From Algisphaera agarilytica (GTDB taxonomy: Bacteria; Planctomycetota; Phycisphaerae; Phycisphaerales; Phycisphaeraceae), in assembly GCF_014207595.1 (NCBI RefSeq), contig NZ_JACHGY010000001.1:1364001-1428000 (forward strand): a DNA stretch of 64,000 bases, written 5' to 3'. The translations under genes and the position numbers were made by a program. The notes beneath the pieces were generated by a model. It did not search any database and was not told where the DNA came from. It saw only the letters and a program-made list of their open reading frames with translations. Shown here in pieces: positions 1 to 64,000 of the stretch (positions within the stretch are counted from its first letter, which is position 1; the number at the start of each line of letters is the position of its first letter).

Positions 1-639
1 AACTACCTCAACCACAACCGCAGCAACCGCATCATCACCATCGAAGACCCCATCGAGTTCGTCCACGAACCCAAGAAGTCCCTCGTCGCCCAGCGCGAGG
101 TCGGGCCCGACGCGTCGAGCTTCCTCGCGTCGCTGCGCGAAGCCCTGCGTCAAGACCCAGACGTCATCCTCATCGGCGAGCTGCGCGACCACACCACGAT
201 GGCCACCGCGCTCCAGGCCGCGGACACCGGACACGCCGTGTACTCCACGGTCCACACCACCACCGCCGCGCAGACCGTACAGCGCCTCATCGCGCTGTTC
301 CCCCCCGCCGAGCGCGACCTGCTCTTGGTCCAACTCGCCACGAACCTCGAAGCGGTGATCAGCCAACGCCTCGCCCGGACGGTGGACGGCAAGGGACGCG
401 TGCCCGTGGTCGAGGTGCTGCGGTCCAACTCGGCGGTGCGCAAGTTCATTCACGAAGGCCGGGCCGCCGACCTCAACGAGATCATCGAGCACCGCGAGAA
501 CGGCATGCAGACCTTCGACCAGCACCTGCTCGAGCTCTACACCGCCAAGACCATCTCCGGCACCGAAGCCCTCCGCCTCGCCTCGAACCCCGAAGCCGTG
601 TCGATGGGCATGCGCAGCGCGCGGTTCAAGATGGTGTGA
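1..639 (+). CDS. PilT/PilU-type twitching-motility ATPase, C-terminal part
   Basis: Only the C-terminal half is present; the frame is open to the left edge. Secretion/retraction ATPases of this family power type IV pilus retraction at the inner membrane. Visible motifs are the Asp box and Walker B region (IITIEDPIEFVH, then LRQDPDVILIGELRD) and the His box (STVHTTTAAQTVQRLI). The tail MQTFDQHLLELY followed by an AL..ASNPE stretch matches the C-terminus typical of PilT and PilU. Walker A lies upstream of the window. I cannot choose between PilT and PilU without the N-terminus. The stop overlaps a possible GTG for the next frame by 4 bp (GTGA), but that gene more likely starts at 675. Confidence 0.9.
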   Translation, partial: NYLNHNRSNRIITIEDPIEFVHEPKKSLVAQREVGPDASSFLASLREALRQDPDVILIGELRDHTTMATALQAADTGHAVYSTVHTTTAAQTVQRLIALFPPAERDLLLVQLATNLEAVISQRLARTVDGKGRVPVVEVLRSNSAVRKFIHEGRAADLNEIIEHRENGMQTFDQHLLELYTAKTISGTEALRLASNPEAVSMGMRSARFKMV

Positions 640-674
640 CGACGACACACAAAATCTGTTTTAAGAAGTACACG

Positions 675-3113
675 ATGAATCGACCGCCATTTGTTCCTCG
701 CCTCGCTTCCTGCGTCCTTGCCTGCCTGCTGGCGTGTCCCAGTTCGGCCGACATCCCGCTGCTTGGGGATCGCGCTCCGCTGCCCCCGCTCCTTGATGGT
801 GATTTCGAGGCCGTCCGTGCATCCTGGCGGGCGGGCAAGCAGTCTCCCCACTGGACGACACGAACGCTTCAGGGCAACACCAACATGGGGCTGCACGAAG
901 GCGCGTTGTTCTCGATGAGTGCGTTGGGCATCGCCGAATCGGATGTGCTCGGCGCCAACCCGGACTACCCCACGCCCCGTGCCGGGGACACCCTCGATTG
1001 GAGCTTCGGGGCCGATCTCGAGTACATCAGCAACAGCACCCTCACCGTCAGCCTGGTCTTCGGTGAACACGAGCGCGTCCTCGCCGAGGACGTCGAGTTG
1101 CAGGGATCAGACAAACAAGTTGAACACTTCGAGGGGGCTTACACCGTCACCGAGGAAGACGCCGCCGCGGGTCTGCCGTTTGTGCGGGTCACGTTCCGCT
1201 CGGAGAAGAGCATCAAGCTGCTGCTGGAGTACGTGAACGTCAGCGTCCGCGCCCCCGAACGCGCGGGCCCCGATGTCGCTGCGAAAGTGGTTGACGATGG
1301 CATCGCGTTGAACTGGTCGGACCCCAACGCGCAGCCCAACAGCCAGTTCCGCATCTACCGCCAGGCCAACCCCCGCGAGGCCTATCAGCCGATCCACACC
1401 ACATCATCGACCCGCTTTGTCGACCGCGATTTCATCCACGGCCTGAACTACCGCTACGTCGTCACCCGCCTGGGCGAACCCGAGTCTGCGGGGTCCGCCC
1501 CCGTAGTCATCGCCAAGGCCGATGCCCAGGCTCCCACCCCGCCGCGAGGTGTTCAGGCCGAGGTGTTCGACGCCGAGGTCAACGTGCGGTGGGATGCGCC
1601 GAGCGAACCGGACGTGGCGAGTTACACCGTCTACCGCGGCAACGCACAGGGACAGAGCCGCCAAGCGATCGCCCAGGGGCTCAACCGCCGATCGTTCATC
1701 GACTTCACCCCCGCCAAAGGCGTGAACAACACCTACGCCGTGGTGGCCACGGACCACAGTGGCAACGAAAGCCAACCCTCTGAGCCCATCACCGCTCGGG
1801 TCAAGACCGTCCCCGGTGCGTCCTTCAGCGATCTGATTCGGCCGATGCCGATCGTTGGCGAACTACGATCCGACCTCTGGGGGGCCGACTCGGTGCTGCC
1901 GCGTGATCCGTCCAACGGCATCGAGCACCCCGACTGGAGCTACTGGGGCGGGCGTCCGGTCAAGGACCACGACGGGCGGTACCACATGGTCGTCACCCGT
2001 TGGCCCGCCAACGCCACAAAGGGCCACTGGGAATGGCCGCACTCCACCGTCGCCCACGCGGTGTCGGACCACCCGGTCGGGCCGTACCGCGTCGAACGGG
2101 AGACCGCGTATGACTTCCGCAACGGCCTGGGACACAACCCCAACATCGTGCTGCTCAACGACGGCACGTACCTGCTCTACTCGCTGATCGATTGGAAGCC
2201 CACGATGCTGCATTCGACTTCGATGGCGGGGCCTTGGAAACGGCTGGGCGTGTTGACCTACGACGCCAGTGAATCGGGCGAGCCCGAGAAACTCCACTAC
2301 CGCTTCGAGCGCAACCTCTCGGGCGTACATCTCAATGACGGCCGGTTCCTGTTCGTCACCAAGGCCGGGGCGATGATGGTCAGCGAAGACGCCAACCCGC
2401 TGGGCCCGTACAAGGTGCTCACCCGCCCGCTGCAGGGCAACCCGGTCGTCCCCGAGAAATACCGCAACTCCAACTACGAAGACCCGGTGCTGTGGAAGGA
2501 CGAAGTCCAGTTCCACATGATCATCAACGCGTTCCTCGATTACCGCGCGATCTACCTGCGCTCGCCCGACGGCATCCACTGGATCTGCGACCCGGGTACC
2601 GCCTACACCCCCGGCGTCACCGCGTACGAAGACGGCACACGCACCAAGTGGTACAAGCTCGAACGGCCGCACATCCTCCAGGACGAGCACGGCCGAGCCA
2701 CGCACCTCGCGCTCGCCGCGATCGATGTCCCCAAACGTCAGGACCTGGCCCGCGACAAACACAGCTCGAAGAACATGGTCTTGCCGCTGGTCGTCCACAA
2801 ACGCTTAGCCATGCAACACACCGAGCCGATTACCGGTGAAACCACGCGGCTGGAAGTCTTGATCCGTTCTGAGCCGAGCTTCGATCCCTCGCGTGATCTC
2901 GATCTCGATTCGCTGCGCTTCGGCGCCTCGGCCGAGGTGAACTTCGGCCGAGGCGGTCGAGCCATCGAAAACATCCGCCACGATGATGGGATGCTTGTGG
3001 TGTTCGAGGATGCCGACGCCGGCCTGCTCGCCGAAGACTATGTAGGCAAGCTCCTCGGATTAACCAAAGACGGCAAACTGGTCATCGGCTTCGCCCGGCT
3101 GCCACAACGATGA
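675..3113 (+). CDS. Secreted FN3-containing five-bladed-propeller glycoside hydrolase (GH43/GH117-like)
   Basis: About 812 residues. I chose ATG 675 over the upstream GTG 636 because a clean signal peptide begins there (MNRPPFVPRLASCVLAC, cleavage near PSSA). After it comes a beta-rich, carbohydrate-binding-like module (about residues 20-185), then two fibronectin type III domains (about 190-285 and 290-380). A C-terminal catalytic-type propeller follows, with blade-like repeats such as PVKDHDGRYHMVV, HNPNIVLLNDGTYLLY and NYEDPVLWKDEVQFH. Acidic residues in those blades fit a GH43-clan or GH117-like enzyme, but I cannot assign the family. It ends 20 bp from the convergent GH86 gene, which suggests a role in the same algal-polysaccharide programme. 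Confidence 0.75.
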   Translation: MNRPPFVPRLASCVLACLLACPSSADIPLLGDRAPLPPLLDGDFEAVRASWRAGKQSPHWTTRTLQGNTNMGLHEGALFSMSALGIAESDVLGANPDYPTPRAGDTLDWSFGADLEYISNSTLTVSLVFGEHERVLAEDVELQGSDKQVEHFEGAYTVTEEDAAAGLPFVRVTFRSEKSIKLLLEYVNVSVRAPERAGPDVAAKVVDDGIALNWSDPNAQPNSQFRIYRQANPREAYQPIHTTSSTRFVDRDFIHGLNYRYVVTRLGEPESAGSAPVVIAKADAQAPTPPRGVQAEVFDAEVNVRWDAPSEPDVASYTVYRGNAQGQSRQAIAQGLNRRSFIDFTPAKGVNNTYAVVATDHSGNESQPSEPITARVKTVPGASFSDLIRPMPIVGELRSDLWGADSVLPRDPSNGIEHPDWSYWGGRPVKDHDGRYHMVVTRWPANATKGHWEWPHSTVAHAVSDHPVGPYRVERETAYDFRNGLGHNPNIVLLNDGTYLLYSLIDWKPTMLHSTSMAGPWKRLGVLTYDASESGEPEKLHYRFERNLSGVHLNDGRFLFVTKAGAMMVSEDANPLGPYKVLTRPLQGNPVVPEKYRNSNYEDPVLWKDEVQFHMIINAFLDYRAIYLRSPDGIHWICDPGTAYTPGVTAYEDGTRTKWYKLERPHILQDEHGRATHLALAAIDVPKRQDLARDKHSSKNMVLPLVVHKRLAMQHTEPITGETTRLEVLIRSEPSFDPSRDLDLDSLRFGASAEVNFGRGGRAIENIRHDDGMLVVFEDADAGLLAEDYVGKLLGLTKDGKLVIGFARLPQR

Positions 3114-3132
3114 GCGTTAAACCGCAGCAGTA

Positions 3133-5127
3133 TCACTCTGAGGCTCGCGACACCCGCAGGACCACCGAGCCGATGCCGCCGCCTGTGCCGTCGGGGAAGC
3201 TGACCTCCACCGCGTTCTCGGCTTCGAGCCATTCGGCCGGGATACGAACCCGCTTGAGGGCGCCGTATTCGTCGGCGTACTTGTGCTTGCGGTCCAAGCG
3301 GTCGGCCGAGTCTTCTACGGGGATCGTGACCGCATGGCCGTTGAACTTCACCGCGAGGTCGCGGTCCGTGCCGTGGGGTCGGCCGACCGCAATGCGGAGC
3401 GTGACCGTCTCGGCGTCTTCCACGTCCGGCACCGCGACCTTGAACGTCGCCGAATCCTGACCCGTCAGTTCGACACACGACCGGTCGCCATAGTGCACCG
3501 ATTCCTCGAAACGCTGCGCCTCAACGATCGGCTCAGCGTACGTCGCGACCACCACCACCGATTCCTGCGGCGCGAGCGTGAGTGCATCCACGCTTTCGAC
3601 CGATTGCTCGGAGTAGTTCGGTGTGAAGTCCTCGTTGCGGCTCAAACGACGCAGCTCGTAAGACTGCACCTCATCCGCGTTGGCGATGTCGAGCGTCACG
3701 TCCTGCGGCACACCCGCCAGGTTGTTAAGCACGATAAACAGACGGTCCCCATCGACAAACGATTGCTGCTGGATGTCCGGGTCGATCGACCAGCCGCGGA
3801 CGCGTCGGCCGTCGACATCCTTGAACACCTTCCAGAAGTCCACCATACGCGACTCGACCCACTCCTCAGCCGGGGATTGGTGATCTTTCGAAACCAGCAG
3901 CGCCGCGTAGTGGTCGGGCTTCCAACTCGAGGCCTCCAGCAGGATGAACGGAATCGCCTTCTCGACCGTATGCGGGTGGTCCATGAAGGTCAGCGTGTGG
4001 GCGATCGCGCCGTTGACCATCATGAAGTCGGTGATCTCCTTCTGCTTCATCCAGCGGTCCCAGTCAGACAGCTCGGGGAACAGGCGTACACCCAACGCAT
4101 CGATCTGGTCGTAACGGACGGCGGTGTCGACCATGTACGCGCCGTGCTCGCTGATGACCACGTCGATTTCCTTGCCGTGCTCCAGCACGGTGTAGTTCAC
4201 GAGCGCATCGAGGTCGGCGTCCATCGGCAGGCCGCCGGTGACGCGGGCGTCGAACGTCTGGGCCTCTTCGTCCCAGATCGTGTAGTCGTACGGGTGGAAG
4301 GAATAGAAATCCAGATCGCACTCGGTCTGGTCGATGAAGTGGCCCATGGTTTTGGGCAGCGTCTGGTAGTTGTTCTTGAAGTACTGCGACGTCGGGAAGC
4401 AAGGCCCGCCGACCTCCATGTTCAGGCCCGCCTCGTCGCGGTAGTTCTTGAAGCCCTCGTGCAGGCCGAAGAACGATTCGTCGTTGTACACGTTGAAGAA
4501 CCAGTCGGGTTCGTTCAAGCCCTCAAACCAGCGTGGGCGGTCCCAGTCGTTAAACCGGTGATTCAGGTACGCGATCATGCCCTCGGCCGCGGCGTCGTGG
4601 TCCTTGACCATCGGGTGGTGGCCGGTGGTGTCTTCCTCGCGGACGTAGGTCTCCATGAACGGCGGCCAGGTCGTCTTCAGGAAGTTTTCGGTACCCACGA
4701 GGTCCAGCCCGTCGGGGAACATCTCGCGCAATTGGTCATCGAACTTGCCCGGCGTACGGGGCGGCTCGTTCTTGAGCCGATCGATATCGACCCGCCCCGG
4801 ACGGTCGGGGTCTTCGAAGACGATTTCTTCGTAGGTGTGCCCCGCCAAGAGCAGGTTCACCCGTCGGCCGAACGTGATGCCCAGCTCGCGGAAGTAATAG
4901 TCGAACTGCTCTTGGCTAAGCTCATCCAAGCCGTCGCCCGCCGATTGGGCGATGCTGAAATACTGTTGGCGGTTTAGGTCGGAGTGGCCTTCGATCGACC
5001 AGGTCTGCGTCGGGTCGACGGTCACGGTGCTGGCAGTCGTGCGGGTACTCACCGCGTCGGTGGATGAACAGCCGACAACGCCAAGCAGGAGAACGGCAAA
5101 ACTAGCGAGACACAGGCGGGGTTGCAT
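3133..5127 (-). CDS. GH86 beta-agarase/beta-porphyranase, lipoprotein
   Basis: 664 residues. The N-terminus is a lipoprotein signal with lipobox GVVGC (Cys20), so the enzyme is probably anchored to a membrane facing outward. The body looks like GH86: an LNRQQYFSIAQS start strand, a probable acid/base Glu206 in FEGLNEPDW, and a probable nucleophile Glu327 in VISEHGAY, followed by C-terminal beta-sandwich regions. GH86 enzymes endo-cleave beta-1,4 bonds of agarose or porphyran. It is the last gene of a leftward block, 57 bp after the GH29 gene. Which polymer it cuts cannot be told from sequence alone. Confidence 0.85.
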   Translation of the reverse strand: MQPRLCLASFAVLLLGVVGCSSTDAVSTRTTASTVTVDPTQTWSIEGHSDLNRQQYFSIAQSAGDGLDELSQEQFDYYFRELGITFGRRVNLLLAGHTYEEIVFEDPDRPGRVDIDRLKNEPPRTPGKFDDQLREMFPDGLDLVGTENFLKTTWPPFMETYVREEDTTGHHPMVKDHDAAAEGMIAYLNHRFNDWDRPRWFEGLNEPDWFFNVYNDESFFGLHEGFKNYRDEAGLNMEVGGPCFPTSQYFKNNYQTLPKTMGHFIDQTECDLDFYSFHPYDYTIWDEEAQTFDARVTGGLPMDADLDALVNYTVLEHGKEIDVVISEHGAYMVDTAVRYDQIDALGVRLFPELSDWDRWMKQKEITDFMMVNGAIAHTLTFMDHPHTVEKAIPFILLEASSWKPDHYAALLVSKDHQSPAEEWVESRMVDFWKVFKDVDGRRVRGWSIDPDIQQQSFVDGDRLFIVLNNLAGVPQDVTLDIANADEVQSYELRRLSRNEDFTPNYSEQSVESVDALTLAPQESVVVVATYAEPIVEAQRFEESVHYGDRSCVELTGQDSATFKVAVPDVEDAETVTLRIAVGRPHGTDRDLAVKFNGHAVTIPVEDSADRLDRKHKYADEYGALKRVRIPAEWLEAENAVEVSFPDGTGGGIGSVVLRVSRASE

Positions 5128-5184
5128 AGTGATCCTTGCGCAAATGAAGTTGATTACGGGTGAGGTAATGGATTCAGTAGGCGT

Positions 5185-6564
5185 TCAGAGCGTTTCGATC
5201 TTGAACACATTGGCGAGCGGGCTGGACGTGAAGCCGTCGGGCAGGTCGATGACCAAGCCGTCGTCGCCGTGTTCCCAAGCCAGCGGCGCATCGCTACCCA
5301 GAAGCGACACGTTCTTGAGGGTGTCGGGCATGACCTTGAAGTTCGTGCTCAACGCCTGCACCACCACCCGTCCGCCGACCGGCTCGCCGAGGCAGGTGGC
5401 GTAGAGCGACGTGCCGTTGACGGTCAGGCGGATGTCCTCGGGGGTGAACAGCGTGGTGGCGAAGTGGTCGTTGTGGTGATACGAGCCGGGGTTCAACGGT
5501 TTGATCACCGTCGGCCCCTCGCCGAAGACCGACCAGGGCGAAGCGCCGTAGATCGCTTCGCCGTGGACCTTCAGCCACTGCCCGACCGCGTCGAGCGTGC
5601 CGCGCACCTCATCCGAAAAACTCCCGTCCGGCAGCGGCGGCACATTGAGCAGGAGGATGCCGTTCTTGCTGACGATGTCGACCAGAGCCCGGACGATGTT
5701 GGCCGCCGACCGCAACGGCAGGCCCTCGCGGTGGAACCAGCCGTGCACGTTCCAGTCGGGCGAAATATTCATGTCCACGTCGGTCATCCACGGGTCGTAG
5801 GCGACGTGGTCGAGCAGGCCGTTCTCCAGGTCGCGCATGCCGACGCCCGGCGGGATGTCGTGGGACTTGTAGATGAACTCGATGTCGGCCCCGCGCCGCT
5901 GCGCATCGTTGAACAGGTAGGCGAGGAAGGCCCGCTGGTTGTGGTCCGACAGCCGTTCGATCCCGCCGGGCGGGAAGTGCCCGGGGTTGGGCGCGTCGGG
6001 GTCGTAGGGCGTCGACTCGTCGGGCCCGAGGTAGTGGGACTGGTGAACGATCTTGAGGTGATGGGACTGCTTGGTGCCGCCGAAGCTGGCGTCGACCCAG
6101 AAGACATCGGGGTGGTGCAGATCGACGGCTTCCATCGCGCGCTCCATCCAGCCGTCGTCGCTGATGCTGTGAAACGAGCCGAAGAACTTCAGGCCGCGGG
6201 CGCGGATCGCCGTCGCCAACTCGCCCATGATGTCGCGGTGCGGGTTCTGCTTCACGCTGTTGAAATCATCGAGCTTGCTGTCCCAGTGCAGGAACGGGCT
6301 GCCGTGCCAGCAGATCGGCCCGGCGAATTTCGCGCCGGTCTTCTCGAACAGCTCGGCCCACTCCGCGGGATCGAATGCCTCGGCCGTGAAATACTCGACC
6401 GCCTGCTCGGGCGTGTAGTCTTCACAGCCCGGCTGCTGCTGGATCGACCCGAGCCCCCAGTGGCAGTACATCCCGAACTTCGCATCGATCAGCCACTGCG
6501 GCGTCTGGTGTCGGCGGAGCGAGGTCCAGGTGGGTTCGAACTCGGGGGTGTCGACGCTGGGCAT
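5185..6564 (-). CDS. GH29 alpha-L-fucosidase-family enzyme (possible alpha-L-galactosidase)
   Basis: 459 residues with no signal peptide, so probably cytoplasmic. GH29 hallmarks are WLIDAKFGMYCHWG near residue 24, LFEKTGAKFAGPICWHG near 72, WDSKLDDFNSV and RDIMGELATAIRARGLKF, and a likely nucleophile Asp158 in VFWVDASFGG. The family is retaining and removes alpha-L-fucosyl or, in some members, alpha-L-galactosyl residues. Because neighbours are agar/porphyran enzymes and porphyran contains L-galactose, an exo-alpha-L-galactosidase is the better guess; that is inference. It sits 56 bp downstream of a GH117 gene and 57 bp upstream of GH86. A GGAAGG ribosome site precedes the start. Confidence 0.8.
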   Translation of the reverse strand: MPSVDTPEFEPTWTSLRRHQTPQWLIDAKFGMYCHWGLGSIQQQPGCEDYTPEQAVEYFTAEAFDPAEWAELFEKTGAKFAGPICWHGSPFLHWDSKLDDFNSVKQNPHRDIMGELATAIRARGLKFFGSFHSISDDGWMERAMEAVDLHHPDVFWVDASFGGTKQSHHLKIVHQSHYLGPDESTPYDPDAPNPGHFPPGGIERLSDHNQRAFLAYLFNDAQRRGADIEFIYKSHDIPPGVGMRDLENGLLDHVAYDPWMTDVDMNISPDWNVHGWFHREGLPLRSAANIVRALVDIVSKNGILLLNVPPLPDGSFSDEVRGTLDAVGQWLKVHGEAIYGASPWSVFGEGPTVIKPLNPGSYHHNDHFATTLFTPEDIRLTVNGTSLYATCLGEPVGGRVVVQALSTNFKVMPDTLKNVSLLGSDAPLAWEHGDDGLVIDLPDGFTSSPLANVFKIETL

Positions 6565-6620
6565 ACTGATTCCTTCCGTCCCCGCAGACCGCGGGATTGA
6601 ATACTTAAGACGCGATTATT

Positions 6621-7808
6621 CTACCCGCCTACGGCATCCCGCTCGCGCTGCTTGCGCTGCTCAGGCGTCAACGGCTGGGCGTAGTAGAACTCGGGCTTGT
6701 GGAAGACGCGCGTGGATTTAAACGCCGGGTCGCCGGGTTCACGGCGGAGGTCGCAGTCGAACCGCGTCAGCACCGAGTACTGCTTGTCCGGCGTGCCCGC
6801 GTTGATGAAGTGGCCAAAGCCCCAGGTCACGCCCTGCCCGTCGCCGGTGTCGGTGAAGGCGTCGGGGGTGTAGAACTTCGCGGCGTTCGGGCCGAACTCA
6901 ACGATCGAGGCGATCTCGAAGTTCACCCCGTCTTCCGCGTACTGGATCGTGTAGTGCTCGGGCCCGTCACGCAGCACCATCGCCGCGATGCCCGACTTCC
7001 ACGGGAACAGCGTCACCTCGTGCCCCGAGTTGAGCACGGGGTTAAGCGGGTGCTTCTCGAACGGCTTCAGCGGGTCGTCGGAGATCGCCAGGCCCATCGT
7101 GATCCACACGCAGCCCGGGCGATTGAACGCGGACTTGTAGTAGCAGTAGATCTTGCCGTCGCGCACGAGCATGCACGGGCCGTGCACCGCGTACTGGTCC
7201 CACTCGCCTTCCTTGCCCGTCGGGATCACCTCCGCATCGACGGGCGTCCACGGCCCATCGGGCGAATCCGAGTGCGACACCGCGATCGGGCAGTAGTCAC
7301 CCCGCAAACCGCTGGGCTCGGTGAACGCCTGGTAGTACAGGTAGAACCGCCCTTCCCACTTCAGGATGTCGGGCGTGCACACCGCGCGCCAACCCACTTG
7401 CGGCTTGGGCGGACGCGGCACCGCGACGCCCTGCTCTTCCCAGACAAAGCCGTCTTTGCTCGTGGCGTACCACACTTCGCCGAGGTCCCAGTCGGCCGAG
7501 GCGACGGTGTCGGTCGCGTCCTTGGCGCCTTCCATGCCCAGGCAAGGCGTCTCGGTGTCGCGTTTGGTGTACCAGACGTAGTACTGCCCGTTCTCGTAGA
7601 TGATCTTCGAGGGGTCGCGGCGCGAGACGGTGCCATCGCCGTCGCTGTAGTCGAAGCCGACCAGGGGCGTGTACTTGAAGTTGGTGAACAGCGGGTTCTC
7701 TTCCGGGCGTGAGAACGGCCGGGTGTCGGCCTGACGCTGCATCGCGGCGCTGAGCGGTCGGTCCCAAACCTCGGGCGTCACGGTGTACGGAAACGCGTCT
7801 TCAGACAT
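6621..7808 (-). CDS. GH117 alpha-1,3-(3,6-anhydro)-L-galactosidase, copy A
   Basis: 395 residues, no signal peptide. GH117 enzymes remove the terminal 3,6-anhydro-alpha-L-galactose from neoagaro-oligosaccharides. Blade motifs conserved among the three copies here are SRRDPSKII (Asp65), YYVWYTKR, CTPDILKWEGRFYLYYQAF, SDSPDGPW, WDQYAVHGP (Asp204) and NSGHE (His263). The two Asp and the His are candidate catalytic residues by analogy with characterised GH117 enzymes. It is most like copy B, which lies just upstream. The N-terminus (AFPYTVTPE) aligns in all three copies and supports this start. Confidence 0.9.
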   Translation of the reverse strand: MSEDAFPYTVTPEVWDRPLSAAMQRQADTRPFSRPEENPLFTNFKYTPLVGFDYSDGDGTVSRRDPSKIIYENGQYYVWYTKRDTETPCLGMEGAKDATDTVASADWDLGEVWYATSKDGFVWEEQGVAVPRPPKPQVGWRAVCTPDILKWEGRFYLYYQAFTEPSGLRGDYCPIAVSHSDSPDGPWTPVDAEVIPTGKEGEWDQYAVHGPCMLVRDGKIYCYYKSAFNRPGCVWITMGLAISDDPLKPFEKHPLNPVLNSGHEVTLFPWKSGIAAMVLRDGPEHYTIQYAEDGVNFEIASIVEFGPNAAKFYTPDAFTDTGDGQGVTWGFGHFINAGTPDKQYSVLTRFDCDLRREPGDPAFKSTRVFHKPEFYYAQPLTPEQRKQRERDAVGG

Positions 7809-7849
7809 CAGCGGCTACCTCAAAAACAAGACGACTTGATTGATCTTCT

Positions 7850-7958
7850 CCCCTCCCTTGGGGGAGGGGCCGGGGGAGGGTGCCGAGGCGTGCGGTTGCA
7901 ACGCGGTTTCGGGCAAGGCTTCACACCCTCCCCTAACCCCTCCCTCAAGGGAGGGGGA
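7850..7958. repeat. Palindromic repeat pair, CCCTCCC/GGGAGGG family
   Basis: Two hairpin units, CCCCTCCCTTGGGGGAGGGG (7850-7869) and CCCCTCCCTCAAGGGAGGGG (7937-7956), with GGGGGAGGGTG and CACCCTCCCC between. Lies between GH117 copies A and B inside the leftward block. Same architecture as 16751-16873 and 43346-43468. Confidence 0.85.
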
Positions 7959-8003
7959 TCAAGCCTGCCCTTCCGGTGGGATAGAAATTCACAAGCGTTC
8001 GAA

Positions 8004-9188
8004 TCACTGCGGCTTCGCCGCAGCACGTTCCTTTTGCTTCTCTTCCGGCAGCGGATGCGAGAAGTAGAACTCGGGCTTGTGCAGGTACTTGGTCGTCTTG
8101 AACAGCGGGTCGAATTTGTCGCGACGCAGGTCGCAGTCGAACCGCGCCAGGATCGAGTGTTCCGTGCCCGGGCCGCCCGCGTTGACGAAGTGACACAAGC
8201 CCCAGGTCACGCCTGGGCCGTCGCCGCTGTCTTCGAACGCGTCGGGGTCGAAGAACTTCGCGGCGGTGGGCGCGAGCTCGACGATCGACGCGATGTCGAA
8301 GTTCACCCAGTCCTCGGCGTACTGCATGGTGTAGTGCTCGTTGCCGTCCTGGATGAGCAGCGCCGCGACGCCTTCCTTGAACGGGAACATCGCGACCTCG
8401 TGGCCGGAGTTCATCACCGGGTTCAGCGGGTGCTTCTCGAACGGCTTCAGCGGATCGTCCGAGATCGCCAGCCCCATCGCGACCCACAACCGGTCGGGGC
8501 GGTTGAACGCGGACTTGTAGTAGCAGTAGATCTTGTCGTTGTGGACGAGCATGCACGGGCCGTGAACCGCAAACTGGTCCCACTCGCCTTCCTTGCCGGT
8601 GGGGATGATCACGCCTTCTTCCGGGGTCCACGGCCCATCGGGCGAGTCGGAGTGCGACACCGCGATCGGGCAGTAGTCGCCCCGCAGACCGCTCGGCTCG
8701 GTGAAGGCCTGGTAGTAGAGGTAGAACCGCCCCTTCCACTTGAGGATGTCGGGCGTGCACACCGAGCGGAAGCCGACCTGCGGCTTGGGCGGGCGCGGCA
8801 CGGCGACGCCCTGCTCTTCCCAGGTGAAGCCGTCGTCACTGGTCGCGTACCAGACTTCGGCCAGGTCCCAGTCGGCCGAGGCCACGGTGTCGGTCGCGTC
8901 CTTCGCGCCCTTCATCCCCAAGCAAGGCGTTTCGGTGTCGCGCTTGGTGTACCAGACGTAGTACTTGCCGTTCTCGAACAGGATCTTCGACGGGTCACGG
9001 CGGGTGGTGGTGCCGTCGCCGTCGCTGTAGTCGAAGCCCTTGAGCGGGGTGTACTTGAAGTTGGTGAACAGCGGGTTGTCTTCGGGGCGCTCGTTGGGGT
9101 AGTGGTAGAAGCTGCGCTTCATCGCGGCACTGAGCTCGCGGTTCTTGGTGTCGGGGGTGACGGTATACGGGAAGGCTTCGGTGGACAT
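8004..9188 (-). CDS. GH117 alpha-1,3-(3,6-anhydro)-L-galactosidase, copy B
   Basis: 394 residues, no signal peptide, closely similar to copy A along its whole length. It keeps RRDPSKI, CTPDILKWKGRFYLYYQ, WDQFAVHGP and NSGHE. The differences cluster at the N-terminus (RSFYHYPNERPEDN in place of RQADTRPFSRPEEN) and in the C-terminal third. This looks like a duplication with possible change of oligosaccharide length preference. A palindromic repeat cluster lies between it and copy A. An AT-rich stretch upstream (about 9266-9330) may hold its own promoter. Confidence 0.9.
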   Translation of the reverse strand: MSTEAFPYTVTPDTKNRELSAAMKRSFYHYPNERPEDNPLFTNFKYTPLKGFDYSDGDGTTTRRDPSKILFENGKYYVWYTKRDTETPCLGMKGAKDATDTVASADWDLAEVWYATSDDGFTWEEQGVAVPRPPKPQVGFRSVCTPDILKWKGRFYLYYQAFTEPSGLRGDYCPIAVSHSDSPDGPWTPEEGVIIPTGKEGEWDQFAVHGPCMLVHNDKIYCYYKSAFNRPDRLWVAMGLAISDDPLKPFEKHPLNPVMNSGHEVAMFPFKEGVAALLIQDGNEHYTMQYAEDWVNFDIASIVELAPTAAKFFDPDAFEDSGDGPGVTWGLCHFVNAGGPGTEHSILARFDCDLRRDKFDPLFKTTKYLHKPEFYFSHPLPEEKQKERAAAKPQ

Positions 9189-9383
9189 GGGGGGCTCGGG
9201 TGGGTGGATTCTTCGGCTGAGTCATCGAGGCCCGCGGAAGAGAAGCGGGATGACGAGTTGGGTCAAAATATTAACAATTATCAGTTTTTACGCCAGTAAA
9301 TTCTGGTATTCACCCGTAATAAGCCCGAATGAGCTGGGAAATCTGCCCCGTGGGCCCCGATTGATTCCGCGGAGAAGTTCGGG

Positions 9384-10043
9384 CTACTGGTGGCCGCGGG
9401 CGAGATTAGCCGCCTCGCACCAGACCTTGGCCCGCTCGGTTAAGCCCTCCCAATCACCCCGGCGGACCAAGTCGGGATCGATCATCGTCCCCCCCACGCC
9501 CACCGCGGTCGCCCCCGCCCGGAAATAGTCGGGCAAGTCATCCAGCGTCAGGTGCCCCGTCGGGACCAGGCGGAGCATGTCCAAGGGGGCCAACACGTTG
9601 CCGATGTACCGCGGCCCCAGGTCCTCGGCCGGGAAGACCTTCACCGCCGTCGCCCCCGCCCGCCACGCCGCCAACGCCTCGCTCGGCGTGAACGCGCCCG
9701 GCAATACCGGCACCCCCCGCTCCACCGCCCATTGAACCACCGGCAGCTCCGTCGTCGGCGTTACCAAAAACTCCGCCCCCGCCTCCACCGCACGCTCGGC
9801 CGACTCCACATCCAACACCGTCCCCGCGCCGATCAGCCCCGTGTCTTCATCCGTCCGCGCTTTACGCACCGCCCGGATCGACTCGCACACCCCCGGCGTG
9901 TTCATCGTCACCTCGACCAACCCCAAGCCCCCCGCGCCGAGCGCCCGCACCACCGGCACGACATCCACCGGCTCGGGCCAACGAAAAATCCCCACCACCG
10001 GGCAACGCGCCACCGCCGACTCAAATCGTTCTGCAAGGTCCAT
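9384..10043 (-). CDS. eda: KDPG/KHG-type aldolase (2-dehydro-3-deoxy acid aldolase)
   Basis: 219 residues from MDLAERF; a longer frame to 10115 exists but adds an N-terminus without family character. Class I aldolase of the KDPG/KHG family, a (beta/alpha)8 barrel that cleaves 2-keto-3-deoxy-6-phosphosugar acids into pyruvate and a triose phosphate. Motifs: GLVEVTMNTPG (early Glu), GAGTVLD, AEFLVTPTTE, VLPGAFTPSEA, and TAVKVFPAED with the Schiff-base Lys. Lying inside an agar-degradation block, it could perform the last step of 3,6-anhydro-L-galactose or galactonate breakdown (2-keto-3-deoxy-6-phosphogalactonate). Which stereoisomer it uses is inference. Confidence 0.88.
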   Translation of the reverse strand: MDLAERFESAVARCPVVGIFRWPEPVDVVPVVRALGAGGLGLVEVTMNTPGVCESIRAVRKARTDEDTGLIGAGTVLDVESAERAVEAGAEFLVTPTTELPVVQWAVERGVPVLPGAFTPSEALAAWRAGATAVKVFPAEDLGPRYIGNVLAPLDMLRLVPTGHLTLDDLPDYFRAGATAVGVGGTMIDPDLVRRGDWEGLTERAKVWCEAANLARGHQ

Positions 10044-10136
10044 CGTCTGAGTGTGCGCGACAACACGGCGCATGACAAGCCCCGCCACACACATGCCCTG
10101 ATGTAGGGTGAACAAACGCAGACGCTCTCGGAATTC

Positions 10137-11051
10137 TTATTCCCCCGCGTCGATCTTCTCCAGCGTCCAAGCGCGGATGTAGTCGTACCGCGTCGTGTTG
10201 AGCCGATCGTTTTTCAGGTTTTCCATAATCGGCGGGTGTTCCCAGGAATACGTCTCGCACACGGCGTTCAAAAACATCGGCTTGTCGAACGGCGTGGGCT
10301 CGATGTCGGTCGGGAACTCGATCGTGTGCACCTTCTTGCCGTTGAGGTAGAAGTGCATCGTCGTCGCGTCCACCCACCAGCAGCCGTAGCGGTGGAACGC
10401 GGTGTTCACCCGCTTGCCCTTGGGCAGATTGGTATTGCCGCCCTGCTTCAGGTTGGTGGGATTGCCCTCGGCGTCGGGGATGTCGCGGTACACCACGTGC
10501 GTGTTGGACTTCATCTGCGTCGCAAACGCCGGGAACCGCTGGGCGTTGCCGACCGCTTCCATGATGTCGAGCTCGGTCGACTTGACGATCTCGTCGTCCT
10601 TGTGCGGCCGCCGCTTCAGCCAGAACGTGGTCGACGTCGCGACACTCGAGGCCTTCACGCGCGTCTCGTAGTAGCCGTAGAACGCGCCCTGCTCGACCGA
10701 CTGGATCGCGCCGCACGCGATGGTCCACTTGCCGTCTTCCTGGGGCGGGTCGAGCGGGGTGCTCTTGATCGTGAGAAAACCCTTCTCGACACTCACGTTC
10801 TCCGCGACAAACAAACCGGGCGGCCGACCCTTCCAGCCGGGGAAGATGTTGTTCCACTTGGTGCGATCAAGCTCGTCGCCATCGAACTCGTCGCTGTACT
10901 GCTCGTTGAGCACCCACTTGTAACCCGCGGGAGCCTTCACCGGCGGCTTTGGGATACGCTTCTTCTTCTCCGTCGGCTCGGACACCGACACCCCGGCAAC
11001 ACAAAACAGCAAACAAACAATCAGCAGACCGCAGCAGACGCGAAGATTCAT
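10137..11051 (-). CDS. Secreted GH16 beta-agarase/porphyranase-type endo-hydrolase
   Basis: 304 residues. A signal peptide (hydrophobic LLIVCLLFCVAGVSVS) is followed by a short basic Pro/Lys linker and a GH16 jelly-roll domain. The catalytic signature ELDIMEAVG holds the nucleophile Glu160, Asp162 and acid/base Glu165 in the beta-bulge E-x-D-x-x-E arrangement used by agarases, porphyranases and carrageenases. The KWNNIFPGWKGRPPG start, RYGCWWVDATTMHFYLNG and YDYIRAW segments support the fold. It would cut the polymer outside the cell before the GH117 and GH29 enzymes act. An inverted repeat sits just upstream of its ribosome site. Confidence 0.87.
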   Translation of the reverse strand: MNLRVCCGLLIVCLLFCVAGVSVSEPTEKKKRIPKPPVKAPAGYKWVLNEQYSDEFDGDELDRTKWNNIFPGWKGRPPGLFVAENVSVEKGFLTIKSTPLDPPQEDGKWTIACGAIQSVEQGAFYGYYETRVKASSVATSTTFWLKRRPHKDDEIVKSTELDIMEAVGNAQRFPAFATQMKSNTHVVYRDIPDAEGNPTNLKQGGNTNLPKGKRVNTAFHRYGCWWVDATTMHFYLNGKKVHTIEFPTDIEPTPFDKPMFLNAVCETYSWEHPPIMENLKNDRLNTTRYDYIRAWTLEKIDAGE

Positions 11052-11065
11052 AGCAGAGTTCCTGG

Positions 11066-11084
11066 AATAGTGGATTTAACTATT
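11066..11084. promoter_or_regulatory. Inverted repeat upstream of GH16, possible operator
   Basis: AATAGT (11066-11071) and ACTATT (11079-11084) are perfect arms around a 7-base AT-rich spacer, 15 bp upstream of the GH16 ATG and next to its AGGA site. Position and symmetry suit a repressor site. No copy was found by eye before the other agar genes. Confidence 0.35.
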
Positions 11085-11191
11085 TTATCGACGTAACCCC
11101 CAACGCGAAAGCCCCCGCGATTCCCCCGCCATCAACGCCCCAAACCCCACGCCGACGCTGAGCCCGTGGGCGAAGCATCTGGTACCGCGCC

Positions 11192-12379
11192 TCACGCGTT
11201 CCGCGCCGCCTCCGCCCGCGCCGCCCGCTGCTCTTCGCTCAACCCCTGCGCCCAATACGTCTCGGGCTTGTGCAGATACGTCGTCGACTTGAACGCCGGG
11301 TCGCCCGGCTCACGGTGCAGATCACAATCGAACCGCGTCAGCATGCTGTGCTGCGTCGTCGGCGTGCCTGCGTTCACAAAGTGCGACAACCCCCAACGCA
11401 CGCCCTGTCCGTCCCCCGAATCGGTAAACGCATCGGGCACATACAACCCCGCCGCCGTGGGCATCAACTCGACGATCGATTCGATCTCGAAGTTCACCCA
11501 GTCCTTGGCGTACTGCACCGTGTAGTGCTCGGGCCCATCGCGGATCACCAGCGCCGCGACACCTTCCTTATACGGAAACAGCGCCGTCTCGTGCCCCGAG
11601 TTCATCACCGGGTTCAATGGGTGTTTCTCAAACGGCCCCAACGGATCGCGGCTGATCGCCAAACCCTGCCCCAGCCACATGTGACCGGGCCGATTGAACA
11701 CCGACTTGTAATAGATATAGATCTGCCCATCGTGCACCAGCGGATACGGATCATGAATCGCGAACTGATCCCACTCGCCCTCAGCGCCGTTCGGCAACAC
11801 CACGCCGTCGCTGCGCGTCCAGGGGCCGTCCGGCGAATCCGCCGAGGACACGCACACCGGGCAGTAGTCCCCCCGCAACCCGCTGGGCTCCAAAAACGCT
11901 TGGTAATAAAGGTAAAATCTGCCTTCCCACTTCAGGATGTCGGGCGTACATACCGACCGCCAACCCACCGTCGGCTGAGGCGGCCGCTCGATCGCCACGC
12001 CCTGCTCTTCCCAAACGAAGCCGTCCTCGCTCGTCGCGTACCAGACTTCCGCCAAGTCCCAGTCCGCCGACGGGATCACACCCGTCGCTTCCTTAGCTCT
12101 ACCCATCCCGACCGGCGCGGCACTCGTCTCCCGCCGTGTGTACCACACGTAGTACTTGCCGTTCTCCCGGATCACCTTCGACGCATCGCGCCGCGACACC
12201 GTGCCGTCACCATCGCGGTAATCGAAACCTTCGAGCGGCGTGTACTTGAAGTTCGTAAACAGCGGGTTTTCCTGCGGCCGCGAATAAGGCCGCTTGTCCG
12301 CTTGACGCTGCATCGCCGCGCTGAGCGGCCGATCAAAAGTTTCGGGGGTGACGGTGTACGGAAACGCTTTGGTGGGCAT
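11192..12379 (-). CDS. GH117 alpha-1,3-(3,6-anhydro)-L-galactosidase, copy C
   Basis: 395 residues from ATG 12379. A TTG at 12397 would add six residues, but the other two copies begin at the equivalent of MPTKAFPYTVTPE. It is more diverged than copies A and B: RRDASKVI replaces RRDPSKII and WDQFAIHDPYPL replaces WDQ-AVHGPCML, while NSGHE is kept. No signal peptide. The change from HGP to HDP near the presumed active site hints at different substrate use. It is the first gene of the leftward block and is divergent from the sulfatase at 12533. Confidence 0.88.
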   Translation of the reverse strand: MPTKAFPYTVTPETFDRPLSAAMQRQADKRPYSRPQENPLFTNFKYTPLEGFDYRDGDGTVSRRDASKVIRENGKYYVWYTRRETSAAPVGMGRAKEATGVIPSADWDLAEVWYATSEDGFVWEEQGVAIERPPQPTVGWRSVCTPDILKWEGRFYLYYQAFLEPSGLRGDYCPVCVSSADSPDGPWTRSDGVVLPNGAEGEWDQFAIHDPYPLVHDGQIYIYYKSVFNRPGHMWLGQGLAISRDPLGPFEKHPLNPVMNSGHETALFPYKEGVAALVIRDGPEHYTVQYAKDWVNFEIESIVELMPTAAGLYVPDAFTDSGDGQGVRWGLSHFVNAGTPTTQHSMLTRFDCDLHREPGDPAFKSTTYLHKPETYWAQGLSEEQRAARAEAARNA

Positions 12380-12532
12380 CAAAAACTTTCGTGTCAAAAC
12401 TGAGTGATCCAGCGAAGCCAGAATCTAATTCGACGACTGCGGCTTGAAACCACCGCCCAGATGGTCGATTGTAACCCGCGGTAAAATCAGCTTCACCCGC
12501 CTTCGCCTCGTAACCCACACAGCGGCGCCGCC

Positions 12533-14331
12533 ATGCCCGACCACGCCACCTCAAACCCGCCGCCCAACATCCTCTGGATCCTCACCGACGACCAGCGCCC
12601 CGACTCGTTGGCCCGCTACAACCGGGCCACCCTCGGCACCGACGAAAGCACGCTGGGCCACGTCATGTCGCCCCACACCGATCGGCTCGCCGCCGAGGGC
12701 GTATTGTTCACCCGGGCGTTCTGCAACTCACCGATGTGCACGCCGTCCCGAGGCTCGATGCACACCGGCCGATACCCGTTCCGAACCGGGCACTACCGCT
12801 TCACCGGCACGCATCAGCAGCCCGACTTCGTGCGCCCCACCGTGTCGCAGGTGCTGCGCGCTACAGCACCTCCGTCTTCGGCAAGACCGGCTGGGGCATC
12901 CGCAAACACCTCGACCCCGACCAGAACCAGCGCGACGACTTCTTCGACCACACCGTCGAGTTCCAGGCCGACCTTGAACAACACGGCTTCGGCGACATCT
13001 TCTACAGCGCCGGCCAATACGATTTCATCGACGGCATCATCAGCCCCGTCTTCACGAAAGAAACCGTCCAATACCCCGGCGGCGAAGCCCACACCTACCA
13101 CACCCAGCGACGCGACGAGCCGATCCCCGAAGACGAATTGGAGATCAAAGAGAAGGTCGAACGGGAGTTCGACATCCTGCGTGCCTACACCCGGCTCAAC
13201 AAGGGGCTCATCCTCGGTGGCGTGAACCCGCAACCCGCCGGGCAAACCGTGGATGGCCACGTCGTCACCGAGTTCTGCAATCACCTGCAAAATGCGGGGA
13301 AAAACTACGAAACCCTGGCGGGTAAAACAGCTCAAGGCGTCGACCCCGACAAGCCGTTGTTTAGTCACCTGAGTTTCCACTGGCCGCACACGCCGGTGCT
13401 GCCGCCACAGGAGTACCGCAACCTGTTTAAAGACTTGCCGTATGACCTGCCGGAGTTTTCGACGGATGAACTCTCGCGTTTCCCCCCGCAGCTCGTCACG
13501 CTGTACAACGAGTGTAAGACCGACGGGCTGAAAGACGAAGAAAAACTCCAGGCCGTCCGCGACTACTACGCGTTCTGTGCTTATGGCGATGCGCTGATCG
13601 GCCGGGCGGTGGAGGAATTCAAGACCTACTGCGAGAAACAAGGCCGGGAGTACCTCATCGTCTTCACCGTCGGCGACAACGGCTGGCACCTCGGCGAACA
13701 GGGCATCATGGCGAAGTTCGGGCCGTGGCGGCAGTCGCTGCACAACGCCGCCATCGTTGTGTCGTCCGACCCCGACACCTACCCGGCCGGGCAGGTCTGT
13801 CACGACATGGTGGAGTTTGTCGACTTCGCGCCGACGCTGCTGACCGGTGCGGGCATCGATGTGGACACACCGGAGTACGACCACCTCGACGGCTACGACC
13901 TGCACCGCACGCTCGATGGCAACGCCCCGAAACGCGACTACGTCCTGGGCGAGCTCAACGTCGTCTGCGGCCACCGCGCGTTCCTGCGTACCGACGACTT
14001 CGCGTTTTCCATGCGCACCCGCGACATGTGGGACCAGGGCCGCGCGCCCGACCTCAACCACGACGTCACCTGGGCGCTCACCTGCGACCGGCCCAAGGCC
14101 GACCTGGCGTTGTACGACCTGCGTGTCGATCCGCTGGAGCGCAACAACGTGGCCGAGGACCACGCCTACCGCGGGCTGGCCGACTGGTTCCGCGAGAAGC
14201 TCGGGACCATCGTCCTGGGTGACGGCCGGATCGAGTGCGATTGGAGGAAGCCCAACAGCTACAGCCTCAGCAACTTCGCCGGCGGTGCCCACGACCACCA
14301 ACTCAACATCCCCGAAGAACTGATCCCGTAG
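12533..14331 (+). pseudogene. S1-family sulfatase interrupted by a frameshift
   Basis: Two overlapping frames together make one complete sulfatase of about 600 residues. The N-terminal frame (from ATG 12533) has the metal-binding start [13 protein letters not shown] and the formylglycine motif CTPSR (Cys69). It runs correctly to TVSQVLRA near 12861. The protein continues in the next frame from [12 protein letters not shown] at 12862, through SFHWPHTPV, TVGDNGWHLGEQG and DFAPTLL to the stop. One base (or four, as if a CCGG were lost from an expected A-A-G-Y coding run) is missing around 12857-12862. No slippery heptamer is visible, so this is a recent pseudogene or an assembly error. By position it would desulfate porphyran or agar oligosaccharides. 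Confidence 0.85.
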
Positions 14332-14395
14332 GTCAGGCATGCTTGCCTGACACGGCTCATCGAAACTTTGCGTCAGGCAGGCATGCCTGACCTAC
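14328..14395. repeat. 24-bp inverted repeat, GTAGGTCAGGCATGC family
   Basis: Arms 14328-14351 and 14372-14395 differ at one base pair (G-T wobble possible in RNA). The left arm starts inside the sulfatase stop codon, so it likely marks the transcript end. Confidence 0.85.
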
Positions 14396-14881
14396 AAGCC
14401 CCGCTCCATGCGCAGCCCAAGCCCCTAAGCCCCCAACACCCAACCCCTAATTGCCAAAGAGCGAACGCTCGGCCCTCGGTGGACGCACGCATCGGCCCGC
14501 GCGCCCACCAACTCACCATCAACCGTCGTCCTCGACCCGCGTGTTGGGGGTGGCTACGCGATTACGCGGTAGTCCATCGTGTCTGTTGCCGGCAAGGTGG
14601 CTCACCGACGAACGCCGAAACCCCCGCGCTTCAAGACGCGAGCCCGGCCCTCCCGACGCGCCCGGCGAGACAGTCCTTGCCTGCCACCGCCCCGCCGCCG
14701 TCGGGTGCCGATTCATACTCTCCTCCAACAAGGGACGCGGCGCGCCCCCAGTGCGCACGGAGACGTCGTGCGTCTTGCCCCACCGTGCGTAAACCGTGCA
14801 ATCACTTACAGATGATTGAATGGACTGAATCAATATTTTTGTGCGTCGTGGGCGCAAGACCGTGCGCACCCCAACGTCGCT
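14396..14881. other. GC-rich intergenic region, possibly a structured RNA or retroelement remnant
   Basis: About 485 bases without a believable protein gene. The minus strand from 14758 reads GTGCGCACTGGGGGCGC and further on GGAGAGTATGAATCGG, with many GC-rich short complements (for example CTACGCGATTACGCGGTAG). A GTGCG 5' end and such a leader would suit a group II intron, but no domain V or reverse transcriptase is present. RNase P, tmRNA and SRP signatures were not found. Confidence 0.3.
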
Positions 14882-15451
14882 TCAATCCGTTGCCAAGACC
14901 TCACGATACGCCCCGGCAAACAGGAACGACGACTTGCCGTAGATGCCGTAGCCGTTGATCTCGTAGGTCCTCAGCTCGGCCCCGCCATCGCCCGTCGCCA
15001 CAGCGACACGTTCCTTAAAGCTTTCCAAAGTCCCCGGCCGATCGGCGTGCCAGAACAAGTACCCATCACTCCACGTGCCGAAGTGCAGCGAACGTTCGCC
15101 GTTGGACTTCACCACGGTGCACACCAGCCGGCCCTGCGCGTCCTGATAGTTCGCGGCCTCGGCGGTGGTCACGTTGCCGTCCTGATCCGTTTCGTGGAAC
15201 GTCGCCCGCTGGATCGCACCGTCCCACCGGTAGTGCTGCTTTACGTCCAACGTGGTCAGCAGCGATCCGTCGGGCCGATACACCTTGAACCGCCCTTCCC
15301 AGCGCCCGGTCCACGGGTCAAGGATCGCCCGGTTCTCATCCGAGATCGCCTCGCCCGGCTCGGGGAACTCGAGCGCCCCACTGCTTGGCACCACCAGGAA
15401 CAACGTCAAGACCAGCGGCAAAATCCAGCAACCGGGGCGTGCGTATTTCAT
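14882..15451 (-). CDS. Secreted protein of unknown function, lipocalin-like pattern
   Basis: 189 residues with a signal peptide (CWILPLVLTLFLVVPSSGA). The rest is a run of short alternating beta strands: WTGRWEGRFKVYRPDG, LDVKQHYRWDGAIQRATF, GRLVCTVVKSNGERSLHFGTW and FKERVAVATGDGGAELRTYEI. This resembles small lipocalin/nitrobindin-like barrels that open with a G-x-W-x-G strand, but I cannot name a family. It is an isolated gene facing away from the oxidoreductase at 15598. Confidence 0.6.
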   Translation of the reverse strand: MKYARPGCWILPLVLTLFLVVPSSGALEFPEPGEAISDENRAILDPWTGRWEGRFKVYRPDGSLLTTLDVKQHYRWDGAIQRATFHETDQDGNVTTAEAANYQDAQGRLVCTVVKSNGERSLHFGTWSDGYLFWHADRPGTLESFKERVAVATGDGGAELRTYEINGYGIYGKSSFLFAGAYREVLATD

Positions 15452-15597
15452 AACGGATTTTAGCCGACCGAGCGGCGCTTCATACCCAATCCGCCATTGG
15501 CGGAATTGCCCCGAAGCATCACGTCCTTCGCACTATCATTTTGGCTGAAGCAGCGGCGTGTCGCCGGGGCTTGGCACAACAGATCGAGAGGCCTTCC

Positions 15598-16710
15598 ATG
15601 TCCAAACCCACCGCCAGCCAACCCCTGGGCCTCGGCGTGCTCGGCCTCGGCGAGGGGCGGAGCGTGATCAGTGCTGCACTCAGCAGCGACCGCTGGCAAC
15701 TCCGCGTGCTCTGCGACCTCGACGAGGAGCTCTGCAAAGAGCGTTGCGTAGAATTTGATTTCGATCGCTATACGCTGTCCTACGAGGATATGCTCGCCGA
15801 CGCAGCGGTCGACGTCGTGGCGATCTACACGCCCGACCGTTTCCACGCCGACCACATCGAGCAGGCCCTCGCGGCGGGCAAGCACGTCATCTGCACCAAG
15901 CCGCTGATCGACGACCTCAAAGACGCGCCCCGGTTACTCGAGCTCGCCGCCAGCGCAGACCGCCACGTCTTCGTGGGGCAGAGCACGCGGTTCTTCGAGG
16001 GGTTTATGCGGCAGCGGGCCGAGTTCGACGCGGGGGTGCTGGGTGAGCTGGTCACGCTCGAGACGCACTACCACGCCGACCACCGCTGGTTCATCGACAA
16101 ACCCATGACCGATCCGTCGCGGTACAAGCCGTTGTTCGGCGGCGGCAGCCACCCCGTCGACCTCGTCCGCTGGTACCTGCCGGACATCGACACGGTCGTG
16201 GCGTACGGCGACATGAGCCCCAACGGCGCAGACGTGGGCCTGGTCCACCCCGACACGATCCATGCGCTGTTCCGTGCTGCGGACGGGCGCGTGGCCCACA
16301 CGAGTGGTTGCTACAACACGCCGGTGGAGCCGAGCGACTTCACGTCAGAGATCCGCTGCACACTGCGCGGGGCGCAAGGCGCGAGTCACGCCGACTACCC
16401 CGAGCTGCGCTACGCCCGCTCGGCCGCCGGCAAGCCGCACCACGTCGAGACCTACGAAGACAAACGATCTCACTACTTCCGCTTCGGCGGCCACTCGCAC
16501 CACGCCGGCGAATACCAGAACTACATCGACTTCTTCGCGGATCACCTGGCCGAGGGCAAAACACCGCAGCCGGGCCTGATCGAAGGCATCGGGACCGTCG
16601 CGGTCATGGCCGCCCTCGAACACTCCATGGCCACCGGCAAGCAGATCGTCATGTCCGACTTCCTCACCGCCCACGGCCTGCCCGGCGACCTGCTCGCCCC
16701 TCGAGATTAG
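15598..16710 (+). CDS. Gfo/Idh/MocA-family oxidoreductase
   Basis: 370 residues from ATG 15598; GAGAGG lies about 8 bp upstream. An in-frame TTG at 15541 would add a non-conserved tail. The N-terminal Rossmann fold shows LGVLGLGEGRS (residues 11-21) and a CTKPLIDD segment (Lys101-Pro102) in the place of the family's E-K-P motif. The C-terminal half has GGGSHPVDLVRWYLP, typical of these NAD(P)-dependent sugar or cyclitol dehydrogenases. Substrate unknown; the setting suggests a sugar derivative. REP-like palindromes follow the stop. Confidence 0.85.
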   Translation: MSKPTASQPLGLGVLGLGEGRSVISAALSSDRWQLRVLCDLDEELCKERCVEFDFDRYTLSYEDMLADAAVDVVAIYTPDRFHADHIEQALAAGKHVICTKPLIDDLKDAPRLLELAASADRHVFVGQSTRFFEGFMRQRAEFDAGVLGELVTLETHYHADHRWFIDKPMTDPSRYKPLFGGGSHPVDLVRWYLPDIDTVVAYGDMSPNGADVGLVHPDTIHALFRAADGRVAHTSGCYNTPVEPSDFTSEIRCTLRGAQGASHADYPELRYARSAAGKPHHVETYEDKRSHYFRFGGHSHHAGEYQNYIDFFADHLAEGKTPQPGLIEGIGTVAVMAALEHSMATGKQIVMSDFLTAHGLPGDLLAPRD

Positions 16711-16750
16711 AGATGCCCCTTCGAACAGCGCGCGTGGGCTCTTGCCTTAG

Positions 16751-16873
16751 TCCCCTCTCCCCCCGGGAGAGGGTTAGGGTGAGGGAACTCGGGGCCCTTT
16801 CGATCAACACATCCTCATAGCCCCCGACAGTTCAAGCCGCCCTCACCCCAGCCCTCTCCCGGGGGGAGAGGGA
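16751..16873. repeat. Palindromic repeat pair, CCCTCTCCC/GGGAGAGGG family
   Basis: Left unit TCCCCTCTCCCCCCGGGAGA with GGTTAGGGTGAGGG; right unit CCCTCACCCCAGCCCTCTCC with CGGGGGGAGAGGG. Between the oxidoreductase and methyltransferase genes. Confidence 0.85.
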
Positions 16874-16908
16874 GTCAAGGCAGCTCCGCCATTACTTAAA
16901 CTACGCCC

Positions 16909-17739
16909 ATGCCCAAGTACGAGCCCTTCGATTGGTACGAAACCCCGATCTATTACGACATCATCTTCGATGTTGATACTGAGAAAGAAGCCCGCTTCCT
17001 CGAGCAGTGTCACGAGCTCCACGCGACCCCTCGTGCTGACCCGAAAGACGGCGCACCTGGTTCACTATCGGTCCTCGAACCCGCGTGCGGCAGCGGCCGA
17101 CTGATGGCCGAGCTCGCGGGGCGCGGGCACCACGTCGCGGGGGTGGACCTCTCAGCGGGCATGCTCGACTTCGCCCGCAAACGCTTCAAGCAAGATTGCG
17201 TCACCGGCGAACTGCTCGAAGCGCCGATGCAGGACTTCGACTTCCAGCACGCGGGCCCGTTCGACCTCGCCCACATCCTCGTCAGCTCGTTCAAGTACCT
17301 GCAGAACGGTGACGACGCTGCGGCGTGCCTCAACTGCGTCTGCGACCACCTCCGCGTCGGCGGTGTGTTCGTGCTCGGCCTCCACACCACCGAACCCGGC
17401 CAGACCGAACGCGTCCTCGAACGTTGGCGGGCCCAACGCGACCACCTCGATGTCGTCTGTACCATCCGCTCCGACCCGCCCGATTATCGAAAGCGCACCG
17501 AAGCGATGCGCAGCCGCATCGTTGCGCGCGATCTCAAACGCCCGGCCGACGAACCCAAGCGCTACGAATCCAACTGGACCTTCCGCACCTACAGCCCCGG
17601 CCAACTCCGCTCGCTCCTCCGCAAAGCCCCCCGCTTCAAACACCTGGCCACGTACACCTTCCACCACGATATCCACGAACGCACCCGCCTCGACGGCGAC
17701 GATTTGGGTGTCGTACTCGTGCTGCGGCGCGAACGCTAG
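16909..17739 (+). CDS. Class I SAM-dependent methyltransferase
   Basis: 276 residues. Motif I is VLEPACGSGRLMAELA (residues 55-70), followed by VAGVDLSAGMLDFARKR (motif II acidic residue after the second strand), and FDLAHILVSSFKYL. This is a standard Rossmann-like small-molecule or protein methyltransferase; no substrate can be read from the sequence. The preceding gap is filled by a palindromic repeat cluster, and the GH86-like gene begins 100 bp later on the same strand. Confidence 0.85.
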   Translation: MPKYEPFDWYETPIYYDIIFDVDTEKEARFLEQCHELHATPRADPKDGAPGSLSVLEPACGSGRLMAELAGRGHHVAGVDLSAGMLDFARKRFKQDCVTGELLEAPMQDFDFQHAGPFDLAHILVSSFKYLQNGDDAAACLNCVCDHLRVGGVFVLGLHTTEPGQTERVLERWRAQRDHLDVVCTIRSDPPDYRKRTEAMRSRIVARDLKRPADEPKRYESNWTFRTYSPGQLRSLLRKAPRFKHLATYTFHHDIHERTRLDGDDLGVVLVLRRER

Positions 17740-17839
17740 CGACAACCTTCGTAGCTGCAGGTAACCCCAAAACACGTCACAATGATGTGGGTTCCACTGC
17801 CTTTTGCCCCACTCACATTTCTGTCCGAGAGGTGTTTCT

Positions 17840-19699
17840 TTGAAGTCCAACCCCATGCTGAAATATATCACCTTGAGCGTACTCGCCGCCGCGAGCCTGA
17901 ATAGCGGGGCCGACGAGCCCGCCGTGGTCACGGCCGATCTGCAGCAACGCCACATCCTCGGCGACACGTCTGAGCTTGATCGCAGCAAGTTCTTCAACGT
18001 GCACAGCGGCTACGCCGGGGCCGCGCTCACGCCCGATGACCTCGAACAACTCAAGCAGCTCAACGTTGGTTTCGGCCGGGCGTTTGATGGGCCGTTTAGC
18101 GCCCACAAGTCCGGGCCGCCCTACCCCGACACCGAAACGATCAAGGCAAAAGCTGAGGAGGTGATCGCCGCCGCGTGTGATCATCCGCTTTACCCCTACC
18201 GCACGACGCGGCGCATCATGACCAACAGCGTGGACGACGGGTTCCACATGGAGGCCGACCCCAAGGAGATGGCCCGCTTCGCCGCGGACGTCATCGAGTT
18301 TCACTACGAAGACGACACCCGGCCGGACTTCTACTCGCCGCTTGCGATTCCCTTTGTCGCCGCGGGCAAGTACGGCGAAGATCAGGCCGAGGTCCGCGCC
18401 CGCATGGCCGCCGTCTTCGCGGAAGTCGGCAAGGAGATCGATCGGCGTGGTTTGTCCACGCAGGTCCTGGGCTACACGTCGGCCTGGCCGATGATGCACT
18501 ACTGGGACTTCAAGCACTGGCAGGACCGCATGCAGATGTTCATGGACGTCGCCGGGCCGCACATCGACGCGATGTGTTTCCTGCTGCTCGACGCAACACA
18601 CATGCAGCAGCCCGACAACCGCCGCAGCGGCAGCCGGGCCGAGGCGTTGCTTGACCTGGTCGAGACCTACGGCGCGATCCAGTGGGGCGAGCCCAAGCCC
18701 TTCGCCTTCAGCGAATACGGCGACGTCTCCCACGGCTGGCCCCACGGCACGACCTACACCCCCGCCCGTTCGTCCGCCGAGCTCAACTCGTACAACCACT
18801 TCCTCTTCCAACTGCTCGCCCGGGAAGACCGCGTGTTGATCGCCGTCCCGTTTCTCACCACTAAGAGCCCGTGGTACTACAACCAGCCGCGTAACGAACG
18901 CCAGCCCTACTCGGCCGACCTCTGGCGGCCCGACCCCGAGAGCTTCGTCGATGGGAAGCCGACCCGCTTCCTCGAAACCGAGAAGATGGAGTTCTATCGG
19001 CTGTGGCGTGATGTGCGTGGGCACCGGGCGGTGACGCAATCGACCGACCCCGATGTCGTGGCGTATACCTTCGTCGACGGGGCCGAGACATTCATCTGCC
19101 TGAACAACTTTGAAGACGGGCCGCGTGAAGTCATCCTCGACGTGCCGGGCACGCTGCCCGCCGCCGCAGCGATCACCGTTAAGCGGCTGTATGTGCCCAA
19201 GCAGCAGGCCGTGATCTACACCAGGAAGAAGGCCGATGCGCTTCCGACGTCGTTAACCCTGGAAGCGCACGAAACCGTGATCTTCCACGTGACCCATGCC
19301 GAAGCCGTGGCGCCGTCGACCACCGTGAAGACACGCACCCACTACAGCCACGACTTCCTCCAGCCGATCGGCGCCGACCAGCCCGTGGCCATCCGCATCA
19401 CCGGCGTTGAAACCGACGGCCTGACCGCCGCCACGCTTCGCCTCGGACTGGCGCGAGAACACGACCTCAGCAAACAACCCAAGCTCGTCGTCAACGGACG
19501 CGACATCCCCTTCCCCGACGACTGGATCGGCGGCGACCAAGCCCACCGCAAGCAGGGCTTCTTCGGCGCGATCGCCATCCCGGTTCCTGCGGACACGATC
19601 GCTCAAGACAACGAGATCACGCTGACCTTCCCCGACGACGGCGGCCGGGTGAGTACCGCCGTTCTGGAAGTCACCGGCAAGGTCGCAAACGATCAGTGA
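17840..19699 (+). CDS. GH86-like secreted protein lacking the expected acid/base Glu
   Basis: 619 residues from TTG 17840, chosen because GAGAGGTG sits 5 bp upstream; ATG 17855 is the alternative. The signal peptide is MLKYITLSVLAAASLNSGA. GH86 features are LDRSKFFNVHSGYAG, LNVGFGRAFDGP and a nucleophile-type Glu292 in AFSEYGDVSHGW. Where the paralogue at 3133 has GLNEPDW, this protein reads SPLAIPFVAAG (residues 166-176), so Asn-Glu is replaced by Ala-Ile. It may be inactive, bind substrate only, or use another acid. The gene is convergent with GH92 and their ends overlap by 7 bp. Confidence 0.8.
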   Translation: MKSNPMLKYITLSVLAAASLNSGADEPAVVTADLQQRHILGDTSELDRSKFFNVHSGYAGAALTPDDLEQLKQLNVGFGRAFDGPFSAHKSGPPYPDTETIKAKAEEVIAAACDHPLYPYRTTRRIMTNSVDDGFHMEADPKEMARFAADVIEFHYEDDTRPDFYSPLAIPFVAAGKYGEDQAEVRARMAAVFAEVGKEIDRRGLSTQVLGYTSAWPMMHYWDFKHWQDRMQMFMDVAGPHIDAMCFLLLDATHMQQPDNRRSGSRAEALLDLVETYGAIQWGEPKPFAFSEYGDVSHGWPHGTTYTPARSSAELNSYNHFLFQLLAREDRVLIAVPFLTTKSPWYYNQPRNERQPYSADLWRPDPESFVDGKPTRFLETEKMEFYRLWRDVRGHRAVTQSTDPDVVAYTFVDGAETFICLNNFEDGPREVILDVPGTLPAAAAITVKRLYVPKQQAVIYTRKKADALPTSLTLEAHETVIFHVTHAEAVAPSTTVKTRTHYSHDFLQPIGADQPVAIRITGVETDGLTAATLRLGLAREHDLSKQPKLVVNGRDIPFPDDWIGGDQAHRKQGFFGAIAIPVPADTIAQDNEITLTFPDDGGRVSTAVLEVTGKVANDQ

Positions 19700-21876
19700 C
19701 CCGCGGCCGTAACGGCGGTGCCCCACGCCCCGGGTTGTTCGGACATCGTCAACCGCAGCGTGCCGCCGAGCAACTCCGCCCAGCGCAGGAACGGTTGATC
19801 GAGCGGCTGGTCGTTCAGGGTTGCGCCGCTGACGTATCGGCAGGTGTCGCTGGTGCCGGGCGCTTCGATGATGAAGTCGCCGCCGGGCAGGTGCGTGACG
19901 GAGCGTTCGAAGACGGGCGAGCCGATGATGAACAGGTCTTGCCCCGCCACGGGGAACAGGCCCTTCGCCGAGCAGACGTACCACGAGGTCATGCCGCCCG
20001 AGTCGTCGTTGCCGACCATACCGCCGGGCGTGGGGGTGAAGAGCTTGAGGCCTTCGCGAACGATGTCGCAGACACGGTCGTGTCGGCCGAGGAAGGCATA
20101 AATGTACGGCACCTCCATGTCCGGCTCGTTGCACAGGCCCTCGAACCGGTGCATGCGGTAGCCCGCCTCCAACTCCTCGACAGACGGCGTGAGGCCGACG
20201 CGTGGCGCGGGCTCGCCCTCGAAGCCGAAGAACTGATCGAGCTGCGTGATCAACGGCTCGGCCCCGCCGGACAACGCGATACGGCCGGGGATGTCGTGGA
20301 GCAGGCGGAACGAGTAGTTCCACTTGCCGCCCTCATAGAACGTGGAGTGTTGCAGCAGCCCGGTCTCGGGGTTGTAGGCGTTTTTCCAGTACGCGGCCTT
20401 CTCGGCCATCTGGGCGTATAGCCGATCGTCGCCGATGTGCTGCGCGATGCGGGCCGTGCAGTAGCAGCCGTAGGCGAGGTCGAGCGTGTGCGTGATCGGG
20501 TGGACGATGCCCTGGTGAACGAACGCTTCGCCCGTGCCGCCGCGCGAGATGTCGCCGGCCATGACGGTCGCGGCGCGTTCCCAGTCGATGCCGTCGATGC
20601 CGCGGGTCAGCGCGTCCGCGATCGTGACGTGTGACAGCGCACTGGCCTGGTGGGCGAAACGGTCGAACCCGCGCGCCATGCGGTAGCCGATCGGGAAGTT
20701 GCCTTCGATCTCAACGATGTTGAGTAGCGCATTGACAAAGTCGCGGCCGAAGTCGGGGTAGAGACTCAGCGCCAAAGGCAGCTGCGTCTTGTACATATCC
20801 CACATCGTCGACATGTCGAAATAGAACGGCCCGTCCCACGGCCAAAACGGCGATTCGTCCCGCGCCTCGCAGGGCTTGACCAGACACCGATACTGCGATG
20901 TGCGGAACACCTTGCGTTGCGCCTCGGTACCGCCCTCGACTTCGATTGCGCCGAGCTTGTCCGCCCAGCGGTCCGCGGCGCGCTGCGCCGTGACCTCAAA
21001 CCGCCGCGTTGGCTGGTTCTTCCGTGCCTTGCGGATCGTGCGCAGGCTGAATCCGAGGCGCAGCTCGAGTTGATGCCCCGCCTTCACCGGCATCGTGAAC
21101 AACACGCCGAACGGCTTGAACGTCGACGGGCGGATGTAGTGGTAGGACAGGTCTTCCTGGTCCTCGAGGATCTGGCCGTCTTCCCACAGCTGCGCGACGG
21201 GTTCGTCTTCGTAGTTGCGCAGCGTCGCGGCGGTGCAGAGCGACACGCCTTCGAGCACCACGTCGGACTGGGCGGTGTTGATGCCGTCGGTGGTGCAGTT
21301 GCCGCGGAGCGGGATGGTTTGGCCGTCTTCGATCGCGATGCCGCCGTGAGAGAAATCGATGGCGATCATCGCCTCGCAGTCCTGGGCGAAGGTGTAGCGG
21401 TGCACCGCGCCGCGCGACGTCACGGAGAGCTCGGCCGTGATGCCCGTCCCGTTGAGTTCACAGGCGTAGTAGCCCGGCCGGGCGACTTCGTTCTCGAGCT
21501 TGTGCGGCTTGTCGATCGCGTCGAGCCCGCCCATCGCGTCGGTCAGCGGGACAACCCGTGCGTAGTTGTAGTACTTGCGGATCGCGCCCACGCCCGAGGG
21601 GTGGAAGTGCGTGAAGCCACGGCCGCGCTTGGCGTCGTCGAGCGTGGCGGGCACGCCCTGCAAGCACTTGCCCCATCGGCCGTAGCCCGTCGGGTAGCCG
21701 CCGGTGTACGCGCAGGCCGAGACCATGCCGAACGGCAGCGTCGCGCCCGGGTGCGTGTTGCCGATGAGCGGCTTGGGGAAGAACCATTTCGACGCGAGCC
21801 CCTGGGGCACGACCACATCCATCGGCTCGGAGCCGACGAACGGATCGACGTCTTCAAGGATGTTGGACTTACTCAT
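19693..21876 (-). CDS. GH92 family alpha-mannosidase
   Basis: 727 residues from MSKSNILEDVDPFVG; a longer frame to 22104 runs into the neighbouring gene. GH92 enzymes are calcium-dependent inverting exo-alpha-mannosidases. Motifs include GNTHPGATLPFGMV, GFTHFHPSGVG, WDMYKTQLPLALSLYP, and the C-terminal GGMVGNDDSGGMTSWYVCSAKGLFPV (in two parts) with GSPVFE. There is no signal peptide, unusual for a polysaccharide enzyme and suggestive of a cytoplasmic substrate. It starts 26 bp after the glycosyltransferase stop, so the two are likely co-transcribed. Confidence 0.9.
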   Translation of the reverse strand: MSKSNILEDVDPFVGSEPMDVVVPQGLASKWFFPKPLIGNTHPGATLPFGMVSACAYTGGYPTGYGRWGKCLQGVPATLDDAKRGRGFTHFHPSGVGAIRKYYNYARVVPLTDAMGGLDAIDKPHKLENEVARPGYYACELNGTGITAELSVTSRGAVHRYTFAQDCEAMIAIDFSHGGIAIEDGQTIPLRGNCTTDGINTAQSDVVLEGVSLCTAATLRNYEDEPVAQLWEDGQILEDQEDLSYHYIRPSTFKPFGVLFTMPVKAGHQLELRLGFSLRTIRKARKNQPTRRFEVTAQRAADRWADKLGAIEVEGGTEAQRKVFRTSQYRCLVKPCEARDESPFWPWDGPFYFDMSTMWDMYKTQLPLALSLYPDFGRDFVNALLNIVEIEGNFPIGYRMARGFDRFAHQASALSHVTIADALTRGIDGIDWERAATVMAGDISRGGTGEAFVHQGIVHPITHTLDLAYGCYCTARIAQHIGDDRLYAQMAEKAAYWKNAYNPETGLLQHSTFYEGGKWNYSFRLLHDIPGRIALSGGAEPLITQLDQFFGFEGEPAPRVGLTPSVEELEAGYRMHRFEGLCNEPDMEVPYIYAFLGRHDRVCDIVREGLKLFTPTPGGMVGNDDSGGMTSWYVCSAKGLFPVAGQDLFIIGSPVFERSVTHLPGGDFIIEAPGTSDTCRYVSGATLNDQPLDQPFLRWAELLGGTLRLTMSEQPGAWGTAVTAAGH

Positions 21877-21902
21877 CCGCAGTAGCTTAACCGCCCCGGC
21901 GT

Positions 21903-23189
21903 TTAGGCCGTGACCGCCACGGCTTTCTCGGCCGACACCGGCAGCTGACGCAGCAGGTTGCGGAACACCTCCGCCCGGTCGAACTGCATCGCGTACTGCC
22001 GTGCATCGGCGCTGAGCTGGTGCCGCTGCTCGGTGGTCATGCCGAACGCTTCGTCGAGCGCGCGGGTCAGGTCTTTCACATTGCCGGCTTCGTGGTAGAT
22101 GCACTGGTCGCCGGTCGCCTCGGGGATGCCGCCCGTGCGGGTCGTGACGACCGGGCCCAGGCCGCCGGCCAGCATCTTCTCGGCGATCGCGATGCCGAAC
22201 GTCTCGGTGAACTCCGGGCGAGCCTTGCTGGGCAGGCAGTACATCGCGCAGCCGTGCATGAGCAGGCCCTTCTCTTCGTCGCCCACGTCGTGCAGGATCA
22301 CGATGTTCGGGTCCGCGTCGGTCAGGGCGTGGAGCCGTTCGCTCTCGGGGCCGTTGCCGCAGATGACCAGCTTCTTCTCGCCGTAGGCGTCCGACGCGCG
22401 GTAGGCGTGCACCAGGTCGTCCACGCCCTTGGCCCGGGCGAGTCGGCTGAGGAACATGATGTAGCCGTCCTTCTCCAGGCCGCGCTCGCTGAGCGCCTCG
22501 GCGACGCGCTTGGGGTGCTGCTCGACGCGGAGGTACTGCGACGTGTCGATCGCGGGGTAGCTGATCTTGACCCGCTCGCGCAGCGCTTCTTCGTAGCGCG
22601 TGCCGACGATTTCATCCACCTTCCGCCCCGCTTCAAAGATCAGGTCGCGTGTGTAGTCCGACACCGCGACCGGCAGCTCGTGGCGCAGGAAGCTGCTGAG
22701 CACGAGTTGGGCCGCGCCGATCTCGTTGGACTTGAGCGCCGCGTTCACCACGTTGGTGATGTCCGATCCCACCGCCTCGGCCACCGTGGCGACGCGCTGG
22801 TCCGAACCGAAGTAATCAAACGCTTCGATGGCGTTCATCACCATCATGCCGTGCGGCACGATGTAGAGGTCCATCACCATCGTGGGACCCTCAAACTCGT
22901 TGAGCAGGTCCATCAGGTGGCCGGAGATCGCGTAGCCGAGTCGGCCGTCGAGCACCTTGTAGTCACCCACCGGCTCGGGGCGGTCGACCGTGATGCCCTG
23001 CGAATACGACTGCACCGACTCCAACGGCTTGAGCGGCAGCCCGGAGGTCTTGAGCGTCTCGATCGGGTAACTGACGATGTGGATGCGGTCGAAACCCGCC
23101 GCGTGCGCCGCCTCGGCGAGGTTGCGGGCCTCGGTCGAGTGGCCACAAATGATCGGGTCGGCCCGGACGAGAATAACCAGGTTACGCAT
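21903..23189 (-). CDS. Glycosyltransferase family 4
   Basis: 428 residues. Start at MRNLVILVRADP, preceded by GGAGGGG about 8 bp upstream; the longer frame to 23228 is not needed. GT-B fold with the donor-binding half showing LSRLARAKGVDDLVHAY, KLVICGNGPES and the E-x7-E motif EFTETFGIAIAE, then GGIPEATGD. Retaining transfer from a nucleotide sugar is expected; acceptor unknown. Pairing with a cytoplasmic GH92 mannosidase suggests a mannose-containing metabolite that is both made and hydrolysed. Confidence 0.88.
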   Translation of the reverse strand: MRNLVILVRADPIICGHSTEARNLAEAAHAAGFDRIHIVSYPIETLKTSGLPLKPLESVQSYSQGITVDRPEPVGDYKVLDGRLGYAISGHLMDLLNEFEGPTMVMDLYIVPHGMMVMNAIEAFDYFGSDQRVATVAEAVGSDITNVVNAALKSNEIGAAQLVLSSFLRHELPVAVSDYTRDLIFEAGRKVDEIVGTRYEEALRERVKISYPAIDTSQYLRVEQHPKRVAEALSERGLEKDGYIMFLSRLARAKGVDDLVHAYRASDAYGEKKLVICGNGPESERLHALTDADPNIVILHDVGDEEKGLLMHGCAMYCLPSKARPEFTETFGIAIAEKMLAGGLGPVVTTRTGGIPEATGDQCIYHEAGNVKDLTRALDEAFGMTTEQRHQLSADARQYAMQFDRAEVFRNLLRQLPVSAEKAVAVTA

Positions 23190-23541
23190 ACCCGAAGCCC
23201 CTCCGCGGTCGGCACGAGGCATGGGCACCTCATCGCTGACGATACGGATACGGCTGGACAGATCGGTAGATGGGGATGTAGTGATAGCTGCCTCGATTCG
23301 CGAATGAAACTATTCGAAACGATAAGCAGGCCGTCACCGGCGGCGAGTAGGAGGGTTAGCGCCTCGCCAACGCGTCACCGATGCTAGAAACATCGAGACG
23401 ATAAATCAATGAAAATCTGAACCGCATTCCGCCCCCACCTCCCGCAAGACGCACCAACCCCCTTCCTCACCAAAAACTCACCCTCTCCGCCCCCTCGGAA
23501 GTGGCGGAAAAAGTCAGTCTGCAAGATGAGGTGGGTTGCGA
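23190..23541. other. Intergenic region with no gene seen
   Basis: About 350 bases between the glycosyltransferase start and the PEP-CTERM stop. No convincing reading frame on either strand. A weak stem (CCGCC with GGCGG, 23497-23517) near the PEP-CTERM end may aid termination. The promoter of the glycosyltransferase/GH92 pair must lie here but I cannot point to clear hexamers. Confidence 0.5.
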
Positions 23542-24213
23542 TCAGCCGCGGCGACGGCGGGCGATGATCAAACCGCCCAGGCCGAGCAACGCGAGGCTGG
23601 CCGGCTCGGGCACGAGGAACGCCTGGAAGTCGGTGACGATGAAGTTCGCGTTGCCCTGGCTGAAGTCGTTGTCGATCGTGCCAAAGAGGTTCTCGAACCC
23701 GAAGCGGGTGACGACGTCGCCGATCGCGGTGGAATCGAGCAGCAACTCGGTGGCGGTCTGCAGGTCGTTGCCGAAGTTCAGCGGCTCGAGGCCCGGGTCG
23801 GTGCCGAGGGCGAGAGTAAGGTCGAAGTTTTCGCCGAGCTGCAACGGCGGCGGGCCGAAGAAAAAGCTGATCTCGTCTTCGCCGACGAAGATGTCGCCGG
23901 TTTCATCGAAGATGACCTGGAGGAATCCGCCTGTGCCATCGTCGACGAAAACGTTGAGGCCGTAGATCGCGTTGGGGTAGACGAAGTTGACGTTATCGAA
24001 GGGCGTGCTGCTGTCGTAGAAGAAAAACCCGTCGACCGGGCCCAAGCCGAAGAAGGCGTCGTCTTCATTGGCGATGAAGTCGATCTCGCCCGAGAAAAAC
24101 ACCTCGATCTCGTTGGCGGCGGCGGGTCGTTCAGACACCGCAAAGCCGACGACAGCCAACGCCGCGACCAGAGCGATCCGGCAGGCGAACGCGTATTTCT
24201 GAAACAGAGCCAT
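23542..24213 (-). CDS. PEP-CTERM sorting-domain protein
   Basis: 223 residues from MALFQKYAF; GGAGAG stands 7 bp upstream, which decides this start over 24261. Signal peptide with hydrophobic ALVAALAVVGFAV. The mature part is acidic and Phe-rich, with strands such as DAFFGLGPVDGFFFYDSS. The C-terminus VPEPASLALLGLGGL followed by IIARRRRG is a textbook PEP-CTERM signal: Pro-Glu-Pro, a membrane helix and a basic tail, recognised by exosortase. Function unknown; such proteins are usually exported to the surface or matrix. Confidence 0.88.
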   Translation of the reverse strand: MALFQKYAFACRIALVAALAVVGFAVSERPAAANEIEVFFSGEIDFIANEDDAFFGLGPVDGFFFYDSSTPFDNVNFVYPNAIYGLNVFVDDGTGGFLQVIFDETGDIFVGEDEISFFFGPPPLQLGENFDLTLALGTDPGLEPLNFGNDLQTATELLLDSTAIGDVVTRFGFENLFGTIDNDFSQGNANFIVTDFQAFLVPEPASLALLGLGGLIIARRRRG

Positions 24214-24549
24214 GTCTCTTCTCTCCAATAGAAATGGTGCAGGCCTTATGAGCATATGCAATCCCTAGGGTGTTTCAAGGATTTTGAGGCGGCATTCGGA
24301 TTAGAAATCGGCAAGTCGAGACGTCGGGACGTTCGAAAGCGCGGGATTACCCCTAATTTCCACTGGGGCTGTCATCGTGAATTGGCGGCAAAGTGCTGCG
24401 GCAGGCGTGGGCCCTGCAGCGTGAGTGCCAAATCCTCAGGGGATGCAGAGAACAGCTCGATGCCCATTCCTTATATCCCCCTTTCTCCCCAGAGCGCACC
24501 CGAGTGATGCCGCGTGAGCAAGCTCAACCCACAAGCTCCCACCACACAC
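24214..24549. other. Intergenic region with no gene seen
   Basis: About 335 bases upstream of the PEP-CTERM gene and downstream of the kinase gene. Slightly lower GC near 24240-24360. Short frames here have no start site or family resemblance. It should carry the PEP-CTERM promoter, but no strong sigma-70-type pair stands out. Confidence 0.5.
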
Positions 24550-25572
24550 TCATGCCCCGCACATCTCCAGCGCACGCCGGGTCATGTGCTCGCTGTACGG
24601 GCTGATCTTCCAATGTCCCGGGCTCCAGCCCACCAGGAACCGTTGAAAGTCCGCCCACGCAAAGGGGTACAGCCGGCGCCAATCCGCTTCGAGAGCCGCC
24701 CGGTCGACCGCTGCCTCGCGCTCCTGCAGCGCCGCGCCCAGCGCCTCGAAGTACACCCCCAGCACGCGGTCCTCCTCCCGGAAACATTCCTCGGCATCCA
24801 GGCACCCGCCCACCAGATACGCCAGGTCTTTCATCGCGCAGCCGCCGCCCACATACTGAAAATCCACCGCCGCCACCCCGCCGTCGTTGGCCGCCCCCGC
24901 TTCGGGAAAACAGAAGTTCGCCAGCTTCGCGTCGCCGTGGACCACCGTCTGGAACGGGCTGGCGTCGAGCGCGTGGTCGATGGCCGCCGCCGACCGCTTG
25001 AGCGCTCCGTCCGCCATCCGCGCCCACTCGTCCGGCCGGGTGCCCAGCTGCCAGTACGTGCCCTTGTCCCACAGCCCCTTCGGCCGCTCCCCCATGAACG
25101 TCCCGTGAAACGCCGCCAGCCACCGCACGCACGCATCCAATTCGTCAAGCGTCGCCCCCGCCACCCCGGTCACCCGCCGCGGATACCCGCTGGCGTCCAC
25201 GTCTTCCATGAACAGCAAACGCTCGTCATCCCACTCCGCAAACCCCAAACACCGCGGCACCCGGCACGCCGCCGGGCAACGCCCGCTCCACTCGCCGTAC
25301 CAACGCGTCTCCACCGCGTACGACTCCGCTTTCCGCTTCGCCGACCGATCCGTGTTCCACCCCCGCGGATGGTCGATCTCCGACGGCATCTTCACATGCT
25401 TCACCACCGCACACCCCGGCTCACCTTCGCCCCGCTCCGCCTGCCCCAACCCACCCATCCACCGCACTCGCGCCACCTGCCCGCAGCCACTCCAAAGCTC
25501 TTGGATCACCTGCACCTCAAGCAGATCCTCGGTGCCGAGTAGTTCGCAGAGTCTTGTGTTCAACAGGGACAT
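24550..25572 (-). CDS. APH/choline-kinase-like phosphotransferase
   Basis: 340 residues. The kinase-like fold of aminoglycoside phosphotransferases and related small-molecule kinases is shown by VVHGDAKLANFCF (catalytic Asp214, residues 211-222) and AAVDFQYVGGG (metal-binding Asp237), followed by a CAMKDLAYLVGG helix typical of the family. LLFMEDVDASG is the hinge region. The target is probably a small hydroxylated or amino compound. It need not be a resistance gene; many environmental members are metabolic. Confidence 0.8.
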   Translation of the reverse strand: MSLLNTRLCELLGTEDLLEVQVIQELWSGCGQVARVRWMGGLGQAERGEGEPGCAVVKHVKMPSEIDHPRGWNTDRSAKRKAESYAVETRWYGEWSGRCPAACRVPRCLGFAEWDDERLLFMEDVDASGYPRRVTGVAGATLDELDACVRWLAAFHGTFMGERPKGLWDKGTYWQLGTRPDEWARMADGALKRSAAAIDHALDASPFQTVVHGDAKLANFCFPEAGAANDGGVAAVDFQYVGGGCAMKDLAYLVGGCLDAEECFREEDRVLGVYFEALGAALQEREAAVDRAALEADWRRLYPFAWADFQRFLVGWSPGHWKISPYSEHMTRRALEMCGA

Positions 25573-25718
25573 TGGTACGGGTTATACGCCACCCCGAACG
25601 TAAACGCATTCACTCCGGGAACCGCAAGTGCGGGCGGTCGTTCAGGCAAAGGCCGCCGGCGAGGGCCCGGCCCTTGTCGAGAACAAGAAGTAACCCCCGA
25701 TTTCATCCGCTCTCCGCC

Positions 25719-26708
25719 TCACTGCGCCGCCGCGGCGAGCCGTTTCTCGTGCGGCACGCGCACGTCCCACGCCAGGCCCAGCTTCTTCAGCGTCCAGATC
25801 ACGCACCAGCCCGCATCGAACTGCCACCACTTCAAACCGCACCGCGACGAGTTCGGGAACGCGTGGTGGTTGTTGTGCCAACCCTCGCCCATCCCGATGA
25901 AGCCCATGATGAAGTTGTTCCGCGCGTGATCCCCGCTCTTGAACGGCCGACTGCCCCACAGGTGACACACCGAGTTCACCGACCACGTGATGTGGTGCAC
26001 TAGGAAGATCCGCACCACCCCGCCCCACAACAACCCCAGCCCCGCGGCGAACCAGCTCTGGTACCACAGCCCCGAGATCACCGTCGGGATAATCAGCCCG
26101 ACCATGACCCACAGCCCGTTGCTCTCGTCCACCATCTTCACGCCCGACGGCACGCAGAACTCCGGGGCGTACTTCTCTTCGCTGGGGTGCTCGCGGTACT
26201 TGTCGGTGAACCAGCCGATGTGGGCGTGCCAAAAACCCTTGACCGCGCCGCGTACGCCGTGCTCTTCGTGGGTGTGCGGCGAGTGCGGGTCGCCGTCGCG
26301 ATCGCTGTGGCTGTGGTGTCGGCGGTGGTTCGCGACAAACCTTCGCACCGTGCCCTCGGCCGCCATCGCCCCGATGATCGCCAGCGCCACCCGCACCGAC
26401 GCGGTGGTCTTGAACGCCCGGTGGGCGAACAGCCGGTGGTACCCCACCGACACGCCCAGGATCGTCGCCGACCCCATCCCCAGCATCAGCACCACGTGCA
26501 GCCAACCCACGCCCACGCCCCACAGCGACGCGATCGCAAACGCCACCAACACCGCCGGAACAATCACAAACGCCAGGTTCACCCAACGCTCCACCCACCC
26601 CATGTGCACGTGCGGCTCGCCCTCGGGCGCCGCAAACTGCCCCGTCTCCTCGTCCGGCTCGGGCGCAGCGGCAGCGATAGCGCCCCGCTTGGTGTCTAGC
26701 GTGGTCAT
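25719..26708 (-). CDS. Membrane fatty-acid (acyl-CoA/lipid) desaturase
   Basis: 329 residues from MTTLDTK; upstream in-frame ATGs at 26747 and 26813 add a low-complexity tail. Three diiron histidine boxes are visible: HRLFAH (91-96), HRRHH (128-132) and HNNHH (278-282). Hydrophobic pairs around 44-65, 70-90, 104-118 and 200-240 form the membrane domain. It introduces a double bond (probably delta-9) into membrane acyl chains. The cytoplasmic N-terminus is Glu/Pro rich. Confidence 0.92.
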   Translation of the reverse strand: MTTLDTKRGAIAAAAPEPDEETGQFAAPEGEPHVHMGWVERWVNLAFVIVPAVLVAFAIASLWGVGVGWLHVVLMLGMGSATILGVSVGYHRLFAHRAFKTTASVRVALAIIGAMAAEGTVRRFVANHRRHHSHSDRDGDPHSPHTHEEHGVRGAVKGFWHAHIGWFTDKYREHPSEEKYAPEFCVPSGVKMVDESNGLWVMVGLIIPTVISGLWYQSWFAAGLGLLWGGVVRIFLVHHITWSVNSVCHLWGSRPFKSGDHARNNFIMGFIGMGEGWHNNHHAFPNSSRCGLKWWQFDAGWCVIWTLKKLGLAWDVRVPHEKRLAAAAQ

Positions 26709-27043
26709 GTGCGAATCATCCGTGTGTGAGGTGAAGGGCAGAAGCATCCCGCTCCGCCGGCCCACCAAACGTTGGCAGAAACCGGTCACAGCCCGTCCCG
26801 CATCATAGATCATCCCCCGCCTTCACACCGGGCTCACAATCCAGCTCCCCCCCTCAACCCATCCAAGTCTCGATGTCCCCGGCCCGCGATCGAAATATAG
26901 GGTTCTGGGTGAATATTCGTTCATGGCGAAGTTCCGACGCGCGTTGCCGACCCGTTTTTCCTTGTCAACACCTTGTTTATGGGGTATTTTCGGGGGCCCT
27001 CCCAATGGGAGAGCCTGTGATGTACCGGAGTTGAGAGAAGAAG
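26709..27043. other. Intergenic region between divergent genes
   Basis: Holds the promoters of the desaturase (leftward) and of the PEP-CTERM gene at 27044 (rightward). Apart from the sigma-70-like pair listed at 26962-26990 and the GAGAGAAGAAG ribosome site before 27044, nothing else is recognised. Confidence 0.5.
26962..26990 (+). promoter_or_regulatory. Sigma-70-like promoter of the PEP-CTERM gene
   Basis: TTGTCA (26962-26967) and TATTTT (26985-26990) are separated by exactly 17 bp in a locally AT-rich stretch, 54 bp upstream of the ATG at 27044. Pattern only; no experimental support. Confidence 0.5.
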
Positions 27044-27712
27044 ATGTATAAGAAATCACTCGCCAGCATGTTGCTGCCCTGCGTAGCTGCCGCCGGGCTG
27101 ACGCTGACCTCGGTCACTTCGGCCGAGGGGAGCACCCCTCCCGTTGAGATTGGCCCACAGGTGGTCGACCTCGGCACGCCCGGAGAAACCTTCACCGGCC
27201 GAACGATCGACAACCTTTCGTCCCTCAACGGGACATCGGTGGACCAGACGGTCACGTTCGACCTGATCTTCGCCGATGACGAATCGCTTCGGGCCACCAA
27301 CACCTTCGCGGTCGGCATGCGTTTTTCCTCCACCCGAACCGATGCGTTTGGCATGCCCTCGGTCCTCACCGAGTCGGGCCTGCTCTACGATCTCCAACTC
27401 CTCGACAGCAGCGGAGACGTGATCAGCCCCGCCCCGCCTTTTACCAACGGCGAAGGCAGCTCGTTTAACAACGAATCGAACTACAACGGGGTCTTCCTCA
27501 ACGACAGCTTGAGCGCGATCATCTTCCAGGGCCTGCGGGCGACGGTTGAGTTTCCCGGCTCCGAAGGCACCGCCGAGATCATCAACCTCGAATTCTCGCT
27601 GGGCAGCATTGACCAGGGCTCCCCACTCACCATCATCCCCGAGCCGAGCTCTCTGGTGCTGCTGGGCCTTGCAGGCTTGGCCACCCTCAACCGTCGCAAA
27701 CGCCACGGCTGA
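27044..27712 (+). CDS. PEP-CTERM sorting-domain protein
   Basis: 222 residues. Signal peptide MYKKSLASMLLPCVAAAGL with cleavage near TSAEG. The middle is a beta-sandwich-like stretch with Ser/Thr-rich loops (ETFTGRTIDNLSSLNG, VDQTVTFDLIFADD). The C-terminus IPEPSSLVLLGLAGLATLN then RRKRHG is a PEP-CTERM exosortase signal. GAGAGAAGAAG precedes the start. It is the second such protein within 4 kb. Confidence 0.88.
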   Translation: MYKKSLASMLLPCVAAAGLTLTSVTSAEGSTPPVEIGPQVVDLGTPGETFTGRTIDNLSSLNGTSVDQTVTFDLIFADDESLRATNTFAVGMRFSSTRTDAFGMPSVLTESGLLYDLQLLDSSGDVISPAPPFTNGEGSSFNNESNYNGVFLNDSLSAIIFQGLRATVEFPGSEGTAEIINLEFSLGSIDQGSPLTIIPEPSSLVLLGLAGLATLNRRKRHG

Positions 27713-27759
27713 GTGCCAAGGGCCGAATAATCGCACATGGCTGTCCAAGGGCAGTGCGG

Positions 27760-28260
27760 TCAGGCGAACGCGGCGGCGAGTTGGTCGCGGAGGGTGGCGG
27801 GTTCGTAGCCTTTGGCGGCGGGGATGCGGACGATCGGCAAGTCGGCGGCGGCGAGGGCGCGGTCTTTGTCGGCGTCCCGCTTCTGGGCCGAGGCGGATTG
27901 GTGGCTCTTGTCGTCCAGCTCCACCACCATCACCGGCTGCATCGTCTGGGCGTCACACAACACAAAATCGGCGTGCTTGCGGTTGATCTTGTTCAGCCAC
28001 GCCATGCGGTTCTCGGTGCCCTTTTCGAGCAGGAGCAGGTCGTTGAGGTTCACCTTCGGGCAGACGACCCAATCGTTCTCCACGGCGACGCCCTGCAACA
28101 CCCGAAAAAACGAAAACTCCGCCCGGCTTAGCAGGTATTTCCGCCGCCGATACGGCCACGGCCCGTCCACCGAACCCGCCCCCTTCCCGGCCGCCCCGCC
28201 CCCGGCCAGCAGTTGCAACAAACGCCCCAGACACCCCGGATTTGATTCTTGATTACTCAT
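27760..28260 (-). CDS. DUF2726 domain protein (nuclease-like fold)
   Basis: 166 residues. The core FSFFRVLQGVAVENDWVVCPKV followed (after a gap) by ADFVLCDAQTMQPVMVVELDDKSH and RDADKDRALAAADLPIVRIPA fits DUF2726, a family related to PD-(D/E)xK nucleases. The Asp of ADFVLCD and the Glu-Leu-Asp-Asp strand would form the metal site. The N-terminus is short and Gly-rich with no clear membrane helix. It lies next to the restriction-modification island, but its GC and codon use match the chromosome, so linkage may be incidental. Confidence 0.75.
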   Translation of the reverse strand: MSNQESNPGCLGRLLQLLAGGGAAGKGAGSVDGPWPYRRRKYLLSRAEFSFFRVLQGVAVENDWVVCPKVNLNDLLLLEKGTENRMAWLNKINRKHADFVLCDAQTMQPVMVVELDDKSHQSASAQKRDADKDRALAAADLPIVRIPAAKGYEPATLRDQLAAAFA

Positions 28261-28313
28261 TATCTCAGCACAAATAATAACTATACAAAACGTAGTATGT
28301 GCTTCACTTGATA

Positions 28314-29516
28314 TTAAGCAACAAGTTCAGCATCTGCGGTTGCTTTGACATTAGCAAGATAGATTGGCGTCAGAATATTACGATCAATCCATTGAATTAC
28401 TGGCACACAGACGGCATCTCCAAAGCCATATAGCGCCTGAATCTCCGGCACGTTGATCTCAAAGCCACCTGCGCCCTGTAATCGAGCATACTCGCTTGAG
28501 GACATCCACCGCATCTTGAGTTGCCCATCGATCACAGCCACGATGATCTGTTTCGCGCTGCCACCTTTCGGGGTACGCAAACAGCCTGCAAGGTCGAAGC
28601 GGACCTCGGTACGAGTCTTGCCACGACGAGTACGACGAAAGGCGGTACCTGCTTGCGTGGCGTTCTGCTCGATAAGACGGTCGACTCGGGAGCGGGACGG
28701 CGGCTCCATCATCTCATAATGCTTCTTCGTAGCTTCTTGATCCCACCAGGCCTGGTCGTTATCGAGGTCAACAACTGACGACAAAGTGTATTCTGCCTGA
28801 GTTGGGCTTGGAAGGTCAATCGCCATCCAGCTGGTAGGCAGTTCAATTCGCTTCATGGCTTCGCGAACTTTGAGTGGCCTCAGAATTGTTTCGCCAGGTT
28901 CAGATTCACCCCATTGGTCGTTTAATGACAACTGGCTAATTTGTACGCCCAACTGTTGCACCTTACAGGACGCGTGGAACCCGAAGACGAATAGACGCGG
29001 CCGGCTTTGCGGCACGAACCATTTGGCATCTAACACTATCACGTCGATGTTGTACCCAAGCTCCGCAAGGCTGGTCACGGCCCTCTCAAAATCTCTACCT
29101 TTGTTAGCCGTCAGGAACCCAACAACATTCTCAAGCATAACGACCTTAGGCCGCCGCTCAGCTAGCTGACGAAGAACTTCTAGGAAGCCGAAATACGTCG
29201 ACGAGCGCTCACCTTCAAAACCCTTCCAATTGCCGGCCAGCGATAAATCGACACAAGGAAACGATGCGGTCGCTAAAAACGGTGCGCCGTCATATCGGTT
29301 CAAGACCTCATCCGTCTCCCAGATATCACCAACGTGATATGCCGAGCAGTCTCCGAATTGGTCAGCATACATCCGATACTTTTTTGGCTCGATATCGTTG
29401 GCATAGGCGCACCGCCAGCCGGACGATTGCAAGCCCATCTGGACCAAGCCGATCCCCGCAAAGAACTCTGCGAAGTCCTTACCCATGTGGCTGGTGTTCT
29501 GATCGGCTGCTGCCAT
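28314..29516 (-). CDS. DNA (cytosine-5) methyltransferase of a type II R-M system
   Basis: 400 residues. C5-MTase motifs in order: FFAGIGLVQMGLQ (motif I, 18-30), ANDIEP (II), ATASFPCVDLSLAG with catalytic Cys88 (IV), VVMLENVVGF (VI, 126-134) and QSRPRLFVFG (VIII). The variable target-recognition region is followed by MRWMSSSEYARLQGAGGF and YGFGDAVCVPV (IX-X). It protects the recognition site of the partner nuclease at 29818. Base composition is visibly lower in GC than flanking genes, a sign of transfer. The start lies 6 bp from a TAGAAT -10 box, so the transcript may be leaderless. Confidence 0.92.
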   Translation of the reverse strand: MAAADQNTSHMGKDFAEFFAGIGLVQMGLQSSGWRCAYANDIEPKKYRMYADQFGDCSAYHVGDIWETDEVLNRYDGAPFLATASFPCVDLSLAGNWKGFEGERSSTYFGFLEVLRQLAERRPKVVMLENVVGFLTANKGRDFERAVTSLAELGYNIDVIVLDAKWFVPQSRPRLFVFGFHASCKVQQLGVQISQLSLNDQWGESEPGETILRPLKVREAMKRIELPTSWMAIDLPSPTQAEYTLSSVVDLDNDQAWWDQEATKKHYEMMEPPSRSRVDRLIEQNATQAGTAFRRTRRGKTRTEVRFDLAGCLRTPKGGSAKQIIVAVIDGQLKMRWMSSSEYARLQGAGGFEINVPEIQALYGFGDAVCVPVIQWIDRNILTPIYLANVKATADAELVA

Positions 29517-29522
29517 GTGTGC

Positions 29523-29550
29523 ATTCTAGCGTATATCGAGTGGTACTCAA
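29523..29550 (-). promoter_or_regulatory. Promoter of the methyltransferase gene
   Basis: Read leftward: TTGAGT (29550-29545), 16 bp, TAGAAT (29528-29523), then six bases to the ATG at 29516. The -35 hexamer lies inside the C-box, so controller protein bound there should block it. Confidence 0.5.
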
Positions 29551-29570
29551 AGTCCGTGGACGCCAAGTCC
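29544..29570 (+). promoter_or_regulatory. C-box: controller-protein operator of the R-M system
   Basis: Two spaced half-site pairs, TACTCAAAGTC and GACGCCAAGTCC, share the AGTCCGTG...AGTC core seen in C-boxes of characterised C-protein systems such as Esp1396I (from memory). It lies exactly between the divergent methyltransferase and controller genes and overlaps the -35 elements of both promoters. Confidence 0.65.
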
Positions 29571-29584
29571 TCACCTGTGACAAT
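29557..29584 (+). promoter_or_regulatory. Promoter of the controller/nuclease operon
   Basis: TGGACG (29557-29562), 16 bp, GACAAT (29579-29584). The ATG at 29591 is only 6 bp further, and no spaced Shine-Dalgarno exists, which fits the leaderless C transcripts known in this class. The weak -35 overlaps the C-box, as expected for an activator-dependent promoter. Confidence 0.45.
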
Positions 29585-29590
29585 GCGGAG

Positions 29591-29815
29591 ATGAAACAAG
29601 TCGACGTCAAGGCCAAATTTGGCCAGCGGCTGAGGGACATCCGAAACCAGATGGGCTGGAGCCAAGAACACTTGGCAGCTGTTGTCGGACTGGATCGTAG
29701 CTACGTTGGCGGTGTTGAACGCGGAGAACGCAATATAAGCATCGAAAACATCTGCAAACTTGCGGAGGCGTTGGAAATTAACCCAGCCGTGTTATTCGAG
29801 CAATGGGGGACTTAA
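29591..29815 (+). CDS. XRE-family controller (C) protein of the R-M system
   Basis: 74 residues. A single helix-turn-helix domain: FGQRLRDIRNQMGWSQEHLA, then VVGLDRSYVGGVERGERNIS and ENICKLAEALEINPAVLFE. This is the size and layout of restriction-modification C proteins, dimers that bind a C-box, first activating their own operon and then repressing it. The stop is 3 bp before the nuclease ATG, so the two are co-translated. ATG 29591 starts at the first conserved residues; longer frames upstream cross the methyltransferase promoter. Confidence 0.85.
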   Translation: MKQVDVKAKFGQRLRDIRNQMGWSQEHLAAVVGLDRSYVGGVERGERNISIENICKLAEALEINPAVLFEQWGT

Positions 29816-29817
29816 GG

Positions 29818-30375
29818 ATGAATCCGCAGACTTATCGTAAAGACGCTTTGCGGGGCCTTCCTGATACTGCCGGGGTATACGCCTTGTGCGATCTGGACAA
29901 CGTCCCGATCTACATCGGCCAAGCCACCGCCAGCAAAGATACGAGTATCCGCAAGCGTGTCCAACGCCACCTAACGAGTGCACGCTCAGACGTCATTGCT
30001 AACCGGCAACTCGATGTCTGGGAAATCGCCTACGTACGGGGCTGGGAATGTGAAGGCGAATACCCCCGTAAGGAGTTGGAGTCGCAGCTAGTCGAGTTTT
30101 ACGACAACCAAAGCCCGCTGGTCAACGGCACTATCCCCACCCTGCTCGGCAGTCCTCTGCAAGAAGCTCCCAAGGCGATTGCCATACAAGTCATGCCTGA
30201 CGATTTGATCTCAGTCCGCCTTAACCCAGCAATCCGTTTTCCCAGACAAGCTGAGACCTTCACGCAACTGCTCGACTATGTATTGAACGTCTATGACAAG
30301 CCCCACCTTCGCCGAGCATTGTGTGTGCACCACGCGCGAATGGCGAAATATTTAGAAGCGTTCTTGGATACCTAA
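29818..30375 (+). CDS. Eco29kI-like GIY-YIG type II restriction endonuclease
   Basis: 185 residues. GIY-YIG core: AGVYALCD (residues 18-25) and VPIYIGQA (29-36), then RKRVQRHL with Arg47 and His51 spaced as in the family, an acidic helix ELESQLVEF (candidate metal Glu86/88) and a late Asn in LVNG. This fits the Eco29kI family, whose prototype cuts CCGCGG; the local recognition site is inferred, not shown. GGGGGA is 7 bp upstream of ATG 29818, while the in-frame ATG 29803 overlaps the C gene. Partner methylase and controller are adjacent. Confidence 0.85.
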   Translation: MNPQTYRKDALRGLPDTAGVYALCDLDNVPIYIGQATASKDTSIRKRVQRHLTSARSDVIANRQLDVWEIAYVRGWECEGEYPRKELESQLVEFYDNQSPLVNGTIPTLLGSPLQEAPKAIAIQVMPDDLISVRLNPAIRFPRQAETFTQLLDYVLNVYDKPHLRRALCVHHARMAKYLEAFLDT

Positions 30376-30403
30376 TCACGCTTTATAGGATTGCATAAGC
30401 GTA

Positions 30404-33229
30404 CTAATCATCCGTCGAAATACGGAACTCCACGTTGCCCGTGCTGTAGTCGGGGGCGACGGTGGACATCTGTTTTTCGGGCGGGGCGAACTTGGTGAGT
30501 TCGATGCCTTGGACGGCTTTTTCGTATTCCTCGATCGTGGGGGTGCGGCCGAGGATGGCCGAGAGGACGACGACAGGGGTGGAGGCGAGGAGGGACTCGC
30601 CTTTTTTGCGGTCGGAGTCGGCGACGACGCGGCCCTGGAAGAGCCGGGTGGAGGTGGCCATGACGGTGTCGCCCTTGGCGGCCTTTTCCTGATTGCCCAT
30701 GCAGAGGTTACAGCCGGGGCGCTCGAGGTACATCATGTTGTCGTACTCGGTGCGGGCGGTGTCTTTGGGGGCGTCGTCGTTGAAGACGAAGCCGGAGTAC
30801 TTCTCGAGGGTGTCCCAGTCGCCCTCTTCCTTGAGCTCGTCGATGATGTTGTAGGTCGGGGCGGCGACGACGAGGGGGGCTTTGAACTCGACGTCGCCGT
30901 GCTCGTCCTCGAGGTTGCGGAGCATGCGGGAGAGGATCTTCATGTCGCCCTTGTGGACCATGCAGGAGCCGACGAAGCCGAGGTCGACGTGCTTCTCGCC
31001 CTGGTAATAAGACAGCGGGCGGATGGTGTCGTGGGTGTAGCGTTTGGAGACGTCTTCGTTGTGGACGTCCGGGTCGGCGATCATGGGCTCGTTGACCTGG
31101 TTGAGGTCGACCTCGAACTCGGCGTAGTACTTGGCGTTGTCGTCCGGCTTGAGGGCGGGGGCTTCGCCGGAGCGGATCTCGGCGATGCGGGCGTCGGCCT
31201 GGTCGATGAGGCCCTGGAGGACTTTCTTTTCGTTGTCCATGCCCTTGAGGATCATGACCTCGATGCGGGACTTGGCGAGCTCGAGGGACTCGATGAGGGT
31301 GTCGTCCTGGGAGATGCAGATGGAGGCCTTGGCCTTCATCTCGGCGGTCCAGTCGGTGAAGGTGAAGGCCTGGTCGGCGAGGAGGGTGCCGAGGTGGACC
31401 TCGATGATGCGGCCCTGGAAGACGTTTTCGCCGCCGAAGTGGTCGAGCATCTGGGCCTGGGTGGCGTGGACGACGTCGCGGAAGTCCATGTAGGGCTTCA
31501 TCTCGCCCTTGAAGGTGACCTTGACGGACTCGGGGATGGGCATGGAGGCCTCGCCGGTGGCGAGGGCGAGGGCGACGGTGCCGGAGTCGGCGCCGAAGGC
31601 GACGCCCTTGGACATGCGGGTGTGGGAGTCGCCGCCGATGATGATGGCCCAGTCGTCGACGGTGAGGTCGTTGAGGACTTTGTGGATGACGTCGGTCATC
31701 GCGTGGTAGTCGCCTCCGGGGTCACGCGCGGTGATGAGGCCGAAGTCGTTCATGAACTTCATGAGCTTGGGGATGTTGGCCTGGGCTTTGGTGTCCCAGA
31801 CCGAGGCGGTGTGGCAGCCGGACTGGTAGGCGCCGTCGACGATGGGGGAGATGACGGTGGCGGCCATGGCCTCGAGCTCTTGGGAGGTCATGAGGCCGGT
31901 GGTGTCCTGGGAACCGACGATGTTGACCTCGACGCGGACGTCCGAACCTGCATGCAACACCTTGCCGGGGGTGACGCCGACGGCGTTGCGGTTGAAGATT
32001 TTTTCGACGGCGGTGAGGCCTTGGCCTTCGTGGGAGATTTCTTTGGAGGGCGCGAAGACGGGCGGGGCGTCGATGCCCAGGGTCTGGGCGGCGAAGGTCT
32101 GGAGCTTTTTGCCGAAGACGATGGCGTAGGAGCCGCCGGCCCGCATGAACTCCATCTTCTGGGGGGTGAAGGCCTTGGCGACGTCGTGGACGACCTGGCC
32201 GTCTTTGTAGAGCTTTTTCTCTTGGGTGTTGATGGTGAGGACGGTGCCGGTGTCGACGGAGTAGGCTTGTTCGAGCACGGGCTCGCCGTCTTCGTCGCGG
32301 ACGGTGTTGCCGTCGGCGTCTTTCTGCTTGACCCAGTTCTGGAGGTCGAGGCCGATGCCGCCGGTGACGTCGACGGTGGTGAGGAAGATCGGCGAGATGC
32401 CGTTGGTGCCGGCGACGACGGGGGCAATGTTCACGAACGGGACGTACTCGCTGGCGGGCTGGCCGATCCAGAGGGCGACGTTGTTGACGCCGGACATACG
32501 GGACGAGCCGACGCCCATGGTGCCCTTCTCGGCGATGAGCACGACGCGTTTGTCGGGATGTTGTTCTTTGAGGGCGACGATCTCGGCCTGGGCTTCGGGC
32601 GTGATCATGCACTTGCCGTGCAGCTCGCGGTCGGAGCGGGAGTGGGCCTCGGCGCCGGGGGAGAGCAGGTCGGTGGAGATGTCGCCGACGCCGGCGATGT
32701 AGGTGACCAGGTCGATGGTCTCGGGGACATCAGGCAGCTTGGTGAAGAACTCGGCTTGGGCGTAGCTTTCGAGGATGTCTTTGGCGATGGCGCTGCCGGC
32801 CTTGAACGCGGCTTCGAGGCGGGCGGTGTCGGCGTCGTAGAGGAAAACCTGGGTTTTGAGCACGTCGGCGGCTTGCTTGGCGATCGCTTCATCGTCACCC
32901 AGCGCGAGGTCGAGCAGCACTTCGATCGACGGGCCGCCCTTCATGTGGGACAGTTGTTCGAAGGCGAAGTCGGCAGAGATTTCTTCGACGGCGGTGCTGC
33001 CGAGGATGATGTCTTTGAGGAACGCGGCCTTGACGCCCGCGGCGCTGGTGGTGCCGGGCAGGGTGTTGTAGGTGAAGAACTTGAGGCAGTCTTCGCGGTG
33101 GGGGCTGGCGGGGTCTTTGATCAGCTCGATGATCTCGCTCAACAGCTCGGCCCCGTCGATGGGCTTGGGGTGGAGACCGTCGGCTTGGCGTTCTTCGATC
33201 TCTTGGAGGTAGTTCTGGTAAGCGTTCAT
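30404..33229 (-). CDS. acnB: Aconitate hydratase B
   Basis: 941 residues, slightly longer than the roughly 865 of E. coli AcnB. Catalyses citrate to isocitrate via cis-aconitate in the TCA cycle, cytoplasmic. The N-terminal HEAT-like domain (MNAYQNYLQEIEERQADG, FLYDADTARLEAAFKAG) comes before the swivel domain, as in B-type enzymes. [4Fe-4S] ligands are the Cys of FVGSCMVHKGDM and the two Cys of GCNLCMGNQEKAAKGD. Also seen: SDRELHGKCM and IIGGDSHTRMSKGVAFGADSG (in two parts). It is transcribed alone. Codon use is extremely GC-biased, which produces a long false frame on the other strand. Confidence 0.97.
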   Translation of the reverse strand: MNAYQNYLQEIEERQADGLHPKPIDGAELLSEIIELIKDPASPHREDCLKFFTYNTLPGTTSAAGVKAAFLKDIILGSTAVEEISADFAFEQLSHMKGGPSIEVLLDLALGDDEAIAKQAADVLKTQVFLYDADTARLEAAFKAGSAIAKDILESYAQAEFFTKLPDVPETIDLVTYIAGVGDISTDLLSPGAEAHSRSDRELHGKCMITPEAQAEIVALKEQHPDKRVVLIAEKGTMGVGSSRMSGVNNVALWIGQPASEYVPFVNIAPVVAGTNGISPIFLTTVDVTGGIGLDLQNWVKQKDADGNTVRDEDGEPVLEQAYSVDTGTVLTINTQEKKLYKDGQVVHDVAKAFTPQKMEFMRAGGSYAIVFGKKLQTFAAQTLGIDAPPVFAPSKEISHEGQGLTAVEKIFNRNAVGVTPGKVLHAGSDVRVEVNIVGSQDTTGLMTSQELEAMAATVISPIVDGAYQSGCHTASVWDTKAQANIPKLMKFMNDFGLITARDPGGDYHAMTDVIHKVLNDLTVDDWAIIIGGDSHTRMSKGVAFGADSGTVALALATGEASMPIPESVKVTFKGEMKPYMDFRDVVHATQAQMLDHFGGENVFQGRIIEVHLGTLLADQAFTFTDWTAEMKAKASICISQDDTLIESLELAKSRIEVMILKGMDNEKKVLQGLIDQADARIAEIRSGEAPALKPDDNAKYYAEFEVDLNQVNEPMIADPDVHNEDVSKRYTHDTIRPLSYYQGEKHVDLGFVGSCMVHKGDMKILSRMLRNLEDEHGDVEFKAPLVVAAPTYNIIDELKEEGDWDTLEKYSGFVFNDDAPKDTARTEYDNMMYLERPGCNLCMGNQEKAAKGDTVMATSTRLFQGRVVADSDRKKGESLLASTPVVVLSAILGRTPTIEEYEKAVQGIELTKFAPPEKQMSTVAPDYSTGNVEFRISTDD

Positions 33230-33546
33230 GAGTGGTCTCTATCCGTTGTCGTAATCACTTCTCTGGAGCAGGATGGGCAAGCCGGACACAATGGGGCCCA
33301 AGACCCGGAGGCGTGCGCCTCGTCTTCACAGCCACCGACATCTAGACTGGCCATCGCCGGCACCGCGGAGGCTGGGGTGCCACACGCCGTGCTGCCTCGT
33401 TTGCCGCGCCAGGGGTTTGGCGCTTGCTCGGGAGGGGCCTCAAGGCGAGGGCTGCCGAACTCCAAGATCGCACTTGGCGTATCAAGCACAGCCATTATAG
33501 GCGATCAGGAATTTATCACCGGGAGGCCGCCGTGGGGCAAGATTCA
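33230..33546. other. Intergenic region between divergent acnB and lipoprotein genes
   Basis: About 315 bases. The only pattern I can support is the promoter-like pair listed at 33474-33501. Short in-frame codons upstream of 33547 have no family character. No hairpin or RNA motif recognised. Confidence 0.5.
33474..33501 (+). promoter_or_regulatory. Sigma-70-like promoter for the lipoprotein gene
   Basis: TTGGCG (33474-33479), 16 bp, TATAGG (33496-33501), 45 bp before the ATG at 33547. Four of six matches in each hexamer. Confidence 0.4.
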
Positions 33547-35652
33547 ATGGGGTTTTTAGATTTTCGAGGCCAGTTGCAACTTTGGATGGCGGCGTCGCTG
33601 ATGGCGGTCGTTTGGTTGTCGGGGTGCGGAGAACCGCAGAAGCCGCACCAGCTGCGGGGGCCCCTGCCCAACGTCGCTTTGCCGGCAACCTCCGAGTTCG
33701 GGCAGATCGACATTGATCGATACGTGGTCGAGGAGTTGTGTGGCGGCAAGGACCGCGAGGCGTGGGTCGAGGAATGGCGGGCCGCGATGATGCCCCCAGA
33801 CGTGACCCGCCTGCGGGTTCGGCTGAACCTGATGGTGCGGGAGGTCGATTGGCCCGAACGACTCGCCACGATTGACGCCATGCTCAAGCATCCGGATCTT
33901 CAGGACGACAGATCAACTCAGATCTGGAACGACACGGTTGAGTTTCTCATGAGTTGGTGGGAGGACCGGTTGGTCCAGACCATTCTTGAAAATCGCCCGG
34001 ACGTCCAACCCTACCTCCGCAAAATCCAACCGTTTCTGGACCGTTGGGAAACCCGGGAAGGGCTCGAGGTCGTCGACCGTTGGCTTGAAGACCAAGACCT
34101 TGCCGCGAACCAACTCGCCTCGGCAAAATTACTTCCGCAACAATATCGGCTGCTAAGGACTCACTCGCCGAGCTATTGGTACCGAGTCCGCTGTGAATTC
34201 AACCTCAGGCATTCCAACGCTCAGGGCTTGATCGATCGCGCCCACAAGGAGGCCAACGCCGACGCGGCGAACCTGCAGCTCGCTTTGGATTACCTGCACG
34301 CACTCTGCGTCGTTCGGGAATCGAATCGGAACCTCGCCGCGCCGAGCGTGGAATGGTTTGTGTCGGGGTACGAACCGCGTGGCATCGTCGATCTCAACAC
34401 GGTCGGACAAGCGTTGTATCGCGGAGGCTGGGCAGAAGAATCCATTATCTTGCTGCAACGCTCGCTCACGACCCCGCTGTCCGATGAGCAATACGAGGAC
34501 ATCCTCGAAGAATCCGCACGGGTCCGCGCCGTGGCCTCTCGCCATGTCCTGAGCAAATCGCAAGTCGAAGCATCGATCCGCACCGACGCCAAGCACGCTT
34601 TGGTTCGCGCCTACCTGGCGAACAAGCAACCCGAACTCGCCCAGCCTCTGGTGGAGGAACTCTCCAAGGCCGAAAGCGAAGGGGTTTCGTTTTCCCTCGC
34701 CCAAATCTCGGGGCGAACCCAAGCTGTTACGGGCCAACGCGTTGTCCAACAGCGGATCCTGGACGCCGAAGAGGTCTCGGAAGACAGCCCCGCGTATTGG
34801 CGTAAACGTGCGCTGTATTTTCAGGGTCGGCAAGAATGGGATCAGGCCGATGATGCGCATCAACGCATCATCGGGTTGACTCCACGCCCCATGGGCTACG
34901 AAAGCGATTCTCGAGTTTTTGAGTCCCGCGTCGACGTCATCAAACGGTATGCGACATTTCTAGCTCGCCAGAAACAAACGCCAGAAGAAGCAAGTCAGCT
35001 GATTTGGGACGAGTTCCACGCTGCCGATCGACTGAGTCCTTATGCACGGGCGATGGTCGAACTCATGCCGGCCCACGCACCGTTTACCGTGCACGAGCAG
35101 AACGCCGAGCTCTGGCAGTGGATCGAATCTCAGCCACGCTGGGAAAAAGCGGAACGCCAGCTGATCGGGAGAATGATCCGACCTCGTCGGAAAGCGGGAA
35201 CCGTCACCGTACAACGCGTTGAGGATGAGCGTGTTGCCGCGCTCTGGCCAAAGCTGATCCCGCTCGCCCAAGACGCGGACCCCACCCGCGCACAAGTACT
35301 GGGCGAGATCCTGCTCGGACGCCGTGAGTATCAACGGGCTCAGCCACTCTTGGAAAATGCGCAGCATCGCTTCCCGTACGATGAGGCGGGAAAACGCAAC
35401 CGTGCATCGGTCCGTCGGTCGCTCTACAAGCTCTATCTTGCGACCGGCCAAACCGCCCGTGCAAACGACATTTGGCCGGAGATCCGGGCGAGTCTCCAGC
35501 CGGGCCAGGTCCCAGCAGCACTCGCCAAGCTCACCCGTATCGCCCGTGATGCAGGCGATACAAACACCGCAAAACAGTGGCATGACGAGCGAGCCAATCT
35601 CGCAAAGAAGTACGACAAACCTTTTCCCCCTCCAACGGGTGACAAAAAATAG
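33547..35652 (+). CDS. Large TPR-like lipoprotein of unknown function
   Basis: 701 residues. The N-terminus has a lipoprotein signal ending in WLSGCGEP, so it is probably lipid-anchored. The mature part is all helical, with repeated paired helices of TPR-like character (ANLQLALDYLHALCVVRES, GWAEESIILLQRSL, EILLGRREYQRAQPLLENA, SLYKLYLATGQTARANDIW). No enzyme motif is seen. Codon use is a little less GC-rich than the neighbours. Likely a scaffold in the envelope. Confidence 0.7.
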   Translation: MGFLDFRGQLQLWMAASLMAVVWLSGCGEPQKPHQLRGPLPNVALPATSEFGQIDIDRYVVEELCGGKDREAWVEEWRAAMMPPDVTRLRVRLNLMVREVDWPERLATIDAMLKHPDLQDDRSTQIWNDTVEFLMSWWEDRLVQTILENRPDVQPYLRKIQPFLDRWETREGLEVVDRWLEDQDLAANQLASAKLLPQQYRLLRTHSPSYWYRVRCEFNLRHSNAQGLIDRAHKEANADAANLQLALDYLHALCVVRESNRNLAAPSVEWFVSGYEPRGIVDLNTVGQALYRGGWAEESIILLQRSLTTPLSDEQYEDILEESARVRAVASRHVLSKSQVEASIRTDAKHALVRAYLANKQPELAQPLVEELSKAESEGVSFSLAQISGRTQAVTGQRVVQQRILDAEEVSEDSPAYWRKRALYFQGRQEWDQADDAHQRIIGLTPRPMGYESDSRVFESRVDVIKRYATFLARQKQTPEEASQLIWDEFHAADRLSPYARAMVELMPAHAPFTVHEQNAELWQWIESQPRWEKAERQLIGRMIRPRRKAGTVTVQRVEDERVAALWPKLIPLAQDADPTRAQVLGEILLGRREYQRAQPLLENAQHRFPYDEAGKRNRASVRRSLYKLYLATGQTARANDIWPEIRASLQPGQVPAALAKLTRIARDAGDTNTAKQWHDERANLAKKYDKPFPPPTGDKK

Positions 35653-35729
35653 CGCCCGGCTCGAGGCCGGGCGCTGGTGGGGTTGAAAGGTTGGGGATCG
35701 CTACCGAAACGCGTGCGGTGCAACGGGGG

Positions 35730-36611
35730 TTAGGAAATCAACGCCGTGGCATCAGCGGGTTCGGGCTGTTTGAGCACGGCTGGCTGCGGCACCGCTTCGG
35801 GCAGCAGGAACGTTTGCGGCACGCGGTCGATGACCTCGACCTTGGGCGCGTTGCCGTCCCATTCTTCGCGGCGGTTGCGCTGGGCGTTGGCCAGCGACTG
35901 GGTGCGCAGGAGCGGGTCGAGGACGGTGGCCTGCCAGGTGACGGGGTCGCCGCCCTTGTAGCGGAAGCCCTCGAACGCGACCGTCGCGCCGCGGACGTGG
36001 CGGAACAGGAGCACTTTGCACTGCAACCAGTTCACGAACTGGTTGTCCGCGTCGTACAGCGAGTAGATCGCGCCGAGCTGGCGTTGCTGCATCCACCGCA
36101 TGTAGATCGGGAGCAAGAGCGCGAGGTGGCGGCGGCTCTTGAACGACATGCCCGAGGCTTCGCAGATCGCGCCGGGCGCGATCAGGGGTTGCGTGGCTGG
36201 TTGCGCCGTTGCGGCTTCGGTTTCCACCGCGACCGCCCCGCCGCCGGGCGACACCTTGGCCGACCGCGCGAGCAACGCTTCCGGGGACGCGCTTCCGGGG
36301 AGCGTCGCCGTGTTGATCGTGCTTCCGGTCTGCGACATCGCCACCGTCCCGTCGTCCGGCGGGAGGAATCGGGACAGATCGCCCAGGTCCGAAGGTAGCG
36401 GCCCGCTGTGTTCACCTGCCTTTCTGAAAATCAGGCGAGCGGCCGCGAGGTGCTTGCCCCTTTCTTTGGTGAGATAGAACCACACCGCGCGATCGTCGAA
36501 CTGCCGATCGAAGGTGTCGTCCCAACCCTCGTGTCCTCTGCTCATGAAGCGGCTGAAGTGACTGCGCACTTCTTCCGCTTCGCCCGTTCCGATAGAAATG
36601 GAAAGTTGCAT
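35730..36611 (-). CDS. GNAT-like protein, weakly LuxI/FeeM-like
   Basis: 293 residues from MQLSISIG; 36647 is an alternative start. The first part FSRFMSRGHEGWDDTFDRQFDD, then AVWFYLTKERGKHLAAARLIFRK, resembles the W-x..D-x-FD and R-L core of acyl-homoserine-lactone and N-acyl-amino-acid synthases. After an Ala/Thr/Gly-rich insertion (about residues 75-150) the frame resumes with ICEASGMSFKSRRHLALLLP, where the family has E-x-S-R. The C-terminal tail is Pro-rich. The match is by eye only; a GNAT fold is more likely than any specific activity. Function otherwise unknown. Confidence 0.45.
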   Translation of the reverse strand: MQLSISIGTGEAEEVRSHFSRFMSRGHEGWDDTFDRQFDDRAVWFYLTKERGKHLAAARLIFRKAGEHSGPLPSDLGDLSRFLPPDDGTVAMSQTGSTINTATLPGSASPEALLARSAKVSPGGGAVAVETEAATAQPATQPLIAPGAICEASGMSFKSRRHLALLLPIYMRWMQQRQLGAIYSLYDADNQFVNWLQCKVLLFRHVRGATVAFEGFRYKGGDPVTWQATVLDPLLRTQSLANAQRNRREEWDGNAPKVEVIDRVPQTFLLPEAVPQPAVLKQPEPADATALIS

Positions 36612-36976
36612 CCCCGAAAGGCGCGCACCATCTCTGGAACACGGCACGGCTCACCCGCAGCGATCGCGCTGCGTTTGTGCCGCCCGATGGGCGGGCCCCT
36701 GATCTGTTGCGTGTGATCCCCCGTGGCTTCGAGGCGCGAACCGATCGCGCCGAGCCATACCCAGAAATGGACCCTAGCGAACAGAATGTTTAACGAATCG
36801 CCCCGCTGAAGAGTTGCCCCCGGAAAGGAGGGAGGCAGCCGGTGCGCGGCATGAATTTCCAACTCCAAGGCCCGGAACTCTTGGCCCGGACCTCACCCAC
36901 TTAACGCGATTCATTATGCCAAAACACCAGATTTGCGAGTGCCAACAGTATGGCACTCTCGTTCCCGGTATCTCGC
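36612..36976. other. Intergenic region with one inverted repeat
   Basis: About 365 bases between two leftward genes. It holds a perfect 8-bp inverted repeat, GAGTGCCA (36937-36944) and TGGCACTC (36951-36958), just past the stop of the acetyltransferase. It could be a terminator stem, although no T-run follows, or an operator for the next gene. No reading frame is convincing. Confidence 0.5.
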
Positions 36977-37576
36977 TCAGTACCCCGGGCCCCGCAGGTC
37001 GATCTCGCCCTCCGGCCAGGACGCCCGGGCGGGGTAGATCATCACCCACGTGTCCTCGAACGGGTTGTCACGGGAACCTGTCGGGTGGGTCGAATCGATG
37101 ATGGGGTTATCGACCACGCGGGCGCCGAGCTTCTCATAAAACGGCCGGGCCTCGCCGGTCTCGAACAGACAAAGCGGGTGCGTGCCGTCGTCCACCGACG
37201 CCCACGCCGCCTGCACGATCTTCGCCCCCAGCCCCTGGCCGCGCACGCTCGGGCAGGTCGCCACGTCCAGCAGGCCCGACACGGTCAACTCGCCTTGCTC
37301 GGTCGAGATCGTCCGCGTCAGGATCGCCGCGTTCGCCACGAGCGCCCCGTCTTCCCCGCGGATCACGTAACGCACCGGCGGCGTGGCCGACACCAACGGC
37401 CCGGGCACCACGCCCGCCCCCGCCTCGCCCATCCACACCGGCCGTTTCTTGGCGATCACCCCTTCAATCGTCCGGCCCGGCTTGGGGAACGCCGCGTGGT
37501 GCAACACGCAGCCCGCGCGGAACTGCTCCTCGGTCATCTGCCCGGCGGTCCATGTCTCGATCGTGGGTTCGCTCAT
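36977..37576 (-). CDS. GNAT-family N-acetyltransferase
   Basis: 199 residues from MSEPTIETW; GGGAG lies 7 bp before ATG 37576, so I prefer it to 37594. The acetyl-CoA pyrophosphate loop is VRGQGLGAKIVQ and the last strand RPFYEKLGARVV is typical. Substrate unknown. It is divergent from miaA with about 110 bp between starts. Confidence 0.82.
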   Translation of the reverse strand: MSEPTIETWTAGQMTEEQFRAGCVLHHAAFPKPGRTIEGVIAKKRPVWMGEAGAGVVPGPLVSATPPVRYVIRGEDGALVANAAILTRTISTEQGELTVSGLLDVATCPSVRGQGLGAKIVQAAWASVDDGTHPLCLFETGEARPFYEKLGARVVDNPIIDSTHPTGSRDNPFEDTWVMIYPARASWPEGEIDLRGPGY

Positions 37577-37686
37577 GCTTGACTCCCAAACCATCCGCCA
37601 TTGCTCGACGTTGCTTTGCGCGGTGGCTCGCTACTCTCCTAAAATACGTTCCGCTCGTGAACGCTGCCTCCGCCGACCCAACCCCC

Positions 37687-38712
37687 ATGACCGCACCGCT
37701 GCCCCGCCCCATCGTGATCCTCGGCCCCACCGCGGGGGGCAAGTCCGACCTAGCAGCGCAGCTCGCCGAGCAGCTCGGCGGCGAAGTCCTCGGGGCCGAC
37801 TCGATGCAAGTCTATCGGCACCTCGACTCGGGCACCGCCAAGCCCCCGCCGGCGCTCCGAGAACGTGTGCCCCACCACCTGGTCGATCTTGTGGAGCCGA
37901 CCGACCGCTTCACCGTCCACGACTGGCTCAAGCGGGCCGACGAAACGATCACCTCCCTCCAGCAAGCCGGCCAAACCCCGGTCGTCGTCGGCGGGACCAA
38001 CCTCTACCTCAAAGCCCTGCTCGAAGGCCTCTTCGACGGCCCCGGGCAAGACGAAGCGTTCCGCGCGACCCTCGCCGACGTGCCCAGCGCCGAACTGCAC
38101 GAACGCCTCCAAGCCATCGACCCCGCCGCCGCCGAGCGCATCACCCCCGCCGACCGCCAACGCCTGACCCGCGCCCTCGAAGTCCACCACCTGACCGGCC
38201 AACCGATCAGCGAACTCCAACAACAGTGGGCCGAGGAATCCGAAATCCAAAATCCGAAATCCGAATTCCCAACCTACCGCCACGACCCGATCCTCCTTGG
38301 CCTCCGCTGGGACGTCGACGACATCAACCCACGCATCAACCTCCGCGTGAAGGCGATGTTCTACCCCGAGAAGGTCGACCCCCAACTCGCCGCGGACGTG
38401 TGCATCGGCGGGGAGTCGCTGCCTGCGGAAGTCGATCGGCTCGTCGCCGAAGGCAAACTCCAGCCCGGCACCCAGTCGGCCGAGGCGTTGGGTTACAAGC
38501 AGGTGCTCGCCGCGAAGTACCCCGACCAATTCCCCGGCGCCGCCGACCGCCTGATCAAAAACCTCGACGACGCGTTCGAACGCACCAAGATCCTGACCAG
38601 ACGTTTCGCCAAGCAGCAACGCACCTGGCTCAAACGCTTCCGCGGCGTGCGGTGGATCGAGATGCCCTGCGACGATCCGATTGGCGGAGCACTCGAAGCG
38701 CTCGCCGAGTAA
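37687..38712 (+). CDS. miaA: tRNA dimethylallyltransferase
   Basis: 341 residues. Transfers dimethylallyl to A37 of tRNAs reading UNN codons. P-loop ILGPTAGGKS (residues 10-19), DSMQVYRHLDSGTAK, VVGGTNLYLKALLEG, and the C-terminal TRRFAKQQRTWLKRF are all family features. Residues 184-194 (ESEIQNPKSEF), just after LTGQPISELQQQW, are an insertion encoded by a simple GAAATCC-type repeat. ATG 37687 gives the normal N-terminus; the frame is open to 37552 without conservation. A palindromic repeat follows the stop. Confidence 0.95.
   Translation: MTAPLPRPIVILGPTAGGKSDLAAQLAEQLGGEVLGADSMQVYRHLDSGTAKPPPALRERVPHHLVDLVEPTDRFTVHDWLKRADETITSLQQAGQTPVVVGGTNLYLKALLEGLFDGPGQDEAFRATLADVPSAELHERLQAIDPAAAERITPADRQRLTRALEVHHLTGQPISELQQQWAEESEIQNPKSEFPTYRHDPILLGLRWDVDDINPRINLRVKAMFYPEKVDPQLAADVCIGGESLPAEVDRLVAEGKLQPGTQSAEALGYKQVLAAKYPDQFPGAADRLIKNLDDAFERTKILTRRFAKQQRTWLKRFRGVRWIEMPCDDPIGGALEALAE
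38236..38269 (+). repeat. In-frame GAAATCC-type repeat inside miaA
   Basis: Three near-copies of AATCC(G/A)AAATCC occur in 34 bases and are read as SEIQNPKSE. They sit in a loop between conserved MiaA segments and leave the frame intact. Similar AAATCCGAAATCC strings are known as dispersed repeats in planctomycetes and cyanobacteria (from memory). Confidence 0.6.
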
Positions 38713-38733
38713 AGGTCCTAACAACCCGTTGGG

Positions 38734-38806
38734 GTTAAGCGGACGACACGAAGTGCCCCGCGTTATCCCTTTGCCGCTGTGGGGCGCTTCACGTCACCCG
38801 CCAAAC
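38734..38806. repeat. Palindromic intergenic repeat, TTAGCGGG family
   Basis: Left arm 38734-38761 and right arm 38779-38806 are imperfect inverted copies containing AAGCGGACGACACGAAG and CTTCACGTCACCCGCC. Located between convergent miaA and the sigma-factor gene. Related elements occur at 48183-48259 and 60907-60936. May act as a bidirectional terminator. Confidence 0.7.
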
Positions 38807-38809
38807 GGA

Positions 38810-40171
38810 TCACTCCGGGTGCTTGAGCACCTCAACCTGCAGGTAAATGTCGTTGATGGTTTTGCCCTGTACCTGGTAGACACGGTTGATGACCATGCGG
38901 AACTCGTAGCCAAGCTCGTAGCCCGCGGCTTCGAGGGCGTCGTAGTAGGCGTTGGCGGTGTTGCCGAACATCATCGGATCGTCGCTGACTTCGATGCGGG
39001 CGCAGTAGTACGGCTCGGTGGTGTAGGCATGGAACCCTTCGCTGGGCGGTGACTCGAGGTCGGCCTCGCTCACGGGGATGCTCAGGCGCAGCGCCATGTC
39101 TTGCGGGTCTTCGGGGTTTTCTTGGAAGACCAGCACCGGCGGGCCGGCGACGTCGTAGCCGCCGTTTTGGATCTCGCCCATCAGCCGCGGGAACCACTCC
39201 ATGCCGATACGGGGGACCTGGTCTTCGGTGAAGGGGTGTTCGCTGTAGACCAGCGACTGGGGCGCGATGGTTTCGAAGGTGACGTCGAAGTCGCCGACCT
39301 TGGCGGAGGTGGGACGCGATGCGGCGAGGGCAACGGGTGTGGCGGGGGAAACCGCGGGCGCGGCGACGGGGGCTGGCGTTGCGGGTGGTTCTTCGCCGGT
39401 GGTGGCCATGATCGCGGCGCTGCCTCCAACCAAGAGGCCCGCCACGCCGAGGGCGGCGACGATTTTTCCGGTGGTCCAAGACGATGCCATGAGCAGGCCT
39501 CCTGTGGTGGTGGTGGTGGTGAGGGGTTGGGCGCCGACGCCCGAGACGCCGATACGGAGCAGGCTCTCGGTGAGCGGCGTGGTGAGTTGGGACTGGGCGG
39601 TGTAACCCTCGAGGGAACTGACCACCGCGCCGGCCGCGGCAACGATGCCCCGGCGTTTGAGTTGTCGGCGGACCTTGCCCAGCGCCCGGTCTCGTCGGCG
39701 GCTCATCCCCGCTTGAGAGATGCCCACTTCCTTGGCCAACTCAACCTGCGTCCGGCCCTGAAGGTAGTAGCCCACCAACGCCTCACGGTCGGCGGGATTG
39801 AGCTCGGCGATCGCTTGATCCACGGCGCGGTCCAACTCGCGTGCTTCCTCGGCAGAATCGGGGGCTCGTTCGGCCTCGGAGCGGGCCGAGGCGTCTTCCC
39901 GGCGACGGCGGGCCGTGTCGCTGCGGATCCGGTCGATCGCGACGTGGGTCGCACAGCGGTGCAGCCACGCCCCCACCCGGCCGTGGACCCGCCCGGCGTT
40001 CTTCGCCAGCCGGAGAAACGTCTCCTGGGTGGCGTCCTCGGCGTCGGCGTGGTTGTTCAGACACCGGTGCGACGCGGCGTACACCATCCGCTGGTAACGC
40101 AGCACCAGACACCGAAATGCATCGGGGTCTTGGGTGGCGGCGTAACGTTCCAGGGCTTGGTCGTCGGTCAT
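38810..40171 (-). CDS. ECF sigma factor fused to a membrane helix and GyrI-like sensor domain
   Basis: 453 residues. The first 175 are an ECF sigma factor: region 2 (AFRCLVLRYQRMVYAASHRC, DAEDATQETFLRLAKN) and region 4 (LNPADREALVGYYLQGRTQ, VELAKEVGISQAGMSRRRDR). A linker follows, then one membrane helix (about 236-257, KIVAALGVAGLLVGGSAAIM), an Ala/Pro-rich linker (258-290), and a C-terminal domain (about 292-453). Strands TFETIAPQSLVYSE, ALRLSIPVSE, GFHAYTTEPYYCARIEVSD and NDIYLQVEVLK match the GyrI-like/AraC effector-binding fold. The layout suggests a one-protein membrane-tethered regulator that senses a ligand outside the cytoplasm. Confidence 0.82.
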   Translation of the reverse strand: MTDDQALERYAATQDPDAFRCLVLRYQRMVYAASHRCLNNHADAEDATQETFLRLAKNAGRVHGRVGAWLHRCATHVAIDRIRSDTARRRREDASARSEAERAPDSAEEARELDRAVDQAIAELNPADREALVGYYLQGRTQVELAKEVGISQAGMSRRRDRALGKVRRQLKRRGIVAAAGAVVSSLEGYTAQSQLTTPLTESLLRIGVSGVGAQPLTTTTTTGGLLMASSWTTGKIVAALGVAGLLVGGSAAIMATTGEEPPATPAPVAAPAVSPATPVALAASRPTSAKVGDFDVTFETIAPQSLVYSEHPFTEDQVPRIGMEWFPRLMGEIQNGGYDVAGPPVLVFQENPEDPQDMALRLSIPVSEADLESPPSEGFHAYTTEPYYCARIEVSDDPMMFGNTANAYYDALEAAGYELGYEFRMVINRVYQVQGKTINDIYLQVEVLKHPE

Positions 40172-40281
40172 GGCGGGCCTTTCACCGGATAGTCGTCACC
40201 CCGCGTCCCAGTATGACCGGATCAGGCAAAAATATTGATTGGATCTTAAATTACTGCAAAAAATGTATTTAAACACGTTTC

Positions 40282-40310
40282 TTGACAGATCGCGTAGAAC
40301 CTGTTTAAGT
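40282..40310 (+). promoter_or_regulatory. Candidate promoter upstream of topA
   Basis: A perfect TTGACA -35 (40282-40287) with TTAAGT (40305-40310) 17 bp away; the -10 is weak. The whole 40210-40310 stretch is AT-rich between the divergent sigma-factor and topA genes. Confidence 0.4.
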
Positions 40311-40457
40311 GTTCCGCCTTGATCGGCCCGATACTCGCCGATAGAACTCAGCCGATCCCGGGAGCGAATCGGCCGTGAATTCACGTCGTACTCGGCCCAT
40401 AGCGGCAGCGTTTTTCCTGCCCCCGCTCCCCCGTGAAACCGCAAAAAAGCCCTCACC

Positions 40458-43316
40458 ATGGCCAAAAAGAAGCCCACCACCTCCAAAACCACCAAGAAAA
40501 AGGCCCCCCGCAAGAGTGCGGGCCGGGCCAAGGCCCCCGATGCCACGGGCAAGCACCTGGTGATCGTCGAATCGCCCACAAAGGCCAAGACTATTAATAA
40601 GTACCTCGGGGACGACTACGTGGTCATGGCCAGCGTGGGTCACATCCGCGACCTGCCCAGCCGCAACCCCAAGGGCGTGAAGAACCCCGTGCCGGGCGTG
40701 GACCTGGAGAACCGCTTCGAGCCGACCTACGAGGTCATGCCCGACTCGAAGAAGACCGTGGGCGAGCTGAAGAAGGCCGCCAAGAAGGCCGCCGACGTCT
40801 GGTTCGCGACCGACCTCGACCGCGAGGGGGAAGCGATCGCGTGGCACTGCGCCCATGCCCTGGACTACCCCGTCAAAGAAGCCAAGCGGGTGGTGTTCAA
40901 CGCCATCACCAAGGCCGAGATCGAAAACGCCTTCAGCCACCCCCGTCCGCTCGAGACCAACCGCGTGGACGCCCAGCAGGCCCGCCGAATTCTCGACCGC
41001 ATCGTGGGCTACCAGGTCAGCCCGCTCCTCTGGAAGAAAGTCGCCGGTGGGTTGAGTGCGGGTCGTGTGCAATCCGTGGCCACGCGTTTGGTGGTCGAAC
41101 GCGAACGCGAGATCGAAGCGTTCATCCCGGATGAGTACTGGAAGCTCACCGGCCTGTTCACCCCCGACATGGCCCAGGCCGGCGCTTTAGGCGACCAGTG
41201 GCGCGACTTCATCAACGTCGGCGAGATGGAAAACGACCGCACCATCAAAGACCAGAACGCCTGGCTGAGCGACCACGGCTGCATCAAGGCCGAGCTCACC
41301 GAATACCAGGGCAAGAAGTTCAACCCCACCGACCGCGACACCGCCCTCGCCGCGGCGCAAGCGCTGGGCTTCGACCTGCAAGACACCAACGCCTGGGAAG
41401 ACCCCAAGGGCAAAGGCCCCGCCAAGAACCGCGTGAAGTACGTGGGCACCGTCAAGCCGAGGGCTGTGGAGCAAGGCGATAAAGCCCCGGATTACTCGAT
41501 CACCGCGATCGAAACCAAGCGCACCAAGTCGCGCCCCAGCCCGCCATTCATCACGTCGACTTTGCAGCAGCAGGCCTCGACCCGCCTGGGCTTCAACCTC
41601 CGCCGCACGATGCGCGTCGCCCAGCAGCTCTACGAAGGCATCGACCTCAAAGGTGCCCGCGGCCAGACCGGCCTGATCACCTACATGCGGACCGACAGCA
41701 CCCACCTGTCCAAGGAAGCGCTCAGCAGCGTTCGCAACTACGTCGGCGATAAACACGGCGACCAATATCTGCCCGAAAAACCCAACTTCTATAAATCGTC
41801 GAATAAGGATGCACAAGAAGCCCACGAGGCCATCCGCCCCACCGACGTGACGATCACGCCCGACTCGATCCGCACCAAGCTCAGCGACGAACAGTTCCGG
41901 CTGTACGACCTGATCTGGCGGCGCTTCGTGGCTTGTCAGATGGTCCCCGCCCAGTGGGACGCGACCGCGGTGACGGTCAAACCTACCGGTGTCGATGCGA
42001 CTTTCCGCGCCACCGGCCGAACCCTCGTCTTCGACGGCTTCCTCAAAGTCATGGGCATGCCCAAGTCCGACGATGTCATCCTGCCCAAGCTCGAAGAGAA
42101 CCAGCAGCTCGGCCCGATCGACCTCGACCCCACCCAACACTTTACCAGCCCCCCCGCCCGCTTCACCGAAGCGAGTTTGCAAAAGAAGCTGGAAGAAGAA
42201 GGCATCGGCAGGCCCTCGACCTACGCCGCGATCATCAGCACGATCCAGGACCGCAAGTACGTCGAAACCCTCACGCCCCGTGACAAACGCCTCAAGGCCA
42301 CCGACATGGGCATGGTCGTGACCGACAAGCTCATCGAAGCGTTCCCCATCATCATGGACGTGGGCTACACCCGCGAGATGGAAGCGCACCTCGACGAGAT
42401 CGAGTCGGAGAACAAGGATTGGCGCGACACGCTGAGCGAGTTCTACGGTCCGTTCAAAGAGAAGCTCGACACCGCTCACGAGACGATGACCCACGCCAAA
42501 GCGGTCAGCGAGCCCGCCCCGCACATCTGCCCCAAGTGCGGCAGCGCGACCGAGTACCGCTTCGGCCGCAACGGGCGTTTCCTGTCCTGCACCGCGTTCA
42601 ACGTGCCGCCCGTGGAAGTCTCGCCCGAAGGCCACCCCGCGCCGTCCAACGGCGGTAAATGGCTTCTCTACAAAGGAAAAGGCAAGGCCCGCCCCAAGGT
42701 GACCACCGAAGACGCCAGCGAGAAAATTCTCTGGTCCAAGCTGACCAAGGAAGACAAGGTCAAGTTCCAGCAGCTCAGCGACGAGATGCCCGAGCCGTGC
42801 AAATACGCCGCGCCGATCGACGCCGAGGGCAATCCGATGGAGCCCGAGCTGACCGACATCCTCTGCCCCGAGGACGGCAAGCCGATGATCCGCCGCACCG
42901 GCCGGTTCGGCCCGTTCCTCGCGTCGTCGAACTACCCCGAGGTGCAGTACATCATCAAGCTCGACCCGAAGAAGGGCCACGTCGTCCTGCCCAAGGCCCC
43001 GCCGATGACCACCGACATCCTCTGTCCGACCTGCGGCGACGAGACCGAGGCGACGCTGTACCTGCGTGACTCGAAGCGTGGCTTATGGATGAGTTGTTCG
43101 CGTTTTCCGAAATGCCGTGGACGCGTGGGTTTTGCCAAGCTCGACGAAGACGTGCAGACGGACTTGGAAAAGAAGTGGAAGATCCACCTCAAGGACAACC
43201 CCATCCCCGATATCCGCACCACCTCCGGCCACGTGATCACCGAAGACGAGGAATACCACCCCATCGTCGCGGGCCAGGAACCCGTGGCCGAAGAGGCGGA
43301 TGAGGTCGCGGTGTAA
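40458..43316 (+). CDS. topA: DNA topoisomerase I
   Basis: 952 residues. Type IA topoisomerase relaxing negative supercoils. A Lys-rich N-terminal tail (2-30), Toprim domain HLVIVESPTKAKTINKYLG and FATDLDREGEAIAWH, and active-site Tyr409 in TYMRTDSTHLSKEAL. The C-terminus has three Cys-based topoisomerase zinc-finger modules (ICPKCGSATEYRFG.., ILCPEDGKPMIRRTG.., ILCPTCGDETEATLY..); the middle one has lost Cys residues. Residues 333-345 (KPRAVEQGDKAPD) are an inserted 39-bp repeat also found six times in the gene at 51311. Confidence 0.97.
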   Translation: MAKKKPTTSKTTKKKAPRKSAGRAKAPDATGKHLVIVESPTKAKTINKYLGDDYVVMASVGHIRDLPSRNPKGVKNPVPGVDLENRFEPTYEVMPDSKKTVGELKKAAKKAADVWFATDLDREGEAIAWHCAHALDYPVKEAKRVVFNAITKAEIENAFSHPRPLETNRVDAQQARRILDRIVGYQVSPLLWKKVAGGLSAGRVQSVATRLVVEREREIEAFIPDEYWKLTGLFTPDMAQAGALGDQWRDFINVGEMENDRTIKDQNAWLSDHGCIKAELTEYQGKKFNPTDRDTALAAAQALGFDLQDTNAWEDPKGKGPAKNRVKYVGTVKPRAVEQGDKAPDYSITAIETKRTKSRPSPPFITSTLQQQASTRLGFNLRRTMRVAQQLYEGIDLKGARGQTGLITYMRTDSTHLSKEALSSVRNYVGDKHGDQYLPEKPNFYKSSNKDAQEAHEAIRPTDVTITPDSIRTKLSDEQFRLYDLIWRRFVACQMVPAQWDATAVTVKPTGVDATFRATGRTLVFDGFLKVMGMPKSDDVILPKLEENQQLGPIDLDPTQHFTSPPARFTEASLQKKLEEEGIGRPSTYAAIISTIQDRKYVETLTPRDKRLKATDMGMVVTDKLIEAFPIIMDVGYTREMEAHLDEIESENKDWRDTLSEFYGPFKEKLDTAHETMTHAKAVSEPAPHICPKCGSATEYRFGRNGRFLSCTAFNVPPVEVSPEGHPAPSNGGKWLLYKGKGKARPKVTTEDASEKILWSKLTKEDKVKFQQLSDEMPEPCKYAAPIDAEGNPMEPELTDILCPEDGKPMIRRTGRFGPFLASSNYPEVQYIIKLDPKKGHVVLPKAPPMTTDILCPTCGDETEATLYLRDSKRGLWMSCSRFPKCRGRVGFAKLDEDVQTDLEKKWKIHLKDNPIPDIRTTSGHVITEDEEYHPIVAGQEPVAEEADEVAV
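41454..41492 (+). repeat. 39-bp coding repeat, copy in topA
   Basis: Encodes KPRAVEQGDKAPD (TopA residues 333-345). Same length, orientation and frame as the six copies in the gene at 51311; a few substitutions mark it as an older copy. It begins AAGCCGAGGGCT and ends AAAGCCCCGGAT, an imperfect palindrome. Confidence 0.9.
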
Positions 43317-43345
43317 TTACCGTTGCAAATTCTTTGCTGGGTTTA

Positions 43346-43468
43346 CTCCCTCTCCCCCGGGAGAGGGTTGGGGTGAGGGCTGTCGGCAGCCTCTGCGACC
43401 TGCTTTCACGTCGATCACTCCAATCCCGAGTGCCCTCACCCTAGCCCTCTCCCGAGGGGAGAGGGGAC
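43346..43468. repeat. Palindromic repeat pair, CCCTCTCCC/GGGAGAGGG family
   Basis: Two hairpin units in inverted order, CTCCCTCTCCCCCGGGAGAG at the left and GCCCTCTCCCGAGGGGAGAG at the right, with GGGTGAGGG and CCCTCACCC between them. Sits after topA. Same family as 7850-7958 and 16751-16873. Confidence 0.85.
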
Positions 43469-43511
43469 CAAGGCAATCGCGCCCACTGCCCACGAACCGT
43501 ATCATGTCCGC

Positions 43512-44933
43512 ATGAGTCAACCCAACCTCCTGATGATCCTGATCGACGACCTGGGTTGGGCCGATCTGGGTTGTTTTGGCAGTTCGTTTTATGAAACGCC
43601 CAACCTCGATCGCCTCGCGGCGAAGGGCCTTCGCTTTACCGATGCCTACGCGTCGGCACCGGTCTGTTCACCCACGCGTGCCGCGTTGCTTTCGGGCAAG
43701 CACCCCGCTCGCGTCGGCGTCACCCAGTGGATCGGCGGCCACTCGGTGGGCCAACTCCAGGACGTCCCGTACTTCTACCAACTCCCCGCCAGCGAGAAGT
43801 GCCTCGCCACCGCGCTGCGTGACGGCGGCTACCAGACCTGGCATGTCGGCAAGTGGCACCTGGGCGAAGGTCAATGCTCGCCGGAGAGCCACGGCTTCGA
43901 CGTCAACGTCGCGGGCTGCGGCTGGGGCGCCCCGCGCCACGGCTACTTCAGCCCGTATCAATGCCCCACCCTCAGCGACGGCCCCGAAGGCGAATACCTC
44001 ACCGACCGCATCACCGACGAAGCGATCAAGCTGCTCGAAAACCGCGACCAAGACCAACCGTTCTTCCTGAACCTCTGGCACTATGCTGTGCACACCCCGA
44101 TCCAGGCGCCTGCCGAGTTGATCGAGAAGTACCGCGCCAAGGCCGAGCGTTTAGGGCTCGATCCCGAAGGGCCGCTGGAGCAAGGCGACCACTTCGCCTG
44201 TGACCACAAGAAGCATTTGCGTATCCAGCGTCGCCACGTCCAATCACATGCTGCATACGCCGCGATGATCGAAAACCTCGACACCAACCTCGGCCGGGTG
44301 TTCGATGCACTCGACGCGTTGGGCCTGACCGACGACACGCTGATCGTGTTCTCGTCCGACAACGGCGGGCTATCGACCGCCGAGGGCTCGCCGACGTGCA
44401 ACGCCCCGATGGCCGAGGGCAAGGGTTGGATGCGCGAGGGTGGCAACCGGGTGAGTCAGATCGCGAGCTGGCCGGGCACGATCGCGCCCGGCAGCGAGAC
44501 CGCGGTTCCCGTGGTGACGACCGACCTGTATCCCACCTTCCTTGAAGCCGCGGGCCTGCCCGCCGAGCCGTTGCAGCATGTCGACGGTGTGTCGCTTTTG
44601 CCTTTGCTGCATGGCGAAAACGCGATCGACCGCGACGCGATCTACTGGCACTACCCCCACTACTCCAACCAGGGCGACACGCCCAGCGGCGCGGTGCGGG
44701 CGGGTCGGTACAAACTTATCGAGCACTTCGAAGACGGGAAGCTCGAATTGTTCGACCTCGAAGCCGACGTCTCAGAAACTAACGACATCTCCACCGAGCA
44801 ACCCGACCGTGTCGCTTCGATGCACGCACAACTCGTCGCTTGGCGCAAAGAAGTGGCCGCGTTGATTCCCGAGCCGAATCCGAATTGGGTGCCGCATGTC
44901 CCGGGGGCGGACGAGGACCCAGCGGAGGTTTGA
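43512..44933 (+). CDS. S1-family sulfatase
   Basis: 473 residues, intact. Metal site start LLMILIDDLGWADLG (Asp12, Asp13), formylglycine motif VCSPTRAALLSGKHP with Cys52 and Arg56, HVGKWHLGEG, and C-terminal IVFSSDNGGLSTAEG. Needs a formylglycine-generating enzyme, which is not in the window. No signal peptide is evident, so a cytoplasmic sulfated sugar may be the substrate. It is flanked by palindromic repeats on both sides and is unlinked to the agar locus 30 kb away. Confidence 0.92.
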   Translation: MSQPNLLMILIDDLGWADLGCFGSSFYETPNLDRLAAKGLRFTDAYASAPVCSPTRAALLSGKHPARVGVTQWIGGHSVGQLQDVPYFYQLPASEKCLATALRDGGYQTWHVGKWHLGEGQCSPESHGFDVNVAGCGWGAPRHGYFSPYQCPTLSDGPEGEYLTDRITDEAIKLLENRDQDQPFFLNLWHYAVHTPIQAPAELIEKYRAKAERLGLDPEGPLEQGDHFACDHKKHLRIQRRHVQSHAAYAAMIENLDTNLGRVFDALDALGLTDDTLIVFSSDNGGLSTAEGSPTCNAPMAEGKGWMREGGNRVSQIASWPGTIAPGSETAVPVVTTDLYPTFLEAAGLPAEPLQHVDGVSLLPLLHGENAIDRDAIYWHYPHYSNQGDTPSGAVRAGRYKLIEHFEDGKLELFDLEADVSETNDISTEQPDRVASMHAQLVAWRKEVAALIPEPNPNWVPHVPGADEDPAEV

Positions 44934-44939
44934 TGGTTT

Positions 44940-45004
44940 GTAGGGTGGGCACCGCCCACCAACCCTTACAGCAACACGTTCGCGGTGGGCGGTGCCCACC
45001 CTAC
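44940..45004. repeat. Perfect 21-bp inverted repeat, GTAGGGTGGGCACC family
   Basis: Arms 44940-44960 and 44984-45004 are perfectly complementary, with a 23-base loop, between convergent sulfatase and TPR genes. The arm itself is internally palindromic (GGTGGGC/GCCCACC). Typical REP-like hairpin; it could end transcription from both sides. Confidence 0.85.
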
Positions 45005-45016
45005 AGAATTCAATGA

Positions 45017-46075
45017 TCAATCCGGCAGGTCGTAGCGCGTCAGCAGGTCGACGATCTGCGGCTGGTTGGGGTTGATGCGCAGGCTGCTGCGCCACGCGGC
45101 GAGGGCTTCGTAGAGCTTCGCTTTGCGGCGCAGGTTTTTCTGCTGGAGGTAATCGGTGAGCAGGCAAGCGCCCAGGCCGTTGAGCGCGTTGGTCTCGTTG
45201 GGGTCGTAGACCAACGCACGGCGGTAGTGCTGGATCGAGACATCGAACTCGTAGACGCGGAATAAGGCATACGCAAAGCGTTCGTGGGCCACGGCGCTGG
45301 GGAACTGGCGGACCAGCTCGGCGAGGGTGTTGACCGCCCGCTGGAAGTTGCCGAGCTTCAGGTGCGTGTCGCCCATGCCCAGCAAGACCGGGGCGTCGAG
45401 TTCATCGATCTCGGTCGCGGTGCGGTAGGCGGTGAGCGCGTCGTCGTATCGGCCGAGGATCGAGTAGGTCACCGCGAGGTTGCACCACGCGGGCTGCGAG
45501 CCGGGCTGCAGCTCGACCGCTTTCTCGGCGTGGGGCAGCGAGAGGTCGGGTCGGCCGACCTGGAGGTAAGCCGTGGCGAGGTCGCGGTGGGTCGCGGGGT
45601 CGTTGGGGTTGAGTTCGAGGGCGCGTTGGTATTCGAGGATCGCTTCGCCGATCTCGCCGAGCACCTGCTGCATCAGGCCGAGGAAGTAGCGGGCGTCGGA
45701 CCGGTTCTCGTCCATGCCCACGGCCTTGCGGTAGGTCTCGCGGGCCTTCTCGTACTGCTCCCGGGCGTGCTCGACCGAGCCGATGCCCATGACCGCGTCG
45801 ACGGAGTTGGGGTTGGATTCGAGGGCGCGGTTGAACTCGTTGAGCGCGGCGGCGAGTTGGCCGTTGTCTTTGAGGATCTGCCCCGCGCGGATGCGCTGAT
45901 CGGCACTGACTTTCACGCTGCCCGAACGGTTATCGGAAGCGGCGGACCCGCCGGACGAGTTGCGGACACCGCTGGTGCTGGTCGCACACCCCACCACACC
46001 CTGCAACACCACGGCCGCCGCCAGGCAGAGAGCCGGGGAAACCAAGCGGGCGGGATATCGGCGGAAATGTTTCAT
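45017..46075 (-). CDS. TPR-repeat lipoprotein
   Basis: 352 residues. Lipoprotein signal with lipobox GVVGC (Cys30), then a Ser/Gly-rich linker and at least seven tetratricopeptide repeats: LNEFNRALESNPNSVDAVMG, AILEYQRALELNPNDPATHRD, ALTAYRTATEIDELDAPVLL, SIQHYRRALVYDPNETNALN. A protein-interaction scaffold in the envelope. No operon partner: the preceding gene is divergent. Confidence 0.85.
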   Translation of the reverse strand: MKHFRRYPARLVSPALCLAAAVVLQGVVGCATSTSGVRNSSGGSAASDNRSGSVKVSADQRIRAGQILKDNGQLAAALNEFNRALESNPNSVDAVMGIGSVEHAREQYEKARETYRKAVGMDENRSDARYFLGLMQQVLGEIGEAILEYQRALELNPNDPATHRDLATAYLQVGRPDLSLPHAEKAVELQPGSQPAWCNLAVTYSILGRYDDALTAYRTATEIDELDAPVLLGMGDTHLKLGNFQRAVNTLAELVRQFPSAVAHERFAYALFRVYEFDVSIQHYRRALVYDPNETNALNGLGACLLTDYLQQKNLRRKAKLYEALAAWRSSLRINPNQPQIVDLLTRYDLPD

Positions 46076-46538
46076 CTGAGAATCCCTATCGGCCAGCCAC
46101 GGCGTCTGGGTGCGAAAGACCGGGCGGGCATCATCGCAAATAATCCTCGACGCGGGGAGCCCGAGACGATAATTTCAGAGAAGGTTCTCACGCCCCTGCC
46201 GTCTGCGGGGGCATTCCGGAAGGAGCGACTCCACCATGCCGGCCGCCCCGCCGTTCCCGGGCCCGTGAGGTTCGTTACGCCTCGGCCCGCCCACGTGTTC
46301 GCCCCTGAAAGTGTCACACGACACGTTCCGTGTCTCACGGCGACCCGCCGAACCGACCACCCCCTGTTATTTTTCATTCACTGTTCGATATCCCCGTCGC
46401 TCGGCCCCTCTCGCCACCGCTCCCGCGAACACGTCCAACCTGATCCGGCCCGACGCCCAGAAGCGGGGCGTGCTGTCACGTCCCCGCTTCACACGGCCCG
46501 GGCCCAAACCAAGCACTTCTCTACACAGGAGACGGTTC
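46076..46538. other. Intergenic region between divergent genes, no gene seen
   Basis: About 460 bases. Contains a GC-rich stem (GCCCC/GGGGC, about 46192-46212) and a short AT-rich stretch near 46366-46390 that may be the promoter of the pilin-like gene. An AGGAG site stands 5 bp before ATG 46539. Frames through this area lack conservation. Confidence 0.5.
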
Positions 46539-47348
46539 ATGTCTATGCATTCAAAGCATCGAGGATTCACCGCGGTGGATCTGATTGCCGTGATCGCCAT
46601 CAGCCTGATTGGCATCGCGTTGTTTCTCGTCGTTTTACAGTTGGGACAACCCAGAGGTGGGGGCAGCCGCCTAATGAATAACAACACCCAGCTCCGCGGC
46701 ATCCACCAGGGCTTCGTCATCTTCGCGCAGTCCAACAAGAAAGGCGGCAACGACGGCTACTTCCCCGGCATGGATAGTTCGGGCAACATCCTCCCCGACG
46801 GTGAGGCAACCGGCTACTCCGGCGACGGCACAGAACCCGCGTCTCGGTTGCGGATGATGCTCGAAGGCAACTTCGTCACGCCCGACTACATCATCAACCC
46901 CGCCGACACCCGCGCGATGGAGGCCGAGATCCAACCCGGCCAAGTCGAATACCAAGGGCTGACCGCCGACCATTTTTCCTACGCCATGCTCGGCCTCGCC
47001 GAGGCGCTGCGGCATCAGGAAGGCCGATACGAACCGGGCGACGACCTGCGGGCCATCGAATGGAAAGAAACCTTAAACACCGCCGCCATCGTCCTGAGCG
47101 ACCGCGCCCTGGGCACCGATCGCAAGAACATCTCAAGCGTCTTTACCGAGCCCGGCAGCGGCGACTGGCGCGGCGGCGTGGTCCGCAACGACAACAGTAC
47201 GTCGTTTGAGACGCAGACCGAGTTTGAAGACACCAAGTACGGCAACAACGACGCGAACGATTTCGACCACATCTTTGAAGACGAACCCAACGCCAGCGAC
47301 GCGTTTTTAGTGTTTGAAGATGCGGTGACGGCGTATAGTAAAAACTAG
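46539..47348 (+). CDS. Type IV pilin-like protein, copy 1
   Basis: 269 residues from ATG 46539 (AGGAG upstream). The N-terminus HRGFTAVDLIAVIAISLIGIALFLVV is a prepilin-type signal: cleavage after Gly9, Phe as +1, then a long helix. Position +5 is Asp, not the usual Glu. After the helix come NNTQLRGIHQGFVIFAQ and a beta-rich domain ending in DAFLVFEDAVTAYSKN. It is paralogous to the next gene over its full length (QLRGIH, FVTPDYIINP, VVLSDRA-type block, VRNDNSTS). Probably a pseudopilin of a planctomycete secretion or pilus system. Confidence 0.75.
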   Translation: MSMHSKHRGFTAVDLIAVIAISLIGIALFLVVLQLGQPRGGGSRLMNNNTQLRGIHQGFVIFAQSNKKGGNDGYFPGMDSSGNILPDGEATGYSGDGTEPASRLRMMLEGNFVTPDYIINPADTRAMEAEIQPGQVEYQGLTADHFSYAMLGLAEALRHQEGRYEPGDDLRAIEWKETLNTAAIVLSDRALGTDRKNISSVFTEPGSGDWRGGVVRNDNSTSFETQTEFEDTKYGNNDANDFDHIFEDEPNASDAFLVFEDAVTAYSKN

Positions 47349-47404
47349 CCCACAGACGGCTCGCCCCAACGGGCGGGGCGTCCCTTCGATTCCGGAGTTC
47401 TCCC

Positions 47405-48175
47405 ATGCGTCGCCCCCCCGTCTCCGCGTTCACGATCGTTGAAGCCCTGATCCTGCTCGGCACGATCTCGGTGCTGATCGCCTTGCTACTACCACTGCTC
47501 CACGCGGGGCGGCGGAACGCTCAGAAATCCAGTAATCAGACCCAGCTCCGCGGCATTCACCGATCATTTGTCGTCTGGACGCAAAGCAGCAAACACCCAG
47601 TTGGACCTTACTACCCCGGGCTGAACCGGGAAACCGGGCAAGTCATTCCCGATGGCGAACGTACAGGATTTTCAGGCGACGGCACCCAGCCCGCCGCTCG
47701 ACTTGCGCCACTGATTGCGGCTAACTTCATTACGCCGGACTACATCATCAACCCGAACGACAAAGTGAAGAAGCCAATTGTTTTTGACCAAACGCCGACC
47801 GGTACCCAGTCTTATGCCGCACTCACCAACGAGAATTATTCCTATTCCATGCTCGCCCTACCCGGTAGCGAGAACACCAAGGCCGAGTGGCAGGAAACGC
47901 TCAACCCCGCCGCGGTTGTGTTGAGCGACCGCGCCATCGGCAGCGGGCCGAATGACATCTCCAGTGTGTGGACCGACCCCGACAGCGGCGCGTGGTTGGG
48001 CGGTATCGTGAGAAACGACAACAGCACTTCACGCGAAGAGACCCACATCCTGAACGACACCCAATACGGCGAAGGCGACATCAACCCGCTCGACGACGTC
48101 TTTGCCGACGAACCGGATGCGGACGATGGGTTTTTGGTGCACGAGGACGCGACGACGGCGTATAGCGCGGAGTGA
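47405..48175 (+). CDS. Type IV pilin-like protein, copy 2
   Basis: 256 residues. The prepilin-like signal SAFTIVEALILLGTISVLIALLLPLL has Ala instead of Gly at -1 but keeps Glu at +5. The body matches copy 1: NQTQLRGIHRSFVVW, FITPDYIINPNDK, AAVVLSDRAIGSGPNDISSVW, GGIVRNDNSTSREE, DGFLVHEDATTAYS. The 56-bp gap and shared orientation suggest a tandem duplication in one transcript. A palindromic repeat follows the stop. Confidence 0.75.
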   Translation: MRRPPVSAFTIVEALILLGTISVLIALLLPLLHAGRRNAQKSSNQTQLRGIHRSFVVWTQSSKHPVGPYYPGLNRETGQVIPDGERTGFSGDGTQPAARLAPLIAANFITPDYIINPNDKVKKPIVFDQTPTGTQSYAALTNENYSYSMLALPGSENTKAEWQETLNPAAVVLSDRAIGSGPNDISSVWTDPDSGAWLGGIVRNDNSTSREETHILNDTQYGEGDINPLDDVFADEPDADDGFLVHEDATTAYSAE

Positions 48176-48182
48176 ATCCCGT

Positions 48183-48259
48183 GTTTAGCGGGTGACGCGA
48201 AGCGTCCCGCGTTCGTTGACAACACCGGCACCGGGGACGCTTCGCGTCGCCCGCTAAAC
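48183..48259. repeat. Palindromic intergenic repeat, TTAGCGGG family
   Basis: Arms 48183-48210 and 48233-48259 are near-perfect complements carrying GTTTAGCGGGTGACGCGAAG. Located between convergent pilin-like and glnA genes, so a bidirectional terminator role is possible. Confidence 0.85.
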
Positions 48260-48267
48260 GGTTTCAA

Positions 48268-49680
48268 TCAGATATCGAAGTACATGCAGAACTCGTACGG
48301 GTGCGGGCGTTGACGCAGGGCCTGCACTTCTTCTTCGCGCTTGTACTTGATCCAGTAGTGGATCACATCGTCGGTAAACACCTTGCCCTGGAGCAGGAAG
48401 TCGTGGTCGGCTTCGAGGGCGTCGAGGGCTTCGGACAGCTCGGACGGGGCGTGGGGGATGGCTTCGCGTTCGGCGGGTTCGAGGTCGTAGAGGTCTTTGT
48501 CCAGCGGGTCGCCGGGGTCGATCTTGTTTTGGATGCCGTCGATCGCGGCCATGAGCATGGCGCTGAAGGCGAGGTAGGGGTTGCTCGAGCAGTCGGGGGT
48601 GCGAAACTCGAGGCGGCGGGTCTCGGGCTTCTGGGAGTACTGCGGGATGCGGATCGCGGCGCTGCGGTTGCGGGAGGAGTAGGTCAGGTTGACCGGGGCT
48701 TCGTAGCCGGGGACCAGACGTTTGTAGCTGTTGGTGGTCGGGTTGGTGAAGGCCAGCAGGGCCGGGGCGTGGCGGAGGATGCCGCCGATGGCGTAGAGGC
48801 CCATCTGCGAGAACCCGCCGTAGCGTCGCCCGGCGAAGAGGTTCTTGGTGCCCTTCCAGAGCGAGAAGTGCGTGTGCATGCCGCTGCCGTTGTCCTGGAA
48901 GAGCGGCTTGGGCATGAACGTAGCGACCTTGCCGTAGCGGGCCGCGACGTTCTTCACGATGTACTTGTAGAGCATGCAGGCGTCGGCCATGGGCACGAGG
49001 TCCTGGTACTCGAGGTCGATCTCGGCCTGCCCGCCGGTCGCAACTTCGTGGTGGTGGCACTCCACGGAGAGGCCCAGCTCCTGCATGATGGCGGACATCT
49101 CGCTGCGGAGGTTGTGGCCGGTGTCCATCGGCGGGCAGGGGAAGTAGCCCTCGCGCTGGCGGACCTGGTTGCCGAGGTTGCCCGGCCAGTTCCGCCCACG
49201 GTTCCACACGCCCTCGGCCGAATCGACCTCGTACACCGCGTGGTTCACGCCCTGGTCGTAGCGGACCTGATCGAAGACGAAGTACTCCATCTCCGGGCCG
49301 AAGTAGGCCTTGTCGGCCAGCTTGGTTTCCTTGAGGTACTTCGTGGCCTTGCGGGCGATGCTGCGCGGGTCGCGGCTGTAGGACTTCTGGGTGATGGGGT
49401 CCTTGATGTCACAGATCAGGCTGAGCGTCGGACGTTCATAAAACGGGTCGACCTTGGCAGTGTCGGCGACGGGGACGATGAGCATGTCGCTCTCGTTGAT
49501 CGCCTGCCAGCCGCGGATGGACGAGCCGTCGAACCCGAAGCCGTGGGTGAAGGACTCTTCCTTCAGCTCGGACACGGGGTAGGTCGTGTGTTGCCACAGC
49601 CCGGGGAAGTCCATGAACCGGCAGTCGATGAACTCGATTTTCTTGGTCTTGACGAGTTGGAGGACTTGTTTGGGGGTCAT
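48268..49680 (-). CDS. glnA: Glutamine synthetase, type I
   Basis: 470 residues, the usual GSI length. ATP-dependent amidation of glutamate, a cytoplasmic dodecamer. Motifs: FDGSSIRGW (latch), YFGPEMEYFVFD, and AEIDLEYQDLVPMADACMLYKY. KPLFQDNGSGMHTHFSLW and RRLEFRTPDCSSNPYLAFSA follow. The adenylylation loop DKDLYDLEPAE is present, so it is a GSI-beta enzyme probably controlled by GlnE-type adenylylation. It lies 45 bp after a phosphohexomutase stop, likely in one operon. Confidence 0.97.
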   Translation of the reverse strand: MTPKQVLQLVKTKKIEFIDCRFMDFPGLWQHTTYPVSELKEESFTHGFGFDGSSIRGWQAINESDMLIVPVADTAKVDPFYERPTLSLICDIKDPITQKSYSRDPRSIARKATKYLKETKLADKAYFGPEMEYFVFDQVRYDQGVNHAVYEVDSAEGVWNRGRNWPGNLGNQVRQREGYFPCPPMDTGHNLRSEMSAIMQELGLSVECHHHEVATGGQAEIDLEYQDLVPMADACMLYKYIVKNVAARYGKVATFMPKPLFQDNGSGMHTHFSLWKGTKNLFAGRRYGGFSQMGLYAIGGILRHAPALLAFTNPTTNSYKRLVPGYEAPVNLTYSSRNRSAAIRIPQYSQKPETRRLEFRTPDCSSNPYLAFSAMLMAAIDGIQNKIDPGDPLDKDLYDLEPAEREAIPHAPSELSEALDALEADHDFLLQGKVFTDDVIHYWIKYKREEEVQALRQRPHPYEFCMYFDI

Positions 49681-49689
49681 GGCGAAACC

Positions 49690-49721
49690 AGTGATGAGTG
49701 ACGAGTGAACAGTGATGAGTG
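49690..49721. repeat. Short direct repeat in the spacer before glnA
   Basis: AGTGATGAGTG occurs at 49690-49700 and 49711-49721 with ACGAGTGAAC between. This simple-sequence spacer lies where the glnA ribosome site should be. Confidence 0.5.
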
Positions 49722-49725
49722 CGCG

Positions 49726-51096
49726 TTAGTGGCCCGCCGACTCGTGGCCGAGCTTGGGCTTGAGGGCGGCGAGGAGCTCGGCGAGGGTCTTGTCGTCCTT
49801 CGCCTCGGCGTTGAGGCGAAGCAGCGGCTCGGTGTTGCTGGCGCGGACGTTGAACCAGTAGCCCTTGGATTCCCAGCAATCGATCGACACGCCGTCGAGC
49901 TCCATGACTTCGCCATCCGGGCCGTACTCGGCCTTGAGGGCGTCCATGGTGCCCTGCTTGTCTTCGTTTTCGAAGTTGATCTCGCCGGACTGGGGGTACT
50001 TGCGGAACGGGGCCATGAGTTCGGACAGCGGTTCGTCCTGCTGGCTGAGCACGTTGAGTGCGGCGGCGAGGGTGATCGCGCCCGAGTCGGCGAAGCTGTT
50101 GTTTTTGAAGTAGAAGTGGCCCGAAAGTTCGCCGGCGAAGATGCCGTCGGTCTCGCGGAGCTTGGCTTTGAGGTTGACGTGGCCGACCTTGGCGACGGTG
50201 GGCGTGCCGCCGAGGGCCGTGATGGTTTCGGGCACGACCTTGGACGAGCGCAGGTCGTAGACGATGCTGCTGCCGGGCTGTTCTTGCAGGAAGTGGTCGG
50301 CCAGCCAGGCGGTGAGGTGGTCGCAGCCGCAGAGCTCGCTGGCGTCGTCCACGAGCATGCAGCGGTCGGCGTCGCCGTCGAAGCACGCGCCCAAATCGGC
50401 GCTGTGCTTCTGCACGCCATCCTGCGTGGGCACCATGTTCTCGGCGACCAGCGGGTTGGGCTCGTGGGCCCAGTTGTCGGTCCACTCGGTGTTGGCGGTG
50501 ATCACTTCGAGGTTGGGGACGTTGGAGAAGACCTTGTCGAGCAGCTCGATGCCGCAGCCGTTGGACGCGTCGACGAAGAGCTTGAGCGGGCGCTTGAGCT
50601 CGCCCATGAAGCCTAGGATGTGGGCGCGGTAGGCGTCCCAGACGTCGGCTTCTTCGTAGCTGCCCACGGGCTCGGGGCAGTCGCCTTCGAGGCTGCGGGC
50701 GATGGCTTCGATCTCCTTGAGGCCGGTTTCGGCCCCGACGGGCTTGGCGCCTTCGCGGGAAATCTTGAAGCCGATGTACTCGATGGGGTTGTGGGATGCG
50801 GTGCACTGCACGCCGCCGACGCCGCCGAGGTGGGGGATGGCGAAGTACTGGATCGAGGTGTCGCATCGGCCCAGGTCGACCACGTCCATGCCCGCGGCGC
50901 GGATGCCCTTGATCAGGGCTTCAGCCATGCTCGGGGCGGCGGGCCGGTGGTCGCGGCTGACGACGAGCTTGCCCTGGCCGTTCTGCTCTTTGAGGTACTG
51001 CCCGGTGGCGTAGCCGACCTTCCAGCCGGCGTCTTCGTTGAGGGGATCGGGGTAGAGGGCGCGGACGTCGTAGGCTTTGAAGATCTTGCCGATCAT
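49726..51096 (-). CDS. Phosphomannomutase/phosphoglucomutase
   Basis: 456 residues, alpha-D-phosphohexomutase family. Active-site serine loop CTASHNPIEYIGFKI, metal loop CFDGDADRCMLVDD, sugar-binding loop ELSGHFYFKNNSFADSGA, and a C-terminal phosphate loop RASNTEPLLRLNAE. Interconverts hexose 6- and 1-phosphates for polysaccharide or glycan precursors. It precedes glnA by 45 bp; the spacer holds two direct copies of AGTGATGAGTG. Confidence 0.93.
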   Translation of the reverse strand: MIGKIFKAYDVRALYPDPLNEDAGWKVGYATGQYLKEQNGQGKLVVSRDHRPAAPSMAEALIKGIRAAGMDVVDLGRCDTSIQYFAIPHLGGVGGVQCTASHNPIEYIGFKISREGAKPVGAETGLKEIEAIARSLEGDCPEPVGSYEEADVWDAYRAHILGFMGELKRPLKLFVDASNGCGIELLDKVFSNVPNLEVITANTEWTDNWAHEPNPLVAENMVPTQDGVQKHSADLGACFDGDADRCMLVDDASELCGCDHLTAWLADHFLQEQPGSSIVYDLRSSKVVPETITALGGTPTVAKVGHVNLKAKLRETDGIFAGELSGHFYFKNNSFADSGAITLAAALNVLSQQDEPLSELMAPFRKYPQSGEINFENEDKQGTMDALKAEYGPDGEVMELDGVSIDCWESKGYWFNVRASNTEPLLRLNAEAKDDKTLAELLAALKPKLGHESAGH

Positions 51097-51222
51097 GGGG
51101 GTTCCTGAGCGGTGGGGGGAAAGCGTGTCGGGAAAGGCCGGGTCGGGGCCCAGCCACAGGCCAAAAGATCATAACGGCGGGCCCCAACAGCCGCGACCGA
51201 CCGCCACGTGCGAGCCGATCTT

Positions 51223-51239
51223 GACGTGTTTCTCACGTC
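51223..51239. promoter_or_regulatory. GACGTG/CACGTC inverted repeat, possible operator
   Basis: Perfect 6-bp arms (51223-51228, 51234-51239) with a 5-base spacer in the gap between the divergent phosphohexomutase and OstA-like genes, overlapping a TTGACG hexamer. Operator-like, unproven. Confidence 0.35.
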
Positions 51240-51310
51240 TGGGACAACGATGGAGCTCCGAAACGCGGGGCAAACTTGAATCCCCGTCTGACCGCGCCGA
51301 CACTATATAA

Positions 51311-54300
51311 ATGGATAAGCGTTTTCTCATGGTGGGCGGCGGCCTGATCGCGGCGATCGCGGTGGTGACCCTGGCCATCCTCGTGGGCGGGCCCAGCCAG
51401 TCCAAGCCCGCCGGCCCCAAGCCCACGCCCCCCACCCTGGTTAACCCCGGCATCTCCGCCGAGGACCTCAACAACCCGCCCGTGGGGATCCAGGACCCCG
51501 TCGAAGTCATCCGCGAGTTCGAGATCTACCGCGAAGACGGCGACTCGGTCACCGTGTTCACCGGCGAACAGGTCGTGCCCCAGCCCAACTTCGTCTCCGA
51601 CGTCGTCCGCCCCACCGCCGAGATCCATTCGTCCAACAACCGCGTCATCCGCATCACCGCCGATGCCGGCCGGTTCTACCACCCCGGCAACGAGCCCACC
51701 CGCGGCGAGTTCCACCAGCACACCGTCGTCACCCAGTTCCAAGCCCCCGACGGCGAACGCCTCGACCTGACCACCGACCAACACGTCCAGTTCCGCCTCT
51801 ACCTCGACGAGCTCACCCGCTTCGACCGCGAGAACGGCCAGATCCAATCCGATGGCCCCGTCCGACTTGTCGGCCCCACCATCGACTTCACCGGCCAAGG
51901 CCTCGACCTCACCTTCAACCTCCTGGACCAACGCGTCGAACGCCTGGTCATCGCCCAGGGCGACGAGCTCCGCCTCGCCCAAAACTCCACCTTCACCCAA
52001 CCCGGCTCCCCCACCCCCAAGCCCAGGGCTGCGGAGCAAAGCGACAAAGCCCCGGATACCACCCCTAGTTCCCCAAACCAAACCCCCACCACAACCGCCC
52101 AACCCTACCGCGTCGTCCTCCACGACAACCTCGACATCAACGTCGGCCCCGACAACACCACCCTCACCGGCGATCGCCTGGAAGTCCTCTTCACCCTCGC
52201 CCCCGACGCAGACGACAACCCCAACAACCAACCCAGCGCCGCCAACGCCCACCCCACTCCCCCAACCCCCAAGCCGAGGGCTGCGGAGCGCAGCGACAAA
52301 GCCCCGGATCACCCCCAAACCACCTACTACATCTCCACCACCCCCACCCCCCAACCCCGCGCCCTCCTCACCCCCTCCCCCGACGACATCGTCGTCAAGT
52401 GGACCGGCCAACTCGAACTCAAACCCATCCACCCCAACCCCACCAACCAACCCCCCAAGCCGAGGGCTGCGGAGCAAAGCGACAAAGCCCCGGATCCCGA
52501 TTCCCCCCCCGCCCCCGACCAAGCCGTCCTCACCCTCCACGGCACACCCGCCGTCCTCAACAACCCCGCCGAAGACCAGCACATCACCGCCGCCTTCGTC
52601 GGCTACCGCACCGACGGCAAAACCGTCTTCGCCCATAGCTCCGACTCCCACGCGCTGACCATCAGTTCCCCCGAGCTCGGCAACCTCCAAGCCACCGCCC
52701 TCACCCTCAGCGATACCGAAGGCGCAGGCCAAATCCTCGGCCCCGGCCAACTCAACGCCGACGAACAAGGCCTGCGCGTCAGCTTCACCGACCGCCTCGA
52801 ACTCGACTTCCACCGCGACGCCGATGACGCGTTGTCCGACCTCAAGTCCGCGACCTTCCACGGCAACGTCAACGCCGTTGCCGAGTCCGACGACCCCGAC
52901 CAGCAACTCGACCTGACCAGCCAATCCCTCGCGCTCACCCTCACCCCCGACGCCGAGGGCAAGGTCCAACCCTCACACCTCCAGGCCCTGGGCAACGCCC
53001 AACAACCCGTCCTCGCCAAACAACCCAACACCACCTTCCAAGCCAACTCCCTCGACGTCGACCTCGCCCCCAAGCCGAGGGCTGCGGAGCAAAGCGACAA
53101 AGCCCCGGATACAGACACCGACCAAATCCAAATCACCCGCCTCCGCGCCCTGGGCAACATCACCGTCCAGCTGATCGAAGAGCAAACCACCCTCACCGCC
53201 CACGCCCTCGACGCCGACCCCAACCGCGGCCGACTCGAACTCTTCGGCGAAAACGACCAGACCTTCGCCACCCTCACCCGCGACGGCGCGACCCTCGCCG
53301 GCGTCCACCTCATCCTCGAAGAAAACGCCCAGACCGCCGACGCCCTGGGCCCCGGCACGTTCTCCGCCGACGTCGACGAAGACGACCCCACCGCCAAGCT
53401 CAACATCGCCTGGACCCAGTCCATGAACTTCGACAACACCCAGGGCAAAGCCAAGTTCGTCGGCAACGTCCGCTCCGCCTCCACCTCGGCGACCGACGAC
53501 ACCTCCCTCGACGCCCACACCCTCGCCCTCGAGTTCGTCCCCCAAGACTTCACCAACGAAAACGACCCCAACCCGAGCAATGCAGACTCCCCCAAGCCGA
53601 GGGCCGAGGATCGCAGCGACAAAGCCCCGGATCAAACCACCCCCGCCGCCCTCGATCTCCGCCGCGCCCACGCCATCGCCGACCCGGACAACGACGACCA
53701 GCAGGTCAACTTCACCGCCCAGACCTTCGCCGAAGATCAGCCCCAAGCCGACAAGCCGCTCACCCGCGTCACCCTCATCGGCCGCGAACTCATCTTCATC
53801 AATCAGCCGCCCAACCTCACCAACCAGACCACGATCGACGACAACATCACCATCGAACAGGTCATCGTCCCCACCCGCGGCCGAATGCTCCTCGAAGACT
53901 ACCGCACCGCAGAAAAGCCGAGGGCTGCGGAGCGCATCGACAAAGCCCCGGATACCCCCAGCGCCTCCCCCATAAACTTCGCCGGCCGCGGCGTCACCCT
54001 CTTCGCCTGGGAAGACCAGCTCACCCTCGACGCCCAGGCCAACGACCTGCGTCTCGAGCAAGACGTCTTCATGCTCCACCGCCCGGACGACGGCAGCGAA
54101 GCGATCAAGCTCGACGCCCAACGCCTCGTCGCCGACCTCACCGAGACCGGCGGCCTGGGCGCCTACCTCAGCCAGGACAACTCCGCCCCGCAGGCCCAGA
54201 TCCGCAAGGTCAACGCCGACGGCCGGGTCCGCGTCGCCCAAGGCCCGTCCAACGTCGTCGCCGACCACCTCGAATACGAAGAGTCGAAGCGCACCGTGCT

Positions 54301-54448
54301 GCTCTGGGCCGAGCCGCGTCGTGAAGTGGTCCTGAACCGCGACGACCAACCCAACGGCCGAACCACCGCCCGTGCCCTGCGATGGGACCTCGACAACGAC
54401 CTCTTCACCGCGATCGACCCCGGCACGGGCGTGGTCCCGGTGGAGTAA
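51311..54448 (+). CDS. OstA/LptC-like envelope protein carrying six coding repeats
   Basis: 1045 residues, far longer than ordinary LptC or LptA (about 190). An N-terminal membrane helix (FLMVGGGLIAAIAVVTLAIL) is followed by a Pro-rich linker. Then come many beta-jellyroll-type strands of the LPS-transport OstA kind, such as GEFHQHTVVTQFQAPDG, VRLVGPTIDFTGQGLDLTF, ATFHGNVNAVAE, AKFVGNVRSAS and INFAGRGVTLFAW. It probably spans or bridges the periplasm in lipid or LPS transport. Six 13-residue inserts (KPRAAEQSDKAPD type) start at residues 237, 321, 383, 588, 762 and 869, mostly in Pro-rich linkers between beta modules. Confidence 0.7.
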   Translation: MDKRFLMVGGGLIAAIAVVTLAILVGGPSQSKPAGPKPTPPTLVNPGISAEDLNNPPVGIQDPVEVIREFEIYREDGDSVTVFTGEQVVPQPNFVSDVVRPTAEIHSSNNRVIRITADAGRFYHPGNEPTRGEFHQHTVVTQFQAPDGERLDLTTDQHVQFRLYLDELTRFDRENGQIQSDGPVRLVGPTIDFTGQGLDLTFNLLDQRVERLVIAQGDELRLAQNSTFTQPGSPTPKPRAAEQSDKAPDTTPSSPNQTPTTTAQPYRVVLHDNLDINVGPDNTTLTGDRLEVLFTLAPDADDNPNNQPSAANAHPTPPTPKPRAAERSDKAPDHPQTTYYISTTPTPQPRALLTPSPDDIVVKWTGQLELKPIHPNPTNQPPKPRAAEQSDKAPDPDSPPAPDQAVLTLHGTPAVLNNPAEDQHITAAFVGYRTDGKTVFAHSSDSHALTISSPELGNLQATALTLSDTEGAGQILGPGQLNADEQGLRVSFTDRLELDFHRDADDALSDLKSATFHGNVNAVAESDDPDQQLDLTSQSLALTLTPDAEGKVQPSHLQALGNAQQPVLAKQPNTTFQANSLDVDLAPKPRAAEQSDKAPDTDTDQIQITRLRALGNITVQLIEEQTTLTAHALDADPNRGRLELFGENDQTFATLTRDGATLAGVHLILEENAQTADALGPGTFSADVDEDDPTAKLNIAWTQSMNFDNTQGKAKFVGNVRSASTSATDDTSLDAHTLALEFVPQDFTNENDPNPSNADSPKPRAEDRSDKAPDQTTPAALDLRRAHAIADPDNDDQQVNFTAQTFAEDQPQADKPLTRVTLIGRELIFINQPPNLTNQTTIDDNITIEQVIVPTRGRMLLEDYRTAEKPRAAERIDKAPDTPSASPINFAGRGVTLFAWEDQLTLDAQANDLRLEQDVFMLHRPDDGSEAIKLDAQRLVADLTETGGLGAYLSQDNSAPQAQIRKVNADGRVRVAQGPSNVVADHLEYEESKRTVLLWAEPRREVVLNRDDQPNGRTTARALRWDLDNDLFTAIDPGTGVVPVE
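52019..52057 (+). repeat. 39-bp coding repeat, copy 1
   Basis: KPRAAEQSDKAPD at residues 237-249 of the OstA-like protein. One base differs from the commonest form (GCCCAGGGCT for GCCGAGGGCT). Confidence 0.95.
52271..52309 (+). repeat. 39-bp coding repeat, copy 2
   Basis: KPRAAERSDKAPD at residues 321-333; Gln changed to Arg. Confidence 0.95.
52457..52495 (+). repeat. 39-bp coding repeat, copy 3
   Basis: KPRAAEQSDKAPD at residues 383-395, identical to copy 4 over 39 bases. Confidence 0.95.
53072..53110 (+). repeat. 39-bp coding repeat, copy 4
   Basis: KPRAAEQSDKAPD at residues 588-600; interrupts a beta-rich region. Confidence 0.95.
53594..53632 (+). repeat. 39-bp coding repeat, copy 5
   Basis: KPRAEDRSDKAPD at residues 762-774; the most changed copy in the middle (GCCGAGGATCGC). 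Confidence 0.93.
53915..53953 (+). repeat. 39-bp coding repeat, copy 6
   Basis: KPRAAERIDKAPD at residues 869-881. Confidence 0.95.
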
Positions 54449-54458
54449 GTTGTCTTTT

Positions 54459-54524
54459 GCTCGGATGAATCGGATGGGATCGGATCAAGGCAATCCCCAT
54501 CCGACTGATCCGATTCATCCGAGC
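54459..54524. terminator. Inverted repeat between convergent genes, likely bidirectional terminator
   Basis: GCTCGGATGAATCGG (54459-54473) pairs perfectly with 54510-54524. Inner GATCGGATC and CTGATCC segments can extend the stem. It fills the gap between the OstA-like gene and metG. No T-run, so factor-dependent or simple transcript-end protection is possible. Confidence 0.65.
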
Positions 54525-54532
54525 CAATGCCT

Positions 54533-56173
54533 TTACTTCTTCGGCGGCTGATACCGCGGGAAGAGCGCATCGCCCTTTTCGATCGGCGTGCCGGGCTGCA
54601 ACTGGCCCCACTTCACCCAATCGTCGAGCTTGCCTTGGCCGCCATTCGCCGCCATCTGCTCGGCGTAGTCGCAGCCGATGCGCGACCAAAACTTCTCGCA
54701 CGCATCGGGGATGAACGGCCACAACAACACCGACGCAATCCGCAACGCCTCGGCACAGTTGTAAAGAATCGTCCCGACCTCTGGCATCTTCTCGGGGTCT
54801 TTGGCGAGCGTGAATGGACGCGTATCTTCAATGTAAGCGTCAACATTCGTCACAGGCATTAGCGCACAACGACTAGCCTCCGACAAATCTGTTTTCTTAA
54901 AAGCTATCCGGTGTAAATCCCACCACGTCCTGTCGGACTTGGGAATATTCTCGTGGTAGTTGTGATCAGAACCGTTGATGGCAACCGCGTCTTGTAAGAC
55001 ACCATCAAAATATTTCCCAATCATGTTCGACACCCGCGAAGCGGAGTTGCCGAAGGTGTTTGCCAGATCGGCGTTGTACACCTCAATGTACTTATCTTCA
55101 CTGAACTCCGAGTCCGTCGTTCCGAGCGGGCCCTGGGTGCTGAGGAAGTAGCGCAGAGCGTCGAGGCCAAACTCGTCGACCAAGGCATTTAAGGTTTCGG
55201 GATCTAAAAAATTGCCGGTGGATTTACCCATCTTCATCACGGCTTCTTCGCCGGTGTCGAGCCTGGCTTTGCTGACCCAGTAGCTGTGGCTGTAGACCTG
55301 CTTGGGCAGGTTGACCCAGTCGTAGCCTTCGCATTTCTGCAGGGCCATCAGCAGGGCCGGCCAGATGCTGGCGTGGAACCAGAGGATGTCCTTGGCGATG
55401 AAGTGGGTCGCGCCGCTCTGCCAGTAATGCCTTCGGTCGGGCGTGTCGACGTAGGTCAGGTAGTTGAACAGCGCATCGATCCAGACGTAAATCGTCTGCT
55501 CTTCGTCGCCGGGCACGGGGATGCCCCAGCCGCCGCTGCCGGTGCGGCTGATCGGTACGTCCTTGGCTTCCTTGATCCGGTTGACGATCTCGTTCTTCCG
55601 CGCGGTGGGCTGGACGAACTCGGGGTTCGCCTCGAAATGCTGGAGCAGTGCGGGGACATACTTCGACAGGCGGAAGAAGTAGTTCTTCTCGCTCTTCTTC
55701 ACCAGCGGCTTGCCGTTGACCTCGGACTTGTAGTCGTTGTCCTTGGCTTTGTTTTCGGGGACGTATTCTTCCTGGCCCGCGTCGTACCAGCCGACGTACT
55801 CGCCCTCGTAGATGTCGTCCGAGTCGATCAGGGCTTTGACGTACTCGGTGACCTTGGCTTTGTGGTGGTCGGACGACGTGCGGACGAAGTCGTCGTTCGT
55901 CATTTCGAGCTTCTCGAACGTCGAGCGGAACTGCTCGGCGTTGAGGTCGGCCCACTCCTGGGGGGTCTTGCCGTGCTCGGCGGCCTTGTCGGAGACCTTG
56001 GCGGCGTGTTCGTCGACGCCGGTGAGGAAGAAGGTGTCATCCCCACGCAGGCGGTGGTAGCGGGCGACGACGTCGGCGACCATCGTCGTGTAGACGTGCC
56101 CGAGGTGGGGCTTGTCGTTGACGTAGTAGATCGGGGTGGTGACGTAGAACGTATTGGAGGGATCGGCGCTCAT
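54533..56173 (-). CDS. metG: Methionyl-tRNA synthetase
   Basis: 546 residues from MSADPSNTFYVTTPIYYVND; the frame upstream to 56257 is not conserved. Class I synthetase: HIGH-type motif PHLGHVYTTMVADVV, KMSKS-type motif KMGKSTGNFLDP with Gly for Ser, and an anticodon-binding helical domain ending IPDACEKFWSRIG. It has a short insertion without the Cys knuckles and no C-terminal EMAP-like domain. Bases 54730-55130 use clearly more AT-ending codons than the rest of the gene. Confidence 0.95.
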   Translation of the reverse strand: MSADPSNTFYVTTPIYYVNDKPHLGHVYTTMVADVVARYHRLRGDDTFFLTGVDEHAAKVSDKAAEHGKTPQEWADLNAEQFRSTFEKLEMTNDDFVRTSSDHHKAKVTEYVKALIDSDDIYEGEYVGWYDAGQEEYVPENKAKDNDYKSEVNGKPLVKKSEKNYFFRLSKYVPALLQHFEANPEFVQPTARKNEIVNRIKEAKDVPISRTGSGGWGIPVPGDEEQTIYVWIDALFNYLTYVDTPDRRHYWQSGATHFIAKDILWFHASIWPALLMALQKCEGYDWVNLPKQVYSHSYWVSKARLDTGEEAVMKMGKSTGNFLDPETLNALVDEFGLDALRYFLSTQGPLGTTDSEFSEDKYIEVYNADLANTFGNSASRVSNMIGKYFDGVLQDAVAINGSDHNYHENIPKSDRTWWDLHRIAFKKTDLSEASRCALMPVTNVDAYIEDTRPFTLAKDPEKMPEVGTILYNCAEALRIASVLLWPFIPDACEKFWSRIGCDYAEQMAANGGQGKLDDWVKWGQLQPGTPIEKGDALFPRYQPPKK

Positions 56174-56223
56174 GGGACGGGGATTGTATGAAAATCGGGG
56201 GATTGAAGATTGGCGGTCCAAGA

Positions 56224-56350
56224 CAGCGCTTCGCTTACCACGGAGGATAAGAGGCACGGAGACACGGAGAAAACCGAAAACCTGTATGAATTCCCTGCCT
56301 TGCTCCGTGCCTCCGTGCCTCCGCGCTCTCCGTGGTTAAGCGGAGCGCTG
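56224..56350. repeat. Palindromic repeat, CCACGGAG family
   Basis: The left arm (GCGCTTCGCTTACCACGGAG, then GGCACGGAGACACGGAG, to 56269) mirrors the right arm (CTCCGTGCCTCCGTG to CTCCGTGGTTAAGCGGAGCGC, 56303-56350). Lies in the short gap before the MFS gene. REP-like element with no coding potential. Confidence 0.8.
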
Positions 56351-56387
56351 CCTTGCACGCCTTGAAATGGGGCTATGATCCGGCCAC

Positions 56388-57626
56388 GTGCGTGCGATCA
56401 AGAGCCAGTTTTTTCTGTCGTTTACGGTGATGGGCAGCGTCCTGCCGTACCTCTCGGTGTTCCTGGAACAGCGGGGGCTAACGATGAGCCAGATCGGGTG
56501 GGTGCTGAGCCTGACCGGGGTAGCGGTGGTGGTGACGCCGGTGATCACCGCGGCGTTGGCCGACACCCGCATGCAGGGGCGGACGCTGCTGGGGCTCATG
56601 TTCGCCGGGTCGGGGCTGACGCTGGCCTGGCTCACCCAGGTCGACGGGTACTGGACGATCCTGATCGTGCACGGGCTATTCGCGCTGGCCTTTGCCCCCG
56701 TCACGTCATTGCAGGACGGGCTGTATTTCCAGCGCGGGGCCGAGCTCGAAGCCCGGGGCCAACCGGTGCAGGACTACCACATCGTGCGCGTGTTCGGCAC
56801 GTTCGGCTTCATCGTCCCGTCGCTGCTGCTGTACTTCATCCTCCGCCACGAATCGGTGGACACCACCGCCTCGGTGTGGTGCGGCGCGGTGTGCTGCGGG
56901 GTGGGCGTGTTGAACGCGGTGCTGCTGCCGAAGATCGAACGCGCCGAATCGGAAGACCAGGACACGCCCAGCCGTAAGCGGCAGGGGCTGCCCACGGCCG
57001 CGGCGCTGCGGGCGTTGTGCGAGCCGCATGTGCTGGTGTTCTGCGTGGCGATGTTTCTCATCCACCTGGCGATCACCGCGTACTACGGGTTCTATCCGGT
57101 GTACCTCACCCAGACGGTGGGCATCGAGGCCCAGTGGGTCGGACTGATCGCGAACCTCGGCGTCGTGATCGAGATCGGCTTCATGCTCGGGTTCGGCTGG
57201 TTCATGCGCCACTGGGGGATACGCAAGCTCATGGTCGTCGGCGGGCTGTGCATGATTGTGCGGTACCTCCTGCTGGGCTTCTTCCCGAACGTGGGCGTGG
57301 CGGTGGGCACGCAGGTGTTCCACGGGATCATGGTGTTGGTGGTGCACGTCGCCCCGCCGATCTATCTGAACCGCCGGGCGGACAAAGCGTTTCGCAACTC
57401 GATCCAGGGGCTGTACGCGATGGTGGTGTTCGGGACGGGCCGGATCGCGGGCAACCTGATCGCGGGCTGGATCGCGGACGTGTCGCTCACGGCGGTGTTT
57501 CTCTACGCGATGGTGCTGACACTGATCGCGACAGCGCTGTTCGCGTTTGCGTTTGCCGATGGGGCGACGCATGCGAAGCACGGGGGTGGGGATGGGGGCG
57601 GGAGCGCTAAGCCGCAAGCGGCTTAA
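56388..57626 (+). CDS. MFS transporter of the LacY/nucleoside-symporter-like group
   Basis: 412 residues from GTG 56388. About twelve membrane helices, beginning QFFLSFTVMGSVLPYLSVFL and MSQIGWVLSLTGVAVVVTPVI with the loop ADTRMQGRTLLG. The central loop after LLPKIERAESEDQDTPSRK separates the two six-helix halves. The layout fits the MFS_1-like group (HcaT, NupG, LacY relatives), proton-coupled uptake of sugars, nucleosides or aromatics. It is the only solute transporter in the window, but is 45 kb from the agar genes. Confidence 0.85.
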   Translation: MRAIKSQFFLSFTVMGSVLPYLSVFLEQRGLTMSQIGWVLSLTGVAVVVTPVITAALADTRMQGRTLLGLMFAGSGLTLAWLTQVDGYWTILIVHGLFALAFAPVTSLQDGLYFQRGAELEARGQPVQDYHIVRVFGTFGFIVPSLLLYFILRHESVDTTASVWCGAVCCGVGVLNAVLLPKIERAESEDQDTPSRKRQGLPTAAALRALCEPHVLVFCVAMFLIHLAITAYYGFYPVYLTQTVGIEAQWVGLIANLGVVIEIGFMLGFGWFMRHWGIRKLMVVGGLCMIVRYLLLGFFPNVGVAVGTQVFHGIMVLVVHVAPPIYLNRRADKAFRNSIQGLYAMVVFGTGRIAGNLIAGWIADVSLTAVFLYAMVLTLIATALFAFAFADGATHAKHGGGDGGGSAKPQAA

Positions 57627-57637
57627 GGCGTAGGCGT

Positions 57638-59119
57638 CTATTTGACGGGTTTATCGATCACCCACGCGAGGGCGACGTCCCAGTCTTCTTCGAGTTCGTT
57701 GTGGGCGGGGTCGCGGACGATCTCGAGGCGGTATTCACCCTTGGCCAGCGAGGGGACATGAATATGTTCGACGTTGTCGACCCGGCTGGTGCTTTCGGCG
57801 AGCACGGACTCCTGGTCACCATCGATCGAAATCAAACGCAGATCGAGGTCGGCGATTCGTGCGCCGTCGAGCCAGACGGCGAGTTTTTCCTGGGTGTCTT
57901 TGCGGGTGGCGATGGCGACGCGGCCGTCGATCCGGCGGTGCCAGGTGATGGTGAACGACGCGGGCCCGGTGTCGATGGGCAGCTTGAGGCGGTAGCTCGC
58001 GGTGGCGTCTTGCTTCACCGTGGGGAACGACCAGCCGGCGAGGCGTTTGATCTGCTCGCCGGGGTTGGCCGGACCGGCGGCGAGGATGCGCAGCGAACGG
58101 TCGAGGTGGACCACCCCCGCGCCGAGGTGGTTGTCAAGCGGTTGCCCGGGCAGGGGCTCCCAGCCCTCGGGCTTGGTGGCGCCGCTGAGCAGCGCGGCCT
58201 TGATGACCTCGGCACGGTTGGCGGTGGGGTGGCCCGCGGCGACCAGGCGGTCGGCCTGTTCGAGCAGCAGCGCTGCGACGCCGGAGACGACGGGCGTGGT
58301 GTAGCTGGTTTGGCCGTGGGGCGCAACCAGGTCGGGCTTGGACCGGCCGGGCAGGTCGAGTGAGGTGACCCCGCCGGAGCTCTGGCCGCTGGTGCTGCCA
58401 ACGGCGATGGCGTTGTAGGCGCTGCCGAGCAGCGCGGGGACGGGCGTATCTCGGCCGTTGTTCACGCCGACGCACATGATCACGTCGTGGGTGTCGACGA
58501 GGAAGTCCACGCGGCGGAGGACCATGGCCGCCTGGAGCTGGGGCGGCTCGCCGATCCAGGAGTGGGAATACACCCGGGGGTTGAACGGCGAGTCTGCGGG
58601 GGGCACGGGCGGCGCGACCGTGCCGGCGTTGAGCACGAGCTTGCCGATGAAGTCGTTGCTGGTCATGCAGTGGACGACCTCGACGCCGGGGGCGAGCCCT
58701 TTGCTGCCGTAGATGATGCGGGCGGTCTGGGAGGCGTGGGCGCTGGGGTTGGATTCGCCGGAGCGGAGGGAAAAAGCGACGGCGTCGTAGACCGGGCCGG
58801 TGAGGTCGGGGCGGTATTTGCCCGGCACACCCTCGACGTGGGCGAAGGGGATGCCGTGGCCGGTGGGCATATTGCGTCCCAGGCGGTCGGCGGCGGTGTC
58901 ATAGCCGATGACTTCACGGATGATCCGCCGGCTGGGCGGCGCGGCGGAGGTCGGTGGGGTTGGCGATTGGGCCTGCGGGTCCTGGGTCTGAGCGAGTGCG
59001 GCCTGGGGGACCGTTCGGAAGGCTTCTCCGGGCCAGCCGCCGGCGAGGCCCGTGAAAAAGACGCCCAACAACAGCCCCTGCCCCACCCGAGATTTCAAGC
59101 GTTTTCGCATGCGTCTCAA
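57638..59119 (-). CDS. Secreted S8 subtilase-like peptidase with unusual Asp motif
   Basis: 493 residues. Signal peptide LLLGVFFTGLAGG with cleavage near ALAQT. The His motif is SAHASQTARIIYG (His128). The Ser motif is GQTSYTTPVVSGVAALL (Ser272), and oxyanion-hole Asn is near VGVNNGRD. The strand that normally carries the catalytic Asp reads GIPFAHVEG with Glu96. A C-terminal beta domain (SYRLKLPIDTG, DLDLRLISIDGDQESVLAES) follows. It may be active with Glu or a pseudo-enzyme. Convergent with the MFS gene, 11 bp apart. Confidence 0.8.
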   Translation of the reverse strand: MRRMRKRLKSRVGQGLLLGVFFTGLAGGWPGEAFRTVPQAALAQTQDPQAQSPTPPTSAAPPSRRIIREVIGYDTAADRLGRNMPTGHGIPFAHVEGVPGKYRPDLTGPVYDAVAFSLRSGESNPSAHASQTARIIYGSKGLAPGVEVVHCMTSNDFIGKLVLNAGTVAPPVPPADSPFNPRVYSHSWIGEPPQLQAAMVLRRVDFLVDTHDVIMCVGVNNGRDTPVPALLGSAYNAIAVGSTSGQSSGGVTSLDLPGRSKPDLVAPHGQTSYTTPVVSGVAALLLEQADRLVAAGHPTANRAEVIKAALLSGATKPEGWEPLPGQPLDNHLGAGVVHLDRSLRILAAGPANPGEQIKRLAGWSFPTVKQDATASYRLKLPIDTGPASFTITWHRRIDGRVAIATRKDTQEKLAVWLDGARIADLDLRLISIDGDQESVLAESTSRVDNVEHIHVPSLAKGEYRLEIVRDPAHNELEEDWDVALAWVIDKPVK

Positions 59120-59333
59120 TTCTACGATGCGATCTGCGTTCGGTTCGTGGAGCGAGGGTCCGTGGCAAGTTATAGTGTCGTGTAGATCAGGTAACGCAGA
59201 TCATGACGATCGGGCGGCCCGCGACGGGTCATCGGTCTTGCCGGCCGTCTGAGGCCTTTTCCGGGCGTCGGCGGGAACCCCCGCCAGGCCCGAAGCGTCT
59301 ATGTGAAGAATGAAAAGTACGGAGACTTCCACC

Positions 59334-60890
59334 ATGCCCCACCGCCCCGCCGCCCTTGCCCCCGCCCTGTTTGTGATTTGCTGGTCGCTCGTGCTGGCGT
59401 GCACCCCGGGCGTGAGCCAAGCCCAGTCCCCGACCCCGCCGTTCGACGCGGTGGTGATTGAGGCCAACACGATGGTGCGTTCGGGCGCCGGCCGGGCGTA
59501 CTACGAGGTCGGCTCGCTGGAAGTGGGGGCCGAAGTGGTGGTCGAGGCCGAGCTGTTCGGCTGGTACAAGATCGAGTGCCCCGAGGGCGTGTACTGCTTT
59601 GTCGAACGCAAGAACGTCAACGTCCGCGGCGACGGCAGCCTGGGCGTGATCGAGACCGACGGCACCGCCATCAACGCGGCCCACGCCACCAAGGGCCCCG
59701 CCGACAGCTACCGCAAGCTCATGGACCTGGACGCGGGCGACACCGTCGAGATCGTCGACGAGGTGAACAACGCCTATAAGATCAAGCCGCCGAAGAACGC
59801 TTACGTCTTCCTGCCCCCCGGCTCGATCGAGCCCGCCGCCAACCGCGCCCCGGCCCCCGCGCCGGCCGAGCCGGTCGACCCCGAACCCGTGACGCCCACC
59901 GAACCCGCGCCCGCCCCTGCGGAAACCGAGCAAGCGCCCGAGCCGCCGGCACCGGTGGTCGTGAACCCTCCGGTGGAGCCGAAGCCCGCACCCGAGCCGG
60001 TGGTGGTCAACCCGCCCGCCCCCAAGCCCATCGATCCCGAACCCGTGACCCCGGCCCCCGCGCCCGAGCCCGCCCCGGCCGAAGTGGTCGAAGCCCCGTT
60101 GCCCGAACCCGAGGTCATCTCGTTTGACGAAGCGGTCGACCCCGTCGACGACAGCACCGCCGAGGCCAAGCCCGTGGACCTGCTCAACGACCCGACGGTC
60201 GATGTGCCCATCCCCGATGTGGAAGTCCAGACCGATGCGACCAACGAGATGCTGCGGGCGGTGGAAGTCGCGATGCTGCCCTACCTGAGCCTGCCCGTGG
60301 ATGAACAGCCCATCGCCAAGATGGTCAAGGGCTACGCCGACGCCTCCCAGATTGCGCAGCTCAGCGACAGCGACATGGCCATCGTGCGGGCCCGCCTCAC
60401 CCAACTCGAACGCAACCGCGAGCTCGCCTCCGCCCTGGCCGAAGCCGACGCGGTGACTGAAGAGATCAACGAAGGCCAGCCCGCCGCCAGCGAAGCCCCG
60501 GCGACCGACCCCCTGGCCGATGCCGAGACCCCTTCCGAAAGCGAAACAACCGACGCTGGCGACAGCCAGACGGATGCCGGTGACGAATCGGCCAGCACTG
60601 AGCCCAAGGCACCCACCCCGCCCGCGGTCCCGGCCGTGGCTTCGGAATACGACGCGGTCGGCATCCTCACCGCCTCCACCGTCCACACCGGTGCCAACCA
60701 GCCCGTGCTGCTCCGCCTGCTCGACCCGACCGGCAAACGCACAGTGGCTTACCTCGAGCCCAGCGAAGCGGTGGACACCGTCCAGATGATCGGCCGGATC
60801 GTCGGCATCGTCGGCGAATCGGTCTACGACCCCACCACCCGCCTCAACCTCATCCGCCCCACCCGCGTGGATGTGTTGAGCGCGAACTGA
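59334..60890 (+). CDS. Secreted bacterial SH3-domain protein with Pro/Ala-rich linker
   Basis: 518 residues from ATG 59334, with GGAG 9 bp upstream; ATG 59310 is possible. Signal peptide ending GVSQAQS. Two SH3b-like repeats follow: VVIEANTMVRSGAGRAYYEVG then ELFGWYKIECPEGVYCFVE, and DGTAINAAHATKGPADSYRK then VNNAYKIKPPKNAYVFLP. A long Pro/Ala/Glu/Val linker (about 170-270) and an acidic helical part come next. The C-terminal strand region LLDPTGKRTVAYLEPSE, then IVGIVGESVYDP, may be another SH3b. Likely binds cell wall or glycan. Confidence 0.78.
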   Translation: MPHRPAALAPALFVICWSLVLACTPGVSQAQSPTPPFDAVVIEANTMVRSGAGRAYYEVGSLEVGAEVVVEAELFGWYKIECPEGVYCFVERKNVNVRGDGSLGVIETDGTAINAAHATKGPADSYRKLMDLDAGDTVEIVDEVNNAYKIKPPKNAYVFLPPGSIEPAANRAPAPAPAEPVDPEPVTPTEPAPAPAETEQAPEPPAPVVVNPPVEPKPAPEPVVVNPPAPKPIDPEPVTPAPAPEPAPAEVVEAPLPEPEVISFDEAVDPVDDSTAEAKPVDLLNDPTVDVPIPDVEVQTDATNEMLRAVEVAMLPYLSLPVDEQPIAKMVKGYADASQIAQLSDSDMAIVRARLTQLERNRELASALAEADAVTEEINEGQPAASEAPATDPLADAETPSESETTDAGDSQTDAGDESASTEPKAPTPPAVPAVASEYDAVGILTASTVHTGANQPVLLRLLDPTGKRTVAYLEPSEAVDTVQMIGRIVGIVGESVYDPTTRLNLIRPTRVDVLSAN

Positions 60891-61240
60891 GCGTCGGGGT
60901 CCTCCGTTTAGCGGGCGGCACGAAGTGCCCCGCTAAGCCGTCGTCCGATCACCCCGCGCTATTTAAAACCACACGGAACACGCCGCGTCTCCCGCTCAAC
61001 ATGAGCCCGGATCGCACGACACGTTTCGCTTTAGTGTCAATCCCAAAAAAAAGATTCGCGTCCGTAAACCGCCCCCGCCGTTCCGGATGGTGGGTTTGTG
61101 CGGTTACGGTAAACCCGTAGTCCCCGGATAACGCTCTCCCGGTGTTATCTGCCGCCAAAGTCCCGACGATCTCCACGGTAGCCCGGCCCCATCAGTTCCT
61201 GGGGAACCCCGGCCCGAACGACTTACCGCAGGAGAATCGC
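60891..61240. other. Intergenic region with a REP-like hairpin, no gene seen
   Basis: 350 bases. Holds the hairpin at 60907-60936, a run of eight A residues near 61048, and a GATAAC/GTTATC pair around 61119-61147. A 75-codon leftward frame (60949-61176) has no start signal or family. The downstream gene's AGGAG is at 61230. Confidence 0.5.
60907..60936. repeat. Short hairpin, TTAGCGGG family
   Basis: TTAGCGGG and CCCGCTAA form perfect 8-bp arms around GCACGAAGTGC-like inner pairs, just after the SH3b gene. Short version of the elements at 38734 and 48183. Confidence 0.8.
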
Positions 61241-61792
61241 GTGTCACAATCCCCCATCCGCATCGGCCAAATCCTCGTCGAAAACGGCGTGCTCACCGAA
61301 CAGCAGGTCTTCGAGGTCGTTCAGGCCCAAAAAACCCAACAACTCCCCTTCGGCGTGCTCGCCGAGCAGATGTTCGACGTCACGCTGCAATCGATCGAAG
61401 CCGCGTGGATCGAGCAGTACCACCGCTTTACCGGAACCATCGACCTGTCCGAGCAGAAGTTCGACGCCGAGGCCCTCAAGCTCATCAGCCGTCGGCAGGC
61501 CTGGCAGTTCGAGATCCTGCCCATCGGTTTTGAGCCCAGCGGCGAGTTGCTCATGGCCGCGTCCAGCACCCGCCTCGCCCGGGCCGTGACCTTTGCCACC
61601 AACCGCATCAACCGCGTGGCCTACTTCCGTGTCGCCGAGTCGGCTCAGCTACGTATGTTCCTCCGCGAGCACTACCCCATGCCCGAGGTTTCGCAGAAGA
61701 TCATCGAGCGTGCCCGCGACATGGCCGACGGCTTCGAGACCTGGCCGCACGACGAAGACGCCGACCTCAACGAACTGCTGAAGTCGGCGTGA
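61241..61792 (+). CDS. Stand-alone GspE/PilB N-terminal-type (MshEN) domain protein
   Basis: 183 residues from GTG 61241, chosen because AGGAG is 6 bp upstream. Starts RIGQILVENGVLTEQQVFEVVQAQ, then FGVLAEQMFDVTLQSIEAAWIEQY, the two-helix repeat that begins type II secretion and type IV pilus assembly ATPases, where it can bind cyclic-di-GMP. The second half (LISRRQAWQFEILPIGFEPSG, LLMAASSTRLARAVTFATNR) matches the second subdomain of the same module. No ATPase domain follows. Perhaps a signalling adaptor. Confidence 0.7.
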   Translation: MSQSPIRIGQILVENGVLTEQQVFEVVQAQKTQQLPFGVLAEQMFDVTLQSIEAAWIEQYHRFTGTIDLSEQKFDAEALKLISRRQAWQFEILPIGFEPSGELLMAASSTRLARAVTFATNRINRVAYFRVAESAQLRMFLREHYPMPEVSQKIIERARDMADGFETWPHDEDADLNELLKSA

Positions 61793-61847
61793 TCCGAACG
61801 CACGTGTCGGTTTAGCGGTCGATCAATGATCACCGGTTGCGCTTAGC

Positions 61848-64000
61848 TCAATTAAACGGATTATTCTTCAAATCGCTGCCCCCCGAGGTCGGCGATTTTT
61901 TCTTGTCGTCCGTGCCCGACTTATCGGCACCGCCCCAGGGCTCCATGACCAACTCGAAGTCCCGGCCGTCCCGCAAGATCATCGTGCCCCGCCAGACACC
62001 CTGGTCCTGCGGGAACAGGTCCAGCGGCTCATCGGACTCCTCGAGCGGCAGGTCTTTGATCTGCTGCACCTCAAACGCCTTCAACTGACTGGGCGTCGTG
62101 ATGCGGATCGCCAACTGGTCTTCGGGCACGCCCAGCTCCGGCGTCCCGCTGGAGAAACGGATCGCTCGGCCATCGGCAATCAAACGCGTCACCCCCAGCG
62201 TGGTCCGCTCGGAGGTTTCGACCACCGCAGCGCCCTCCGCCCGGGCTTGGGCCACCGACGGGTCGCTACCGAGAATGGGGTCCGAGGCTCGGCCCACCCC
62301 GCCTTCGGCCGGAGCCAGACCCGTCACGATCATCACCAGGCGGTAATCGCCCGCCGCACTCCGGAGGCGCTGGGTGTAGATGTCTTTGCGTGCATCCACC
62401 CAGGCCTCAACCATGCTGTCGGACGTCTTGGTTTTGCGGTCATCCTTGAACCGCTCGAACATCTTATATTGCAGTTCACGGTCGCCGCCCGCCATGGCGG
62501 TCAGCGCGGCGAACGCCCCGGCGGCGAGTTGCTCGTCGGTGGCCACCGCGGCCTGCATCAGATTGCGTTCGCCGCCCGCGGCCTCGCCCCAGGCCGAGGG
62601 GTCGGGCAATTCACCCGCCGCCAGCTCCTGCGCAAACCAACCGATCACCCCGCCCCGGCCGCCGCCGGCTTCGTCCCGCATCAGGCCGGTGACCGGCTCG
62701 GGCCCGTCGCCCAGCGCCTCGTACACACGATTCGCAAACGTCTCGCGGGCATCGGGCTCCATCTCGCGGAGCGCCGTGTCGAACGAACGCTCCGAACCCC
62801 GCAGCACCCGCGCCGCGTGACGCGAGGCCGGCTGATCGCCTTCGACCACCACCCGCAGCAGCGAACCATCCGCCCGCGCCGCATCGGACTGCCGGGCCAG
62901 GAACGAGACCAACGACGAAGGCGTGCTCCGGGGATCACTCAACCCCGCGTCCACGATCATGGCCAGCGGGTCCGAGTCATCGGCCTCGGTCGCCGGGTTC
63001 GATCGGCGTGACCCCGAGGTGGGCCGGTCGGTCAATTCGAAGTGGCGCAGCACCAGCCAGCCCTTCTTGCGGAGCAACGGGTCGCCGGAGTTCAGCAGCC
63101 GGAACAACGAGTGGTTCGCCGAGTCCAGCGGGATACCCGAGGTGATCATCAGGTCCAGCGGCGCATCCTCGGCCGACTCGGACTCGCGGAAGACCATGCC
63201 GCTCAGACCGCGCGCCAACGGCGTGAGGATCGGGGCGGGTTCGTCGGCCCGGGCCAGCAAGTCCAGCGTACGGCTCACCACCGACGGGTCGTTGGAACCC
63301 AGCAGCTGGAGGTTCACCCAGCCCCCCACCACCTCCGGCTGTTCACCGGCCGAGCGCAGGACCGCCGCGACGGCCGCGTCGAAACGCGGCTTAGGCAGGT
63401 TGTCAAAGCGGACCCCGCTGATCACCGCGGTGACGGTTTGCTCGTCATCAGGAATGGTCACCAGGAACTGCTCGACCACCAGGCCCGCATCGGCGCCGTC
63501 TTCATCCGACAGCATCGCGTTGACTGAATTGATCGCCCCCGACACGCCGTCGCCCGTCGCTTCGCCGTTGCGCGACGGGGCCGCGTCGGCGAGTTGCAAC
63601 GAAAGCTCGGCCCTCAACGCGGCGAGCTGGATCGCCGGGTCACGCGTCTCCCGGGCAGACGCGGCCAGGACCTGCGACACCGCAGGGGTAGCCGGTTCGA
63701 CCTGAGCCAGGGCGTACACCGTGCGGTTGCGGGCCAGGGTGTCGGGGCTCTGCAGCATCTTCTCCAGCAGCTTCGACACCACGTCGTCGGGCGCCGCCTT
63801 GCCGGGGAACTCGGATTGAGCGACCGCGGTGGCCAATAGACGCTGAGTCCACGGGTGCGGGTCGCCCGCCATCGCGGCGAGCTGCCGGATCTGGGTGAGT
63901 TCTTCGGTGGAGTAATCGCCTTCGCCCGAGGCGTTGCGACCGCCGCCCCGCCCGCTGGCGAGCGTGGTCAGCAGTTCCCAATCATCGAAGTCCATCGTCC
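61848..64000 (-). CDS. Helical-repeat protein of unknown function, N-terminus outside the window
   Basis: At least 716 residues; no stop is met before the right edge, and the first in-window ATG (63995) is probably internal. Mostly short paired helices of HEAT-like type (QLAALRAELSLQL, ARNRTVYALAQVEPATPAV, VSRTLDLLARADEPAP, ADGSLLRVVVEGDQPASRHAARVLRGS in parts). The C-terminal part (TTLGVTRLIADGRAIRFSSG, TMILRDGRDFELVMEPWGG) is beta-rich and ends in a Lys/Ser/Asp tail. No catalytic motif seen. Confidence 0.6.
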   Translation of the reverse strand, partial: TMDFDDWELLTTLASGRGGGRNASGEGDYSTEELTQIRQLAAMAGDPHPWTQRLLATAVAQSEFPGKAAPDDVVSKLLEKMLQSPDTLARNRTVYALAQVEPATPAVSQVLAASARETRDPAIQLAALRAELSLQLADAAPSRNGEATGDGVSGAINSVNAMLSDEDGADAGLVVEQFLVTIPDDEQTVTAVISGVRFDNLPKPRFDAAVAAVLRSAGEQPEVVGGWVNLQLLGSNDPSVVSRTLDLLARADEPAPILTPLARGLSGMVFRESESAEDAPLDLMITSGIPLDSANHSLFRLLNSGDPLLRKKGWLVLRHFELTDRPTSGSRRSNPATEADDSDPLAMIVDAGLSDPRSTPSSLVSFLARQSDAARADGSLLRVVVEGDQPASRHAARVLRGSERSFDTALREMEPDARETFANRVYEALGDGPEPVTGLMRDEAGGGRGGVIGWFAQELAAGELPDPSAWGEAAGGERNLMQAAVATDEQLAAGAFAALTAMAGGDRELQYKMFERFKDDRKTKTSDSMVEAWVDARKDIYTQRLRSAAGDYRLVMIVTGLAPAEGGVGRASDPILGSDPSVAQARAEGAAVVETSERTTLGVTRLIADGRAIRFSSGTPELGVPEDQLAIRITTPSQLKAFEVQQIKDLPLEESDEPLDLFPQDQGVWRGTMILRDGRDFELVMEPWGGADKSGTDDKKKSPTSGGSDLKNNPFN

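Follow-up and report, generated by a model that had tools for sequence, protein, structure and literature searches.

In-frame insertions of Rickettsia palindromic elements (RPEs) and of REPs, the REPtrons and the tags GTAG/CGTC are already known, as far as the available portions of the literature extend (PMC3767692, PMC2229807, PMC12306157, PMC8266576, PMC3733652, PMC6006769). RPEs are palindromes of about 100-150 bp that lie in frame within conserved protein genes, and these portions name no enzyme for them. A REPtron combines REP/REPIN with TnpAREP (RAYT): short bulged hairpins of about 20-65 nt with an unpaired 5' tag, GTAG/GTGG (or CGTC), occur in many dispersed copies, mostly outside genes, and inverted pairs of the palindrome stand on both sides of a gene with HUH histidines and a catalytic tyrosine. 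An obligatory 3' C is reported for strand transfer by TnpAREP in the accessible part of PMC8266576. The excerpts of PMC6006769 give Y---NP as the tyrosine motif of class 2 REPtrons and arrange the TnpA-Y1 groups in a table of 11 rows, with tyrosine motifs that contain Q or NP; atypical structures are already known for groups 2.6 and 3 (same excerpts).

The window, which here means the whole 64-kb stretch of DNA analysed, contains seven copies of a palindromic element in two host genes.

40458..43316, + strand: host gene topA (DNA topoisomerase I; PF01131, E 2.5e-113)
41454..41492, + strand: element copy, 39 nt, inside topA, reads KPRAVEQGDKAPD (covariance model 60.6 bits)
51311..54448, + strand: host gene, weakly LptA/LptD_N-like, with six element copies (Pfam LptD_N, E 0.023, below the cut-off)
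52019..52057, + strand: element copy, 39 nt, KPRAAEQSDKAPD (36-base pattern; covariance model 62.1 bits)
52271..52309, + strand: element copy, 39 nt, KPRAAERSDKAPD (36-base pattern; covariance model 68 bits)
52457..52495, + strand: element copy, 39 nt, KPRAAEQSDKAPD (36-base pattern; covariance model 67.4 bits)
53072..53110, + strand: element copy, 39 nt, KPRAAEQSDKAPD (36-base pattern; covariance model 67.4 bits)
53594..53632, + strand: element copy, 39 nt, KPRAEDRSDKAPD (36-base pattern; covariance model 55.9 bits)
53915..53953, + strand: element copy, 39 nt, KPRAAERIDKAPD (36-base pattern; covariance model 63.6 bits)

The seven 39-mers had been noticed in a preliminary description of this DNA, and their positions, their single strand and frame and their encoding of KPRAAEQSDKAPD or a near variant are all confirmed. 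Matches to the 36-base core with up to three mismatches occur at six sites in the window, where 100 shuffles lead one to expect 0.00; the topA copy is more diverged than the other six and is recovered in genome-wide searches. Judged from its protein match, the topA identity of the first host is certain. The label OstA/LptC-like, given earlier to the second host, remains plausible but is not established, its match to LptD_N (LptA/LptD N-terminal) reaching 15.4 bits against a cut-off of 20.4.

The 39-mers are confirmed as members of a dispersed palindromic family. In the window's own genome (G000; 4.17 Mb, 6 contigs), the 36-base pattern (up to three mismatches) finds 21 sites, 10 forward and 11 reverse, and a 16-base core pattern finds 35; the reversed controls give 0 in both cases. 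The genome search proposed in the preliminary description yielded 42 copies by covariance model (E<=0.00125), to which a looser pattern adds one at 3028639, with copies on both strands. The E-values of the model are only rough, according to the search program. A 43rd model match (1904295, E 0.108), read antisense in a gene by frame analysis, was excluded as chance; if retained, it would be one antisense genic case. The typical copy is AAGCCGAGGGCTGCGGAGC-NNN-GCGACAAAGCCCCGGAT, and lengths are 39, 33, 45, 48 and, once, 44 nt.

Among 51 genomes of the family, the model (E<=0.1) finds 42 matches in G000, 38 in G015, 28 in G024, 23 in G008, 14 in G065 and one each in G061, G072 and G004. The element architecture is detected by the looser pattern in 9 of the 51. 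G027 has 118 looser-pattern matches to a sister palindrome, and inverted pairs make up most of the listed ones. Neither the model nor the looser pattern has a match in the same-genus drafts G001 and G002 (78 and 91% complete). An exact pattern was found in none of 60 relatives, and an exact-pattern scan of GTDB r220 contigs, from which the window's own genome was possibly excluded, gave no match; the patchy distribution is visible only with the covariance model and the looser pattern.

The imperfect palindrome claimed for the 39-mer is real and constrained. In an alignment of 47 distinct 39-mers from six genomes (the G004 row excluded), 95.0% of cells are paired, and pairing drops to 23.6-42.4% in slid partner structures. 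Twenty-eight cells are changed on both sides compared with 5.3 in shuffles, none of 500 shuffles being as high; GGGCT/AGCCC, for example, becomes GCCCT/AGGGC or GCGCT/AGCGT. The case for a hairpin rests on this covariation, because single copies folded as DNA show no stability beyond that of shuffles (z about -1). Removing three bases from each side of the inner loop of the 39-nt form gives the 33-nt form. Facing GA steps, possible tandem G-A mismatches, are retained in most 33- and 39-nt copies.

A transposase or RAYT gene carrying the same ends had also been suggested as something to look for, and a candidate lies elsewhere in the genome.

G000:C1:2408079-2408618, outside the window: gene for a Y1 HUH-like protein of 180 aa, between inverted element pairs

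The pairs are 2407980(-)/2408038(+) and 2408677(-)/2408733(+), both inverted. Rfam gives two tRNAs and four hairpin matches under the gathering scores at this locus. The protein has no match to Pfam or NCBIfam at E<=10. In 27 aligned proteins, G000 included, H97, H99, W135 and Y156 are invariant, and in the tyrosine motif YIxxH, which begins at Y156, I157 and H160 are nearly so; the residue between the HUH histidines varies and is threonine in the G000 protein. PF01797 is matched by 14 of the 27 at E<=0.01. A profile search of the PDB (E<=10) gives eight matches, all of them IS200/IS605-type transposases or TnpArep (best E 0.013). For a homologue from a Phycisphaeraceae MAG (L320), Foldseek at E<=0.001 returns four matches, three to ISDra2 TnpA and one to the RAYT 4er8, with query TM-scores of 0.38-0.47; the underlying model is weak (single sequence, pLDDT 62). 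The enzyme represents a so far unrecognised branch of the TnpA-Y1/RAYT superfamily, and the G000 member of this branch is missed by standard family models.

Homologues of the enzyme are present in 26 of the 51 family genomes, covering all nine with the element architecture. The homologue of G008 is a broken gene located between two element copies, with a neighbour gene of the same kind as in G000. In the element-rich G015 and G024, the one homologue locus read in each (L310 and L306) has no element copy, and the other homologues are, by coordinates, at least 2.4 kb from any listed copy. The direct link between enzyme and element is therefore limited to G000 and G008 (broken gene); sister palindromes accompany the enzyme in G065, G027, where they lie on both sides of the homologue, and G032. 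Three other G000 genes of the Pfam family Y1_Tnp were considered and rejected, there being no element model match within their loci or 1.5 kb on each side. Pattern matches at these other Y1_Tnp loci (L052-L054) are only partial and chance-like, and Y1_Tnp genes, found in 46 of the 51 genomes, fail to track the element.

Palindromes are found around the enzyme family more widely. In 25 of 30 homologue loci, both 260-base flanks share a repeat above 100 shuffles (L306 and L310 only barely), compared with 0 of 30 for control segments 740-1000 bases away. The loci are related and not fully independent. No common flank repeat was found in L295, L308, L311, L313 and L314; in L308, a locus with a broken gene, the left copy falls beyond the 260 bases used. 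All 256 four-mers were examined as the 5' tag of a hairpin and ranked among those with at least eight flank cases. The strongest enrichment is that of AAGC (48 in 22.8 kb of flank versus 17 in 131 kb elsewhere), followed in ratio by TCAG with few cases (9 and 3). GTAG (2 in flanks, 6 elsewhere) and CGTC (1 and 15) are rare in flanks; GTGG was not separately counted. By a strict rule, an AAGC hairpin occurs on at least one side in 20 of the 30 loci and on both sides in 11.

The locus compares most closely with the REPtron. Shared features are the short bulged hairpin, which satisfies the size and copy-number criterion, the unpaired 5' tag, the dispersed copies, the conserved HUH histidines and catalytic tyrosine (H97, H99 and Y156 in 27 proteins) and the position of the gene between inverted pairs of its palindrome. 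However, the tag is AAGC instead of GTAG/GTGG or CGTC, and YIxxH is neither the class 2 motif nor, as far as the excerpts of PMC6006769 extend, a fit to any row of the TnpA-Y1 table. Whereas REPs are mostly extragenic, as holds for G024 (0/22 genic) and G008 (6/17), many copies are genic in G000 (29/42) and G015 (19/29); in G000 the genic copies are all sense, and single copies outnumber pairs. Intragenic GTAG/CGTC REPs (Di Nocera et al. 2013, PMC3733652) are likewise found inside unrelated genes, among them repair and tRNA genes, but have another tag and are mostly intergenic, and no sense-only rule is reported in the available part of that paper. The enzyme family meets the sequence and fold match expected of the TnpA-Y1 superfamily (IS200/IS605-like). 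The excerpts of PMC6006769 (Quentin et al. 2018) show for class 3 a likeness in its REPtron-like layout, atypical flanking structures and Planctomycetes among the reported hosts, and a difference in its foot CnGA and motif Y----Q, in place of which AAGC leads the tag ranking here and the proteins carry YIxxH. The earlier comparison with RPEs captures the outcome, palindromes in frame within conserved protein genes, but not the closest mechanism, which is that of a REP/RAYT system; the element here is 33-48 nt long, has a candidate enzyme and belongs to Phycisphaeraceae.

Taken together, the evidence makes it very probable that the element is a REP/REPtron-like, non-autonomous hairpin moved in trans by a new Y1 HUH branch. 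Points against this reading are the missing Pfam and NCBIfam matches and the threonine of the G000 protein, the weak fold model, the G015 and G024 homologue loci without element copies, the commonness of Y1_Tnp genes and junctions that vary in position. The layout ties enzyme and element together strongly, as yet without chemical proof; movement by the G000 enzyme is inferred from that layout, and the cutting and joining of the hairpin and a single-stranded intermediate are likewise inferred, not shown. The element would consist of a hairpin bearing the unpaired 5' tag AAG(C) and the 3' end GGAT, which the Y1 HUH transposase would spread in trans. By analogy with TnpAREP, the enzyme may recognise the hairpin in single-stranded form, cleave after a C and insert the element at pyrimidine-rich sites. 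In G000 the flanks are rich in C, and 34 of 42 copies have C at -1, in agreement with the obligatory 3' C of TnpAREP strand transfer; the preference is missing in G008 (6/17). Insertions with an open sense frame, encoding a short charged peptide (KPRAAERSDKAPD), would persist in loops of conserved proteins.

Orientation was assessed from codon-usage gene calls on 118 copies: the 42 of G000, 29 of 38 model matches in G015, 22 of 28 in G024, 17 of 23 in G008, 5 of 14 in G065 and the single matches. The calls are approximate, and wide gaps in G024 may conceal genes. Weak matches (e.g., G004, E 0.038; G015 71771, E 0.0625) were retained, and the copy at 3028639 and other looser-pattern extras were left out. 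Fifty-six copies lie fully inside genes (G000 29/42, G015 19/29, G008 6/17, G065 1/5, G061 1/1, G024 0/22, G072 0/1, G004 0/1). Because 29 of 42 are genic in G000, where called genes cover 0.80 of the sequence analysed, genes are tolerated, not preferred, as sites there. The idea of an element adapted to coding sequence needs one qualification, namely that copies are not confined to genes. Lengths that are multiples of three, cited in its support, are found for 53 of 56 genic copies but prevail outside genes too (51/62), so length alone deserves little weight.

All 56 genic copies are sense, 48 of them in one frame and 5 and 3 in the others. In co-directional spacers of up to 300 nt, 25 of 28 copies are also sense (G000 7/7, G015 6/6, G024 9/11, G008 2/3, G065 1/1); with gaps of up to 2000 nt the count is 29 of 36, that of G024 going down to 10/16. 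The spacer counts cover only copies that have a called gene on each side. A flank-composition model expects 59-83% of genic copies and 60-71% of spacer copies to be sense. Composition therefore accounts for part of the bias, not all, since the prediction falls short of what is observed. Replication direction as the strand determinant was rejected: the opposite-strand copies at 1721747 and 1727483, 5.7 kb apart, are each sense to their own gene.

The cause of the sense bias is inferred and not shown. One explanation, compatible with the REP-like model and to which we give an even chance, is random insertion with the sense-only pattern arising purely by selection, the antisense reading being hydrophobic and the charged sense frame mainly surviving. 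The sense frame-0 peptide indeed has a hydropathy of -2.0 to -2.4, compared with -0.7 to +1.1 for antisense frames, and frame 0 is used by 48 of the 56 genic copies; in the 33-nt and G015-type 39-nt forms one sense frame runs into a stop, and none of the 22 classified G024 copies is genic. Selection on peptides does not readily cover untranslated co-directional spacers, which are mostly sense (25/28 up to 300 nt, including 13/13 in G000 and G015) where composition predicts 60-71%; with the wider spacers included the figure is 29/36 (G024 10/16). A transcription-based explanation is more tentative and, in our judgement, rather doubtful: the non-template strand exposed by transcription would receive the hairpin, giving copies sense to the transcript both within genes and between them, with transcription and not replication direction setting the strand and the copies acting as in-frame linker peptides.

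The hosts in G000 include hisB, hisC (twice), pdxH, pyruvate dehydrogenase E2, topA, the OstA-like gene (six), valS, murA, mnmA, smc (twice), priA, tsaD, a SprT-like gene and a protein kinase, among others. Database matches support topA, murA, hisB, pdxH, mnmA and tsaD; the other names come from reading the proteins. The topA peptide is missing from all 29 relatives aligned, where the loop is shorter by 6-9 residues, and the hisB peptide from all 13; both hisC inserts are likewise missing from 13 relatives, in which unrelated extra residues occur at the first site (G006, G009, G012) and the second (G012). This orthologue alignment, one of the checks proposed for the element, therefore identifies the topA, hisB and hisC inserts as insertions. 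The six peptides are also missing from the OstA-like gene of G001 and G002, and that of G015 holds two diverged element copies of its own; only these three genomes were used, the G020 row being in the wrong frame and some rows incomplete. In PDB alignments of murA, hisB, pdxH, mnmA and tsaD, the peptide falls at gaps or breaks, and junctions are not fixed.

The net inserts relative to the nearest relatives are +11 codons in hisB, where the native run in G001, G002, G015 and G005 is GYGIDPPAI or near, and +8 in topA, not +13. The exact topA junctions are uncertain because some relatives already read APD at the element's end (GCC CCG GAC in G005). Both the short inserts and the pre-existing APD would suit a spread by recombination or template switching at short matches without a dedicated enzyme. 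This nevertheless appears unlikely, since the flanks of different copies, by inspection, have C-richness in common and no evident extended similarity, and the same hairpins stand to the left and right of a Y1 gene. A MITE of a DDE transposase, which the short, palindromic and dispersed element might resemble, is very unlikely, the expected target duplications being unmet: junction direct repeats of at least three bases occur at 9 of 42 copies in G000 versus 6.15 in shuffles (largest 11), and at 0/29 in G015, 1/22 in G024 and 1/17 in G008. Local duplication, already doubted in the preliminary description, or a domain conserved in the host proteins could be imagined from six copies within one gene, but can practically be dismissed given copies in many unrelated genes, differing immediate flanks of the six and relatives without the peptides. 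The same peptides in orthologues, or a lack of copies elsewhere, would have refuted the mobile palindromic element first proposed; neither was seen, and genome-wide copies, absence in relatives and a flanked transposase gene all support it.

The palindromes form a REP-like family associated with a transposase; both the tag (AAGC) and the enzyme branch are new, and copies lie in frame and in sense within conserved genes. No AAGC-tagged palindromes or sense-only rule were found among the open-access titles and abstracts listed, with supplements, unlisted papers and subscription papers outside this scope, and AAGC is absent from the main text of PMC3733652. AAGC is an additional tag type for REP-like systems. 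Palindromes inserted in frame into conserved genes are known from Rickettsia, where the literature available names no mover; for insertions of this kind, these findings supply a candidate enzyme and a testable substrate. The sense-only rule, which largely extends to untranslated spacers, makes transcription-guided transposition directly testable.

A pattern search of G027, a genome of the same family (Phycisphaeraceae), gave 118 matches to the 32-nt sister palindrome, and among the matches listed the majority are arranged as inverted pairs, with a start-to-start distance of ~48 nt. Such inverted pairs flank the G027 enzyme gene on both sides. Three further features are found in G000, the genome carrying the window:

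G000:C1:317470-317829, a further Y1 gene (L052)
G000:C1:2773035-2773544, another gene homologous to the new enzyme branch, the second in G000 (L318)
G000:C1:2759947, 2414223 and 2408733, examples of 44-48 nt element copies

As read from the sequence, palindromes of the GTAGGGTGGGC...GCCCACC type lie on both flanks of L052, in resemblance to a GTAG-type REPtron. The hairpins adjoining L318 are of a different type, AAGCCCGC. In the 44-48 nt element copies the hairpin tip is freely variable (CCCC..GGGG with differing loops), as if it had been exchanged or had grown. Another short in-frame repeat peptide, distinct from the element peptide, occurs in three housekeeping proteins of G000, MurA, TsaD and PriA (loci L139, L148 and L145), with the variants SEIRNQKSEI, SEIRNPKSEI and KSEIQNPKS.

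In G000 and likewise in G008, another Phycisphaeraceae genome, the gene adjoining that of the enzyme is one that we read as encoding a nucleoside phosphorylase (L142:2986-3978, L276:2127-3203). Because the same kind of neighbor is present in both, this arrangement suggests an old common position of the enzyme gene.
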